Positions 1 through 43,790 of a stretch of 43,790 nt of DNA are shown here, piece after piece (within the stretch, counting starts at the first letter, position 1; each line of letters opens with the position of its first letter). The translations under genes and the position numbers were made by a program. Below the pieces are notes generated by a model. It was not told the origin of the DNA, ran no database searches, and saw nothing but the letters and a program-made list of their open reading frames with translations. This stretch comes from a virus, in IMG/VR virus record IMGVR_UViG_3300020123_000400, positions 1 through 43,790 of that record. One strand, written 5' to 3'.

Positions 1-127
1 GGCTGCGGCCAATACCCGTCACCTGTCTAGGGACGCGCGTTTTCGCGCCCCCCGATTCACCGAGTCATCGAGAGGATGGCATCATGGCAACCGAGCGGTG
101 GGTGTGTATCGAGTGTGGGAAGGTCTT
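1..127. other. Orphan left-end flank
   Basis: This end segment precedes the left copy of the 62-bp terminal repeat. It carries only the beginning of a small zinc-finger-like reading frame (from 84). Because the rest of the genome closes neatly through the repeat, this flank is best read as an alternative branch (strain variant, illegitimate recombination or chimeric assembly end) rather than the true upstream neighbour of the genes that follow. Positions 1-83 show no gene I can support. Confidence 0.5.
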
Positions 128-176
128 TACAACGGCTCGGGGCCGGCGTCCTACGTCTACCTGTACCACGTCTTGA
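84..176 (+). CDS. Chimeric small zinc-finger-like ORF
   Basis: A 30-residue frame starting MATERWVCIECGKVF. Its CxxC start closely resembles the N-terminus of the gene at 674 (MYVCIECGQTF), so it looks like a paralogue of that small zinc-finger protein. After residue 15 the sequence runs into the 62-bp repeat from the transglycosylase gene, read in another frame, and stops. The second half of the finger is therefore missing. It is probably a broken gene created at a recombination or assembly junction at about 128, not a functional protein. Confidence 0.35.
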   Translation: MATERWVCIECGKVFTTARGRRPTSTCTTS

Positions 177-189
177 AGCGGGAGGAGGC
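128..189. repeat. 62-bp terminal direct repeat, left copy
   Basis: Exact match, by eye, to 43610-43671; the two copies are 43,482 bp apart. Both lie inside the end of a transglycosylase reading frame. The repeat starts at the base before ACAACGGCTC and ends at GGAGGAGGC. The sequences diverge on both sides of both copies. See the matching right-end feature. Confidence 0.9.
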
Positions 190-196
190 ACTGTGA
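128..196 (+). pseudogene. C-terminal fragment of lytic transglycosylase
   Basis: In this frame the last 22 codons of the transglycosylase at 43298-43678 are repeated. The first 62 bases are identical. The final residues Ala-Leu are kept with different codons (GCA CTG instead of GCG TTA), followed by TGA. The synonymous end shows that this is a genuine gene end from a second variant, not random similarity. Its TGA overlaps the GTG of the next gene (GTGA), so the fragment is the natural upstream neighbour of the gene at 193. Confidence 0.75.
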
Positions 197-405
197 ACCA
201 ATCCTTCTCCTTCACCGTCGCGGTGAAGTGCGACGCGCAGGGCCTCGAGTACGTCGAGGCGGCGGGGTCGTCATTGTTCCAACGGGAAGCGGGCGCCACC
301 CCCGTCTGGGAAGTCGAAGTCGGCATCGTCGCCCCGTTCGAGATCACCGTCGTAGGCAAAGAGCCACGACTCCTCCTCGCGTTCCGTGTCGAGAAAGGGA
401 CCTGA
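193..405 (+). CDS. Small hypothetical protein
   Basis: GTG start overlapping the TGA of the transglycosylase tail (GTGA), giving a 70-residue protein beginning VNQSFSFTVAVKCDAQ. The alternation of short hydrophobic and polar stretches suggests a small beta-rich fold. No signal peptide, membrane segment or catalytic motif is visible. The coupling to the transglycosylase end suggests it is the next gene of the early + strand operon. Function unknown. Confidence 0.65.
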   Translation: MNQSFSFTVAVKCDAQGLEYVEAAGSSLFQREAGATPVWEVEVGIVAPFEITVVGKEPRLLLAFRVEKGT

Positions 406-407
406 CC

Positions 408-653
408 ATGTACGTGATTCTGCTGGTGACGAAGGACGGCCGTCCAAGCTACGCGATCCTGCCGGCGCCGGCGCAAGACCCGGGGTTCAACTGGACGTCG
501 AAGCTCGACGAGGCGTCGATCTTCCTCTCCGTGTCGAGCGCGATCTTCGCTCTGACGAAGCGGGCGCGCCGGTACGAGCATACTGAGAACCAGCACTTCG
601 AATTGGTGGAAGTGCGGGAGCAGTCCAAGCGGTCGATCGTGAGGGTGCTATGA
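408..653 (+). CDS. Small hypothetical protein
   Basis: ATG two bases after the preceding TGA; 81 residues starting MYVILLVTKDGRPSYAIL. The N-terminus is hydrophobic but too short and interrupted for a clear membrane segment. The C-terminus is basic (SKRSIVRVL). Sits in the early small-gene cluster. No recognised family; function unknown. Confidence 0.65.
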   Translation: MYVILLVTKDGRPSYAILPAPAQDPGFNWTSKLDEASIFLSVSSAIFALTKRARRYEHTENQHFELVEVREQSKRSIVRVL

Positions 654-673
654 AGACGTGGGTGGAGTCGTAA

Positions 674-907
674 ATGTACGTCTGCATCGAGTGCGGGCAG
701 ACGTTCGCCGACACGCGGCTGGCGGGTCTCCACACCGTCAACCCGCCGACGAAGAGCGGGCCTGGCAAGCCGCGGGTGCGGCATCACGTCTTCCAACAGA
801 CACCGGTAGGGGGTGGCGCACACACGGCTTCAGCGCCTGCGGGCCAATCAGCCGTACCCTTCAGGGAGCGCGAGACGCCCCTACCTTGTCAGACGCTAAC
901 TGCGTGA
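674..907 (+). CDS. Small zinc-finger-like protein
   Basis: ATG preceded by a GGAG ribosome site six bases upstream; 77 residues. Residues 2-20 (VCIECGQTFADTRLAGLH) give CxxC followed by a spaced His, as in a C2H2-like finger, with further His residues at HH near 36-37. The C-terminal half is low-complexity (Ala, Pro, Gly) and may be partly unstructured. A second, truncated copy of the N-terminus occurs at 84. Probably a nucleic-acid or protein binding early protein; the role is inferred from the cysteine pattern only. Confidence 0.55.
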   Translation: MYVCIECGQTFADTRLAGLHTVNPPTKSGPGKPRVRHHVFQQTPVGGGAHTASAPAGQSAVPFRERETPLPCQTLTA

Positions 908-993
908 CGTTGCCGAACGGGGTCGTTCACAAGAGCGGGGCCATCTCGAGCGGCGTCGCCGAACAAGTTCTCTCGGAGGGACCCTGCACATGA
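904..993 (+). CDS. Candidate 29-residue microprotein
   Basis: GTG at 904 overlaps the preceding TGA (GTGA) and its own TGA overlaps the next ATG (ATGA at 990-993). The 29-residue product begins [16 protein letters not shown]. Both borders show the coupling used throughout this phage, and otherwise 908-989 would be an unusual gap, so a real gene is plausible. No motif is visible. It could also be a chance frame in a short leader. Confidence 0.35.
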
Positions 994-1751
994 GATCGTC
1001 GTTCTCGTTTTGGGAAGCTATCGGCATCATCGCCTGCGCGCTGGTGATCGCAGTCGCGATCTGTGGGGCAATGATCGGCATCGCGTCGAGCGCGGCGCCG
1101 TGGCAGCCGAAGCCGGCCGTCCTGAACCAGGCATGGGGGTGGGCGTCATCCTGCACCGTCGGCATCCCGCCGCGCTTCCGCAACCCGTACGGCGACCTGA
1201 AGCACGTCGCGTGGCAGACGTTCACGCCGGGGGCGCTGAACGACTCGACGCCGGGGAACATCATCGGGCAGACGGTGCGGAACGACGGCGACCCGACGGA
1301 CACGATCTACATCGACGAAGTCCACCAGGATACCGTCTGGGTGCTCGCGCACGAACTCCTGCACCACATTCTAGCGGACCCCGAAGTCTGGGGGTCGGCG
1401 CATCCGTTCGTCCCCTTCGCCTTCCCGTGTCATCTGCTCGAGTTCCAGCAGGGGGACGCGATCGGGCTGATGGGGCAGGGGCTGCGCCCGAAGCGCGCTC
1501 GCATATTCGCGCGGGCGAATCCGGTGATCGCCGACCTGGGATACTGCGCCGACGTGACCAGTCCGCAGTGCCCCGTCCGCGACTTCTGGCCGCGGGCGGA
1601 GCGGCTGACGTCGGCCGGCATCGACGCCTACTACTTCGTCGCGGAGGGGCGGCCGACGTTCGTCGCCTTCGTCACTCGCGCGACCTACTCCAAGTACGGA
1701 CGCGGGCAGATCGCGCCCGACGGACTGATCTGGCGGGAGAGCCGGCCGTGA
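990..1751 (+). CDS. Membrane-anchored zincin-like metalloprotease
   Basis: ATG preceded by GGAGGG; 253 residues. Residues about 8-33 form one hydrophobic N-terminal segment, so the rest is likely extracytoplasmic. The central AHELLHHIL carries the HExxH zinc/catalytic signature (HELLH), with a later His/Glu-rich stretch (CHLLEFQ) that could supply the third ligand. Several Cys residues (CTVG, CHLL, YCAD, QCPV) could form disulfides outside the cell. This fits a small secreted or periplasm-facing metallopeptidase, expressed early. The substrate is unknown: the fold assignment rests on the HExxH motif and topology, and the target is inference. Confidence 0.6.
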
Positions 1752-2062
1752 GGTTGCCAGATCGCGACGAAGTAAGCCGCCGCAAGGCGCTCGCGAGAAA
1801 AAACGCCTTGAAACGGCGGTATGGCATCACGCCCGAGCAGTACGACTTGATGCTTGAGCGGCAGGGCGGCGGCTGCGCGATCTGCGGGCGCCTGCCCAAG
1901 CCGGGGCGTCGGCTGGCGGTCGATCACGACCACGCGACGAAGCGGGTGCGGGGGCTGCTCTGCTTCCAGTGCAACAAGTATCGCGTCGCGAAAAATACGA
2001 AGCAAACCGCGCTGTGGGTGCTGCGCTACCTGGAAGACGACTTTGACTGGCGGACGATCTGA
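1748..2062 (+). CDS. Recombination endonuclease VII-like HNH nuclease
   Basis: GTG at 1748 overlaps the preceding TGA; 104 residues. The basic N-terminus is followed by [19 protein letters not shown], then [23 protein letters not shown] and CFQCN. This is the CxxC...DHDH...CxxCN arrangement of the endonuclease VII (T4 gp49) family, where zinc is held by four Cys and the Asp-His pair is catalytic. Possible roles are resolving branched DNA before packaging or acting as a mobile nuclease. The compact length is normal for this phage family. Confidence 0.88.
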
Positions 2063-2313
2063 TGTTCGTCCTCGAGGTGCGGGAAGGGCCCGAGGGGTCG
2101 CTGTGGGCGCGTCGCCCGGATTACTACGTAAAGGATTGGGCGGCGGTCGTCGCGGCGCGGCTGATCGTCAAGAAAGAGCGCCGGCCCGCTCGAGTCGTGA
2201 TCTACTCGCCCAACACGCCGGAGGATGGGAAGGTGTTCGGAGAGTTCTTCTACACGCCGCCGGAGCCGGTGAAGATCGACGCCGCGGCCTTAGCAAAGGG
2301 GATATTTGGATGA
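2062..2313 (+). CDS. Small hypothetical protein
   Basis: ATG overlaps the preceding TGA by one base (TGATG); 83 residues starting [19 protein letters not shown]. Mixed charge, predicted soluble, with a central basic patch (LIVKKERRPARVV). No family recognised. Lies between the endonuclease VII-like gene and other small early genes. Confidence 0.65.
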   Translation: MFVLEVREGPEGSLWARRPDYYVKDWAAVVAARLIVKKERRPARVVIYSPNTPEDGKVFGEFFYTPPEPVKIDAAALAKGIFG

Positions 2314-2513
2314 TCGTTACAGTGCTGCTCCCGAACGGGACCGACGAGCTACACAACATCACGAGTTTCGAGCCCCTGCCTGGTGCGCTGAAGCTGCGGC
2401 AGGCGATCGCGGAAGAGAAGTCATCGACCGGGCTGATTGCGCGGGTCGGCGGCCGGTCGAAGTTTTTGATCTATCCGTGGTCTCGAGTCCTGAAAGTGGA
2501 GGTGGAGGAATGA
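2310..2513 (+). CDS. Small hypothetical protein
   Basis: ATG overlapping the preceding TGA (ATGA); 67 residues, MIVTVLLPNGTDELHNITSF. It looks like a short beta-rich soluble protein ending in an acidic tail (KVEVEE). GGAGG sequences at its 3' end serve as the ribosome site of the next gene. Function unknown. Confidence 0.6.
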   Translation: MIVTVLLPNGTDELHNITSFEPLPGALKLRQAIAEEKSSTGLIARVGGRSKFLIYPWSRVLKVEVEE

Positions 2514-2986
2514 TCTCCTACCGTGCCGACCGGCTGATAGCGACGTACTTCGAGGCGGCCGTGAGAGAGGGAGCGCGTCGTGCCGATCCGACCGGTTCCC
2601 TGGTTCCCGCGAACAACTCCGAGATTCGACAGGCGCTCGTCGAGTTGGCGGAGTTCATCGAGCACCTTGAGGCGCGGGCGGTCGACGTCGAGTTTGGCGG
2701 CCGGGCGGCGCAGCAGGTCCTCGAGTACGCGGGCGGCGCCGACCGAAAGCTGTTCGTGGAGAAGGCCGCCACGTTGGAGGAAGACTTCCCCGACCCGGGA
2801 TCGCTCGCGGAGCACCGGGCGGCGCAGAAGGCGCAGAAGGCGCAGCGGCACCGGACGATCTCGTACTTCAAGTCCGTGCTTCGCATCGCCGGTTACGTCG
2901 TGCTGTGGGCGGTGTGCCGGCCGGCGGCAATCATCTTGATCTTCTCGGAGTTGATGGGGATCGCGGAGGAGGTGTTTGGCGCATGA
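2510..2986 (+). CDS. C-terminally membrane-anchored hypothetical protein
   Basis: ATG overlaps the previous TGA and is preceded by GGTGGAGG; 158 residues. The first two thirds are charged and helical, including an Ala/Gln/Lys-rich stretch (AAQKAQKAQRH). Residues about 125-150 (IAGYVVLWAVCRPAAIILIF) form a hydrophobic segment, so this is probably a tail-anchored inner-membrane protein. No enzymatic motif seen. Function unknown; possible roles such as superinfection interference are speculation. Confidence 0.6.
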   Translation: MISYRADRLIATYFEAAVREGARRADPTGSLVPANNSEIRQALVELAEFIEHLEARAVDVEFGGRAAQQVLEYAGGADRKLFVEKAATLEEDFPDPGSLAEHRAAQKAQKAQRHRTISYFKSVLRIAGYVVLWAVCRPAAIILIFSELMGIAEEVFGA

Positions 2987-3147
2987 ACAAGGAACAGATG
3001 ATAGCGCTCATGGCCGCCGCACTGCACAGCGGGCGGAGCGACTGGCGGACTCGCGGTGACGAAGGCTTCGGTGAGAAGCGGGCGATACGGGCAGACATCG
3101 ACATCGCGGAGGACATCTGGCCGGCGGTGGTAGAGGGAGACATATGA
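2983..3147 (+). CDS. Small hypothetical protein
   Basis: ATG overlapping TGA, preceded by GCGGAGGAGG; 54 residues, MNKEQMIALMAAALHSGRSD. Predicted mostly helical. The early Met-rich helix and central RTRGDEGFGEKRA linker give no family hint. Directly precedes, and is coupled to, the DUF2800 nuclease. Confidence 0.55.
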   Translation: MNKEQMIALMAAALHSGRSDWRTRGDEGFGEKRAIRADIDIAEDIWPAVVEGDI

Positions 3148-4301
3148 GCCAACACGCGAGGTTCGCGCCGAGCGCGGCCCACCGGTGGCTCAACTGTCCC
3201 GGGTCGGTCGCGCTCGCCGAGTCCCTGCCGCCGGCGGAGCGCCGCGAAGGCGGCGACTCGGAGGAGGCACAGGAGGGCACGAAGGCGCACGCGCTGGCGG
3301 CGCAGGCGCTGCAATTCGCGATCGACGGCGTCCCCATGCTGTACGGGGCCGACGTCCCCGAAGAGATGCAGGAGGCAATTCACCTGTACGTCACGACGGT
3401 GATGGCGGCCGTTCGCCCCGGCGACGAAGTCCTGGTCGAGCGGAAGGTGAAGCTCGACGACGACCTGTGGGGCACCCTCGACGCCGCCGTCGTGCACCTG
3501 GCGGACCTGTCGGTTGAGATATTCGACTTCAAGTACGGGGTCGGGGTCGTCGTCGAGGCGATCTCGAACGAGCAGGGCGGCATCTACCTGCTCTCCCTCG
3601 CCGAGTACGCGAGTCTGCGGCCGGCGAAGTTCACGATCGTGCAGCCGCGCGCCGGGCACAAGGACGGGCCGGTGCGCTCGTGGGAGCCGCACCCCGGGGA
3701 GTTGCGGCGCCTGCGGCAGCGGGCGGAGGCGGCGATCGACAAGGGCAAGCGCCAGTATGCGCCCCTGGCGGCCGGCGAGTGGTGCCAATTCTGCCCCGCG
3801 CGCGGTCACTGCCCGGAGTTGTCGCGGCACGCGCAGTTGGTGGCGGCGACCGAGTTCGAGGTGGTGGCGGAGCCGGCCGTGCAGGACGTCGTCGCTGCGC
3901 TTCCGATTGAGGCGGTCGTGGCGGCGCTCGCAAAGACGAAGGTGATCGAGATTTACCTGAAGGCGATGCGCGACCGCATCGAGAAGGACCTGAACGACGG
4001 CCGCCCCGTCCCCGGCTGGAAGCTGGTGGCGAAGCGCCCGCGACGCGTGTGGAATAGCGTCGACGAGGTGCAGACCTGGGCGGAGTCGGCGGGGCTCGAC
4101 TTCTTCGACTACTACGAGCCGGCGGTGATGAAGTCGCCGGCGCAACTCGAGGCGGTGATCGGGAAGAAGAACCTCCCCGAGGTGCTGTACTCGAGCGTGA
4201 GCAGTGGGGCGACGATCGCCCCGGCAGACGATCCGCGGCCGGCGCTTGCGAGCGCGGCCTCGGAGGACTTCGCGGCCCTTCCGTCGGGAGATGCGGAATG
4301 A
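3144..4301 (+). CDS. DUF2800 family PD-(D/E)XK nuclease
   Basis: 385 residues, ATG coupled to the previous gene. The N-terminus (RFAPSAAHRWLNCPGS, then EGTKAHALAAQAL) is typical of DUF2800 phage proteins related to RecB/Cas4 nucleases. The active-site Asp and xDFK elements appear as GTLDAAVVHL and VEIFDFKYG, and WCQFCPARGHCPEL provides a Cys cluster that can hold an Fe-S centre or zinc. In many phages this gene sits next to a DUF2815 protein and a DNA polymerase, as here, so a role in replication or recombination end-processing is likely. The C-terminal 60 residues are low-complexity and poorly conserved in type. Confidence 0.88.
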   Translation: MSQHARFAPSAAHRWLNCPGSVALAESLPPAERREGGDSEEAQEGTKAHALAAQALQFAIDGVPMLYGADVPEEMQEAIHLYVTTVMAAVRPGDEVLVERKVKLDDDLWGTLDAAVVHLADLSVEIFDFKYGVGVVVEAISNEQGGIYLLSLAEYASLRPAKFTIVQPRAGHKDGPVRSWEPHPGELRRLRQRAEAAIDKGKRQYAPLAAGEWCQFCPARGHCPELSRHAQLVAATEFEVVAEPAVQDVVAALPIEAVVAALAKTKVIEIYLKAMRDRIEKDLNDGRPVPGWKLVAKRPRRVWNSVDEVQTWAESAGLDFFDYYEPAVMKSPAQLEAVIGKKNLPEVLYSSVSSGATIAPADDPRPALASAASEDFAALPSGDAE

Positions 4302-4639
4302 GATTAGGACACGAAAGTGCCTGTACGAGAAAAGCGGTAGAGTGGCCGACGAGCGGAGCGCTACGGTGGGCGGCCGGCTTTCTTGAAGGCGAAGGTGCGT
4401 TTCAGCGCAACTGCGGGTCGGCACGCGTAAGCGCGTCGCAGACCTACGAACGCGACCCGCTGACTCGGTTGTTGCGGATGTTTGGTGGCAGTGTGCGAAA
4501 AGAAAAAGCGGGACATTTTGTATGGACAGTTAGCGGTGCTCGAGCGCGCGGGGTGGCACTAACTGTGTTTTCCTTCATGTCGCCGCGCCGGAAGGCGCAG
4601 ATTACGGCGATGTTCGCGCGAGACAGAAAAACAGTCTAA
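4298..4639 (+). CDS. LAGLIDADG-type homing endonuclease, single motif
   Basis: 113 residues, ATG overlapping the TGA of the DUF2800 gene. WAAGFLEGEGAF at about residues 24-35 matches the LAGLIDADG helix (xAGFxDGEGxF form); TRLLRMFGGSVR and the late MSPRRKAQI stretch fit the rest of a small one-motif homing enzyme, which would act as a dimer. The codon mix is less G+C-rich at third positions (for example AGA, AAA, TTT) than in neighbouring genes, suggesting a recent arrival between the DUF2800 and DUF2815 genes. Confidence 0.75.
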   Translation: MRLGHESACTRKAVEWPTSGALRWAAGFLEGEGAFQRNCGSARVSASQTYERDPLTRLLRMFGGSVRKEKAGHFVWTVSGARARGVALTVFSFMSPRRKAQITAMFARDRKTV

Positions 4640-4649
4640 GGAGGTTCCT

Positions 4650-5243
4650 TTGGGAAAGTATCCTTGGAAGCGAGACGACGTCAAGGTCTGGACGACCGAT
4701 ATGACGCTCTCGTTCCCGAACCTGCTGAAGCCGGTCATTCCCGACAACGGCGGGACGCCGAAGTACTCGGCCTCCCTCGTCTCGGACGTGAACGAGTCGA
4801 AGCAGACGCTGCAGGAAGCGATCGTCACGGCCGCCATCGCCGAGTGGGGCGAGAAGGCGATCACGATGCTGAAGGCGGGTGAGATCGTCAACCCGATCCG
4901 CACGGACGCGGAGAAGAAAGGCTACCCCGCGGGCTCGTGGTTCCTGAACGTGCGGTCGGAGCGGAAGCCGGGCGTCGTGCAGCCGTTCGATCAGGACGGC
5001 GACGGCAAGCCGGACCCGATGACGGAGGAGCAGATCGAGAAGAAGATGTACCCCGGGGCGCGGGTGAAAGCCACTATCGTGGCCTTCACGTATGTGTACA
5101 TGGGGAAGAAGGGTGTGAGCTTCGGCCTCAACAACCTGCAGTGGGTTGGCGACGGTCCCAGGCTCGACGGCGGCAAGCCGGCGACGGAGGACTTCGACAT
5201 CGATCCGGCCGCCGTGCCCGCTGAGATCGGCTTCAACAGCTAA
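4650..5243 (+). CDS. DUF2815 family ssDNA-binding protein
   Basis: TTG start with an ideal AAGGAGG ribosome site five to six bases upstream; no ATG or GTG fits better. 197 residues starting (M)GKYPWKRDDVKVWTTDMTL. The pattern (SFPNLLKPVIPDNGGTPKYSASLV, then GSWFLNVRSERKPGVV, YPGARVKATIVAFTYVYMGKKGVSFGLNNLQWV) is that of DUF2815, an OB-fold ssDNA-binding protein family of phages and prophages. It probably coats single-stranded DNA during replication with the polymerase and helicase downstream. Confidence 0.85.
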   Translation: MGKYPWKRDDVKVWTTDMTLSFPNLLKPVIPDNGGTPKYSASLVSDVNESKQTLQEAIVTAAIAEWGEKAITMLKAGEIVNPIRTDAEKKGYPAGSWFLNVRSERKPGVVQPFDQDGDGKPDPMTEEQIEKKMYPGARVKATIVAFTYVYMGKKGVSFGLNNLQWVGDGPRLDGGKPATEDFDIDPAAVPAEIGFNS

Positions 5244-5249
5244 GCTGGT

Positions 5250-5429
5250 GGTGCGGTGTCCTACTGTGCGGCGGCAGCCGCCTGACTGGACCCGATACGT
5301 ACTCCGCGCAACCGACAAGTAGGACATCGGTGTGTCAGCACCGGAGAGTCGATAGTGGGCCGCGGCACGGGCGTATCAGAAGGGAGTAGGCTCTGACAGC
5401 CGTGTGGGGTTCGAGTCCCCACCCGCACC
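5250..5429 (+). ncRNA. Candidate tRNA-like structured RNA, about 180 nt
   Basis: This stretch lies in a 318-bp gap between the DUF2815 and polymerase genes. GGTGCGG (5250-5256) can pair with CCGCACC (5423-5429) as a tRNA-like acceptor. A canonical T-arm (TGGGG, loop TTCGAGT, CCCCA) lies at 5404-5420. TGTCCTACT (5257-5265) pairs perfectly with AGTAGGACA (5318-5326), directly abutting the acceptor helix. Hairpin CGGTG-TGTCAG-CACCG (5328-5343) has a loop complementary to CTGACA (5393-5398), which is the loop region of a GGCT/AGCC hairpin, so a kissing interaction is possible. No anticodon arm can be recognised. It could be a degenerate or unusual tRNA, a tmRNA-like relic, or a new phage RNA. Confidence 0.5.
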
Positions 5430-5561
5430 TTGAGCGCACGACCCGGCAGGAGGTTGGCCCGCCGGAGGGTTACAAGCAGCCGATACGGCACAGCGGAATG
5501 TGGGACGTCGCCGGCGACCGACCACCGCGCGCTCTTCGCTTCACACAACGAAAGGGAACGC
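5430..5561 (+). other. Non-coding leader of DNA polymerase gene
   Basis: Between the structured RNA and the polymerase ATG. An in-frame extension of the polymerase is open here, but its translation (Arg/Ser/Ala-rich) shows no exonuclease sequence, and the exonuclease motif I starts only four residues after the ATG at 5562. The region ends with an AAAGGGA ribosome site. No promoter is convincing. Confidence 0.4.
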
Positions 5562-7520
5562 ATGCGGCTATTCCTAGACTTCGAGACGCGATCGACAGTT
5601 GAGCTTCGGCGCTCGGGCGTCTACAAGTACGCCGCCCACACGGACACGTCGATCTGGTGTATGGCGTGGGCGTTTGAGGGTAACGAGGACGAGCCGGCGC
5701 TGTGGTACGCTGGCGAGCCCCTGCCGGAGGCGGTCGTTGTCCATGCCACCGCGGGCGGCGAGTTGTGGGCGCACAACGCGGCGTTCGAGCGAATCATGTG
5801 GCGCGACTGCGCGATCCCTACCTATGGCTTCCCGGTAGTCAGGGACGACCAATGGTTCTGCACCGCCGCGGAGGCTGCCGCCCTCGCGCTGCCTCGCCGG
5901 CTCGAGCAGGTGTGCGACGTCCTGCGCCTGCCGGTGCGGAAGGATATGGAGGGACACCGGCTCATGCTGCAGATGTGCCGCCCGCGGCGCTTCGAAGACA
6001 ACGGGACGCCCGTGTGGTGGGACGACGCGGCGAAACTGCTGCGCCTGGGGCAGTACTGCGCGACGGATGTGAAGGCGGAGCGACTGCTCTTCAAGGCACT
6101 ACGCCGACTGTCGCCCGACGAGCGCGCGATCTACCTCCACAATGAGGCGATGAACGACCGCGGCGTGGCGATTGACCTGGAACTCGCCGGCGCCGCCCAG
6201 AAGCTGGCGAAGCACGAGATCGCGCGACAGAACCGGCTGATGCGGGATGCGACGAAGGGGAAGGTCGACAAAGTCACGAAGGTGGCGAAGCTAAAGGAGT
6301 GGGTCGCCGCCCAGGGGCTCGAGACCGACACCCTCCGCGCGAAGGTGCTAGACGGGCTGATCGTCGAGTCGAAGGAACTCGAGCCGGAAGTCGAGATCGC
6401 GCTGCAGGCGCGAAAGGAAGCAGCGAAGTCGTCCGTGTCAAAGCTGCAAGCCATGTTCGACGTCGCCGACGCCGACGGCCGCGCCCGCGGGCTGCTCCTG
6501 TATCACGGCGCCTCAACCGGTCGCGACACCGGGAAGTACATTCAGCCGCAGAACATGCCGCGCGGGCTCGAGGTGAAGAAGCACGAGGAGGAGTGGATCG
6601 CGCGGGTGCTGGACGGCACGTTGCCGGAGGCCGCCGCGGCGGACGGTCTGACGGTGCTGACGGTGCTGTCGGGGCTGCTCCGCTCGATGCTCGTGCCGGC
6701 GCGCGGGCAGGCGTTTTTCTGCGGCGACTACGCGCAGATCGAGGCCCGGATCGTCGCCTGGCTCGCCGACTGCTCGCTCATGCTGGACCAGTTTCGCGAG
6801 AAGCGGCCGATCTACCTCGAGATGGCGGAGGCGATCTTTCGCCGGAAGATCACGAAGGACATGCCCGAGTACACGATCGGGAAGTCCGCCGTCCTCGGCT
6901 GCGGATTCGGACTCGGGCGGGAGAAGTTCGCGACGCAATTCGACGCGACGCCCGACATCGCTGATCGAGCGGTGACGGCCTACCGGGAGACCTACCCCGA
7001 GATCGTCGACTTCTGGGCGCACCTGAACCGGGCCGCTCTGAACGCGGTCGGGACGCCCAAGACGACGTACCAGGTCGGGCGGCTCCAATTTCGGCGCGAG
7101 GGCGCCTTCCTGTGGATTCGCCTGCCGTCGAAGCGGCTCCTCGCCTATCACATGCCGGCGATCATCCAGCGGCCGATGCCGTGGGACAAGTCGGACATCC
7201 GGCCGGCGGTCGAATACTCCGGCTTCAACAGCTACACGCACCAGTGGGAGCGACTGGCGATGTACGGCGGACTGATCGCGGAAAACGTCACGCAGGCGAT
7301 CGCGCGCGACGTGATGATGGCCGGCGCCCTGCGGACGGAGGCGGCCGGCTTCGCCACCGTCTTGAAGGTGCACGATGAAGTGCTCGCGGAGGCGCACGAG
7401 AGCCTGCGGGTGCAGGGCGGCGTGAAGGTCTTCAACGATCTCCTCGAGGTGGCGCCCGCGTGGGCGGACGGACTTCCCATCGCCGCCGAGTCATGGTGCA
7501 GCACGAGGTACAAGAAATGA
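5562..7520 (+). CDS. Family A DNA polymerase with 3'-5' exonuclease
   Basis: ATG at 5562 behind AAAGGGA; 652 residues. The N-terminal DEDD exonuclease: motif I FLDFETRS at residues 4-11, motif II around LWAHNAAFERIMW, motif III YCATDVKAERLLF. The polymerase domain: motif A FCGDYAQIEARIVAWLA, motif B around KDMPEYTIGKSAVLGCGFG, motif C KVHDEVLAEA. All catalytic Asp/Glu residues are present, so both activities should be intact. It is the replicative polymerase, working with the prim-pol/helicase two genes downstream and the DUF2815 protein upstream. Confidence 0.96.
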   Translation: MRLFLDFETRSTVELRRSGVYKYAAHTDTSIWCMAWAFEGNEDEPALWYAGEPLPEAVVVHATAGGELWAHNAAFERIMWRDCAIPTYGFPVVRDDQWFCTAAEAAALALPRRLEQVCDVLRLPVRKDMEGHRLMLQMCRPRRFEDNGTPVWWDDAAKLLRLGQYCATDVKAERLLFKALRRLSPDERAIYLHNEAMNDRGVAIDLELAGAAQKLAKHEIARQNRLMRDATKGKVDKVTKVAKLKEWVAAQGLETDTLRAKVLDGLIVESKELEPEVEIALQARKEAAKSSVSKLQAMFDVADADGRARGLLLYHGASTGRDTGKYIQPQNMPRGLEVKKHEEEWIARVLDGTLPEAAAADGLTVLTVLSGLLRSMLVPARGQAFFCGDYAQIEARIVAWLADCSLMLDQFREKRPIYLEMAEAIFRRKITKDMPEYTIGKSAVLGCGFGLGREKFATQFDATPDIADRAVTAYRETYPEIVDFWAHLNRAALNAVGTPKTTYQVGRLQFRREGAFLWIRLPSKRLLAYHMPAIIQRPMPWDKSDIRPAVEYSGFNSYTHQWERLAMYGGLIAENVTQAIARDVMMAGALRTEAAGFATVLKVHDEVLAEAHESLRVQGGVKVFNDLLEVAPAWADGLPIAAESWCSTRYKK

Positions 7521-7684
7521 AAAAGCGGTTCGTGTTCGAGCGCGTCATCCGAGAAGAGATCGTCGCGTACACGGAGGAGGAAGCGCGGCTGCAGTTGAGC
7601 GAGGTGGACTTCCTTGCCGACGAGTTCGAGTTGATCGACGTGTGGAGTGAGGAGTCGGCCGCCGACGCGACGGGGCAGCCATGA
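7517..7684 (+). CDS. Small acidic hypothetical protein
   Basis: ATG overlaps the polymerase TGA (ATGA); 55 residues, MKKRFVFERVIREEIVAYTE. Basic start, then strongly acidic (EEEARLQLSEVDFLADEFELIDVW). No family recognised. Its place between polymerase and primase-helicase, coupled to both, hints at a replication-linked role, but this is inference. Confidence 0.65.
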   Translation: MKKRFVFERVIREEIVAYTEEEARLQLSEVDFLADEFELIDVWSEESAADATGQP

Positions 7685-9522
7685 GCCTCCGCCAAGCGGA
7701 ACAGGGACTCGTCATCGCCAGCAACCTTGGGGCGATGGGGCAGCCGATGCGCGACGTCGCTCTGAGCCTCGTGCACGACGGCTGGCCGGTCTTCCCGTGC
7801 GGTCTCGACAAGGCGCCGCTCGTGCCGACCGGGTTCAAGGCACGGACGCGCAACGTCCAGCAGGTCGAACAGTGGTGGGCCTTACACCCTGAGGCATTGC
7901 CGGCGATCTGCCCGGGCGACAACGGCCTCGCGGCCTTTGACGTCGACTCCGCCGGCGCGTGGCTCCGGGCGGAGGGTGTGCAGGTGTCGTCGCTGCGCGG
8001 GCTGATCGTCGAGTCGGGTGGAACGTCACAGCCGTTTACGACGGCGGATGGCGTCGTACGGCAGCCGCGGCACGTCTACGTGCGATCGGCGCAGGCGCCA
8101 AAGGTCGGCAGCGTGGTCGTCCGCTTCCTCGCCGGCTACGTGATCGCGCCCGGGGCCCGCCGCGGCGAGAAGGTCTATACCGTGACGGTGTCGGAGGAGC
8201 CGCGCGAGTGGACGGGCTACGTGGATGTCGAGCGGGGGTTGCCAGAGGTGGAGGCGGTCGCCGACCCGTCGCGGCTCGAGCGCGTGCGCGCGTTGGTGGC
8301 GGCGATCCCGAACCCCCTCGAGACAGACCGGGAGAAGTACATCGCCTTCGCGCACATGGTACACGGCGCCGTCGGCGAGGCCGGCCGCGACATCTTCTTG
8401 GAGTGGGCGGGGCGGTGGCCGGGGAAGGTGAACCGCGCCGAAGACGAACGGGTGTGGGACACCCTGCCGCCGTCACAACTCGGCTTCGACGACCTGTGGG
8501 TGCTCGCCAGCAAGTACACCGATACGGCGGCGGAGCAGCGGGCGGCAGCGATGGCCGACTTCGCACCGCTGGCGGATGCGTCGAAGCCGGCGCCCGAGCA
8601 GCCGAAGTCAAAGTGCTGGTTCACCGGCCGCGAGTTGCTGTCGCAGCCGGAGTTGCTCGCGATCCCGACGCCGTCCGTGCCGTACCTAGCGTGGCCGGGC
8701 CGCAAGACCCTCTTCGCCGGCCGCGAGAAGTCTGGCAAGTCGACGCTCGCCTTCGCCGCCGTCTCGCACATGACGCGGGGGGAAGCGTTCCTGGGGGTCG
8801 AGACGACGCCGCAGCGTGTGCTGTGGGTGACGGAGGAGTCGCTGCAGGACGTCGCGACGCGGATACAGCAGATGGGGACCGACCTGGACCGCTTCGCGGC
8901 GATCCCGATCGGCAAAGACCCGTGGCAAGAACTCGCCGAAGGCTTTCGCGAGTTCGCGCCGCAAGTCGTGGTCATCGACTCGTTGGCCTGGTTCGCTGGG
9001 CTGGGGGAGTCGGAGGAGAACAACTCGGGAGCCTGGATGCCGGTGTTCAAAAACTTCGATAAGCTGACGCGCGCCGGCGTCGCCCTCTTGCTCCTGCATC
9101 ACTCGCTGAAGTCCTCGCCCTCGGGCTCGTACCGGGGCTCTACGGCGATCGGGGCGGCGGTCGAGGCGATCATCGAAATGGAGACGCCCGCGAATGGCAA
9201 CCGCCATCGGAACATGAGCGCGCGGAGCCGGATGGGGATCGCGAAGTCGTTCAACGCGCTCTGCCTCGACGACAAGCGCGGCCTCTACAAGCTGACGCAG
9301 GGGGTGGAGGAGGCGAAGGAAGCCTCCGTCGACGACCAGGTCGTCCAGTATCTGCTCGCGAATCCGGGGTCGTCGCTGAACGCGATCGTCGAGGGGCTGG
9401 GGCGCGGCCGGCCGACGGTGGTCGACGCGCTGGCGCGGCTCGGGACGCGCGTCGTGCACCCGAGCGTGGCGGCGGGGTGGTCGGTTTCATCGGACTTCAC
9501 ACCGGTGGTGGAGGTATCGTGA
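7681..9522 (+). CDS. Prim-pol / RepA-like helicase fusion
   Basis: 613 residues, ATG coupled to the preceding gene. Residues about 15-200 resemble the bifunctional primase/polymerase (prim-pol, archaeo-eukaryotic primase type): GWPVFPCGLDKAPL, VEQWWALHPEAL and the AFDVDS acidic motif near residue 85. A linker follows, then a RecA-fold ATPase similar to RepA helicases: Walker A GREKSGKST near residue 346, Walker B VVIDSLAWF, and LLLLHHSLK plus SYRGSTAI typical of hexameric RepA-like helicases. The C-terminus looks like a winged helix (NAIVEGLGRGRPTVVDALARLG). It would prime and unwind DNA for the family A polymerase. Confidence 0.88.
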   Translation: MSLRQAEQGLVIASNLGAMGQPMRDVALSLVHDGWPVFPCGLDKAPLVPTGFKARTRNVQQVEQWWALHPEALPAICPGDNGLAAFDVDSAGAWLRAEGVQVSSLRGLIVESGGTSQPFTTADGVVRQPRHVYVRSAQAPKVGSVVVRFLAGYVIAPGARRGEKVYTVTVSEEPREWTGYVDVERGLPEVEAVADPSRLERVRALVAAIPNPLETDREKYIAFAHMVHGAVGEAGRDIFLEWAGRWPGKVNRAEDERVWDTLPPSQLGFDDLWVLASKYTDTAAEQRAAAMADFAPLADASKPAPEQPKSKCWFTGRELLSQPELLAIPTPSVPYLAWPGRKTLFAGREKSGKSTLAFAAVSHMTRGEAFLGVETTPQRVLWVTEESLQDVATRIQQMGTDLDRFAAIPIGKDPWQELAEGFREFAPQVVVIDSLAWFAGLGESEENNSGAWMPVFKNFDKLTRAGVALLLLHHSLKSSPSGSYRGSTAIGAAVEAIIEMETPANGNRHRNMSARSRMGIAKSFNALCLDDKRGLYKLTQGVEEAKEASVDDQVVQYLLANPGSSLNAIVEGLGRGRPTVVDALARLGTRVVHPSVAAGWSVSSDFTPVVEVS

Positions 9523-9884
9523 GTACGGTGCGACAGCGGGAGCAGTGGAGCGCAGCCTCGAGGCGTTACCGACGTGCCAATCCTGTGCGTTCCCGCATCG
9601 TAAAACTAGTTCAGAGAACGAAAGCGCTTGGCGGCTCGCTGACGCGGGAGTATTTAGAAACCATCTGGACGCCGGAGTGCCCCGTGTTCGACACGCCTTG
9701 GGACCTTAGCTTCAGGCCAAGTCAACCTTTTGCGATGACCTTGGACCGTCTCGACCCTGCGAAGGGATATGTCGAAGGGAACGTGTGCTTCATCAGCCAC
9801 CTGGCAAACCGAATTAAGACAAACGCGACCCGCGCTCAGGTGGTAGCGGTGGCGCGTTGGATGCGAAAGCGAGGACTCTCTTGA
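9519..9884 (+). CDS. HNH-like homing-type endonuclease
   Basis: GTG overlapping the TGA of the primase-helicase; 121 residues. A basic helical N-terminus (WSAASRRYRRANPVRSR) is followed by MTLDRLDPAKGYVEGNVCFIS and LANRIKTNAT. The LDRxDPxKGYxxGNV pattern is the conserved core of phage HNH-type nucleases and intron-associated homing enzymes. There is no CxxC zinc site. Probably a mobile freestanding endonuclease lodged between replication genes. Confidence 0.65.
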   Translation: MSTVRQREQWSAASRRYRRANPVRSRIVKLVQRTKALGGSLTREYLETIWTPECPVFDTPWDLSFRPSQPFAMTLDRLDPAKGYVEGNVCFISHLANRIKTNATRAQVVAVARWMRKRGLS

Positions 9885-10447
9885 TGGGGCTTTCAGGAAC
9901 ACTCGTCACGCTCGACGCGGGGATGTTGCCGCTCGCGGACATCGCGGTCGGGCTGTCGCGCATTCCGCGCTTCGCCGGCCAGACACTTCTGCGCTGGAAT
10001 GTTTCGGATCACCTCGTCGCGGGGATGATCTACGGCGAGCGCCAGGGCTGGACGCCGCGGCAGCTCTGCTATTGGGGCCTGCACGACGCGCACGAGGCGA
10101 TGACGTCGGACGTCCCGACGACGTTCAAGACTGACGAACTTCGCGCGATACAGCGGACCCTCGACCGGCGGCTCTATCGGGCGTTGGACTTGACACCCCC
10201 AACTAGGGTGGAGAGCGACCTGGTACACCTGCTCGACCGCGGGATGCTGTTGGCGGAGGCAGCCATCGTGGCCCCGCCGGCGACCTACCGACGGATCGTG
10301 AAGGAAATGGGCGGTCTCGAGGCCGAACACGAGCATCGTGTGGCAGTGTCGCAGACGCTCGAGAAGATCGTGGCGGATTCGGAGTCAGGCGTCGCCTGGC
10401 TCGACCGCATCCTGCCGCTCATTCTGGACGTACAGGAGGGACTGTGA
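9884..10447 (+). CDS. HD-domain nucleotide hydrolase
   Basis: ATG overlaps the previous stop by one base; 187 residues. The sequence has the HD-superfamily metal site: His in SDHLVAGM, the HD pair in GLHDAHEAMTSDVP, and a later Asp in HLLDRGMLLAEA. The order and the DVP that follows are like YfbR-type 5'-deoxynucleotidases and related phage HD hydrolases. Likely role: managing deoxynucleotide pools or host nucleotides during replication. It is adjacent to another possible nucleotide-metabolism gene. An in-frame TTG at 9857 is possible but has no better ribosome site. Confidence 0.75.
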   Translation: MGLSGTLVTLDAGMLPLADIAVGLSRIPRFAGQTLLRWNVSDHLVAGMIYGERQGWTPRQLCYWGLHDAHEAMTSDVPTTFKTDELRAIQRTLDRRLYRALDLTPPTRVESDLVHLLDRGMLLAEAAIVAPPATYRRIVKEMGGLEAEHEHRVAVSQTLEKIVADSESGVAWLDRILPLILDVQEGL

Positions 10448-10914
10448 ACAAGCATCTGTGGTACTACGGGGTGTGCATCCGCTGCCACGTTCAGGAGTGT
10501 GATGCAGGGTATTCTAGCCCCTGTCCGGTTGAGCCGGCGAAGCCTGGCGCGAACTACATCACACGGGAAGAGAAGATGGCGGAGATACGGCAGTCGATGC
10601 CTGAGGGGTCGGAGGCGCGGAAGGGCGTGCCGCTCTGCACCGGCGTCCTCGACTACTTCCCGGCCGCGCTGGCGGCGGTGGCGAAGCTGTCGAAGTTCGG
10701 CAACGACAAACACAACCCTGGCGAGCCGCTGCATTGGGCGCGCGGCAAGTCGATGGATCACGCCGACTGCATCATGCGCCACCTGGCCGATCGGGGCGTA
10801 CCGGACCCCGAGACGAAGATGTCGCACACCGTTGAAGTGGCCTGGCGTGCGCTCGCGCTGCTGCAGGAGGAGTGCGAGGCCGCCGGCGCGCCACGCGCCC
10901 GGGGGGCCTGGTGA
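10444..10914 (+). CDS. DUF5664-like (dATP/dGTP diphosphohydrolase N-terminal) protein
   Basis: GTG overlapping TGA; 156 residues. A Cys-rich head (CIRCHVQECDAGYSSPC) precedes the family part: EARKGVPLCTGVLDYFPAALAAVAKLSKFGNDKHNPGEPLHWARGKS with MDHADCIMRHL and VEVAWRALALLQE. This pattern (RKxxP, FGxxKHNPG, HWxRGKSxDHxDxxxRH) is typical of phage proteins labelled dATP/dGTP diphosphohydrolase N-terminal domain. With the preceding HD hydrolase it suggests adjustment of purine deoxynucleotide pools. The activity itself is inferred. Confidence 0.72.
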   Translation: MNKHLWYYGVCIRCHVQECDAGYSSPCPVEPAKPGANYITREEKMAEIRQSMPEGSEARKGVPLCTGVLDYFPAALAAVAKLSKFGNDKHNPGEPLHWARGKSMDHADCIMRHLADRGVPDPETKMSHTVEVAWRALALLQEECEAAGAPRARGAW

Positions 10915-11147
10915 TGTTCTGGTATCGGTGGCCCTCGATCGTGGTTGAGCTACTCTCGGGCGTCCTGCTGGTGGGAATCTGCCTGCTCTGGACGGGCGGG
11001 CTGGTGCCAGGGGCGGCGGGTACCGCCCTCCTTGTCTCCGTCATCTACGAGAAGTTCTTCGACCCGAATGGGTGGTCGTGGGGCGACGTCGTGCAGCGCG
11101 GCCTGGGGATCGCCCTCGGCCTCGCATTGTGGAACCTACTCGGGTAG
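10914..11147 (+). CDS. Small membrane protein, holin-like candidate
   Basis: ATG overlaps the preceding TGA (TGATG); 77 residues. Two to three hydrophobic segments (VVELLSGVLLVGICLLW, GLVPGAAGTALLVSVIY, GIALGLALWNLL) and short charged turns make a small polytopic inner-membrane protein. It is the last + strand gene, and its last 12 bases overlap the end of the convergent late operon. Holin is one option, but the muralytic genes are elsewhere, so this is tentative. Confidence 0.5.
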   Translation: MFWYRWPSIVVELLSGVLLVGICLLWTGGLVPGAAGTALLVSVIYEKFFDPNGWSWGDVVQRGLGIALGLALWNLLG

Positions 11148-14100
11148 GCCCTCGCCGCGGATCGCGCCCTCTTCCGCGAGCTTCTGGAAGCCGGGGAAGC
11201 GCTCGAGCAGGCGTTCGTGCTGTCCCGAGGCGAGGTGGTAGCGGAGCCAATCCTCGAGCGTCGCGCCCGCGTTGCCGAAGCCCGGCTTGTACCCCGGCTT
11301 CGCGCCCCAGACGGCCGCCTGGAACTCACGGTCGGGCATCCCAGCCTTCGCCGCGTCGTGCCGCAAGCGACCCTCAACGATGCCCTTCTCGGTGTCGTTG
11401 AGGTTTTGCTTTCCGCCGTAGTACTCGGCGATGTGGCGGTCGATCGCGAGGGCGGAGGGCTGCCCCTGCCGCGCCAACACGTAGCCGGAGACCTTCTCGC
11501 CGTGTGTCACCTTCGACCACGGCTGGTCGTCGGCGATCGCCTGCAGCATCCCGCGCTGCACCTTCGTGTAGCCCGGCACGTCGGCCATCAACTCCCCGTG
11601 CGACCAGGCGTCGAACGCCTTCAGTGCACGGGATAGCTCGTCCTTCGGCGACTTCTGGATCGACGAGATGGCGCCGATGCGGTGGAACACGTCGCGCTCC
11701 TGCGGGGAAAGGCCCGCATCCTGCAGCACCTTGTCGGTCTGATTGTACCAGCGCCGGATGCCCTCGCCGGCGGGCGAGAGCGCATCCGCGATTGCCTCCG
11801 ATGTCGTCGGCATGTTCTGAATCATCCCGCGGTACTTCTGCGCGGTCCCGTACATCTTGTTCGCGAGCCAGGGCGACGCCTGCATCTGCGCCCCCACTTG
11901 CGGGTGCTCCTTCGCGACCGCCGCGGCAAACTGCTGCGGGGACTTCGTGCCGGCGCTAAGGTGGGCGACGCCCATCGCCAGGTCGGAGACGTCTTCCCGC
12001 GGGATCGCCATCCCGGTCTCGCGTGGCGTCGTGCTCAGAGTCTTCGTCGGGTCGAGGTGGATTGTAGAATAGCCCGACGACGCCCCATGCCTAAGCGCGA
12101 CCGCGCGCTGCGGCAGGCGGCGCAGGTTGCCTTGGGAGTCGAAGACGTGCGTCTTCTCCCCCTCGAACGTGTTCGGGTACTCGATCGCATCGTAGCCGTG
12201 CCCCTTCAGCGCCGTCTTGATCTCCCCGAGCCACCCCTGCTCCGCCTTCCGACGATCCTCCCAGGTATCGTACTGCCGAGTGTCTTTGTAGGAGGCGTCG
12301 CGAAGCTGGCGAAATACCTTTTCTGCCGGCGTGCCCTTGATCTCGGGATGGTTAGCGATCTCTTCCGCGACCTCTGTCGGCTGCCAGGTCCCCAAATCGC
12401 GAGTAATCCGCAACGGGTTCTTGACATTCGAGTAGAGTCGCAGCAAGCGCGCCGCCTCCGGCTCTTCGCCGATGAGCGTCGCCTTCTGACTCGACAAGTC
12501 TTCCGCCTGCGCCTTCGTCCCCGTGTGCGGCCCGATGTCGCTCGACTGCGTGGGGACGTCGAACCCCTGCTCGAGCGTTCCGTGGTACGTCGTCGGCGTG
12601 CGGTAGGCGTACTTCGGGTCGGAGGCGCCGAGGACTTCGGGGGCACCGGGCGGCAGTTTCGGCTGTCCCTCGCCGGGATACTGGCCGGAGTGCTCAAGCG
12701 GCCAGAGCGCCGCCTTCTGCTCCGCGAACGGGCGCTGGCTCGCCGGCAGGTCCGCATGCGGCCCGAAGTTGAACCACGAGTTCTGTCCGCGCGTCTCAGT
12801 GAGCATGGCGCGCTGGGCGAGCGGGGAGTACATCGTCGCGTGGTCGCGGGCGGCGTTCTCCTCGCCCTTCGCGGCGAAGCTGTTGCCGGAGGCACCGTGC
12901 CCGTAGACGTCGTGCACGAAGCGAAACTCGTCGTTCTGCTCGGGCGTCATCAGCGGATGCGCCTGGTCGGGTTGCGTCTTCAGGACGCGGATCGACTTGT
13001 TGTCGCGCAGGTCCTTCAGCATTGCCTTTGACGACGTGTAGGGGTCCTTGTCGACGTACTGCGGCGTATACCCGGCCGCCTTCAGATGCTCGGCCTGGGC
13101 ATGGGTCTCGTCGGTGAACGCCTTATAGGCGGCCTGGACTTGCGGGTCGGACGGGTTCGACTGTAGGCGCTCGTAGGCGTTCGCCATCGACTTCCCCGCG
13201 ATCGGGTCGACCGCCTCGACGTGCGGAAGCTTTGGGCCGGTGACGCCGGCCGTTTTGCGGTATTCGTTGGCAAGGTTGCCGAGTTCGGAGACGCCACGCT
13301 GCGGGATTGCGGCTGGTGCGGCGGTTCCAGTCTGCCGCGGTGCGCCCTCGAAGTCGAAGCTGATCTTTGCCCCGCTGGGCAGAACGGTGTGCGCCTCACG
13401 CCGGCCGGCCTGGCGGACGCCGGAGAACGGCGTAGTCTGCCCCGTCGAGACGTCGTGGAGGCCGGGCTCCTGGCCCCCGATCGTGATGACGGAGTGCTGG
13501 CCGAAGCGGTCGCCCAGGTGGACGGCCTGCGCCCGCTCGAAGTCAGGGATGAGATAGCTCTTCTCAGTCTCCCACTTTCCCGTCGTCGGGTTCTTCCACC
13601 GCCCCTGCACCTCGACGTGCTCGACCCCCCACGCCCTCAGGAGGTCGGACATGCCGGCGTGGCGGGCGGCGTTCTCCTTCGCCGACAGGTTGCCGAGCGA
13701 CGCGGAGACGATCGCCGCCTGCGGCATCCTGACGCCCTCCGCGCCCGCGGCGGCATTCTCGATGTCCGCGAGCACCGGTCGCGTCGTGCGGGTGACGGCT
13801 GGCCCTAGCTCCGGGGGTGCCTCACCGGCGATTGAGCCGGCGAAGTCGAGCATGGTCTTCGGATCGAGGGGATTCGCGCCGGCGGGGATCGGACGGCTGG
13901 CGAGTAGCTCCTTAGCCGTCTGACCGGGTTGCGTGAACGTCTGCCCCAACCGCTGCATGGCGTTGTAGAGTGTTCCGAACCAGGGCGGCATGTTGCCGCC
14001 GACGCCAGGCTGGGCGGCGGAGGCATCCGGGCGTGCTTGTGGGGGTACGACGGGCGAGGGCGTGCCAATCTGCCGCATCGTCTCGAGGGCGGCGGAGGCC

Positions 14101-14171
14101 GTCGGGTCGTAATCGTGGGGAAAGAGAACCGCCGGGGTCCGGGGACCGACCGGCGGAGAGCCATTCGACAT
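11136..14171 (-). CDS. Large polyvalent virion protein with ART-like domain
   Basis: 1011 residues and the last gene of the late operon. In order: low-complexity N-terminus; a DUF3293-like part (SASLGNLSAKENAARHAGMSD with EKSYLIPDFERAQ); a block with FRFVHDVYGHG, GEENAARDHATMYS and TETRGQNSWFNFGP seen in large phage polyvalent proteins; an ADP-ribosyltransferase-like domain (YHGTLEQGFDVP, DIGPHTGTKAQA, LKGHGYDAIEYPNTFEGE); and a C-terminal part with DRHIAEYYGG and EFQAAVWGAK. Position beside the internal virion proteins suggests it is packaged and ejected with the DNA to modify host proteins. Domain matches are from memory of family patterns; ejection is inference. Confidence 0.7.
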   Translation of the reverse strand: MSNGSPPVGPRTPAVLFPHDYDPTASAALETMRQIGTPSPVVPPQARPDASAAQPGVGGNMPPWFGTLYNAMQRLGQTFTQPGQTAKELLASRPIPAGANPLDPKTMLDFAGSIAGEAPPELGPAVTRTTRPVLADIENAAAGAEGVRMPQAAIVSASLGNLSAKENAARHAGMSDLLRAWGVEHVEVQGRWKNPTTGKWETEKSYLIPDFERAQAVHLGDRFGQHSVITIGGQEPGLHDVSTGQTTPFSGVRQAGRREAHTVLPSGAKISFDFEGAPRQTGTAAPAAIPQRGVSELGNLANEYRKTAGVTGPKLPHVEAVDPIAGKSMANAYERLQSNPSDPQVQAAYKAFTDETHAQAEHLKAAGYTPQYVDKDPYTSSKAMLKDLRDNKSIRVLKTQPDQAHPLMTPEQNDEFRFVHDVYGHGASGNSFAAKGEENAARDHATMYSPLAQRAMLTETRGQNSWFNFGPHADLPASQRPFAEQKAALWPLEHSGQYPGEGQPKLPPGAPEVLGASDPKYAYRTPTTYHGTLEQGFDVPTQSSDIGPHTGTKAQAEDLSSQKATLIGEEPEAARLLRLYSNVKNPLRITRDLGTWQPTEVAEEIANHPEIKGTPAEKVFRQLRDASYKDTRQYDTWEDRRKAEQGWLGEIKTALKGHGYDAIEYPNTFEGEKTHVFDSQGNLRRLPQRAVALRHGASSGYSTIHLDPTKTLSTTPRETGMAIPREDVSDLAMGVAHLSAGTKSPQQFAAAVAKEHPQVGAQMQASPWLANKMYGTAQKYRGMIQNMPTTSEAIADALSPAGEGIRRWYNQTDKVLQDAGLSPQERDVFHRIGAISSIQKSPKDELSRALKAFDAWSHGELMADVPGYTKVQRGMLQAIADDQPWSKVTHGEKVSGYVLARQGQPSALAIDRHIAEYYGGKQNLNDTEKGIVEGRLRHDAAKAGMPDREFQAAVWGAKPGYKPGFGNAGATLEDWLRYHLASGQHERLLERFPGFQKLAEEGAIRGEGLPE

Positions 14172-14176
14172 CGAGG

Positions 14177-15823
14177 CTACCTCTGGGTGGCGGTGCCGAG
14201 GGGGCCGCTCACCAGCGAGCCGGCTTCACGGCCGACCGCAGGCACGAGCGTCTTGAACTCCGGCTCCTTCTCGACGAAGTCGTACAGGTCCTTCAGCTTG
14301 GTGCTAAAGAAGGGTCGCACGAGGGCGCGGGAGGCGCGCTCCTCGACCTGCGACGGCTCGTAGCCGTAGCTCTCCTTCACGCCCTCGTTCAACAGGCTGC
14401 CTTTCGGCGACTCAGACGTCTTGCCGAGGGGCTTGATCGCGCGGCCGACGATCGAGCGCATGAACATCCGCAACTCGTTCTGCCGCTGCAAGTAGGGCGC
14501 CACCTTCGCTTGCAGGTCGTTGAAGCCTTTCACGTTGTCGCCGAGCCACTGCCGGATCGTCGACGCCGTCTCGCCCATCGCTTCAGCTTGGTCGAGATCG
14601 AGCTTCGGCTCCATCCCCTTCGCCTTCATGCCGAAGGCAGCGTCCGCCTTCTGCGCGAGCGTGCGGTGGTAGCCGTACAGGTCATAGGCCGTCGGCGACG
14701 TCTTCGCGTTCATCGCGCGCTGCGCGTCTGCCGGCAACTGCGCTATCTGTTCGTCTGTGAGCGGCACGTTCTGCAGGAGGCCCTTGTAGCCGGTCTCGCT
14801 GTTCGCGGAGATCGCCTGCTTGGCCTTCGTCAACTGCGACATACGCTGCCGCATGAGGTTCTCGGCGGAGGCGGCAGCTTGGGGCGACTTCGTGATCTCC
14901 TTCGACGCGGCGTTTCGCAACTCGGGGGACTTCTCCGCATTGAAGGGCCGCAACTCGTCGGGGAGCTTCTGGTACTCCGACTCCGGCCGCGGCTGGAAGA
15001 TCGTGTTCTTGTCGGGTGGGCCGACGCGCGCCGGCGTCGTCTGGCCCTCGTTGAGGGCGCCCTTCCCGATGCCGTAGCCGGGCACATCCTCCGGCGTCGA
15101 GCGCGCGACGGCCTTCCGTGCGATCACTTCCGCCGGCTCGAGCTTCGTCGCCGCCCAGCCACCCGCAGCCCCGAGTGGACCGCCGACGGCCGCGCCGAGC
15201 GCCGCCGCCTTCCCGATGTCGCCCATGTTCGGGGTCAAGTCGGGGGAGGCGGCGTAGGCCGCTTCGCCTGAGCCGGTCGCGCCGCCGACGGCACCGCGGA
15301 CGCCCGCCCGCATGATGCCCGGCAGGAGCTTCGACAGCCCCGGCAGGTACTTGTAGAGGAGCGGCACGAGGGTGCGCTCCGCCAACATCCCCGAGAGCGC
15401 ACTCGGGCCGGCGATGCCGGTCATCTCACCGGCGACGCTGGTCTTCGGATGCTCCGCCGCCCCCGCCTCGAGCATCGGGTTGACGCCCGGCAGGTTGAGC
15501 TTCGACGGTAGGCCGAGACCCGCCTGGTTCGACAGCGCCTCGAAGAACGTCGGCACCGCGCCGGGACCCTTACTGGCTTCCATGCCGGCGGTCGCGCGTG
15601 CGCCGACCGCCTGCGCCCGCGTCAGGTCGACGACGGACTTGAGGCGGCCGTTCGTGTGCTCGGCGACGTAGGCGTCGACGTCGGCCGGCGAGAATCCCAT
15701 CTTCTTCGCCTGCAGGACCTTCCCCCACAGTCGGTCGATGAACGTCGGCCCGGGACCGGGTCCCGCGACCGCGCTGTCGTCCGCCGGCTGGGCGCCGGGG
15801 CCTGCGAGTGTACCGTCAGCCAT
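14177..15823 (-). CDS. Internal virion (ejection) protein
   Basis: Start chosen at ATG 15823, which overlaps the preceding TAA (TAATG); 548 residues, MADGTLAGPGAQPADDSAVA. A helical, Ala/Gly-rich middle (MRAGVRGAVGGATGSGEAAY, AALGAAVGGPLGAAGGWAAT) could insert in membranes, and the C-terminal half is a long charged helical region. The location between tail-hub and polyvalent genes, and the composition, match podovirus ejection proteins that form the DNA channel across the host envelope. No lytic motif is visible. A longer frame to 15913 is open but lies inside the upstream gene. Confidence 0.65.
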   Translation of the reverse strand: MADGTLAGPGAQPADDSAVAGPGPGPTFIDRLWGKVLQAKKMGFSPADVDAYVAEHTNGRLKSVVDLTRAQAVGARATAGMEASKGPGAVPTFFEALSNQAGLGLPSKLNLPGVNPMLEAGAAEHPKTSVAGEMTGIAGPSALSGMLAERTLVPLLYKYLPGLSKLLPGIMRAGVRGAVGGATGSGEAAYAASPDLTPNMGDIGKAAALGAAVGGPLGAAGGWAATKLEPAEVIARKAVARSTPEDVPGYGIGKGALNEGQTTPARVGPPDKNTIFQPRPESEYQKLPDELRPFNAEKSPELRNAASKEITKSPQAAASAENLMRQRMSQLTKAKQAISANSETGYKGLLQNVPLTDEQIAQLPADAQRAMNAKTSPTAYDLYGYHRTLAQKADAAFGMKAKGMEPKLDLDQAEAMGETASTIRQWLGDNVKGFNDLQAKVAPYLQRQNELRMFMRSIVGRAIKPLGKTSESPKGSLLNEGVKESYGYEPSQVEERASRALVRPFFSTKLKDLYDFVEKEPEFKTLVPAVGREAGSLVSGPLGTATQR

Positions 15824-16992
15824 TAGGGCGTTCCGATCGCGTTCGTGACGCGCCCGCGCGACTTCGGTGCGCCTGGCGCCGGCGTGGGAGCGGGGTTGAG
15901 CAGGGTCGACCACTCATCCTCGAAGCGTGACGTGTCGACGCCTTCGGGGGCGGTGTTCGTGTAGTAATCGTGAATCGCGGCGTTGTGTCGCTTCCAGTAG
16001 CCCGCCGCCTTCTGCACGAGGGCGTCGTACTTCGTCCGCGACGCCGGGTCGAGCCGGCCCGCGTTCGTGAAGAGTTCGGTCACCAAGTCCTGCAGCGACT
16101 TCCCCTCTGCGGGAGACAATCCCGGCACAGAGTTGCCTTCGCCGAGCATCTGGGCGACCAACTGCGACCGCTGGTGGTCGGCGCCCTTCGACGTGTCGCC
16201 ACCCAACTCCTGGTACGACTGATAGGCGCGGGCGGCACCGTTGCCGGGCTTGATCTCCTCCGAGTACTTCGTCCGCAACTCCATCTGCTTCGACACCGTC
16301 TGCTCGGGGGTGAGGCGCGGCTTCGCCTGGAAGACGACCGGGGCACCCGAGTTCGGGTCGCGGCCGATCGCGCCGTACTCGCCGGCATGCGGTTGCAACC
16401 GCGGGTTGCCCTGCACTTCATCGGGGGTCAGGACGCCGTCTTCGTACTTCAGGTCGCCAAGACTCCGGTGTGTCGTCTCGGCCAGGCCAGCAAACTGCTG
16501 CGCGAACGGGAGACCCGCCGGGCCTGCCTTCGCGAGCCGCTGCGCCATCCGCGAGTACCAGGCGACGCTCTCCGTCGGGGAGGCGTCCTTCGACAGCGGG
16601 CCCTCGTCCTTCATCGCCTGCATGAGCGCCTGACGGCCCGCCATCTGGTACTGGAACTGGATTAGCTGCATGGCCGAATTGGCGGCCTGTGGCAATTGCT
16701 GCCGCCAGTCCTGCATCGAGCCTTGGAGCGCACCGCCCACGTCTGACAACGCGCTCGACGTCCCCTGCGGCTTCGGGCCGCCGGAGGCGAGGAGGCGGGA
16801 CCCCAACTCGAGGAGTTGGGACCGTCGCAGACTGCCGAGGTTCAGGCCGGGGACGCTCGCGTACGGGCCGCTCGGAAAGAGCATCCCGAGGGGTCCGCGG
16901 TCGTTCGGTTGCGGGGCGCCCTCGTTGAGAATACCAGGGGCGACACCGCCCTGCTGCTGATCTACGTCTTCGCCGCTCAGGAGTGTGGGCAT
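15823..16992 (-). CDS. Internal virion / ejection protein
   Basis: Start at ATG 16992 (MPTLLSGEDVDQQQGG), one base after the preceding stop; 389 residues. Gln- and Ala-rich helical stretches (QDWRQQLPQAANSAMQLIQFQYQ) and a Pro-rich C-terminus (LNPAPTPAPGAP) suggest an elongated oligomeric internal protein. The string PGILNEGAPQP recurs nearly unchanged as PGLLNEGRSQP in the next gene upstream, and LLNEGVKESY occurs in the gene at 14177, perhaps a shared sorting or processing signal. Function inferred from position. Confidence 0.6.
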   Translation of the reverse strand: MPTLLSGEDVDQQQGGVAPGILNEGAPQPNDRGPLGMLFPSGPYASVPGLNLGSLRRSQLLELGSRLLASGGPKPQGTSSALSDVGGALQGSMQDWRQQLPQAANSAMQLIQFQYQMAGRQALMQAMKDEGPLSKDASPTESVAWYSRMAQRLAKAGPAGLPFAQQFAGLAETTHRSLGDLKYEDGVLTPDEVQGNPRLQPHAGEYGAIGRDPNSGAPVVFQAKPRLTPEQTVSKQMELRTKYSEEIKPGNGAARAYQSYQELGGDTSKGADHQRSQLVAQMLGEGNSVPGLSPAEGKSLQDLVTELFTNAGRLDPASRTKYDALVQKAAGYWKRHNAAIHDYYTNTAPEGVDTSRFEDEWSTLLNPAPTPAPGAPKSRGRVTNAIGTP

Positions 16993-16993
16993 G

Positions 16994-17803
16994 TTAGAAT
17001 CCGTACGCAAACTGCGAAGGGTCCCACGCCGCGCCACCGCCGTACTGCGAGGGACCGCCGGTGCCGTAATCGAGCGTGCTCGGGTCCCAGCCACCGGTCG
17101 GACCGGGGGCCTGGATCGGTTGCGACCGACCTTCGTTCAGGAGGCCGGGGGCGGCGGCGGCCGACATCCCGCCGGTGAAGGGCGCGGCGGCGAGCGAGCC
17201 AACGCCGAGCGCCGTACTGAGCCAATTGGACTGCGTCGGCACGCGCGTCTGCTGGCCGGTCGGTCCGAGGAGGCCGAGGCGTCCCTGCTGCCAGGTGAGC
17301 GGAAGCATCCGGTTGAACATCCCCGCCTGCTGCAGCGAGCCCGAGGCGCCCATCCCGAAGTTCTGCATCGAGAGCATCCGGTTGAGCGTGTCGGCAATGT
17401 TCTGGTACGTCAGTTGCCCCTGCTGCTCGTTGATCCCTTGCTGCGCCTGTGCGAGTTCGATGCCCGATCGGGAACCGATGCCGAAGGGGGACGTCGTTGC
17501 GAGGCCAGCATTCGACCGCGCCGTCTCCCGCATCCGGTCGAGCATCGGGAGCAGGGCGCTCATACCAGGTCCGGTGAAGGACGACAGCGCGCCCTGGTCG
17601 CCAGAGAGTCCGCGGCCCGCGAGCCCGGCCTGCTGCACCAGGTTCGTCCAGTAGTCTTGCGCCGTGTTCTCGCCCGCGGTCGGGCCGGGGGCGGTGGCGC
17701 TGACGTTCTGCTGCGCCGAGTTGAGCAACCCCTGCTGCCCGGGCGTGAGCACCGGCGTGGTCGTCTGGACCTGATCGGGTCCCTGCTTCTGTCCAAAAGG
17801 CAT
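16994..17803 (-). CDS. Internal virion protein, Gln/Gly-rich
   Basis: ATG 17803 overlaps the preceding TAA; 269 residues, MPFGQKQGPDQVQTTTPVLT. Gln-rich helical N-terminal half (QGLLNSAQQNVS, GINEQQGQLTYQNIADTLNRML) and a Gly/Ala-rich C-terminus with the repeated motif PGLLNEGRSQP, ending in Gly-Tyr-rich sequence. It belongs to the three-gene set of ejection-type proteins before the polyvalent gene. No enzymatic motif. Confidence 0.6.
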   Translation of the reverse strand: MPFGQKQGPDQVQTTTPVLTPGQQGLLNSAQQNVSATAPGPTAGENTAQDYWTNLVQQAGLAGRGLSGDQGALSSFTGPGMSALLPMLDRMRETARSNAGLATTSPFGIGSRSGIELAQAQQGINEQQGQLTYQNIADTLNRMLSMQNFGMGASGSLQQAGMFNRMLPLTWQQGRLGLLGPTGQQTRVPTQSNWLSTALGVGSLAAAPFTGGMSAAAAPGLLNEGRSQPIQAPGPTGGWDPSTLDYGTGGPSQYGGGAAWDPSQFAYGF

Positions 17804-18168
17804 TACAGCGTTCCTTCCATGAGTACTTGTGTGGGGCGGAGGCGACGCGCGAGGAACGATCGTGCCCATCCGCGCCGGCCCAGCATGACGACCTTGGTGC
17901 AACCCTGCGACCGCCCCCACTCGAGGATCGCGTCGAGCCACGGCTCCATCTCATCAAGCGCGCCCGCGCCGTAGCAGAGTTGGAGCACCTTCGCGCATCG
18001 GTACTGCTGCACTTCCACCAGCACGATCGAATGACCGCCCGAGAAGACCTGCATCCGACCCGACAGGACGTCGTTGTAGACGCCGTCGAAGTCGGTTATG
18101 CCGCCTGCTTCCGCAATCGCCCGCTCGAGCGGTTCGCGCAGGGCGACGACCGCGTCGGTCGCCGGCAC
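17803..18168 (-). CDS. GNAT-like small protein of the virion operon
   Basis: GTG at 18168 overlaps the previous TAG (TAGTG); 121 residues. The C-terminal half (LDAILEWGRSQGCTKVVMLGRRGWARSFLARRL) has the helix and GRxGWxR strand-turn seen in the acetyltransferase-like proteins that phages often carry next to internal virion proteins. The acetyl-CoA loop is not obvious, so catalytic activity is uncertain. A frame starting at 18219 is open, but the overlapping GTG fits the coupling pattern better. Confidence 0.6.
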   Translation of the reverse strand: MPATDAVVALREPLERAIAEAGGITDFDGVYNDVLSGRMQVFSGGHSIVLVEVQQYRCAKVLQLCYGAGALDEMEPWLDAILEWGRSQGCTKVVMLGRRGWARSFLARRLRPTQVLMEGTL

Positions 18169-19841
18169 TACCGGCGTCCGGCCGGCAGCACGCCCAGACG
18201 GGGCACGCCGTAGCGCCATAGCCCGGCCGCGATCTCGTCTACGCGCACGCGCACGTTGCGGCCGGAGAAGCGCACGTTCGTCGGGTTTTCGGCCGTAAAC
18301 GGCCCGACCGACTTCTCCACCTCGTCGGGGAAACGCGAGTAGAAGAACGTCATCGAGAGCGACCCGAGTTGGTTGCCGTCATTGACGGCGGAGGCGGCGC
18401 CGAAGGTCTTCTCGTCGGGGATGTACTTCTGCACCCGCATGATGTCGAACTCGACCGACCCCGAGTAGACCGAGGCGTAGCCGATGTCCTTGAACTCGCC
18501 CGGCCCCGACTCCGCGAACGGCGTGCCCCCGCCGGTGTGGTCAAAACCGTACTCGTGCTGGTAGATGTTCGATGTCGCCGGGTCCGCATAGTTCGCAGGG
18601 ATCGTGGGATCGACGCCCACGTACTGCGGCTGGGCGAAGATGCCGCGGTCGATGCCGGCGGCGCGTCCAAGCGTCCCGATCGCCCAGGTCCGATCCTTAT
18701 AGTTGTAGGCAACGTAGGCGGTGTTCTCGAGCGTCGGGTTGCCGAAGACGTCCTTGTCGTTGGCCGTCGGGTAGAACCAGATCACCTCGTTGAACAGCGT
18801 GTTCGTCACCGCGTAGACCTTCGACGCCTGCACGGAGTCGAGATTCTGAAAGACGAAGTCGAGGACGTCGCACTCGAGGGTCTTTAACGCCCCATCATAG
18901 ACGAAGAACTTGTTGGCGTTTGACATCCAGAAGATGATGTCGCCGATGGAGACCATGCTGTTCGGACTGATGGCACCGCAGTTGTCGCCAAGCTGCTCGA
19001 AGGCATAGATCGCATTGCCGCCGACGAACGTCATCGCGTACAGGTCGACGCTCGTCCAGAGCATCGTCTGCCGACGCGTACGCCGACCCGCCATGAGTTC
19101 GCCCTTCGTCGTCAGGTCAAACTGCCCGGAACTGTTCGTGTTTGACGGCACCCAATCATTCGGGTCGACCAGGGCGGCCTCCTGCGTCGCCCACTGCACG
19201 CGCCGTACGCCGCCTCCGGTGCCAATCCCTGCCCCCAGCGCCACCAGGAAGCGCTCAGGCGTGACCACCACTGCTCGACAGTTAGTTGGGGCACCGGGCA
19301 CCGCCGCGGCCGGATTCCCGTCGAGCTTCTGGACGAAGATGTGCCCGTCGGCGGTATAGCACGCAACCAGGAACGCCCCGTAGTTGTCGAGCGACCACGT
19401 ATCCGCGGGTACGAGCGTCGAGGCGCCGAGCGAGAAGCCCCACTCGTCGGGGTCGGAGACGTCAGCCCAGAAGCCATCGCCCCACCCGCCGTTGTTCGTG
19501 AAGGAGCCGTCGACGGCGCCCTGTACAAGCCCTACCGGCGTCACGTCCGTGATCGCCTGGTTCAGGTACTCGTAGAGCTTGCCGGGGCTCGAGCCGAACG
19601 CCATCCACGCCTGGTTGGAGTCGTCCTTCCACCCGAGCATCCCGCGCGCCTTCCCGCTGAAGGTCAGGACGGCGCCGGCGGTCGACTTGTTCTTCGCCCA
19701 GCCACCGATGGGGCCCATCGTCCCTTCGTACCAGCGCACGAGGTTGGCGTGAAACCAGTGTCCCTTCGCCTGGTACTTCGTGCCCTGCTTGAAGACGCCG
19801 GGTTGAAACTTGAGCGGGACGTATTGTTCGATCTTAGGCAT
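18168..19841 (-). CDS. Tail hub / DNA-stabilisation protein, gp10-like
   Basis: 557 residues from ATG 19841, overlapping the previous gene by eight bases. Repeated beta-rich segments with Trp/Asp/Gly turns (WKDDSNQAWMAFGSSPGKLYEYL, IIFWMSNANKFFVYDGALK, VIWFYPTAND, AYVAYNYKDRTWAIGTL) resemble the beta-propeller tail proteins of podoviruses, such as P22 gp10 packaged-DNA stabilisation protein. It probably forms part of the tail nozzle closing the portal channel. Length and position just before the ejection proteins agree. Confidence 0.75.
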   Translation of the reverse strand: MPKIEQYVPLKFQPGVFKQGTKYQAKGHWFHANLVRWYEGTMGPIGGWAKNKSTAGAVLTFSGKARGMLGWKDDSNQAWMAFGSSPGKLYEYLNQAITDVTPVGLVQGAVDGSFTNNGGWGDGFWADVSDPDEWGFSLGASTLVPADTWSLDNYGAFLVACYTADGHIFVQKLDGNPAAAVPGAPTNCRAVVVTPERFLVALGAGIGTGGGVRRVQWATQEAALVDPNDWVPSNTNSSGQFDLTTKGELMAGRRTRRQTMLWTSVDLYAMTFVGGNAIYAFEQLGDNCGAISPNSMVSIGDIIFWMSNANKFFVYDGALKTLECDVLDFVFQNLDSVQASKVYAVTNTLFNEVIWFYPTANDKDVFGNPTLENTAYVAYNYKDRTWAIGTLGRAAGIDRGIFAQPQYVGVDPTIPANYADPATSNIYQHEYGFDHTGGGTPFAESGPGEFKDIGYASVYSGSVEFDIMRVQKYIPDEKTFGAASAVNDGNQLGSLSMTFFYSRFPDEVEKSVGPFTAENPTNVRFSGRNVRVRVDEIAAGLWRYGVPRLGVLPAGRR

Positions 19842-20220
19842 GACACATCCCGTTGGCGGACAACTCGAAGTGGTCGTAGTCGCCCCAGGTACCGCCCCAG
19901 CGAATGCCGATCTCGAGGGCGTCGGCCCGCTGGAAGACGAAGGCGGCGAGCGCCTTAAACCCGGGGATGTCCTGCCAGTTGACCGGCCACGGCGCGATGT
20001 CGACGGCGAGCGACAACGGGCGCGTGCCGGGGATCACGACGTGCAGGGAGTTGGCGGGGTCGTGCAGTTGCGAGTGGCCGGTCGCGATCGCGTTCTTTTC
20101 GTCCTCGAGCGACCGCGCCCCGACTACCACCTGGACATCGCGCGCCGTGCCGACGTCGTACACAAGGCGAGCCAGATCAGCATGAACGCCAGCCAGACGA
20201 GAAGCGCCGTACAAGGCCAT
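19834..20220 (-). CDS. Peptidase M15 endolysin
   Basis: 128 residues, ATG 20220. The pattern VVVGARSLEDEKNAIATGHSQ, then SLHVV...LAVDIAPW and IRWGGTWGDYDHFEL is that of the M15 (VanY-like L-Ala-D-Glu/D-Ala peptidase) family. Zinc ligands should be His60, Asp74 and His117; the first His-to-Asp spacing is longer than the usual SxHxxGxAxD, because of a short insertion (VIPGTRPLS). No signal peptide, so export needs a holin. It cleaves peptidoglycan peptides at lysis. Confidence 0.85.
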   Translation of the reverse strand: MALYGASRLAGVHADLARLVYDVGTARDVQVVVGARSLEDEKNAIATGHSQLHDPANSLHVVIPGTRPLSLAVDIAPWPVNWQDIPGFKALAAFVFQRADALEIGIRWGGTWGDYDHFELSANGMCHA

Positions 20221-20223
20221 TGC

Positions 20224-20421
20224 TTAGAGACCTTTCGGGCCGAAGCAGTCACGGACGACGCCTCCGCCGATGAGTGTACCGGCGGCGAGGGAGACGCCGG
20301 AGTCGACCGGATGCCCCAACAGCCAGTGCCAGATAGCGACCTCACCGACGATCAAGAGCACGCCTGCGGCATGTTGGAGCGAAGAGGGGTCCAGCAACTG
20401 TGCTTTCAACCACGCGATCAT
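20224..20421 (-). CDS. Small membrane protein, holin candidate
   Basis: ATG 20421 gives 65 residues, MIAWLKAQLLDPSSLQHAAG, with two hydrophobic segments (GVLLIVGEVAIWHWLL and SLAAGTLIGGGVV). The short gap to the M15 endolysin and the size fit a class II-type holin. The ribosome site is weak. A longer in-frame extension reaches 20532, but it overlaps the upstream gene and is less hydrophobic. Confidence 0.55.
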   Translation of the reverse strand: MIAWLKAQLLDPSSLQHAAGVLLIVGEVAIWHWLLGHPVDSGVSLAAGTLIGGGVVRDCFGPKGL

Positions 20422-20501
20422 GTGAGAGCCTAAAGCGCCGGGCGCGGTACGACAAGACGCGAGGAGTGGGGTCTCGGCCGGCCGCCCGCCGTCCCCGGAC
20501 G

Positions 20502-20771
20502 CTAGTTCGGTTTCGATTCCTTCGCGACACACCGAATCGGCGTGTCGAGTTTTGCCTGTAGGCAGATCAGCACGTCGAGTTTGCGATTCGTCGCGCCGGT
20601 TTGCTCCGTTGAGGTCGAGTTATGCCGGTCGAGCGCGGCCTGGATCGCCGCCTGTTGGGCGGGGACCTTCAGGACACCCCACGCGGAGACGAGCACGCCG
20701 CCGACGATGAGCGCGGCGCCGATCACGTTTTTCGCGTCGAGAACCTTCGCGGCGAGAGTAGGCAGGTTCAT
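20502..20771 (-). CDS. Small membrane protein of lysis cassette
   Basis: 89 residues; ATG 20771 overlaps the preceding TAA. One membrane segment at about residues 16-35 (VIGAALIVGGVLVSAWGVL) is followed by a Gln/Ala-rich helical stretch (PAQQAAIQAALDRHNSTS) and two Cys in CLQAKLDTPIRC. The topology (N-terminal anchor with helical outer part) could be a holin partner or a short i-spanin-like protein. Neighbours are the holin candidate and the endolysin. Confidence 0.55.
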   Translation of the reverse strand: MNLPTLAAKVLDAKNVIGAALIVGGVLVSAWGVLKVPAQQAAIQAALDRHNSTSTEQTGATNRKLDVLICLQAKLDTPIRCVAKESKPN

Positions 20772-21973
20772 TAGGAGAGGTCCTGCGTCGCGAAGAAGGT
20801 ATCGCTTGCCTGCACGATGTTGCCGCCCGCGCCGTCGGCGAAGGCCAGCAACTCGTAGTAGTCGGTCGGGGCGGGGGCGTTGTCGAATGCCACCACCTGC
20901 AGGATCGGCTTCTGCGCGCCGGCGGAGCCGGTCGTGAAGCTGTGTGAGGCGAGGATCGTCGTGCCGTTCTTCCGAATGCGAAGCCGTACGCCATCGGTCG
21001 TCGCCACCGACCAGATCGCTTGCCCGACGATCATCAGCACACCCGTGATGACGCCGGCGAGGATGCGCGTGGGGTTCGTCACGGAGCTATGCAGGGGCGA
21101 GGAGGGTCCCAGGTCGTAGACGTCGGCGCCCTGGAACGTGAGCGCGGCCTCGACGTTGTTCCCGATGGTCTGGTCGACCGACATGATCGCCTTGCATCGG
21201 TTGCGGCTCGCGACGATCTTCGGGTCCAGCCGCGCGCCGTACCAGGTCGTGCCGCCGTCCGGGGTCGTGAACTCGAGTTCGTCCACGCCGGCGGACTGCA
21301 GGGTCGGCGCGAAGCCATTGAGCCACACGACCGAGCCCGGCCACGTCTGCGTGAAGAGGCCGCCGTTCGTGATCGTGAGCCGGAACGAGGGCGTGTTCTG
21401 CGTGTTGTTGATGAAGGCGATCGTCGAGGCGCCGGTGACCACCGTATACTTGTGAAAGCGGCCGGTCGCCAGGTCGATGTTCGTGGTGCCGCTCGGGACG
21501 TACGTATCGGTCGTGGTCGGCGGCAGGTCGAGCACGCTTTGGTGCACGCCAAGCCAGGTGACGCCGTTGTCCTTCGTGAAGAACGAGAAGTAATCGGAGC
21601 CGCCCGGAGTAAGGACGGGTACCTGCCCGGACAACCAGGACACCGCCACGGGCCAGGTGATGACCCGGCGCGTGCCGTCGCCGACCACGAGCAGTTTGAC
21701 TTCCTGCCAAACCTGCGTGGTGACGCCGGCGGGGTTGGCGGCCGGGTTCGCGAAGGCGATCGTCGTCGCCTGCGTCAGCGTGAAGAGGAATGCGGACCCG
21801 AGCGAGAAGTCGAGCGTGGTCGTTGCCCCGATTGTTGGCGCCTTGAACGCCGCCCGTGGGATACCGAAGATCAGGTCTTCCTGATCGAAGTCGGTGTTGG
21901 CCTTCGGCCCCCAGCCCGTCGAGTGCAGGGCCGGCTTCGTGATCCCGAAAAACGTTGTCAGCGAGTCAGGCAT
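20771..21973 (-). CDS. Tail fibre / receptor-binding-type protein
   Basis: 400 residues; ATG 21973 overlaps the stop of the adaptor gene. Beta-rich Thr/Gly sequence throughout, with two similar blocks: one around WQEVKLLVVGDGTRRVITWP, GSDYFSFFTKDNGVTWLGVH, the other around FRLTITNGGLFTQTWPGSVVW, VDELEFTTPDGGTTWYGARL. The blocks suggest an internal duplication. The C-terminal part (QTIGNNVEAALTFQ, GVRLRIRKNGTTILAS) looks like a C1q/TNF-like jelly roll used in phage fibres. Probably host recognition. Confidence 0.65.
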   Translation of the reverse strand: MPDSLTTFFGITKPALHSTGWGPKANTDFDQEDLIFGIPRAAFKAPTIGATTTLDFSLGSAFLFTLTQATTIAFANPAANPAGVTTQVWQEVKLLVVGDGTRRVITWPVAVSWLSGQVPVLTPGGSDYFSFFTKDNGVTWLGVHQSVLDLPPTTTDTYVPSGTTNIDLATGRFHKYTVVTGASTIAFINNTQNTPSFRLTITNGGLFTQTWPGSVVWLNGFAPTLQSAGVDELEFTTPDGGTTWYGARLDPKIVASRNRCKAIMSVDQTIGNNVEAALTFQGADVYDLGPSSPLHSSVTNPTRILAGVITGVLMIVGQAIWSVATTDGVRLRIRKNGTTILASHSFTTGSAGAQKPILQVVAFDNAPAPTDYYELLAFADGAGGNIVQASDTFFATQDLS

Positions 21974-22863
21974 TAGAACACCACCGGAAGGTTCGCGCGC
22001 TTGTTCGGCGCGCCAAGTTCGGCGGCCTCACGCTCGGAGTTGATCTCCTTGACGACCATCTGATAGCGCCCCTCCCACAGGGGCAGGCGCTCGTCGTGGA
22101 GGAGGTACGGGGCCGATTCCGCCAGCGCCGCATAGAAGTAGAGGTCCGGGTGTCGCCGGAGCAGCGCGTTCGAATCGGACGCGAGCACGAGCGGGTCGGG
22201 GTCGAAGACGTACTTGAAGTCGACGGCGAAGGGCTGCGTCGTCGCGGCGCCCTGGTTGACCCAGGTGATGCCGTTGTCGGTGGTCGTGCCGCCCTGCGTC
22301 GGGTTCCACGTCGGCTGCACGGAGCCCGAAGTGCCACCGACGGAGGCGGCCTGGATGTTTCCGTTGGTGTCGAGGATCGACGTGCCAACTGTGTAGACCG
22401 ACGCCTTCGCCCAGAAGCCGAACGAGGACGGGCTCGGCCACAGGTAGAGCAGGGGGCCGGCGGTCGGCTGGCTGTCGTTCATCCACAGGTCCATCTCGGA
22501 CACGATCGCGTACTTCGTCGGGATGCCGGCGGTGTCGCGATTCGTCATCGCCAACCGTCGCAACTCGTCGAAGGTCAACTGCGTCAGCGGGTGCTTCCAC
22601 GCCGACGTCGAGGCCCACATGGCGCGAATCGTCTTGACGTGCGAAGGAATCTGCGTCGGGTTGCCCTGCACCGTCAGCGGCGCATTCCCATTCGACACGG
22701 AGAACACCCGCGAGAACCAGTTCTGATTCCGGCGAATGCGCGCCTCCGCGTTCGACAGGATGAGCGGGAGCGCGGAGATGAAGACCGCGTCGTCCCGATC
22801 CACCCACGTCTGGATCGCCCCAATGAGGGACGACCGATCGCTAATTACTGGTAGGTCCGCCAA
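21973..22863 (-). CDS. Head-tail adaptor, P22 gp4-like, with inserted module
   Basis: 296 residues. The N-terminus (LIGAIQTWVDRDDAVFISALPLILSNAEARIRR) and C-terminus (LLRRHPDLYFYAALAESAPYLLHDERLPLWEGRYQ) are typical of podovirus adaptors that bind beneath the portal. Between them, residues about 157-206 hold an extra module (ILDTNGNIQAASVGGTSG, QPTWNPTQGGTTTDNGITWV) of a Gly/Thr/Trp type found in many phage surface proteins, possibly glycan-binding. This makes the protein much longer than a bare adaptor. Confidence 0.75.
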   Translation of the reverse strand: MADLPVISDRSSLIGAIQTWVDRDDAVFISALPLILSNAEARIRRNQNWFSRVFSVSNGNAPLTVQGNPTQIPSHVKTIRAMWASTSAWKHPLTQLTFDELRRLAMTNRDTAGIPTKYAIVSEMDLWMNDSQPTAGPLLYLWPSPSSFGFWAKASVYTVGTSILDTNGNIQAASVGGTSGSVQPTWNPTQGGTTTDNGITWVNQGAATTQPFAVDFKYVFDPDPLVLASDSNALLRRHPDLYFYAALAESAPYLLHDERLPLWEGRYQMVVKEINSEREAAELGAPNKRANLPVVF

Positions 22864-23620
22864 TGCTCCCTACGATCTGTTGGAAGGTCTGTTCGGTCTC
22901 GGCGCCGGGCATCGGCACGGTCGGGGACGTCTCGGTGGACTCGCCGCGCTGCTTGGCGGCGCGCTCACCGTGCTCGGAGAGGAACTCGAAGCGGCCGATG
23001 TGGGCGACCTCTTTCGTCAGGTCCTGGTCGAGCAGGAGTTCGATGCCGGCGTCGCGCATCTTCAGGAAGAAGAACAGGTCCTCCTGCATGTAGCCGGTGT
23101 CGTGCTGCCCGTTGTCGCGCAGCACGTCGATCCACGGCATGAGGAACCGCGGACGCTCCACCTTCTCGATGACCCACCGCTCCATCAGCACGCAGCCGAA
23201 GCCGCACGCGACGATGGGCAGGAGCCCCTTGGAATCTTCCTTTACCCAGACCCGCTTCTCCCAATCGAAGGGGTCGGTGTACGCCTGGGGCTTGAACTCG
23301 CCTCCGCGCTGGATGTAGCTGGCACAGACGGCCGGCTTGTTGTGCGCGAGCAACCGCAGCAGCGTGTCGGCCGGGAAGCGCATGTCCGAGTCCAACCAGA
23401 GCAGGTGCGTCGCGTCAGTCTCCCCGATCGTCGAGTCCGCCAACGTCTCCCGCTGCCGCGAGAGCGACGCGCCGGTCGAGATCATCGGATAGAGCTTCAG
23501 TCGCGGGCGCGTGTGCGCCGTCCGCACAAGCATTCGCGAGTAGTCGTACATGAAGAACGTGTCGACGAAGTCGCGGGCCGGCAGCAACACGGCAACGCGC
23601 GGTTCCCCCACTAGCTGCAT
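22841..23620 (-). CDS. Family 2-like glycosyltransferase
   Basis: ATG 23620 chosen because AAGGAG lies eight bases upstream; GTG 23629 is the alternative. 259 residues. GT-A fold features: N-terminal strand VAVLLPARDFVDTFFMYDYS, the SLSRQRETLADSTIGETDATHLLWLDSDMRF segment with the DxD metal site (DSD), then ACGFGCVLMERWVIEKV and a late acidic GYMQEDLFFFLKM motif. It would transfer a sugar from a nucleotide donor. Its place inside the structural operon suggests modification of virion proteins or the host surface; the acceptor is unknown. Confidence 0.75.
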   Translation of the reverse strand: MQLVGEPRVAVLLPARDFVDTFFMYDYSRMLVRTAHTRPRLKLYPMISTGASLSRQRETLADSTIGETDATHLLWLDSDMRFPADTLLRLLAHNKPAVCASYIQRGGEFKPQAYTDPFDWEKRVWVKEDSKGLLPIVACGFGCVLMERWVIEKVERPRFLMPWIDVLRDNGQHDTGYMQEDLFFFLKMRDAGIELLLDQDLTKEVAHIGRFEFLSEHGERAAKQRGESTETSPTVPMPGAETEQTFQQIVGSIGGPTSN

Positions 23621-23635
23621 TGTCCCCACTCCTTG

Positions 23636-23971
23636 TTAGACCTTGGAGCGACCGTCCGTTCGGAAGGCCGCGTTGTCGCTAGCATTCAGCCAGGCGGCAA
23701 GTTCTGCCTGACGCTCTTCGTGAGTCAACCCCCGATTGCGCCAACTCTGCATCATCTCCCCCAACAGTGTTAGGGGGATGCTGCCCAGCTTCTTGATGTC
23801 GCCCTTCTGCCGTCCCATGCTGGCGAGGTACTTGTTGATCTCGATGAGGGCGGTGACATCCTGCTGCTCGCGGATCGTGAACGAGTTGCCGTCATCGGAG
23901 GCGATGAACGTCGTCACCGTCCCGAGGTCGGGGTCCCGCTCGAAGAGGAGTTCGGTGTTGTTCCAGCCCAT
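23636..23971 (-). CDS. Hypothetical protein of late operon
   Basis: 111 residues; ATG 23971 overlaps the preceding TAA. Sequence MGWNNTELLFERDPDLGTVT, then FTIREQQDVTALIEINKYLASMG and WRNRGLTHEERQAELAAWLN. Mostly soluble, helical in the C-terminal half. Such proteins commonly occur beside capsid genes of podoviruses without known function. I do not recognise a family with confidence. Confidence 0.65.
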   Translation of the reverse strand: MGWNNTELLFERDPDLGTVTTFIASDDGNSFTIREQQDVTALIEINKYLASMGRQKGDIKKLGSIPLTLLGEMMQSWRNRGLTHEERQAELAAWLNASDNAAFRTDGRSKV

Positions 23972-24555
23972 TACCGCCCCCGGAAGACGTCGTAGGCGCC
24001 CTTCGCGGCCAACACCTTGCTGACGATCTTGACGACCGTACCGTCCCAGACGGAGGACCGGGTCGCTTTCCTGAGCTTTGCGATGAGGTCGGCGTTCTCG
24101 CCGCGAAGGCTGGCAATCTGGCCGTCGCGGTCGACGACCTGGGCCTGCAGGCGAGCAATCTGCCCGTCCGCCGCCGTGATCGCGTTCTGCTGTTGGGCGA
24201 TCACCGTGTCCGCCTTATCTAAGGCGACACGGTAAATAGCGATCGAGTCCGAAGCCGATTTAGCGGACTGTAGCGAGTCGATGGCGGCGTGCATCGCCGT
24301 GTGGGCCGACGCCGCGAAGATGAGGGCCGCCTTCTCCGAGGCTGCCTGCTGCGCGAGGATGACCTTGGCCGCGCTGTCGCGCTGCCAGGCCGCTATGCTG
24401 TCCGACGTGACCTTGGCAGCGATCGAGTCAACTTGCTGCTTCAAGATCGCGCGCTGCACCGCCTGCTGCGTGTGATCGTGAACCCAGAGGCCCGCGACCA
24501 CGATCGCGACGCCGACCAACAGCGCCGTCGAGTACTGCTTGAGGACTGCTAACAT
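23971..24555 (-). CDS. Spanin-like membrane coiled-coil protein
   Basis: 194 residues. N-terminal membrane segment at about 9-26 (STALLVGVAIVVAGLWV), followed by about 140 residues of coiled coil rich in Ala, Gln, Asp and Lys (ITAADGQIARLQAQVVDRDGQ). This is the architecture of an Rz-type inner-membrane spanin, longer than usual. No overlapping outer-membrane partner gene is seen inside it; the lipoprotein-like gene at 37331 is distant. It may instead be a membrane-linked structural protein. Confidence 0.55.
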   Translation of the reverse strand: MLAVLKQYSTALLVGVAIVVAGLWVHDHTQQAVQRAILKQQVDSIAAKVTSDSIAAWQRDSAAKVILAQQAASEKAALIFAASAHTAMHAAIDSLQSAKSASDSIAIYRVALDKADTVIAQQQNAITAADGQIARLQAQVVDRDGQIASLRGENADLIAKLRKATRSSVWDGTVVKIVSKVLAAKGAYDVFRGR

Positions 24556-24570
24556 CCCACCCTCCCGCGG

Positions 24571-24798
24571 TTAGCCGTTGTGCTTCGTCTGGTTCGACAG
24601 CACGGTGACGCTGGTGACTACGCACTCGTGCGCCCACCGGACATCATCGCCCGTGTGGATGCCGAAGTTGTAGCCGACCTTGTTGTTGGTGCCGGGAATC
24701 GGCGTGCCGATGACGACCCCGGTCTGCAGAACACCAGCCCCCGGCGAACCGGCGGGCGGCGTGAACGTGCAGAGGTCACCGAGATTTCCGAGAGCCAC
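24571..24798 (-). CDS. Small virion-region protein
   Basis: GTG 24798 with AAGGAG six bases upstream; 75 residues, (M)ALGNLGDLCTFTPPAGSPGA. Beta-rich, Gly/Pro/Thr-rich, predicted soluble. Sits just downstream of a decoration-type protein and the capsid gene. Possibly a minor head protein; no family recognised. Confidence 0.6.
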   Translation of the reverse strand: MALGNLGDLCTFTPPAGSPGAGVLQTGVVIGTPIPGTNNKVGYNFGIHTGDDVRWAHECVVTSVTVLSNQTKHNG

Positions 24799-24892
24799 TG
24801 TCTACTCCTTGTACCCGGAGTGGGTACGAACATACCTGAAAAGGGAACAGCAGGGGCAGGGCGTTGCCGCCCTACCCCCACTGAGGGATTGC

Positions 24893-25381
24893 TTAGGACG
24901 GCGCGACTTCCACACCACCCGTGATCTTGTCCAGCACCTCGGCGATCGACGCAGGCATCTGCATCGTCTTGAGGTTTCCGGCCAGGTCCAGATCGAGCGA
25001 GCCTGTGCCGCTCGCAAACGTCGCGCCGCCGACTGTGGTGTCGGTCGCCGAAGACGCTGCGAGGGGAATGCGATTCCCGACCTGCCCCGGAACGCCTGAC
25101 TGCAGCGTCACGGTTGCGCCCACGATCTTGAGTCCCCGAGCTTCCGGGTTCCTCACGGTCGCGGAACCGAACGTCACACCCGACTGAGCCGGGTTCGCGT
25201 TCACGCAATCGAGCAAGTTCTGCGAGGTGGCCGTCGCGGTGGCGCCAATCTTGACTTCGTTGGCGGTCGCGCCGACTGTCGCGCGCAGGGTGTAGACGAC
25301 CCCTGCGATGGTGATCGTGTCGGCAGCCGTGCCTGCGTTGTTCATCAGGACGGTCTGCGTCGCGAAAGCGGAAAGAGCCAT
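24893..25381 (-). CDS. Head decoration / minor structural protein
   Basis: 162 residues; ATG 25381 with AGGAG upstream. MALSAFATQTVLMNNAGTAA, then ITIAGVVYTLRATVGATANEVKIGATATATSQNLLDCVNA. This GxxYTLxxTxGxTANEVxIG pattern recurs in phage head decoration and tail-associated proteins. The C-terminus is short beta sequence with Thr/Gly turns. The position directly after the major capsid gene supports a decoration role. Confidence 0.62.
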   Translation of the reverse strand: MALSAFATQTVLMNNAGTAADTITIAGVVYTLRATVGATANEVKIGATATATSQNLLDCVNANPAQSGVTFGSATVRNPEARGLKIVGATVTLQSGVPGQVGNRIPLAASSATDTTVGGATFASGTGSLDLDLAGNLKTMQMPASIAEVLDKITGGVEVAPS

Positions 25382-25407
25382 ACTGTTCTCCTAGTCCTCT
25401 CTCACGC

Positions 25408-26391
25408 TTACGGCGTGGTCAGATCGTAGATGCCGAAGTGCGCCTTCTCGTTGTGCACCTTCCAGCCCCACTCCGTCAGGATCATGCGCTTTTCCGCATC
25501 ACCCGTCTTGGCGAGGGGTTCCGTCAGGTACGGACGGAGGAACACGAGGGAGACGAACTCGGGGTCGATGCCGAAGGCATCGCGCCCACGCTGGAACCGG
25601 TTGGGCACGATCGCCAGGATACCGAAGTCCGTCACGTAGACGTCCGCGGCCCCGATGATCGCAGTCTCTTCCACCGCGCTCTGGTAGAAGGTCTTGGTCG
25701 CCACGCCGGTGAAGGCGGACGCCGCGACTTTGTTCGACGGCCCGACCATCAACATCTCGGGCTTGCCACCCTGCGTGTACGCCATCTGCATGCCCGACTT
25801 CAGCATCGACTCGAGGAACGCGGTCTGCGAGCCGTCCGTCCGCGTCGCGGTCGGTACGTTGGTGTAGACAGGGGCGTTGGGGTCGGGGGTCGCCTGTGCG
25901 TAGGCGTTGCCGGCCGACAACGAGTTGGTCTTGATGAACGCGAGCAGCGACGCCGTGGTCCGCGCCACCGTGGTCGACCCGGCCACTGCGGCCTGGTTTG
26001 CCAAGGCGATGAACTCCACGTCGCGCTTCAACTCCGCGGCCTTTTTCGCCAACTGGTAGGCCATTTCCGACTTGCGGCCCGCCTTGTCGACGGCCTCGAG
26101 GGTGCCCGAGACGATCGCGGTTTTGCGGCTGATCTGCACGTAGTTGCCTACGCGAACAGTCGGAGAATCGACGTCGAACGGATTGACGTCGTCGCCTTCC
26201 AACTGCGCGTTGAGACCGGCCGTCGCGAGGACGTCGGTCTGCCACTCGAAGAACGTCTGCAGGGCCTGGCCCTTTTTGGCGTTCGAGGTGAGCGGCGTGT
26301 CCTTCGGACTGATGTTGTAAATGGCGTCCGAGAGGTCTTCGCGGATACCCTTCGCATCAAAAGTCGTGAAGGTGTTGGTCAGAATGGACAC
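25408..26391 (-). CDS. Major capsid protein, DUF5309 / SU10-like
   Basis: 327 residues from GTG 26391. MSILTNTFTTFDAKGIREDL, SDAIYNISPKDTPLTSNAKKG and the C-terminal RMILTEWGWKVHNEKAHFGIYDL fit the DUF5309 family, which includes the major head protein of SU10-type podoviruses. HK97-type fold expected. Preceded by the scaffold gene, as usual. The start codon lacks a close ribosome site (GGGGAG is about 14 bases off), so high expression may depend on coupling to the scaffold stop. Confidence 0.88.
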   Translation of the reverse strand: MSILTNTFTTFDAKGIREDLSDAIYNISPKDTPLTSNAKKGQALQTFFEWQTDVLATAGLNAQLEGDDVNPFDVDSPTVRVGNYVQISRKTAIVSGTLEAVDKAGRKSEMAYQLAKKAAELKRDVEFIALANQAAVAGSTTVARTTASLLAFIKTNSLSAGNAYAQATPDPNAPVYTNVPTATRTDGSQTAFLESMLKSGMQMAYTQGGKPEMLMVGPSNKVAASAFTGVATKTFYQSAVEETAIIGAADVYVTDFGILAIVPNRFQRGRDAFGIDPEFVSLVFLRPYLTEPLAKTGDAEKRMILTEWGWKVHNEKAHFGIYDLTTP

Positions 26392-26423
26392 TGCGGTTGC
26401 GCTTTCTCCCCACTCGGTTCTGG

Positions 26424-27419
26424 TTAGATCAGATGCTCGAGTACCTTTGCGAGGGTCTCGACGCGACCTGTCTTCTTGTGGTCACCAAAGGCGCGCGACT
26501 TCTCGTCGGCCGGTTTCTTCGGAGCGGGAGCGGAGCCGGGACCTGCCGGCTTCAACTTCGGCCTCGTCGGTGTGACGGTGCTGCCCTTCGTCTCCACCTC
26601 GTGCCACCGCATCGCGTTGCGGAGTCCGATGACCACGCGGGCATCCGAGACGTTGTTGATCTCGTCGTCCGTGAGGCCCAGGACGTTCCGGGCGTACTCC
26701 TTGATCTTGGCCTTCTCCGCCTTCCGTACGGTATCGTCATGCCACCCGGGAATCGCTTCGAGCAGTTTGCGACCCTGCTCTTCGCGGTAGGTCTCGAGGT
26801 GCTTCTCCGCCGCCTCCTGCTGCTCTTTCACAAGCTGCTGTTGGTGGGCGTGGACGGCGTCATACTGGCGCTTGAACGTCGTGTACTCGGCGTGGGCCGC
26901 GGCGAATTGCTCCGGCGTCATCTGCGTGCGAAGGACGTCCCAATTGGGCTCCGTCGGCACGAGCGCCACCATCGCCTGCTTCACCTCTTCGAGTTGTCCG
27001 ATGTTCTGCTGTCGCGCTTCACTCGCGAGACGTTCCGCGGCCTCGGCCTTTTTCCGGGCCTCGGCTGCCGCTTGCGTCTTCTGAGTGTAATCCCGCTGGC
27101 GCATGTAGCCGAGATACGCCTCGTCCTCCGTCACCTCGACCTCTTGACCGTCGATCGTCAGCTTGCGGCTGCGAACTTCCGGTTGGGGCTCGGTGCCTTC
27201 GGGCGTCGGCTCTGCGTCCTGCGCCGGCTCGGTTTCGACTTGCGTCTCAACCGCGTCGGGGGTCGGCTCGGGGGTCGGGGTGACCTCCGCGTCTACCTCG
27301 GTATCCTCTGGCTCCTGTGCTCCCTCGGGGGAGAGAAGTCCGCGGATAACGTCTGCTGCATGGTCGACGCTGGCGAGAGCCTTGGCGCCGGCCTTCGGGA
27401 GAATGGCTTCTCCTGGCAT
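26424..27419 (-). CDS. Capsid scaffolding protein
   Basis: 331 residues, ATG 27419. Acidic, Pro/Glu-rich N-terminal third (EPEDTEVDAEVTPTPEPTPD), then RKLTIDGQEVEVTEDEAYLGYM, a long Lys/Ala/Glu/Gln coiled coil (QAAAEARKKAEAAERLASEA), and a basic C-terminus. This composition and the position directly before the capsid gene are typical of scaffolding proteins that guide procapsid assembly. A conserved motif with TTGACA lies immediately upstream (27423-27443). Confidence 0.82.
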   Translation of the reverse strand: MPGEAILPKAGAKALASVDHAADVIRGLLSPEGAQEPEDTEVDAEVTPTPEPTPDAVETQVETEPAQDAEPTPEGTEPQPEVRSRKLTIDGQEVEVTEDEAYLGYMRQRDYTQKTQAAAEARKKAEAAERLASEARQQNIGQLEEVKQAMVALVPTEPNWDVLRTQMTPEQFAAAHAEYTTFKRQYDAVHAHQQQLVKEQQEAAEKHLETYREEQGRKLLEAIPGWHDDTVRKAEKAKIKEYARNVLGLTDDEINNVSDARVVIGLRNAMRWHEVETKGSTVTPTRPKLKPAGPGSAPAPKKPADEKSRAFGDHKKTGRVETLAKVLEHLI

Positions 27420-27422
27420 ATA

Positions 27423-27443
27423 TAATCTAACCTCTCTGTCAAG
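27423..27443 (-). promoter_or_regulatory. Shared TTGACA-N5-GTTAGATTA motif before scaffold gene
   Basis: Read on the - strand: CTTGACA, five bases, GTTAGATTA. The same arrangement lies at 40371-40391 upstream of TerS, with 18 of 21 positions identical. TTGACA is a perfect -35-like hexamer, but a sigma70-like -10 at the usual distance is poor here. If TAGATT acts as the -10, transcription would begin at or inside the scaffold ATG (leaderless). It may instead bind a phage regulator. Confidence 0.4.
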
Positions 27444-27461
27444 TGGATTCGGTTGGTTCGG

Positions 27462-27734
27462 TTACTGCCCCACTTTAGCAGCCCGAACTCCTGCGTCCAT
27501 CATCTGTTGCAACCTGCCCTCCATCAGCCGGAGGCCCTGCAGCAGCGTGTACGCGCTCTCCCGCGCCTCGAGCGTTTTGCTGTCGGCCCAAGTGCGAATA
27601 CAGTCGTCTGCCATGCCCTCCACCAACTGCTTGAACCGCTCGTCCTCGACGAGCATCGCCACCCACTGCGCGTCCTGCACGAGTTGCTCGGGTGACTTCT
27701 TTGGCTTCGCCGACGTCAGTTGCAGTCGTATCAT
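27462..27734 (-). CDS. Small helical hypothetical protein
   Basis: ATG 27734 with GGAGAG seven bases upstream; 90 residues, MIRLQLTSAKPKKSPEQLVQ. Predicted all-helical with charged and Leu/Met-rich heptads (YTLLQGLRLMEGRLQQMMDAG). Lies between portal-region genes and the scaffold. No family recognised; a head-assembly role is possible. Confidence 0.65.
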   Translation of the reverse strand: MIRLQLTSAKPKKSPEQLVQDAQWVAMLVEDERFKQLVEGMADDCIRTWADSKTLEARESAYTLLQGLRLMEGRLQQMMDAGVRAAKVGQ

Positions 27735-27807
27735 GTCCCCACTCTCCGAGTGTTTTGCCTACGTCTCGTCCTGTGTGCGTCGATGCGCGCGACGCTGGTA
27801 TCCTGCC

Positions 27808-27987
27808 TTAGTCAATTCGCCGCCCCGGGACATTCACCATCCGCACGCCGCATCGTCCACACACTATCTCGCGACCGTATCGCAAAAACAGCCATCCTTT
27901 GTGGCCGTATACGCATTGCTCGGGCATTGCGGGCGCTTCGCCGTACCCGATCTCCGACGCGTCGGGCGAGTGACCATCTTCAGCCAT
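27808..27987 (-). CDS. 59-residue zinc-ribbon-like protein
   Basis: ATG 27987 overlaps the end of the preceding gene by eight bases; product begins MAEDGHSPDASEIGYGEAPA. The second half has CVYGHKGW, then IVCGRCGVRM: C-x3-H and C-x2-C, spaced like a small zinc ribbon. The TAA is followed by a 73-bp gap before the next gene. Many podoviruses carry tiny zinc ribbons near the portal; function unknown. Confidence 0.6.
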   Translation of the reverse strand: MAEDGHSPDASEIGYGEAPAMPEQCVYGHKGWLFLRYGREIVCGRCGVRMVNVPGRRID

Positions 27988-28414
27988 CGAGTTCTCCTAG
28001 CTCGAGCAGGATCGAGATGATGACGTGCTCTTCCGTCGCTTCGTCGACGGCCGCTAACTCCGCCACGCGCTGCGGCGGAAAGAGCATCTCGTCGATCTCT
28101 CGTACGATCGCGGCGGCGTGAGCGGTCGGCGCGGGTCGGAACGCGACCCGTGCTGCCTGCTCGAGTTGCGCCTTCGCGACCGCCTTCGCGGCCTTCCGAG
28201 CCTTCGCCTCGCTCGGCTGGTTCTCGACGACGACGCGGGTCGCCAGCTTGGGCGGCGACGCCGAGATGACGTCCTGCGAGGCGGGACGCCTGACCGTGCG
28301 CCCGGACTGATAGACGTCGTAGACGAACCGGCGGCGCTTCGGCGGAGGTGGACCGCCTCCTCCCGCCTTCGCCGAGGTCGGTGCTTTCTTGCTTCCCCAC
28401 CAGAGAAGAATCAT
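27980..28414 (-). CDS. Hypothetical protein of portal region
   Basis: 144 residues; ATG 28414 abuts the stop of the preceding gene. Low-complexity, basic Gly/Pro N-terminus (KAGGGGPPPPKRRRFVYDVY), then Ala/Lys-rich helix (EAKARKAAKAVAKAQLEQAA) and an acidic C-terminus. The basic linker followed by a helix suggests contact with DNA or an acidic partner. No family recognised. Confidence 0.55.
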   Translation of the reverse strand: MILLWWGSKKAPTSAKAGGGGPPPPKRRRFVYDVYQSGRTVRRPASQDVISASPPKLATRVVVENQPSEAKARKAAKAVAKAQLEQAARVAFRPAPTAHAAAIVREIDEMLFPPQRVAELAAVDEATEEHVIISILLELGELDG

Positions 28415-29422
28415 CTAGTACTCGAAGCCGACGAGTGTCACGCTTACCGTGCCGGTAGCGGTCGACTCAACGTGTGAAATACCGATTTGCTGGGCCGCCG
28501 CAACTTCGATACCGTCAGGAAAGGAGATGTCGTCGACATTGATGTCTTCCGCGATCGCTCCATTGGATGCAATTTCTAACAGCGCCAAGATCGGCGATGT
28601 CGCCAAGACGCTGGCCGCGGTTCGCAGTCGAATGCGTCCGCTGACGATTGTGGTTGTCGATGCTCGTACGGAGGCTTTCAGCACCTGCAGGCGAAGCGTT
28701 TTCCCTGTCGTTACCGTATACGACGTACCGGTTGTGACGGTGCCGCCCTTGTTGATCGTCATCGTCGCGAGCGCTTCTGCGGCGATGCCGGCCGCGCGAT
28801 CAATCGTGATGCAGACGAACGTTCGCCCGGAATCTTTCGCGTCCTGTACGCCAACTAGGGTCGCTGGCTGCGTGCCTTTCGCGGCGACGAGAATCGACCC
28901 GCCAACTGTGTCCTTGATGTTGAACGGCCCCGACTGCACCACAGCAACTGCGTTCGCGGAGCCGCCGATTCCCGTTCCCTCGATCTTGACGGCGTGGTTC
29001 GTCGAGTCCCAGATGTCGCCGAAGATTTTGATGAGACCGCGCAGCTTTGCCGAGAGCGTGCCTGCGGTGTCGCCAGTAACCGCCGCATCCGCGTTCGCAC
29101 CCTGGTTGACGTTGGCGCCGTCGGCGACCGTAGTCGCCACCGTCCCCGTCACCGTCTGCGAATCCGCCGGCTTCGTGCGCGTCGACAGCGCCACGTCGAG
29201 GTTGTCCGTCTTCGCCTTGATGAGCGCAAGCGTCGCCTCCGTACTCGCCCCGGTGGGCAGGGGCAAGGAGGTGGCGGAGACGGCGAGCGCGGTTGCGCCG
29301 TCATTGACGACGGCGACACGCTGCCGATCGACTGTTCCCGCCCCCGTCACAACCGTCGTGACGTCGATTGGGTTACCGGCGGAGGCGTCGGGGGTGGAAG
29401 TAAAGGCTACCGCGTCAGCCAT
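28415..29422 (-). CDS. Structural beta-rich protein
   Basis: 335 residues; ATG 29422 overlaps the portal stop. Thr/Ala/Val-rich with repeated strands, for example TVTGTVATTVADGANVNQGA, VVQSGPFNIKDTVGGSILVA and LRLQVLKASVRASTTTIVSG. The C-terminal part ends in TGTVSVTLVGFEY. It looks like a virion surface or head-fibre-type protein placed just after the portal. No catalytic motif. Confidence 0.6.
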   Translation of the reverse strand: MADAVAFTSTPDASAGNPIDVTTVVTGAGTVDRQRVAVVNDGATALAVSATSLPLPTGASTEATLALIKAKTDNLDVALSTRTKPADSQTVTGTVATTVADGANVNQGANADAAVTGDTAGTLSAKLRGLIKIFGDIWDSTNHAVKIEGTGIGGSANAVAVVQSGPFNIKDTVGGSILVAAKGTQPATLVGVQDAKDSGRTFVCITIDRAAGIAAEALATMTINKGGTVTTGTSYTVTTGKTLRLQVLKASVRASTTTIVSGRIRLRTAASVLATSPILALLEIASNGAIAEDINVDDISFPDGIEVAAAQQIGISHVESTATGTVSVTLVGFEY

Positions 29423-32019
29423 TAGCTACCGGCCTTCTCGTGGGCGATGACAACCCGTACCGTCTTCGTGCCCTTGTTGTCGGTGGCGGCGTCGGCGCCG
29501 GCTTTGACGCCGGCCTCGAGGGAGTGCTTCTCCCGCTGGATGTCCGCCTGCAGGTCCTGCTGGCGAATCGCAATCTTGTTTGTCGCCTCGATCTGCAGGC
29601 GCTGCGTCTCGACGGTGGCCGCCAACTGCTCGAGCTTGAACTGGAAGTCCATCGCGGCCTGCTGCCGGTCGAGTACATGGTCGGCCTGCAGCTTCTGCAA
29701 CTGAATCTCGAGGGCGTGCATCTTCGCAGCGGCATCGGCCTGCTGCTTCTCCGACTTTTGCTGTGTCTCGGCGGCCATCTGCTGTACCTTCGCGTCGGCC
29801 TTCTGCTTCTCCGCCTGCGCGATGAGCATGTTGGGATCGCCCGTCTGCTGTTGCGGCGGCTGCCAGTCCGCCTTCACGTCCTGCACGAACGACTCGGCGT
29901 CCATCCGACCGCGCAGCTTCATCATCTCGACGATGACGTCGCGATAGTTCTTCGGCGAGAAGACGGGCTGGTTCATGCCCAACTGCGCGAACGCCTGCTC
30001 CATCCGCGTCGCCAGGTCCGCCATCGTCTCGTACTTCTGCTCGTCGAGGCCGCCGCCGATCGCCACGTTCACGACGACGTCGAGGCCCGACTGCCACGAG
30101 CGCGGATCGAGTTCAACGTACGCGCCGTTCGACAGGCGCGTCATCCGTGCCGGCGCCTGGTTCTCCACCAGCAACTCGAGGATGCCGCGGAAGAGCGGGG
30201 CCACGCCCATCTCCGCAAAGATGCGGGCGATGCTCTCGATGTGCGCCTGCGCGGCAGTGATCGCCGCGATGGCAGCCGTGCGCGTAGTCGACTGCAACGA
30301 GCCGGCGTCCATCGCCGCCATGTCTTTCGACACGCCGGTGCGCCGCTCTTTAACGTCGCGGTAGAAGTCGAGGACGGCCAGCGCCTCGCGGCCGACGAAG
30401 TTGTGCTCGATCGGCCAGACGGCGCCGGGGGAGCGCGCCCGAATCGGGGCGCTGATCTCCGTCGCCAGGATGTCTTCGAGGTTCGCATCTCCGTCGACGT
30501 AGCCGAGCCGCGGATGGATCGACAGCGCCAGCGAGTTGTTCATCGCCCGCGCGATCGACGACATCACTAGCTGCAGGTCCATCGTGTAGTCGGAGAATCC
30601 CTGCCCAACGATCGTGTGGGGCTCGGGGTCGGGGCAGATGACGGCGAACGGCCGCCGCGCACATGCCTCGTTTTCGATGACGTGGTAGCCCGGACCCAGC
30701 GTGACGATCTTGCGAAGTTCGGCGATGCCGTCCCCGTCGACGTCCATGAAGGGATACGACTCGATGTACAGCGCCTTCTGCGTCGCAATCGGGCCGATCG
30801 CCGACGTGTCGGGCTTGACGATGTGCTGCCGGGCGATCTCTTCCTGGTTCATGTCGAGGGAGACGTCCTTGAACGCCCACTCCTCGATCGTGTCCTCATC
30901 GACGCCGATCGCGAGCAACTGCGACCGCGTCAATTCCGTTCGGTGCGCCACCATCAGCGCCACGCCGGGCTGCGAGGAGTCGTCGGAGATCGACCGCGCC
31001 CCGCGGGTGAACAGGTACTCCTCGGGGGGCAGGGGGATGAGCCGAATCTTGCCCTGCTTCCGGGTCCGAGTGAAGTCGACGTCGAAGAGCGGCGCGCCGG
31101 GGGCGGACAGATCGCTCCGGCGAACGGCGTCCGTACGGACTTCGTCGTCCTGCTGCAGCAGCACGACGGCCTGCGCCGTCAATCCGGTCGCCTCGTAAGC
31201 GCGCGTCTCGACGGTGTCGTCGTACCAGTACTTCATAATGCCCAGCCGCTTCACCAGCGCGTCCTTGAACCACGACCACAGCGCGAGGAACCAGCGGTTG
31301 TCGACCTCGAGGACGACCTTGTTGACGTAGTTCGTCGCGTCCCGCGCCATCTCGACCTGGCTCGCGTTCGTCGGCGAGTACTCGACCGCGCCACGGGGGC
31401 CGGTGAAGATACGCATCAGCGACGGCATCACGTATAGGACGGCGTCGCGCAATTCGGTCAGGATGACCTTCGACTGCCCCTCCTGCTCGTTGCCGAACGG
31501 CTCGCCCTGGTAGTACTTCGTCGCGAGGGCTCGGAAGGGTGAGAGTTCCTGGTCCGTGTACTCGATCGCGTCCCACAATAGCTTGTGCACGGCGGACTGC
31601 ACTTCGCCGTCCGACATCGGCACGGGCTCCGAGATCGCCTTCTCCGGCTCGCCTGGCGCGGACTCGCCGTGTGCGGCGACGCCACCGACGGCATCCTCGT
31701 CGTGCTCGGTCGGCTCGAGACCCACGACGCCGGTGTCGGTGTCCTGAGGCTTCGGCACGGCGGAGCCGGTCTGGATGTCGCGGTTCGTGCGCTGGTTCGG
31801 CGCCGATCCCTGGCCGCCCGCGCGCACCTTGTCGCCACCCTGCGACGTGACGCGCAACTCACCGGTGTTCCGGTTGCGTCGCACGGCCTGCAGCGTCGCC
31901 TCGACGTCGGTCGTGTCCTGGTCGTCGCGATCCTCCTGCAGGAGACCGCCACGGGTACGCGAACGCCGCAGCTTGTCACGAGCGGTTATCCCTTGACCTT
32001 CGTCCGCTGGACTTCTCAT
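29422..32019 (-). CDS. Portal protein
   Basis: 865 residues from ATG 32019. The portal core begins near SAVHKLLWDAIEYTDQELSPFRALATKYY, with YEYSPTN/EMARDATNYVNKVVLE-type sequence, the acidic DVDGDGIAELRKIVTLG stretch, and MDLQLVMSSIARAMNNSLALSIHPR. A long C-terminal coiled coil of about 130 residues (EKQKADAKVQQMAAETQQKS) follows, like the barrel helices of P22-type portals. The first 135 residues are acidic and low-complexity; MSDGEVQS at 31617, behind GGAG, is an alternative start. It forms the dodecameric DNA channel. Confidence 0.88.
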   Translation of the reverse strand: MRSPADEGQGITARDKLRRSRTRGGLLQEDRDDQDTTDVEATLQAVRRNRNTGELRVTSQGGDKVRAGGQGSAPNQRTNRDIQTGSAVPKPQDTDTGVVGLEPTEHDEDAVGGVAAHGESAPGEPEKAISEPVPMSDGEVQSAVHKLLWDAIEYTDQELSPFRALATKYYQGEPFGNEQEGQSKVILTELRDAVLYVMPSLMRIFTGPRGAVEYSPTNASQVEMARDATNYVNKVVLEVDNRWFLALWSWFKDALVKRLGIMKYWYDDTVETRAYEATGLTAQAVVLLQQDDEVRTDAVRRSDLSAPGAPLFDVDFTRTRKQGKIRLIPLPPEEYLFTRGARSISDDSSQPGVALMVAHRTELTRSQLLAIGVDEDTIEEWAFKDVSLDMNQEEIARQHIVKPDTSAIGPIATQKALYIESYPFMDVDGDGIAELRKIVTLGPGYHVIENEACARRPFAVICPDPEPHTIVGQGFSDYTMDLQLVMSSIARAMNNSLALSIHPRLGYVDGDANLEDILATEISAPIRARSPGAVWPIEHNFVGREALAVLDFYRDVKERRTGVSKDMAAMDAGSLQSTTRTAAIAAITAAQAHIESIARIFAEMGVAPLFRGILELLVENQAPARMTRLSNGAYVELDPRSWQSGLDVVVNVAIGGGLDEQKYETMADLATRMEQAFAQLGMNQPVFSPKNYRDVIVEMMKLRGRMDAESFVQDVKADWQPPQQQTGDPNMLIAQAEKQKADAKVQQMAAETQQKSEKQQADAAAKMHALEIQLQKLQADHVLDRQQAAMDFQFKLEQLAATVETQRLQIEATNKIAIRQQDLQADIQREKHSLEAGVKAGADAATDNKGTKTVRVVIAHEKAGS

Positions 32020-32038
32020 AAACGCGGTCGGCGTAGAG

Positions 32039-32308
32039 TTACCCTCTATTCGTGTGCTTTACGCCCCAACCGGTTTCGAGTTCTTCGACTCGCTTTATCC
32101 GGTTGCAGTTAGCGCAAAGAAGTTGGTAGAGTCCAGACTCTGCTTGAGTCGCGACTCGTTTGTAATATCGAACAGGATCATTGTCGAGCGATCGGTCTTT
32201 ACGACCTCCGCCGAACACATGATCTATACAGAGAACACGCTCGTCAGTAATGCCGCAACGCCTACATGCGCCGCCCAGAAGCGCGTGAGCTGCACGTTTG
32301 TACCGCAA
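32039..32308 (-). CDS. HNH endonuclease
   Basis: TTG start at 32308 behind AGGGA; 89 residues. CRRCGITDERVLCIDHVFGGG and LLCANCNRIKR give the CxxC...DHV...CxxCN core of HNH enzymes. The frame is open further upstream, with residues like KQTREYFRERR, to a stop at about 32350, so translation may start earlier. Its third-position G+C is lower than in the flanking genes, as expected for a mobile nuclease inserted between TerL and portal. Confidence 0.75.
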   Translation of the reverse strand: MRYKRAAHALLGGACRRCGITDERVLCIDHVFGGGRKDRSLDNDPVRYYKRVATQAESGLYQLLCANCNRIKRVEELETGWGVKHTNRG

Positions 32309-32340
32309 ACGACGTTCCCTGAAGTACTCGCGTGTCTGCT

Positions 32341-33813
32341 TCAGACAAGCCCCCTATTCGGCCTCGCGATGTGCGAGCGCCACGCAGTCTGTTGCGGGCC
32401 GCGGAGGAGTGTGATCTCGTCCGTGGCGAGGGTGAGCAGGAAGGCTTCCGCAATGTCGGGGGACCGGAAGCCACGCTTCTTCAACTCGTCCTTCGACTCG
32501 GCGATGATCTTGTTCCCCTTGCCGGGCCGGTACTTGTACTTCGTGCGGGTTAACTCGCCAACCAGGTCGTCGTCGTTCGTCGGCCGCTTGTAGTACTCGG
32601 GGATCGAGCAATTCAAGCCGGCAAAGAACTCCTTGCCCTTGAACCAGAGTTCGGTCCGCAGGTTGACGTACTTGTCTTCGTTCACCGTCGCCGGCGACTC
32701 GCCCACGTTGATGCCGCGGACGGGCAGGCCGAGTTCGCGCAGGCGGTCGACGACGCCGCCGCCCATCCCGATCTCGTCGATGTTGATCTCGCGAGGCCGT
32801 AGATGCGGCGGGGTGGCGTCGTACTCCACCTTCACCTTCGCCGCGACGGCCATCAGATCGAGGCCCGTCCACCAGCGAATCGGCTCGAGGAGCACGCGCC
32901 CCTGCCGCTTGGCAAGGGCCGAACGGTCCATACCGAAGCGGGCCACGTCGAGGCCCCAGACGACTGCCGTCGTGGGCGACTGAATGATGTCTCGGCCGAC
33001 CGCAGCCGAGGCCGAGGCCCAGGCGATGATCGTATCGGCGTCCGTCGTCGGGAACTCCCCGAGGATGCGGACGCGATACTCGTTCGACTCCGTCCCCCAG
33101 GAGCGCTCGACGAACTCGACGTAGTCTTTCGACACGCCGGGGATGTCGAGGGAGGAGACGTGAATCGTGTGCCAGATGTCGGCGTTCTTCGTGTGCGTAT
33201 CGTAGAAGAACCCCTGCCCCTTCAGCGGGTTGCCGGCGAGCAGCGTCGTCGCATGCTCCCCCGACATCGACCCCCCGGCCGACTCGAAGATTTTGTTCGC
33301 GACGCCCGACGCCTCGTCCGCGATCAGCAAGACGTTCGCCGAGTGGATGCCCTGCAGGGCCTCCGGCTGCTCCGGGCGCGCGGTGGCGATCGTGATGTAG
33401 GAGTCCGCCGGCCGCTCGCAGTGCTCGGCGCGGTCGTGCCCGATCACGATCAGATCGCGCATCCACGGATACTTCAGCCGCGCGTGCCAGGACTTGAAGT
33501 CCGCCCAGAGCACGTTGAAGAGTTGCTTCTCCGTCGGCGCGGTGATCGCGGTGCGCTGCGGGAAGCGAAACAGGATGTGGTGCAGGGCGAGGAGCGACAG
33601 CCCGGTCGACTTGCCGACCCCGTGACCGGATCGCACCGAGATGTATCGCTCGCGAGCGTCGTAGGCGGCGAACATCTCCTGCTGCCACAAGTACAGGTCC
33701 TGCATCTCCACCGGCCAGGTGAAGCACTCGCGCACGAACAACTCGGCGCTCGGGCCGTAGCGTTCGCGGAAGACGACGATCGGGTTCTTCTCCGCCCCCA
33801 CCGGTGCCGTCAT
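32341..33813 (-). CDS. Terminase large subunit (TerL)
   Basis: 490 residues. The ATPase domain has Walker A SGHGVGKST at residues 62-70 and Walker B VLLIADE at 161-167, followed by the coupling-type LLAGNP motif. The RNase H-like nuclease has GLDVARFGMDRS, INIDEIGMGGGVVDRL and SPDIAEAFLLTL, giving the Asp triad. It packages DNA with TerS and the portal. It starts one base before the histidine phosphatase stop and is followed by an HNH gene. Confidence 0.94.
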   Translation of the reverse strand: MTAPVGAEKNPIVVFRERYGPSAELFVRECFTWPVEMQDLYLWQQEMFAAYDARERYISVRSGHGVGKSTGLSLLALHHILFRFPQRTAITAPTEKQLFNVLWADFKSWHARLKYPWMRDLIVIGHDRAEHCERPADSYITIATARPEQPEALQGIHSANVLLIADEASGVANKIFESAGGSMSGEHATTLLAGNPLKGQGFFYDTHTKNADIWHTIHVSSLDIPGVSKDYVEFVERSWGTESNEYRVRILGEFPTTDADTIIAWASASAAVGRDIIQSPTTAVVWGLDVARFGMDRSALAKRQGRVLLEPIRWWTGLDLMAVAAKVKVEYDATPPHLRPREINIDEIGMGGGVVDRLRELGLPVRGINVGESPATVNEDKYVNLRTELWFKGKEFFAGLNCSIPEYYKRPTNDDDLVGELTRTKYKYRPGKGNKIIAESKDELKKRGFRSPDIAEAFLLTLATDEITLLRGPQQTAWRSHIARPNRGLV

Positions 33814-33814
33814 G

Positions 33815-34462
33815 CTACTGCCCGTCGATGGTGGTGGGCGTCGGATCGAATTGGTGGTCGAGCACGACCTGGCCGCCCTTATCGGAGATGTGCAGGGCGA
33901 TGACGCCGCCCGGGCCCACCGGCGAGTTCAACCGGATGGGCGCCACCCCTGTCGAAAGCAGGTAGGGCAACGTTGCCAGGTTGTGTGAGTGCGTCACGTA
34001 GACGCAGGAGTAGGACTCGTCGAGGGCTTCCTGCATCGTGCGGTCGAGTTCCTTGCCCCACACGCCGAGGAACTTGCCAACTGACTGCGATGACCCGGGG
34101 GCGTGCTGCCAGAGCCGCGCCTTCAGGTCGGACATGATGCCTTCGACGTCCTCCATCTTCTCGCCGGCGAGCAGTCCGACATCCATCGGGCGCAACCCTT
34201 CGCGCTCGGTCAACGGATGCTCGATCTTCAGGTGCGAGCGGATGATCTGCGCCGTCTCGACACTTCGGGGCAGGTCGGAGGAGTAGACCTCGCCGATCCC
34301 CTTCGATTCGAGGTACTCGGCTGCCTGCTCGGCCTGGGACTTGCCCTTCGCCGAGAGGGAGGTGTTCTTCCACCCGTGCACCTTCCCCTCCTCGTCCAGC
34401 GCGGTCGAGCCGTGGTGGACGAGGTAGAGGGTGGTGCCGTCACGCTTCGGTTCGTCAGGCAC
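33815..34462 (-). CDS. Histidine phosphatase-like protein with HHG motif
   Basis: 215 residues. TLYLVHHGST at 11-20 corresponds to the LxRHGxT motif of the phosphoglycerate mutase-like superfamily, but the Arg is His (HHG). Other features are present: GWKNTSLSAKGKSQAEQAAEYL, VYSSDLPRSVETAQII, REGLRPMDVGLLAGE and VYVTHSHNLATLPYL for the second catalytic His. It sits directly before TerL in the late operon. A phosphatase role is likely if the R-to-H change is tolerated; the substrate is unknown. Confidence 0.8.
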   Translation of the reverse strand: MPDEPKRDGTTLYLVHHGSTALDEEGKVHGWKNTSLSAKGKSQAEQAAEYLESKGIGEVYSSDLPRSVETAQIIRSHLKIEHPLTEREGLRPMDVGLLAGEKMEDVEGIMSDLKARLWQHAPGSSQSVGKFLGVWGKELDRTMQEALDESYSCVYVTHSHNLATLPYLLSTGVAPIRLNSPVGPGGVIALHISDKGGQVVLDHQFDPTPTTIDGQ

Positions 34463-34656
34463 TACCGCATCCGCACTTTCACGACCTGGCGCGGCTCGTG
34501 GCCGACGGTCGGCTGGATTTCCTGCTCGAGCAGGAAGACCGCCAACTCGTGATCGGGCAACTCGCTCTCCCCGTGCCCCTGCTCGAGGAGGGCGCGCCGG
34601 CGCTCGCGAGACGACTCGCGGCTCGGCTGCATCAAGTCTTGGCGTTGGAGTGGCAT
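34462..34656 (-). CDS. Small charged hypothetical protein
   Basis: ATG 34656 (one base after the preceding TAA) gives 64 residues, MPLQRQDLMQPSRESSRERR. Strongly charged helical sequence with a Gln/Glu/Leu middle and a basic end (RQVVKVRMR). It overlaps the phosphatase ATG by one base. No family recognised. Confidence 0.6.
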   Translation of the reverse strand: MPLQRQDLMQPSRESSRERRRALLEQGHGESELPDHELAVFLLEQEIQPTVGHEPRQVVKVRMR

Positions 34657-34657
34657 G

Positions 34658-35419
34658 TTAGCTCGCATTCCATTGTTGAGCGAGGTACGTCTCGATCTGC
34701 GCTTGCTCCGTCGTAGTGACCGCGCGATTATAGATCAAGATTTCGGCAAAGTCGCCGTCCGTCGTGTTCGTCGCGTTGTCGCTGATGAAGCACCAACCGG
34801 TAAGGTCGTTCGTTCCGGGGTTCCCTGTCGTGTCGGCCCCTTGGTCCTGTCGCACGCGGGAGGAGGCGCCGTTCAGGATGTAGCTGAGGATGTGTCGACC
34901 TTTGTCGATCGTCGCGGCGTTCAGGAGCGCGCCGCCGGCGAACAACCGTTGTTGGATGGTGCCAGTCGAGTTTTGCAGCATGCACACGATGCGATCCGGG
35001 TCTTGGTCCATCCCCTGTGCCAGCAACCGAAACTGTGTGCCGTTGGTTGGCGGTGTGGATGCAAAGGTGACGACGAAGAAGACCGACAGCGTCGTCAATG
35101 CGGGCGGCGAAATGCGATGGTCGAGAAACAACGCCTCCCCATTCGGATTCGCGCGCACGCCACGCACCACCGGCTTGCCATCCCAGGCGTTGCCGATCAA
35201 CGCTGGCGCATCTGTCCGATTCATGCCCTGACTCAGGTACAGCGCTTTCACGGCGGCCGGCAATTCGTCGTAGGCGACGGCGTTGTTCCCGAGGCCGGAG
35301 AGGTCCCCCCAGGCCCGCACGCGTCCGGTGACGCGATCCGTGCACACCCCAACATCGGATCGGTGCCAGGCGATCAACCCAGGCAAGTCGAAGGGATAGA
35401 AGGAGAGTCGGTTTGCCAT
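34658..35419 (-). CDS. LamG/concanavalin-like virion protein
   Basis: 253 residues, MANRLSFYPFDLPGLIAWHR. It matches the beta-sandwich (LamG/concanavalin A-like) pattern: GLIAWHRSDVGV, VRAWGDLSGLGNNA, PVVRGVRANPNGEALFL, LTTLSVFFVVTF and FAEILIYNRAVTTTEQAQIETYLAQQW, the last being characteristic of such domains. Probably a tail or head surface protein binding glycans. Its first 12 residues nearly repeat the end of the gene at 37136. Confidence 0.78.
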   Translation of the reverse strand: MANRLSFYPFDLPGLIAWHRSDVGVCTDRVTGRVRAWGDLSGLGNNAVAYDELPAAVKALYLSQGMNRTDAPALIGNAWDGKPVVRGVRANPNGEALFLDHRISPPALTTLSVFFVVTFASTPPTNGTQFRLLAQGMDQDPDRIVCMLQNSTGTIQQRLFAGGALLNAATIDKGRHILSYILNGASSRVRQDQGADTTGNPGTNDLTGWCFISDNATNTTDGDFAEILIYNRAVTTTEQAQIETYLAQQWNAS

Positions 35420-35425
35420 TGTTCG

Positions 35426-35923
35426 CTACACCTCGTCGAAGGAAACGAACAATCGGGCCTGCACGCCCGCGCCGTTGTCGGAGCCCATGAACTCGATCGC
35501 CGAGTTGGCTTTCACGATCAGCGGGAAGGACTGCGGCCGGATGATCGGCGTGAGCAGGTAGCCGGCGGCGCCGGCGGCACTCGTCTTGTCGTACCAGAAG
35601 CTCTGTGCCTCCGTGAAGGCGGCACCAGTGAAGGCGGTGCAGCCGTTCAGGAGCGAGACGATGGCCGTGGCATCCGTCTCGTCCTTACGGATCAAGAGGC
35701 CGGCGGTCGTGGTGCCGCCCAGGCCAAGCCCGGACGCGGCGACCCGGCGAATCTTGAACCGGTTCGTGCCGCCTTCCGTGCCCACCATCAACTCGTAGAT
35801 GCGAAGCACCTTCCCCGACCCGTTCGGGTTGACGAGGGAGATGAACGGGGGATGGGTGGCGTCCCCAACCGTGTTGACCATGCCGATGATTGGCGAGATA
35901 GGTATTCGGAGATCGACAGCCAT
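35426..35923 (-). CDS. Virion protein, one copy of a repeated domain
   Basis: 165 residues, MAVDLRIPISPIIGMVNTVG. The domain pattern is SPIIG, PPFISLVNPNGSGKVLRIYE, IRKDETDATAIVSLLNG, IVKANSAIEF and RLFVSFDEV. The same order of motifs occurs twice in the next gene upstream (35924-37132). Beta-rich, no signal peptide or catalytic motif. Probably a multimeric capsid or tail surface protein that arose by duplication. Confidence 0.65.
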   Translation of the reverse strand: MAVDLRIPISPIIGMVNTVGDATHPPFISLVNPNGSGKVLRIYELMVGTEGGTNRFKIRRVAASGLGLGGTTTAGLLIRKDETDATAIVSLLNGCTAFTGAAFTEAQSFWYDKTSAAGAAGYLLTPIIRPQSFPLIVKANSAIEFMGSDNGAGVQARLFVSFDEV

Positions 35924-37132
35924 TTACGCAGGAACCTCGTCCCAGATGAAGTCACCGTATAACCCCGACGACGTGTCGGCCGCCTGCATCTCGATGGCCG
36001 AGCCAGGTCGGAGGAAGATCGGGGCGGAGAATGGACGGACTGGTCCGGTCCACAGCCCCTCGCCCGACGTCAAGCCGGGGCGATCGGCGTAGAAGCTCAC
36101 GGTCTCAGGGTACAGGTTGCCCGTTCCCTCGACCGGCTGCGTGCACCCCTGGACGATGCCGTAGATCGGGGCATGGTCGCGCCCGTCCAGGCGCCGCACC
36201 GAACCGACGGAGACGGTCCCGCCCATGTGTAGCGGGCTCGAGGTGCGCCGCATGAAGCAGCGTGCGGTGGCAGCGATCGAGTTCAGCATCCGAATGCCGG
36301 TCACCCGCAACAAGTTCGGCGAGATGATCGGGTTGAGTAGCTGGACGGTCGCCAGGTTGCCGGCCGCCGTGAAGACGCCGCCCATGATGCTCGAGATCGG
36401 ACGCCACACCTCGTTCAGCGCCACGTTCGTCAGCGTCGGGCCCGTCAACTCGTCGAACATCACGAAGAGGCCGTTCGTGCGCGACGCGCCGACGTCGGTG
36501 TTCTCGAACTCGAAGGCATCCCCCGGCGCTAACACGATCGGTTGCGCGTCCAGCGAGATGATCTCCGTGTCGACGTCCAGGTAGCGGTTGTACGTCCCGA
36601 CGCCTGGGCCCGCGATCGGCACGACCGCCCCGATCGCGGCCGGCAGGGTCGAGATCGGGTTGATGGTCGACGCCGTGTTGACCGTGCGGAACGAGGACGT
36701 GATAGCCGTAACGTCGGTCTCGTCCATCCGCATTAGATTGCCCGACACGGGCGACCCCTGCGCGTCCAGGTTCAGCGGCTGCGACGTAATCCGCCAGCGT
36801 GCCGCCAAGGTCGTCGCCCCGTCGGGGCCCCACGGTGCCACGCGATAGATCACGACGAACTTCTTCGCCGAGATCGGATTGAGCAACTGGAAGTACGCGG
36901 GCTGCGTCACCCCCAACCCGACGATCTGTCCGATGATCGGCGACGACGGCGTCCAGGCTTGCGGCACCGGCTTCGTGCCGGCCACCTGCACCGACGTCTG
37001 CTGGATGGCGGCGGCAAACTGGCCGAATGCCAACTCGATCAGCCGGCGCGTGTGGTCCTGGTCGCGCTTGTCGTACCCAGTCGGCGCATCCGGCAGCTTC
37101 AGCGGCTGCGCCCGCGTGACCGAGATGGGCAT
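35924..37132 (-). CDS. Virion protein with two copies of the repeated domain
   Basis: 402 residues. After a 60-residue helical N-terminus (RRLIELAFGQFAAAIQQTSV), two copies follow. Copy 1 (about 63-229) shows SPIIGQIVG, FQLLNPISAKKFVVIYRV, MRMDETDVTAIT, LAPGDAFEFEN and GLFVMFDEL. Copy 2 (about 244-402) shows RPISSIMGG, VQLLNPIISPNLLRVTGIR, LRPGSAIEMQA and YGDFIWDEV. With the single-copy gene downstream this makes three copies. The helical start may anchor it in the virion. Confidence 0.65.
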   Translation of the reverse strand: MPISVTRAQPLKLPDAPTGYDKRDQDHTRRLIELAFGQFAAAIQQTSVQVAGTKPVPQAWTPSSPIIGQIVGLGVTQPAYFQLLNPISAKKFVVIYRVAPWGPDGATTLAARWRITSQPLNLDAQGSPVSGNLMRMDETDVTAITSSFRTVNTASTINPISTLPAAIGAVVPIAGPGVGTYNRYLDVDTEIISLDAQPIVLAPGDAFEFENTDVGASRTNGLFVMFDELTGPTLTNVALNEVWRPISSIMGGVFTAAGNLATVQLLNPIISPNLLRVTGIRMLNSIAATARCFMRRTSSPLHMGGTVSVGSVRRLDGRDHAPIYGIVQGCTQPVEGTGNLYPETVSFYADRPGLTSGEGLWTGPVRPFSAPIFLRPGSAIEMQAADTSSGLYGDFIWDEVPA

Positions 37133-37135
37133 GGG

Positions 37136-37327
37136 TTAGACGAGGCCGGGCACGTCAAACGGGTAGAACGCGAGCCGGCCGGTGCCGAACGAGCCCTTCT
37201 GCGCCTCGAAGCGCCGCAGCCCTTCGGCGGTCGGCCGCCAGCGCCCCGTGCCCTGGCGGGCGTTCATCTCCGCCTTCTCGTCGCGGATGAATTGCGCGAC
37301 GTCCTGGTCGTTCAGATCGTACGCCAT
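37136..37327 (-). CDS. Short protein ending in a LamG-gene N-terminal motif
   Basis: 63 residues, MAYDLNDQDVAQFIRDEKAE. The last 13 residues, RLAFYPFDVPGLV, closely match the N-terminus of the lectin-like gene (RLSFYPFDLPGLI), after which a stop follows. The protein therefore looks like the head of an ancestral longer gene, cut off where the sandwich domain should begin. It may still be expressed as a small virion or assembly protein. Confidence 0.6.
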   Translation of the reverse strand: MAYDLNDQDVAQFIRDEKAEMNARQGTGRWRPTAEGLRRFEAQKGSFGTGRLAFYPFDVPGLV

Positions 37328-37330
37328 CGC

Positions 37331-37879
37331 TTACCGATGCCTCAAGGAGTCCACTCGGGCGGAGTCTGACACAGGCAGGACGTCCAGGTCGCTCGTGAGC
37401 GTGGGCAGCTTGTCGGTCGGGCACGTCTGCGACGTCATGCCGGCCCGCTCTTCGCACTGGAAGGTCTCGGTCGCCCAGACGTACGTCCAGACGAAGACGG
37501 CGCGCTCGCCGACGTGCAGCCCAAAGTCGCCCTGCGTCCAGGTCCAGATGTTCGTCTTCCCGTCGAGCGTCAGCTTCTCGGTCGTCGGGGCGTCGCACTG
37601 GTGGAGGATCGCGGCGATGAGCCCGCAGTGCCGGTCGTAGGTCCAGTCCTCCTCGACCTTCGTGATCGTGGCGACGGTCACGCCGTCCGCCTGGGCGATT
37701 AGCGCCGGCATCACGCGCGCCCATTGCAGCGCGGTTGGCTCGACGGGGTCGATCGGGCGGAGGCTCGGGCCCACACTCCGGAGACAGTCAGCCAGTCCGG
37801 CAAGTACGAACAGTGCCACGACAGTACTCCGCAGTATCGCCAGGATGCCCCAGGACGAACGATCGGCGAAACGGCTCAT
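37331..37879 (-). CDS. Secreted or lipoprotein-like hypothetical protein
   Basis: 182 residues. Residues 11-32 (GILAILRSTVVALFVLAGLADC) form a signal-type hydrophobic segment ending at a Cys in LADC, similar to a lipobox though Asp at -1 is atypical. The mature part has WTYDRHCGLIAAILHQC and CEERAGMTSQTC, so two disulfides are possible outside the cytoplasm. AGGAGG lies 14 bases before the ATG. Possible roles are envelope modification, exclusion or an outer spanin; none is shown by motifs. Confidence 0.6.
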   Translation of the reverse strand: MSRFADRSSWGILAILRSTVVALFVLAGLADCLRSVGPSLRPIDPVEPTALQWARVMPALIAQADGVTVATITKVEEDWTYDRHCGLIAAILHQCDAPTTEKLTLDGKTNIWTWTQGDFGLHVGERAVFVWTYVWATETFQCEERAGMTSQTCPTDKLPTLTSDLDVLPVSDSARVDSLRHR

Positions 37880-38177
37880 CGGGATATTGGCTACCTCCTA
37901 CTTCAATTTTGGAAAGAGGACCCTAACATATTGCGGTGTGTGACCTTACGCGCTCCACCCACCCGGTCGCTTCAGATGGCCCCCCGGGGGGCCTCGAGTC
38001 CGCCAGTCTGCCAGTCTGGCAGGCTGCCAACCTGACGCGCACCTGACGCGCAGCGCGCGACGTCCAGGCTTGTTGCCGCGTTGCCTAACTGACTGACTGG
38101 CAAGCTGTTGCGTCATGTGAGTGAGCGCTCACTTACGCGGGTGCGGAGTTGGCAGACTGCGCTGTCGATCGCGCAAC
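37880..38177. promoter_or_regulatory. Repeat- and palindrome-rich intergenic region
   Basis: A 298-bp gap in the late operon. It holds a perfect 16-bp palindrome of GGCCCCCC and its complement (37978-37993), an inverted repeat CTGCCAG/CTGGCAG near 38009-38023, two tandem copies of CCTGACGCGCA (38031-38052), a (ACTG)-like run near 38085-38099, and the perfect palindrome AGTGAGCGCTCACT (38120-38133). No coding frame fits. Candidate terminator plus operator/promoter region separating the TerS cluster from the virion genes; a second origin-like element cannot be excluded. Confidence 0.5.
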
Positions 38178-38312
38178 CTACAGCGTGTACGTGACTTGCG
38201 TGCCGAGCGAGCGATCCCAGGCGCGCGCGGTCCGCATGCCCTCGAGTTCACGCAGCGGCACGAGCGCCAGCTTCCCGTTCTTGAACTGAAACAGCACGAA
38301 GCACTCGCCCAT
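38178..38312 (-). CDS. 44-residue hypothetical protein
   Basis: ATG 38312 with GAGGAG about eleven bases upstream; product begins MGECFVLFQFKNGKLALVPL and ends TQVTYTL. A compact beta-alpha-beta-like sequence. It is the last gene of the TerS cluster before the repeat-rich gap. No family recognised. Confidence 0.5.
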   Translation of the reverse strand: MGECFVLFQFKNGKLALVPLRELEGMRTARAWDRSLGTQVTYTL

Positions 38313-38314
38313 TT

Positions 38315-38527
38315 TTACGGTCGCTCCTCGTAGTTGCAGCGCTTGTTCATGCAGCGCCAGATCGGGCCGGTTGCGTCGATGTGCAGGAGCATCGGCATCC
38401 CACAGCCGTTGCGAAGACAGCGCGGCGGCGCGTGCTTGTTGAGGTGATACTCAGGCCCAGCCTTGCTTGGCTCCCACTGCGGCGGCTCGTTCTCGTCCCA
38501 ATCACGACTCTCCCACGGCTGGCGCAT
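38315..38527 (-). CDS. Small zinc-ribbon protein
   Basis: 70 residues, MRQPWESRDWDENEPPQWEP. The C-terminal half, CLRNGCGMPMLL and IWRCMNKRCNYEERP, has C-x4-C and C-x4-C pairs, as in a zinc ribbon. Coupled to its neighbours in the TerS cluster. Likely DNA or protein binding; function unknown. Confidence 0.6.
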   Translation of the reverse strand: MRQPWESRDWDENEPPQWEPSKAGPEYHLNKHAPPRCLRNGCGMPMLLHIDATGPIWRCMNKRCNYEERP

Positions 38528-38657
38528 CTATCGTCGCTCCACAAGTAACACACCAGTTGCCGTGCGCCGACTGCTTATGACCGAAGGTGTAGCACCACGA
38601 GTGCATCACCTCTTCATCCTTCTCGAGCGTCGGGCGACGCCAGTCACCCTTGCCCAC
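38502..38657 (-). CDS. Small zinc-binding protein
   Basis: GTG 38657 behind GGAGGG gives 51 residues beginning VGKGDWRRPTLEKDEEV; an ATG at 38606 is the alternative. WCYTFGHKQSAHGNWCVTCG gives Cys/His followed by CxxC, similar to a treble-clef or ribbon site. It overlaps genes on both sides, consistent with a coupled cluster. Confidence 0.5.
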   Translation of the reverse strand: MGKGDWRRPTLEKDEEVMHSWCYTFGHKQSAHGNWCVTCGATIDAPAVGES

Positions 38658-38835
38658 TCGAACCCTCCGCGATCTTGAGCAGGACGAGTTCGAGCGCGCG
38701 TGTGCGCCGCCACTCGCATGCCTGCTCTGCTTCGCGCCGCTCACGAGCAAGCGCGTATGCCCTCGACGTCTCAAACACCACGAGCCGCAGTTGCCCCTGC
38801 GTCAGGTGCAACATCGGCTCGTTAGTCGTAGACAT
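38644..38835 (-). CDS. Small helical hypothetical protein
   Basis: 63 residues, ATG 38835, MSTTNEPMLHLTQGQLRLVV. Single long amphipathic helix rich in Arg/Glu/Ala (YALARERREAEQACEWRRTR). No family recognised. Overlaps the previous gene by 14 bases. Confidence 0.5.
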   Translation of the reverse strand: MSTTNEPMLHLTQGQLRLVVFETSRAYALARERREAEQACEWRRTRALELVLLKIAEGSSGQG

Positions 38836-39052
38836 TCAGCTTCATCGGCTTGCGCGAACGCGCCGCCTTGTGAAACTGCTTCGGGATGTTCATCGAGCGA
38901 TGATCGGTCTTAGTCGCCGCGCGCTTCCCGGCGCGCTCGGTCGTCACGCGCTCGACGCCATCGAACCGCACACCGCCGGCCAGGCGGGCGCGATGCGGTG
39001 GCGAGACTTCGCCCTGCTCGTTGCGTGTGATGATGTGCCGCTTCTCGTCCAC
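38822..39052 (-). CDS. Small basic hypothetical protein
   Basis: GTG 39052 behind GAGGTG; 76 residues, (M)DEKRHIITRNEQGEVSPPH. Very basic (RAGKRAATKTDHRS, HKAARSRKPMKLNV), possibly nucleic-acid binding. No family recognised. Confidence 0.5.
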   Translation of the reverse strand: MDEKRHIITRNEQGEVSPPHRARLAGGVRFDGVERVTTERAGKRAATKTDHRSMNIPKQFHKAARSRKPMKLNVYD

Positions 39053-39157
39053 TGAACACCTCGGTACAGGATGGCGAGCGGGGCAGCGCCCCTTGAGTGT
39101 GCTAACGGCGCGGGCGCGCGTAGACTGCGGCGCTGCCCGTACGCTCGCGCTCTTCGG
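39053..39157. other. Short gap with GC hairpin
   Basis: A 105-bp gap. GGGGC-AGC-GCCCC (39079-39091) can form a short hairpin but no T-run follows, so it is a weak terminator candidate. Nothing else is convincing. Confidence 0.3.
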
Positions 39158-39511
39158 TTACAGACCCTTCGTCGCCGCGAAGTCGTGAAGCTGAGACTTC
39201 GACATCTTCTTCGCACCAGCGTTCCGTTTGTACAGCTTGCTCGGCTCGTGCTCGGCGATCGCCATCATCTGGCGCTGCTTCGGTGACACGGCCGGATTGA
39301 AGATCGCCGGCGAGCGCCGCGCGTGGTCGACGTTGACCCCGCGCATGCCCTCGACCATCGAGCGCAACTCCTCCGCCTCGGGCTGATCGCCCGAGATGTG
39401 CAGGTGTACGACGCCGTCGCTGTTCGCGATCTTGGACGACGTACGCTCTGGCTTCGCCCCGCTCGAGCGGGAGACTGCCGGTTTCGTCACGGCATCGGTT
39501 CCGCGGGCCAT
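39158..39511 (-). CDS. Hypothetical protein
   Basis: ATG 39511 (MARGTDAVTKPAVSRSSGAK), one base after the preceding stop; 117 residues. Basic and Ser-rich start, then VVHLHISGDQPEAEELRSMVEGM and a C-terminal basic helix KLYKRNAGAKKMSKSQLHDF. No family recognised. It lies in the TerS cluster. Confidence 0.55.
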   Translation of the reverse strand: MARGTDAVTKPAVSRSSGAKPERTSSKIANSDGVVHLHISGDQPEAEELRSMVEGMRGVNVDHARRSPAIFNPAVSPKQRQMMAIAEHEPSKLYKRNAGAKKMSKSQLHDFAATKGL

Positions 39512-39512
39512 C

Positions 39513-39803
39513 TTATGGACGCCCACGCGCACGAGTCGCGTGCTTCAAGGAGATGGGGAACTTCTTCGCCACGTCGGCGCCACCATGCTTGGCGGCATCC
39601 TTGTCGGTGCCACCCGAGCCGATCACCGCGCCCTTGAGGTTGGGGCGTGAGATGTGCTGCGCCAGATCGACGCCGCTTCCCTTGTTGTAGGGATTCGCTT
39701 TGGGGGACGCACTGAACGTGCGAGGGATGTTGTAGCGCTTCGCATCGGCCGGGGAGTGCAGGTGGCCGGTGCTGAGGCGCTGAGGGACTGAGGGCTTCGC
39801 CAT
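39513..39803 (-). CDS. Hypothetical protein
   Basis: 96 residues, MAKPSVPQRLSTGHLHSPAD. Basic, Gly/Ser-rich, with no hydrophobic core evident (ASPKANPYNKGSGVDLAQHI), so it may be partly disordered. Immediately follows TerS. No family recognised. Confidence 0.55.
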   Translation of the reverse strand: MAKPSVPQRLSTGHLHSPADAKRYNIPRTFSASPKANPYNKGSGVDLAQHISRPNLKGAVIGSGGTDKDAAKHGGADVAKKFPISLKHATRARGRP

Positions 39804-39807
39804 AGAG

Positions 39808-40329
39808 TTAGGACTCCGAAACGGGTGCAGCTAGTTGTTCGCTCGCAACCGGAGCGCTCGGCCCACTCGACAGTAACGCCGGCACTTGCTTGGATGTGCC
39901 GACAGGTTGTACCAACGCTTGGATGTGCAACTCACCGATCGACAGGACCGGACCCGCGGGCTGCGCCTTCTCCTCACCGAACCGCGCCTTGTCGACGACG
40001 CCGGCCAGCCAGCGCCGATGTGCCACGCGCTGCACGGCCTTCTGAATGTGATCGCGGTCGGGGATCACGTCATCCAGAATGTCGAGCCCCTCCTCCGCGA
40101 TCGACTCGGCGAACGACTCGTTCGCGAGTTGCAGGGCTTCGGCGAACTCAGGCTGGGCCTTCGCTTCGCTCTTCAGCATCGTGTAGATGAACTGATGCGA
40201 GCAGCCGACCAGCGCCGCGATCTTCCGCCACGACTCGCCGCTCGCGCGGCGCTCGAGGATACCCGACCACCCGCCAAGCTCCTCGCCGATCTTCTTCAGC
40301 CACGCTTCGCGCTTTGGTGTGCCGGCCAC
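39808..40329 (-). CDS. Terminase small subunit (TerS)
   Basis: GTG 40329 with GAGG upstream; 173 residues. The N-terminal helix-turn-helix (SWRKIAALVGCSHQFIYTML) is followed by the oligomerisation part (FAEALQLANESFAESIAEEGLDILDDVIPDRDH) and HRRWLAGVVDKARFGEEKA, as in Sf6/phage small terminases of the HTH type. The C-terminus is low-complexity. It recognises packaging DNA and is the first gene of the late operon, just downstream of the divergent control region. Confidence 0.85.
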   Translation of the reverse strand: MAGTPKREAWLKKIGEELGGWSGILERRASGESWRKIAALVGCSHQFIYTMLKSEAKAQPEFAEALQLANESFAESIAEEGLDILDDVIPDRDHIQKAVQRVAHRRWLAGVVDKARFGEEKAQPAGPVLSIGELHIQALVQPVGTSKQVPALLSSGPSAPVASEQLAAPVSES

Positions 40330-40370
40330 TGCGGTGCCTCGGCTTGGTGGGGACGATGTGCCTGGTACTC

Positions 40371-40397
40371 TAATCTAACATCAGTGTCAAGACACTG
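40371..40397 (-). promoter_or_regulatory. Late-operon control site with palindrome
   Basis: Read on the - strand: CTTGACA, five bases, GTTAGATTA (40391-40371), 42 bases before the TerS start; the same motif precedes the scaffold gene. The perfect palindrome CAGTGTCAAGACACTG (40382-40397) covers the TTGACA element. A regulator bound to the palindrome would block this site. Promoter function is inferred. Confidence 0.5.
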
Positions 40398-40502
40398 CTC
40401 GAGGTGGGGCAGGGTTGGTCGAGTCCGCTAGTCCGCCATTTCCCCATCGAGGACGACCCCTCGAGGGTGTCGCTTCGGGTTCCTTTCGCCCCCCGCATTC
40501 CG

Positions 40503-40637
40503 GGTGCGTCTCAGTCGGTGGTCCTGGGTTATTACTAACCCAGGACACACCACCGTGTCTGAGGCGGTTATCTCTATATCTCCCAACGAGTTAAGGTGCG
40601 TCTGAAGGTGCGTCTCAAGTGCGTCTGGGGTGCGTCT
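40503..40637. repeat. GGTGCGTCT iterons (five copies)
   Basis: Copies at 40503-40511, 40595-40603, 40607-40615, 40618-40626 (first base A) and 40629-40637. The last four are spaced 11 to 12 bp, about one helical turn, as in protein-binding iterons of replication origins or operators. An A/T-rich patch (GTTATCTCTATATCTCC, about 40567-40583) lies between the first and second copies. Confidence 0.8.
40521..40546. repeat. 11-bp perfect inverted repeat
   Basis: Arms GTCCTGGGTTA (40521-40531) and TAACCCAGGAC (40536-40546) with a TTAC loop. Strong stem-loop in DNA or RNA without a T-run. Right beside it, GACAC-N6-GTGTC (40544-40559) forms another palindrome. Possible origin hairpin, operator or terminator between divergent operons. 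Confidence 0.85.
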
Positions 40638-40646
40638 GGACCCTTA

Positions 40647-40665
40647 GTGTGTCGAATTGACACAC
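40647..40665. promoter_or_regulatory. GTGTGTC/GACACAC operator-like palindrome
   Basis: GTGTGTCGAATTGACACAC: 7-bp arms around GAATT, containing a perfect TTGACA (40657-40662). It shares the GTGTC/GACAC half-site with palindromes at 40382 and 42095. Suggests one regulator acting at several sites. Confidence 0.5.
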
Positions 40666-40672
40666 CCCTCCC

Positions 40673-40716
40673 TGAGCCTTACTGAGCCTTACTGAGCCTT
40701 ACTGACCCGCGGGTCA
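40673..40716. repeat. Three TGAGCCTTAC repeats plus TGACCCGCGGGTCA palindrome
   Basis: TGAGCCTTAC occurs three times head to tail (40673-40702), directly followed by the perfect 14-bp palindrome TGACCCGCGGGTCA (40703-40716). The array ends 12 bases before a sigma70-like -35 (40728). Likely binding sites for a replication initiator or transcription regulator. Confidence 0.8.
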
Positions 40717-40727
40717 GATCGTATCCC

Positions 40728-40755
40728 TTGACCGCGCCGGCCGGGTCGCTATCTT
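40728..40755 (+). promoter_or_regulatory. Sigma70-like early promoter
   Basis: TTGACC (40728-40733), 16-bp spacer, TATCTT (40750-40755). It points at the first gene of the right early block (ATG 40787). A second promoter with the same TATCTTA -10 lies at 42101-42129. Confidence 0.6.
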
Positions 40756-40786
40756 ACTCACGTACCTCAACGGAGACCTAGACGAG

Positions 40787-41047
40787 ATGGCAACTACGAC
40801 GAAGCGCCGCGCCGGTCCGGTCGACGTGCGCGTCGAGTATCACGGCAGCCTCTACCTGCTGCGTCCGCTGACGGCCGCGGCGAAGCAGTGGCTCATCGAC
40901 AACGTCGGCGACGAAGTGCAGTACTTCGGCGGCGCGCTTACGCCCTTCGACAAAGTGCAGTACTTCGGCGGCGCGCTCGTCGTCGAGCCCCGCTACGTCG
41001 CCGACCTACTCGAGGGGCTGCGCGGCGACGGGCTGAGGGTCCAGTGA
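40787..41047 (+). CDS. Small early protein with in-frame tandem duplication
   Basis: 86 residues; first gene of the right + block, with GGAGA upstream. DEVQYFGGALTPF is followed by DKVQYFGGALVVEPRYVADL: a 25-bp identical segment recurs at 39-bp spacing (40914-40938 and 40953-40977), adding 13 residues in frame. Similar small phage and plasmid proteins usually have only one such FGGALVVExRY segment (from memory), so this is a recent local duplication. Function unknown. Confidence 0.7.
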   Translation: MATTTKRRAGPVDVRVEYHGSLYLLRPLTAAAKQWLIDNVGDEVQYFGGALTPFDKVQYFGGALVVEPRYVADLLEGLRGDGLRVQ

Positions 41048-41190
41048 GCGCCCCCTGCCCCTGCTGCGACCACCCGCTGCAACACGCGATCTCGCGCGTC
41101 CTGGCCGCGCACGCGGCCGGCGCCATCACCGCCAAGCGGGCACTGCAAGACCTGGCGGACGACCTCGAGGAATGGGAGGCGGCACAGTGA
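41044..41190 (+). CDS. 48-residue zinc-site protein
   Basis: GTG overlapping TGA (GTGA); begins VSAPCPCCDHPLQHAISRVL. CPCCDHPLQH gives a compact Cys/His site, followed by a helical acidic tail (LQDLADDLEEWEAAQ). Coupled to genes on both sides. Function unknown. Confidence 0.6.
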   Translation: MSAPCPCCDHPLQHAISRVLAAHAAGAITAKRALQDLADDLEEWEAAQ

Positions 41191-41657
41191 ATCGGTACAG
41201 CTTTCCCAACCCCTTCATCCGCAACCACTGCGTGCCGCTAGCGTTCGCGCACGTCGGGTTGGCGTACGCGGCGATTGTGGGCGACGACAAGCGAAACGCC
41301 TACGTGCGGGATCGCACGGCGGCGGCGAAGCGGCTGCGGATTCTCTCGCCGGCGGGAGTCGCGTTCAACACCCTCGCGAACGCCGAGAAGTGGGCGCTCG
41401 TATTCGGCCTCGTCGTTGCGAAGGTCGTACGCTACATCCGCGCCTACCCGGGCGAGCAACGCACCGGCGGCGGCTACTGCACGCCGCGGCGACACCTGAT
41501 GACGCTCGCGACGTTCGCGCGGCGCCATCCGTCAGGTACCTACGTCGTGCGGGTGACCGGGCATGCGGTCGCCTTGATCGACGGCGTGCTCTACGGCTAC
41601 TATAGGCCGCGGTCGATCGTGAATGGCTACGTCAAACTGGAGGCGGAGGACCTATGA
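41187..41657 (+). CDS. Papain-like cysteine peptidase-type protein
   Basis: GTG coupled to the preceding gene; 156 residues. RNHCVPLAFAHVGLAY (Cys15) and VTGHAVALIDGVLYGYYRP give a Cys...His...Asp order like papain-like (C39/NlpC-like) peptidases and related phage proteins. No signal peptide, so it probably acts in the cytoplasm, perhaps as a protease or transferase against a host protein. The assignment rests on the motif order; the function is inferred. Confidence 0.5.
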   Translation: MNRYSFPNPFIRNHCVPLAFAHVGLAYAAIVGDDKRNAYVRDRTAAAKRLRILSPAGVAFNTLANAEKWALVFGLVVAKVVRYIRAYPGEQRTGGGYCTPRRHLMTLATFARRHPSGTYVVRVTGHAVALIDGVLYGYYRPRSIVNGYVKLEAEDL

Positions 41658-41881
41658 ACGGGTGGACGGTTCGGCGCGTGTTCGCGCAGTACACCTCGCG
41701 AGAGGTCTTCACCTCGCCTGACGGCGTCGAGTACGTGCGGGTGTCGAAGGATGCCTTCGACCCCGCGCGGGGCGACCTGGAAGTCCCGACGAAGACGCGG
41801 GGGATCGGCCCCGTGCGACTCCGGCGCCGGGATGCCCTCGCCGGCAATCTGAAGGGAGGGAGCGATGGCGTTCCCGCGTAA
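41654..41881 (+). CDS. Small hypothetical protein
   Basis: ATG overlapping TGA region (ATGA); 75 residues, MNGWTVRRVFAQYTSREVFT. Beta-rich N-terminal half, basic C-terminal half (RLRRRDALAGNLK). Overlaps the next gene by 17 bases. No family recognised. Confidence 0.6.
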   Translation: MNGWTVRRVFAQYTSREVFTSPDGVEYVRVSKDAFDPARGDLEVPTKTRGIGPVRLRRRDALAGNLKGGSDGVPA

Positions 41882-42095
41882 CTTGGGTGGCCCCTGCGGC
41901 TGCGAGTTCGAGGAGGGGTCGTGGACCGTCTGCGCCCACCACCGCCTGCCGAAGGTGGGCGACACCCTCGAGGACGAGGAGGGGTGGCGGGAGGTGGTCG
42001 CGGTCGTCGCCTCGACCGACGAGTACGGCTTCTGGACGGTGGATCGGGAGGGCAACGAGCGGTGGTGCGACGTTCGGCCGCCCTGGCTCGCGTAG
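41865..42095 (+). CDS. Small Cys/His protein
   Basis: 76 residues, MAFPRNLGGPCGCEFEEGSW, preceded by GGGAGG. CGCEF, then VCAHHRLP and RWCDV could bind zinc. The remainder is beta-rich (WREVVAVVASTDEYGFWTVD). Its stop is within the palindrome that precedes the next operon. Function unknown. Confidence 0.6.
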   Translation: MAFPRNLGGPCGCEFEEGSWTVCAHHRLPKVGDTLEDEEGWREVVAVVASTDEYGFWTVDREGNERWCDVRPPWLA

Positions 42096-42129
42096 TGTCA
42101 TTGTGACACATTGACGGGTGTGCTATCTT
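42095..42129 (+). promoter_or_regulatory. Second early promoter with operator-like palindrome
   Basis: TTGTGA (42101-42106), 17-bp spacer, TATCTT (42124-42129). The palindrome GTGTCA-TTG-TGACAC (42095-42109) covers the -35. Same half-site as at 40382-40397 and 40647-40665. It faces the gene at 42151, which has GAGGAG upstream. Confidence 0.6.
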
Positions 42130-42150
42130 AACATACCACGAGGAGCGTGC

Positions 42151-42375
42151 ATGACGTTTGCCAGGCTCAGGACTCGATTGACCGCGCGCGAAGAGGCGCG
42201 TCAGATCGCCGTCGGCGACCCCTACGCCGACCTCGAGGAGGTGTACGGCCTCGAGCAGCGCCGCGGGATTCGCTTCAAGGATGGCGCGCGGATCGTCGGC
42301 CCCGGCCCCTTCCAGGCCGGGAGTGCGGACCCCTCACTGCGGACGGGGCCAACAGGAACACGGAGGCATCGGTGA
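42151..42375 (+). CDS. Small hypothetical protein
   Basis: ATG with GAGGAG six bases upstream, 22 bases after the promoter -10; 74 residues, MTFARLRTRLTAREEARQIA. Charged helical N-terminus, Gly/Pro-rich C-terminus. No family recognised. Confidence 0.6.
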   Translation: MTFARLRTRLTAREEARQIAVGDPYADLEEVYGLEQRRGIRFKDGARIVGPGPFQAGSADPSLRTGPTGTRRHR

Positions 42376-42734
42376 AAACAGTCATCATTCGGCGCAAGGA
42401 AGTGATCCTGCCCGGCGCCGACGAAGATGGCGGTCGCTATACCCTCGCCGCGCTGCGTCACATGCTCGCGCACGGGCAGAAGGCCTTCTTCGCCAGCACG
42501 CCGACGGCGCTTCGGCTCGAGGTGACGCGGGCGCCGAAACACGGCCGCTACGAACTTCAGCCTGCGCAGTATGACCGCTCTCAAACGTACTGGCAGGTCG
42601 TCGACTGGCGGACGGGGGAGTCGGCGTTGGTGTGCCGGAGCGTGCTCAAGCGCGTGCTGGCGCCGTGGACGCTGCAGATCGGGCAGCGGTTCAACGTCGT
42701 CACATACGTCCGCGGGCGGCGCGTCAACAAGTGA
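42372..42734 (+). CDS. Small hypothetical protein
   Basis: GTG overlapping TGA (GTGA); 120 residues, VKTVIIRRKEVILPGADEDG. Mixed alpha/beta, basic; includes AQYDRSQTYWQVVDWRTGES and a basic end (VTYVRGRRVNK). No family recognised. Confidence 0.6.
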   Translation: MKTVIIRRKEVILPGADEDGGRYTLAALRHMLAHGQKAFFASTPTALRLEVTRAPKHGRYELQPAQYDRSQTYWQVVDWRTGESALVCRSVLKRVLAPWTLQIGQRFNVVTYVRGRRVNK

Positions 42735-42943
42735 TTCGCGGCGGGACGGACCGCGGCGGGATGCCCTACCGCATCCTCGTGGACCGGCAGACGGGGCACA
42801 CGATGATCGTCTCGCCGACGCGGCAGATGCGAAAGGCCCTGCACGTCTCGGGCCGGCAATTCAAGAAAGTCTACAAAGCGGCGAACCTAGCGGAGGCGGC
42901 CCGCAAGCGTGCGGCTCGCCTCCCGAAACCCCCGGAGGCATGA
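42731..42943 (+). CDS. Small basic hypothetical protein
   Basis: GTG overlapping TGA; 70 residues beginning VIRGGTDRGGMPYRILVDRQ; ATG at 42761 is the alternative start. Basic helical C-terminus (FKKVYKAANLAEAARKRAAR). No family recognised. Confidence 0.55.
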   Translation: MIRGGTDRGGMPYRILVDRQTGHTMIVSPTRQMRKALHVSGRQFKKVYKAANLAEAARKRAARLPKPPEA

Positions 42944-43131
42944 TGGCTTTCGTCCTGAAGACGCGCGCGATCACCGGTGACTTCTTGGTGCCGCTGAACG
43001 GCGAGCACATCGAGTACGCCACGATCGAGGAGGCCAACGACGCCACCCTGCCGGCGCTCGAGGCGGGACAGGGGCCGATCTACATCGTCGACTTCGCATC
43101 CGACGCAATCGCCGCGAAGGTCCAGTGGTAG
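42940..43131 (+). CDS. Small hypothetical protein
   Basis: Tandem ATG ATG with GGAGG upstream; 63 residues, MMAFVLKTRAITGDFLVPLN. Beta-alpha-beta-like soluble sequence with acidic EEANDATLPALEAGQGP. No family recognised. Confidence 0.6.
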   Translation: MMAFVLKTRAITGDFLVPLNGEHIEYATIEEANDATLPALEAGQGPIYIVDFASDAIAAKVQW

Positions 43132-43301
43132 TGGAATCGGCATTGAACGCGGCGCTCGAGCGGAAGATCGTAGAGTTGGAGCGGGTTCGCGATCTGTTCA
43201 CGAGTTGGGATACGACGCCGTACGAGTGGCCGTTCGAGGTAACCCCGGAACCACGCACCACTTGCGGCAACGATGACGTGCCGATCGTGCGGATGAAGTG
43301 A
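43131..43301 (+). CDS. 56-residue hypothetical protein
   Basis: GTG at 43131 overlaps the previous TAG by one base, and the TGA overlaps the next GTG. Begins VESALNAALERKIVELERVR, a charged helix, then WDTTPYEWPFEVTPEPRT. The coupling at both ends supports a real gene. Function unknown. Confidence 0.5.
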   Translation: MESALNAALERKIVELERVRDLFTSWDTTPYEWPFEVTPEPRTTCGNDDVPIVRMK

Positions 43302-43678
43302 TCGCGCTCCTGCTCGCCCTCGCGCTTCGCTGTCCCGACAGCTTCCACCTGCAGTACGTGGCGGCGCAGGACTCGATCCTGCCGCCGGCGCGCTTCGAGG
43401 CGATCGCGTGGGTAGAGTCAGGCTGCAACCTGTCGCCGCGGCTGCGGGGGAAGCTGCACGAGATCGGGCGCTTCCAGATCACGCCGAGCGTGGCGCGGAA
43501 GCGGTGCCCGGGGACCGATGTTCGGGTGTATAGAGGGAACGTGCAGTGTGCTCTGCGTATCCTCGAGGAGAACACCTGGCGCCTGGGGCTCACGGACGCG
43601 ACGCGGCGGTACAACGGCTCGGGGCCGGCGTCCTACGTCTACCTGTACCACGTCTTGAAGCGGGAGGAGGCGTTATGA
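43298..43678 (+). CDS. Lytic transglycosylase (SLT-like)
   Basis: GTG overlapping TGA; 126 residues. Hydrophobic start (VIALLLALALRC) is a possible signal peptide or anchor. AIAWVESGCNLSPRLRG with Glu40, EIGRFQITPSVARKRC, and ATRRYNGSGPASYVYLYHVL match the catalytic Glu and following motifs of SLT/goose-lysozyme-like transglycosylases. It cleaves peptidoglycan glycan strands, complementing the M15 peptidase encoded in the late operon. Its last 62 coding bases recur at 128-189. Confidence 0.82.
   Translation: MIALLLALALRCPDSFHLQYVAAQDSILPPARFEAIAWVESGCNLSPRLRGKLHEIGRFQITPSVARKRCPGTDVRVYRGNVQCALRILEENTWRLGLTDATRRYNGSGPASYVYLYHVLKREEAL
43610..43671. repeat. 62-bp terminal direct repeat, right copy
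   Basis: Identical to 128-189. Joining the two copies gives a 43,482-bp circle, keeps the transglycosylase frame intact to the same final residues Glu-Ala-Leu and places the gene at 193 in GTGA coupling behind it. Confidence 0.9.
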
Positions 43679-43790
43679 GAATCACGAAAAAGCTGGCGGC
43701 GTCGGTGCTAAAGGTGGTGGACGCCGGGCTCGTGTCGGGCGTCGGCGTCCCGGAGCCGGGGAGGATGTGCGTCGAGGCGGCGGTCTGCTA
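43675..43790 (+). CDS. Partial gene at right end
   Basis: ATG overlaps the transglycosylase TGA (ATGA). 38 complete codons, MRITKKLAASVLKVVDAGLV and ending MCVEAAVCY; open at the window edge. The pattern with GVGxPEPGxMCVEAAVCYA resembles a recurring phage protein family without known function (from memory). In the circular reading this would be an alternative variant of the gene after the transglycosylase. Confidence 0.6.
   Translation, partial: MRITKKLAASVLKVVDAGLVSGVGVPEPGRMCVEAAVC

What the first reader, a model, noticed from the sequence alone, without database searches (positions are those of the whole stretch)
5250..5429. Candidate novel tRNA-like structured RNA between DUF2815 and DNA polymerase
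Seen directly: 7-bp acceptor-type pairing at the ends, a canonical T-arm with loop TTCGAGT, a perfect 9-bp helix TGTCCTACT/AGTAGGACA starting right after the acceptor strand, and a hairpin loop TGTCAG complementary to a second loop CTGACA (kissing interaction). The total is about 180 nt, too long for a tRNA, with no anticodon arm. It sits in one of the few non-coding gaps of a very compact genome. It may be a new phage RNA, a tmRNA-like relic, an intron-containing tRNA, or the trace of a tRNA-derived attachment site.
Basis: partly seen in the sequence, partly recalled or inferred. Interest (0 to 1): 0.78.

Follow-up and report, generated by a model that had tools for sequence, protein, structure and literature searches.

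The report
tRNA-mimicking RNA between two phage genes
A soil phage carries a 180-base RNA shaped like an oversized transfer RNA that lacks a codon reader, placed exactly between its DNA-binding-protein gene and its DNA-polymerase gene; related phages have other tRNA mimics, some shrunk to the bare top half of a tRNA, at the same spot, which suggests a signal for cutting or separating the message rather than a working tRNA.

Summary
The element is real. At 5250-5429 there is a perfect 7-bp acceptor stem and a T-arm with a canonical T-loop. The only close homologue (L002, same junction) shows that the whole RNA folds as an enlarged tRNA cloverleaf: acceptor, D-position arm, an 84-nt arm in place of the anticodon arm, a variable-arm hairpin, and T-arm. 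All 49 pairs are kept and five carry compensatory changes. There is no anticodon, and ARAGORN and Rfam find nothing.

The larger finding is synteny. T-arm hairpins concentrate at the DUF2815(SSB)-polA junction of related phages: 7 of 16 lie in 2.2% of the sequence (P about 2e-8). Their interiors range from nothing (a 12-bp minihelix) to 180 nt. A relative has tRNA-Tyr there, and two isolated phages have tRNAs there. Many others have hairpins or terminators. Only the acceptor/T-arm minihelix is constant.

Best explanation: an intercistronic tRNA mimic cut by host RNase P and/or RNase Z, separating SSB mRNA from polymerase mRNA. The tRNA-like nature and the synteny are shown; cleavage is inferred. 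Rivals: tRNA genes in decay, or a trans-acting tRNA-like RNA.

The parts
4650..5243 (+). Upstream gene: DUF2815 / Enc34-type, Gp2.5-like ssDNA-binding protein
   Evidence: PF10991 6.2e-23; phrog_112 5.6e-28
5250..5256 (+). Acceptor stem, 5' strand GGTGCGG, 6 nt after the stop codon
   Evidence: pairs 7/7 with 5423-5429; kept in L002 with one G-U
5258..5291 (+). D-position arm: GTCC/GGAC stem with an inserted hairpin (5266-5283) of divergent sequence
   Evidence: consensus fold; positions 13-38 only 9/22 identical to L002
5294..5377 (+). Long arm in the anticodon position: helices 5294-5300/5371-5377, 5304-5308/5361-5365, 5312-5316/5355-5359, 5323-5325/5348-5350, 5327-5331/5340-5344
   Evidence: all pairs kept in L002, 4 pairs with compensatory changes in this arm
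5333..5338 (+). Tip loop TGTCAG, possible kissing partner of 5393-5398
   Evidence: 5-nt complementarity here, 4-nt in L002 with changed sequence; P 0.002 and 0.03; tentative
5389..5401 (+). Variable-arm-like hairpin GGCT-ctgac-AGCC
   Evidence: compensatory C-G to G-C change in L002
5404..5422 (+). T-arm GTGGGG-TTCGAGT-CCCCAC with canonical T-loop
   Evidence: sequence; T-arm enrichment at this junction in relatives
5423..5429 (+). Acceptor stem, 3' strand CCGCACC; no CCA encoded
   Evidence: sequence
5562..7520 (+). Downstream gene: family A DNA polymerase
   Evidence: PF00476 5.2e-17

Best explanation
The element is a tRNA-derived, anticodon-less RNA that serves as an intercistronic punctuation mark between the ssDNA-binding-protein gene and the DNA-polymerase gene. 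Shown: it folds as an enlarged cloverleaf whose pairs are conserved between two phages, and related phages carry tRNA mimics at the same junction in which only the acceptor/T-arm minihelix is constant. Inferred: this minihelix, the minimal substrate of the tRNA-maturation enzymes, is recognised in the polycistronic mRNA by host RNase P (cut just after the SSB stop codon) and/or RNase Z (cut after the acceptor 3' end). Cutting would separate the SSB message from the polymerase message, so that the two are made or decay in different amounts. The large conserved interior of the window version would add rigidity or a second, unknown interaction.
For: (1) W and L002: 49 of 49 pairs kept, five with changes on both sides, none when slid by 1-3 columns; hairpin tips diverged (11 of 35 identical) while the rest is 125/141 identical and unpaired core bases 47/51. 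(2) T-arm hairpins in 61 non-redundant DUF2815 loci: 7 of 16 fall within 300 nt downstream of the DUF2815 stop on the sense strand, 2.2% of the strand-bases, P 2e-8. (3) Forms at that junction: L044, an uninterrupted 12-bp minihelix 7 nt after the stop; L049/L050, a 9-bp one; L058, 61 nt; L056, 63 nt; L057, 98 nt; L043/L026, tRNA-Tyr; L002, 176 nt. All but L049/L050 also have a 7-bp acceptor, which has a chance of 7% per case. (4) Isolated phages: Achromobacter phage Axy14 has tRNA-Pro, and Croceibacter phage P2559Y an odd 88-nt tRNA, between the same two genes. (5) Other relatives have terminator-like hairpins there, 10/61 against 20/610 background windows, never together with a T-arm, so the spot tends to carry an expression boundary. 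(6) Literature: acceptor+T-arm hairpins are cleaved by E. coli RNase P, RNase P cuts polycistronic mRNAs, and the first mRNA reported as its substrate was T4 gene 32 (PMC11143913). From general knowledge, gene 32 encodes the T4 ssDNA-binding protein.
Against: No expression, cleavage or host data exist. Only two copies of the large form are known. None of the examined metagenomic elements encodes CCA, which bacterial RNase P prefers. A minihelix needs no interior, so the conserved interior of W and L002 is not explained by punctuation alone. Most relatives lack a tRNA mimic. The full tRNA-Tyr in L026 could be an ordinary translation tRNA.
Confidence: 0.5

Rival explanations
1. tRNA genes in decay: the SSB-polA junction is a hot spot where phages acquire tRNA genes, and the aberrant forms are pseudogenes losing or gaining arms.
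For: A complete tRNA-Tyr (L026), tRNA-Pro (Axy14) and truncated or odd tRNAs (L056, P2559Y) occur at the junction; L028 also has a 122-nt tRNA with an expanded anticodon-position arm elsewhere.
Against: In all but L049/L050 the acceptor is intact although decay should hit it as well as the missing arms; L044 is an uninterrupted 12-bp minihelix; W/L002 show compensatory changes and conserved unpaired bases.
Confidence: 0.25
2. A trans-acting tRNA mimic: the RNA is released and acts as a decoy or sponge for a tRNA-binding factor (EF-Tu, CCA enzyme, tRNA-modifying enzymes, a tRNA-cutting defence nuclease).
For: Conserved core and possible kissing loop in W/L002 imply a defined three-dimensional RNA; the minihelix is also the part seen by EF-Tu and the CCA enzyme (general knowledge).
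Against: The fixed position between the same two genes and the minimal forms argue for a role in cis; there is no anticodon loop to attract anticodon nucleases.
Confidence: 0.15
3. A tRNA interrupted by an intron in the anticodon region.
For: The extra sequence sits mostly in the anticodon-position arm.
Against: No Rfam group I or II match; too short for known group I introns (general knowledge); the D-position loop is also expanded and not conserved; no excision restores a D-loop plus anticodon. ARAGORN finds no tRNA.
Confidence: 0.04
4. A tRNA-derived phage attachment site (attP).
For: The T-arm plus acceptor 3' half is what tyrosine integrases use in many tRNA genes (general knowledge); L026 has an integrase.
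Against: No Phage_integrase match in W, L002, L028, L044, L050 or L057; the 5' acceptor strand and upstream helices are conserved, which an attP does not need.
Confidence: 0.03

Closest known systems
RNase P-processed tRNA-like structures in mRNAs and phage RNAs (E. coli polycistronic operon mRNAs, C4 antisense RNA of P1/P7, T4 gene 32 mRNA; reviewed in PMC11143913)
   Same: tRNA-like or RNase P-sensitive structure inside a longer transcript; the T4 case is also an ssDNA-binding-protein mRNA (gene identity from general knowledge).
   Different: Here a true T-loop and 12-13-bp acceptor/T stack recur at one junction across phages; cleavage untested; no RCCA end.
tRNA punctuation of mitochondrial transcripts
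   Same: tRNAs between genes cut by RNase P and RNase Z to release mRNAs.
   Different: Those are functional tRNAs; most of these lack an anticodon or whole arms.
Phage tRNA genes (e.g. the eight of T4)
   Same: Some relatives have an ordinary tRNA at this spot.
   Different: W and L002 have no other tRNA and no readable anticodon here.
tmRNA
   Same: tRNA acceptor/T-arm domain with a long arm in place of the anticodon stem.
   Different: No tag ORF, far shorter, no match to tmRNA models.
MALAT1 mascRNA
   Same: tRNA-like element within a longer transcript, cut by RNase P and RNase Z (general knowledge); weak Rfam echo of the T-arm region.
   Different: Score 14.7 against a gathering score of 42.5, i.e. 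not a member.

Membership tests
Canonical tRNA | 7-bp acceptor and T-arm with TTCRANY loop | tested here: met
Canonical tRNA | Anticodon arm with 7-nt loop and readable anticodon | tested here: not met
   84-nt arm; tip loops TGTCAG and ATTCGCCA not conserved
Canonical tRNA | Recognised by tRNA models | tested here: not met
   ARAGORN 0, Rfam none, RF00005 none in G000
tmRNA | tag ORF and tmRNA model match | tested here: not met
   no ARAGORN tmRNA, no Rfam match; loops not conserved
Group I intron in tRNA | Rfam group I model match and core | tested here: not met
   helix order does not fit P3-P7 (own reading of the fold)
tRNA-type attP | tyrosine integrase encoded in the phage | tested here: not met
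   PF00589 absent from G000 and the L002 contig; contigs may be incomplete
Intercistronic tRNA-like processing element | Acceptor/T-arm minihelix between two co-directional genes, conserved in position | tested here: met
Intercistronic tRNA-like processing element | Cleavage by RNase P or RNase Z in the transcript | not testable with these tools
   needs RNA from infected cells or an in vitro assay

The most novel reading that the evidence does not exclude
A previously undescribed class of phage intercistronic tRNA mimics at the SSB-polymerase junction, in which only the acceptor/T-arm minihelix is under constraint and the interior ranges from nothing to a 150-nt structured domain, exploiting host tRNA-maturation enzymes to cut phage mRNA.
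Probability: 0.45. Interest if true: 0.78.

Novelty: new variant of a known kind. Interest (0 to 1): 0.62.

Why it matters
If right, phages would use degenerate tRNAs as cut-here marks for host RNase P and RNase Z, as mitochondria use real tRNAs, to set the ratio of ssDNA-binding protein to polymerase. It would explain odd, anticodon-less phage 'tRNAs' that gene finders miss or call pseudogenes, give natural minimal substrates for RNase P and RNase Z (the L044 minihelix), and show how a tRNA gene turns into a regulatory RNA. In W and L002 it adds a new structured RNA with an enlarged cloverleaf.

Tried and rejected
Rfam with permissive thresholds gave only a weak mascRNA echo. blastn against phage records: no match. 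Pattern scans for the W/L002 core found only L002 and chance hits: Devosia L041, which has no acceptor/T-arm, and L131, where the match lies inside a lipoprotein-like ORF. The scan GGAGTAGG...GGTTCGAGTCC returned ordinary or unrelated tRNAs and other matches plus L002. I considered a pseudoknot TACTCC/GGAGTA (5300-5305/5383-5388), conserved but without variation, so untested. The D-loop-like motif CAAGTAGGACA (5316-5326) could form a small hairpin with one compensatory pair, but it competes with the better-supported tip hairpin. An RNA covariance model was not built because only two sequences exist. Promoter and terminator scans of 5000-5700 found nothing. The isolates without a T-arm (Stiles, Emery, Staphylococcus phage 320, RcSimone-Hastad, ZQG1, Mae-Yong1326-1 and others) have plain hairpins or terminators after the SSB gene.

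Full report
WHAT IS THERE. The window is a virus record. It looks like an SU10-like podophage: portal PF23899 and major capsid PF17236. Between the gene for a DUF2815/Enc34-type, Gp2.5-like ssDNA-binding protein (4650-5243; PF10991, phrog_112) and the family A DNA polymerase gene (5562-7520; PF00476) lies a gap of 318 nt. The first 180 nt after a 6-nt spacer are the element. The acceptor stem (5250-5256/5423-5429) is perfect and the T-arm (5404-5422) carries the loop TTCGAGT. ARAGORN and Rfam see nothing. Folding energy is not unusual for this base composition (z -0.86), so the case rests on comparison.

THE HOMOLOGUE. The only close relative in IMG/VR is a 44-kb contig (L002, also fetched as L003, L005, L025 and L042). 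It has 88% identical DUF2815 protein, 81% identical polymerase, and the element in the same place. The two RNAs are 77% identical over 176 aligned positions, but the differences are concentrated: 9/22 identical in the D-position insert, 1/8 and 1/5 in two hairpin loops, 125/141 elsewhere, and 47/51 among unpaired core bases. Both sequences fold separately into the same cloverleaf-like design, with acceptor and T-arm pair probabilities of about 0.9 or higher except the terminal G-U of L002 (0.72). All 49 consensus pairs are kept and five have compensatory changes; no slid version has any. With two sequences this is good but not overwhelming support.

The coordinates, acceptor and T-arm are right. 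The 9-bp helix is not kept (6 of 9 in L002) and is not rare by chance (6.8% of mononucleotide shuffles). It would also cross the long arm. The loop-loop complementarity is rare in the window (P 0.002), and a different 4-nt complementarity exists between the same two loops in L002 (P 0.03), so a kissing interaction remains possible. An arm is present in the anticodon position, but it is 84 nt long and has no conserved loop, so this is not a decoding tRNA.

THE JUNCTION IN OTHER PHAGES. I took 78 DUF2815 loci and looked for T-arm hairpins anywhere in them, on both strands. After removing near-duplicates (61 loci), 7 of 16 such hairpins lie within 300 nt after the DUF2815 stop on the sense strand, which is 2.2% of the strand-bases (P 2e-8). 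The test was made after the first cases at this junction had been seen, and it includes L042, which is the L002 contig; the window itself is not counted. The elements are very different objects. L044 is an uninterrupted 12-bp acceptor/T minihelix and nothing else. L049/L050 have a 9-bp minihelix. L058 (the same contig as L028) has 61 nt, with only a small hairpin between the acceptor and the T-arm. L056 has a 63-nt truncated tRNA. L057 has 98 nt with two T-arms. L002 has 176 nt and the window 180 nt. L043/L026 have tRNA-Tyr(GUA), found by ARAGORN. All but L049/L050 have a full 7-bp acceptor, which was not part of this T-arm search and has a 7% chance per case. Among isolated phages, Achromobacter phage Axy14 has an annotated tRNA-Pro between the same genes, and Croceibacter phage P2559Y an unannotated, aberrant 88-nt tRNA. 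Other relatives have strong hairpins or terminators right after the SSB gene: terminator-like in 10 of 61, against 20 of 610 background windows, and never together with a T-arm.

INTERPRETATION. What stays constant is the acceptor/T-arm minihelix and its place a few nucleotides behind a stop codon. What varies freely is everything a tRNA needs for decoding. The minihelix is the part recognised by tRNA-end-processing enzymes: E. coli RNase P cuts acceptor-plus-T-arm hairpins, cuts polycistronic mRNAs and phage C4 RNA, and the first mRNA reported as its substrate was T4 gene 32 (PMC11143913), the gene of the T4 ssDNA-binding protein (general knowledge). I therefore think the element marks a cut between the SSB and polymerase messages. 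Steps shown: tRNA-like fold, conservation, synteny. Steps inferred: transcription as one mRNA, cutting by RNase P and/or RNase Z, and the effect on the SSB-to-polymerase ratio. The interior of the W/L002 form is conserved beyond this need and may have a further role that I cannot name.

LIMITS. Hosts are unknown, all close relatives are metagenomic, and the large form is known from two phages only. The neutral alternative (tRNA genes in decay) keeps about a quarter of my belief, and a trans-acting mimic somewhat less. No paper found in the searched library describes such junction elements; that library is partial.

Noticed in passing
L028:2829-2950: A second tRNA-like gene in the L028 contig, 122 nt, Rfam tRNA 42 bits, with a near-normal D-arm but a greatly expanded anticodon-position arm, just upstream of the DUF2800 gene: the same design as the window element.
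   Followed up: partly
L057:4167-4266: 98-100-nt tRNA-like element with two complete T-arm hairpins, one nested inside; the polymerase start codon follows about 2 nt after the acceptor 3' end with no Shine-Dalgarno, so a cut there would leave a leaderless mRNA.
   Followed up: partly
L058:4069-4135: The polymerase ATG follows about 6 nt after the tRNA-like element, again without a Shine-Dalgarno.
   Followed up: no
window 4298-4636: Small ORF upstream of DUF2815 with a weak match to a phage HNH-endonuclease family (phrog_5046); a similar-looking ORF sits between DUF2815 and polA in L045.
   Followed up: partly
L124:1798-1885 (Croceibacter phage P2559Y): Unannotated aberrant tRNA with a 4-base anticodon call (gcaa) by ARAGORN between SSB and DNA polymerase genes.
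   Followed up: no
DUF2815 loci, first 60-130 nt after the stop codon: The gene is often followed by a strong hairpin or an intrinsic terminator.
   Followed up: partly
L012:8973-9012 and L018:7340-7381: Other phage tRNA-like genes missed by ARAGORN with inserts or missing arms, seen as by-catch of a pattern scan.
   Followed up: no
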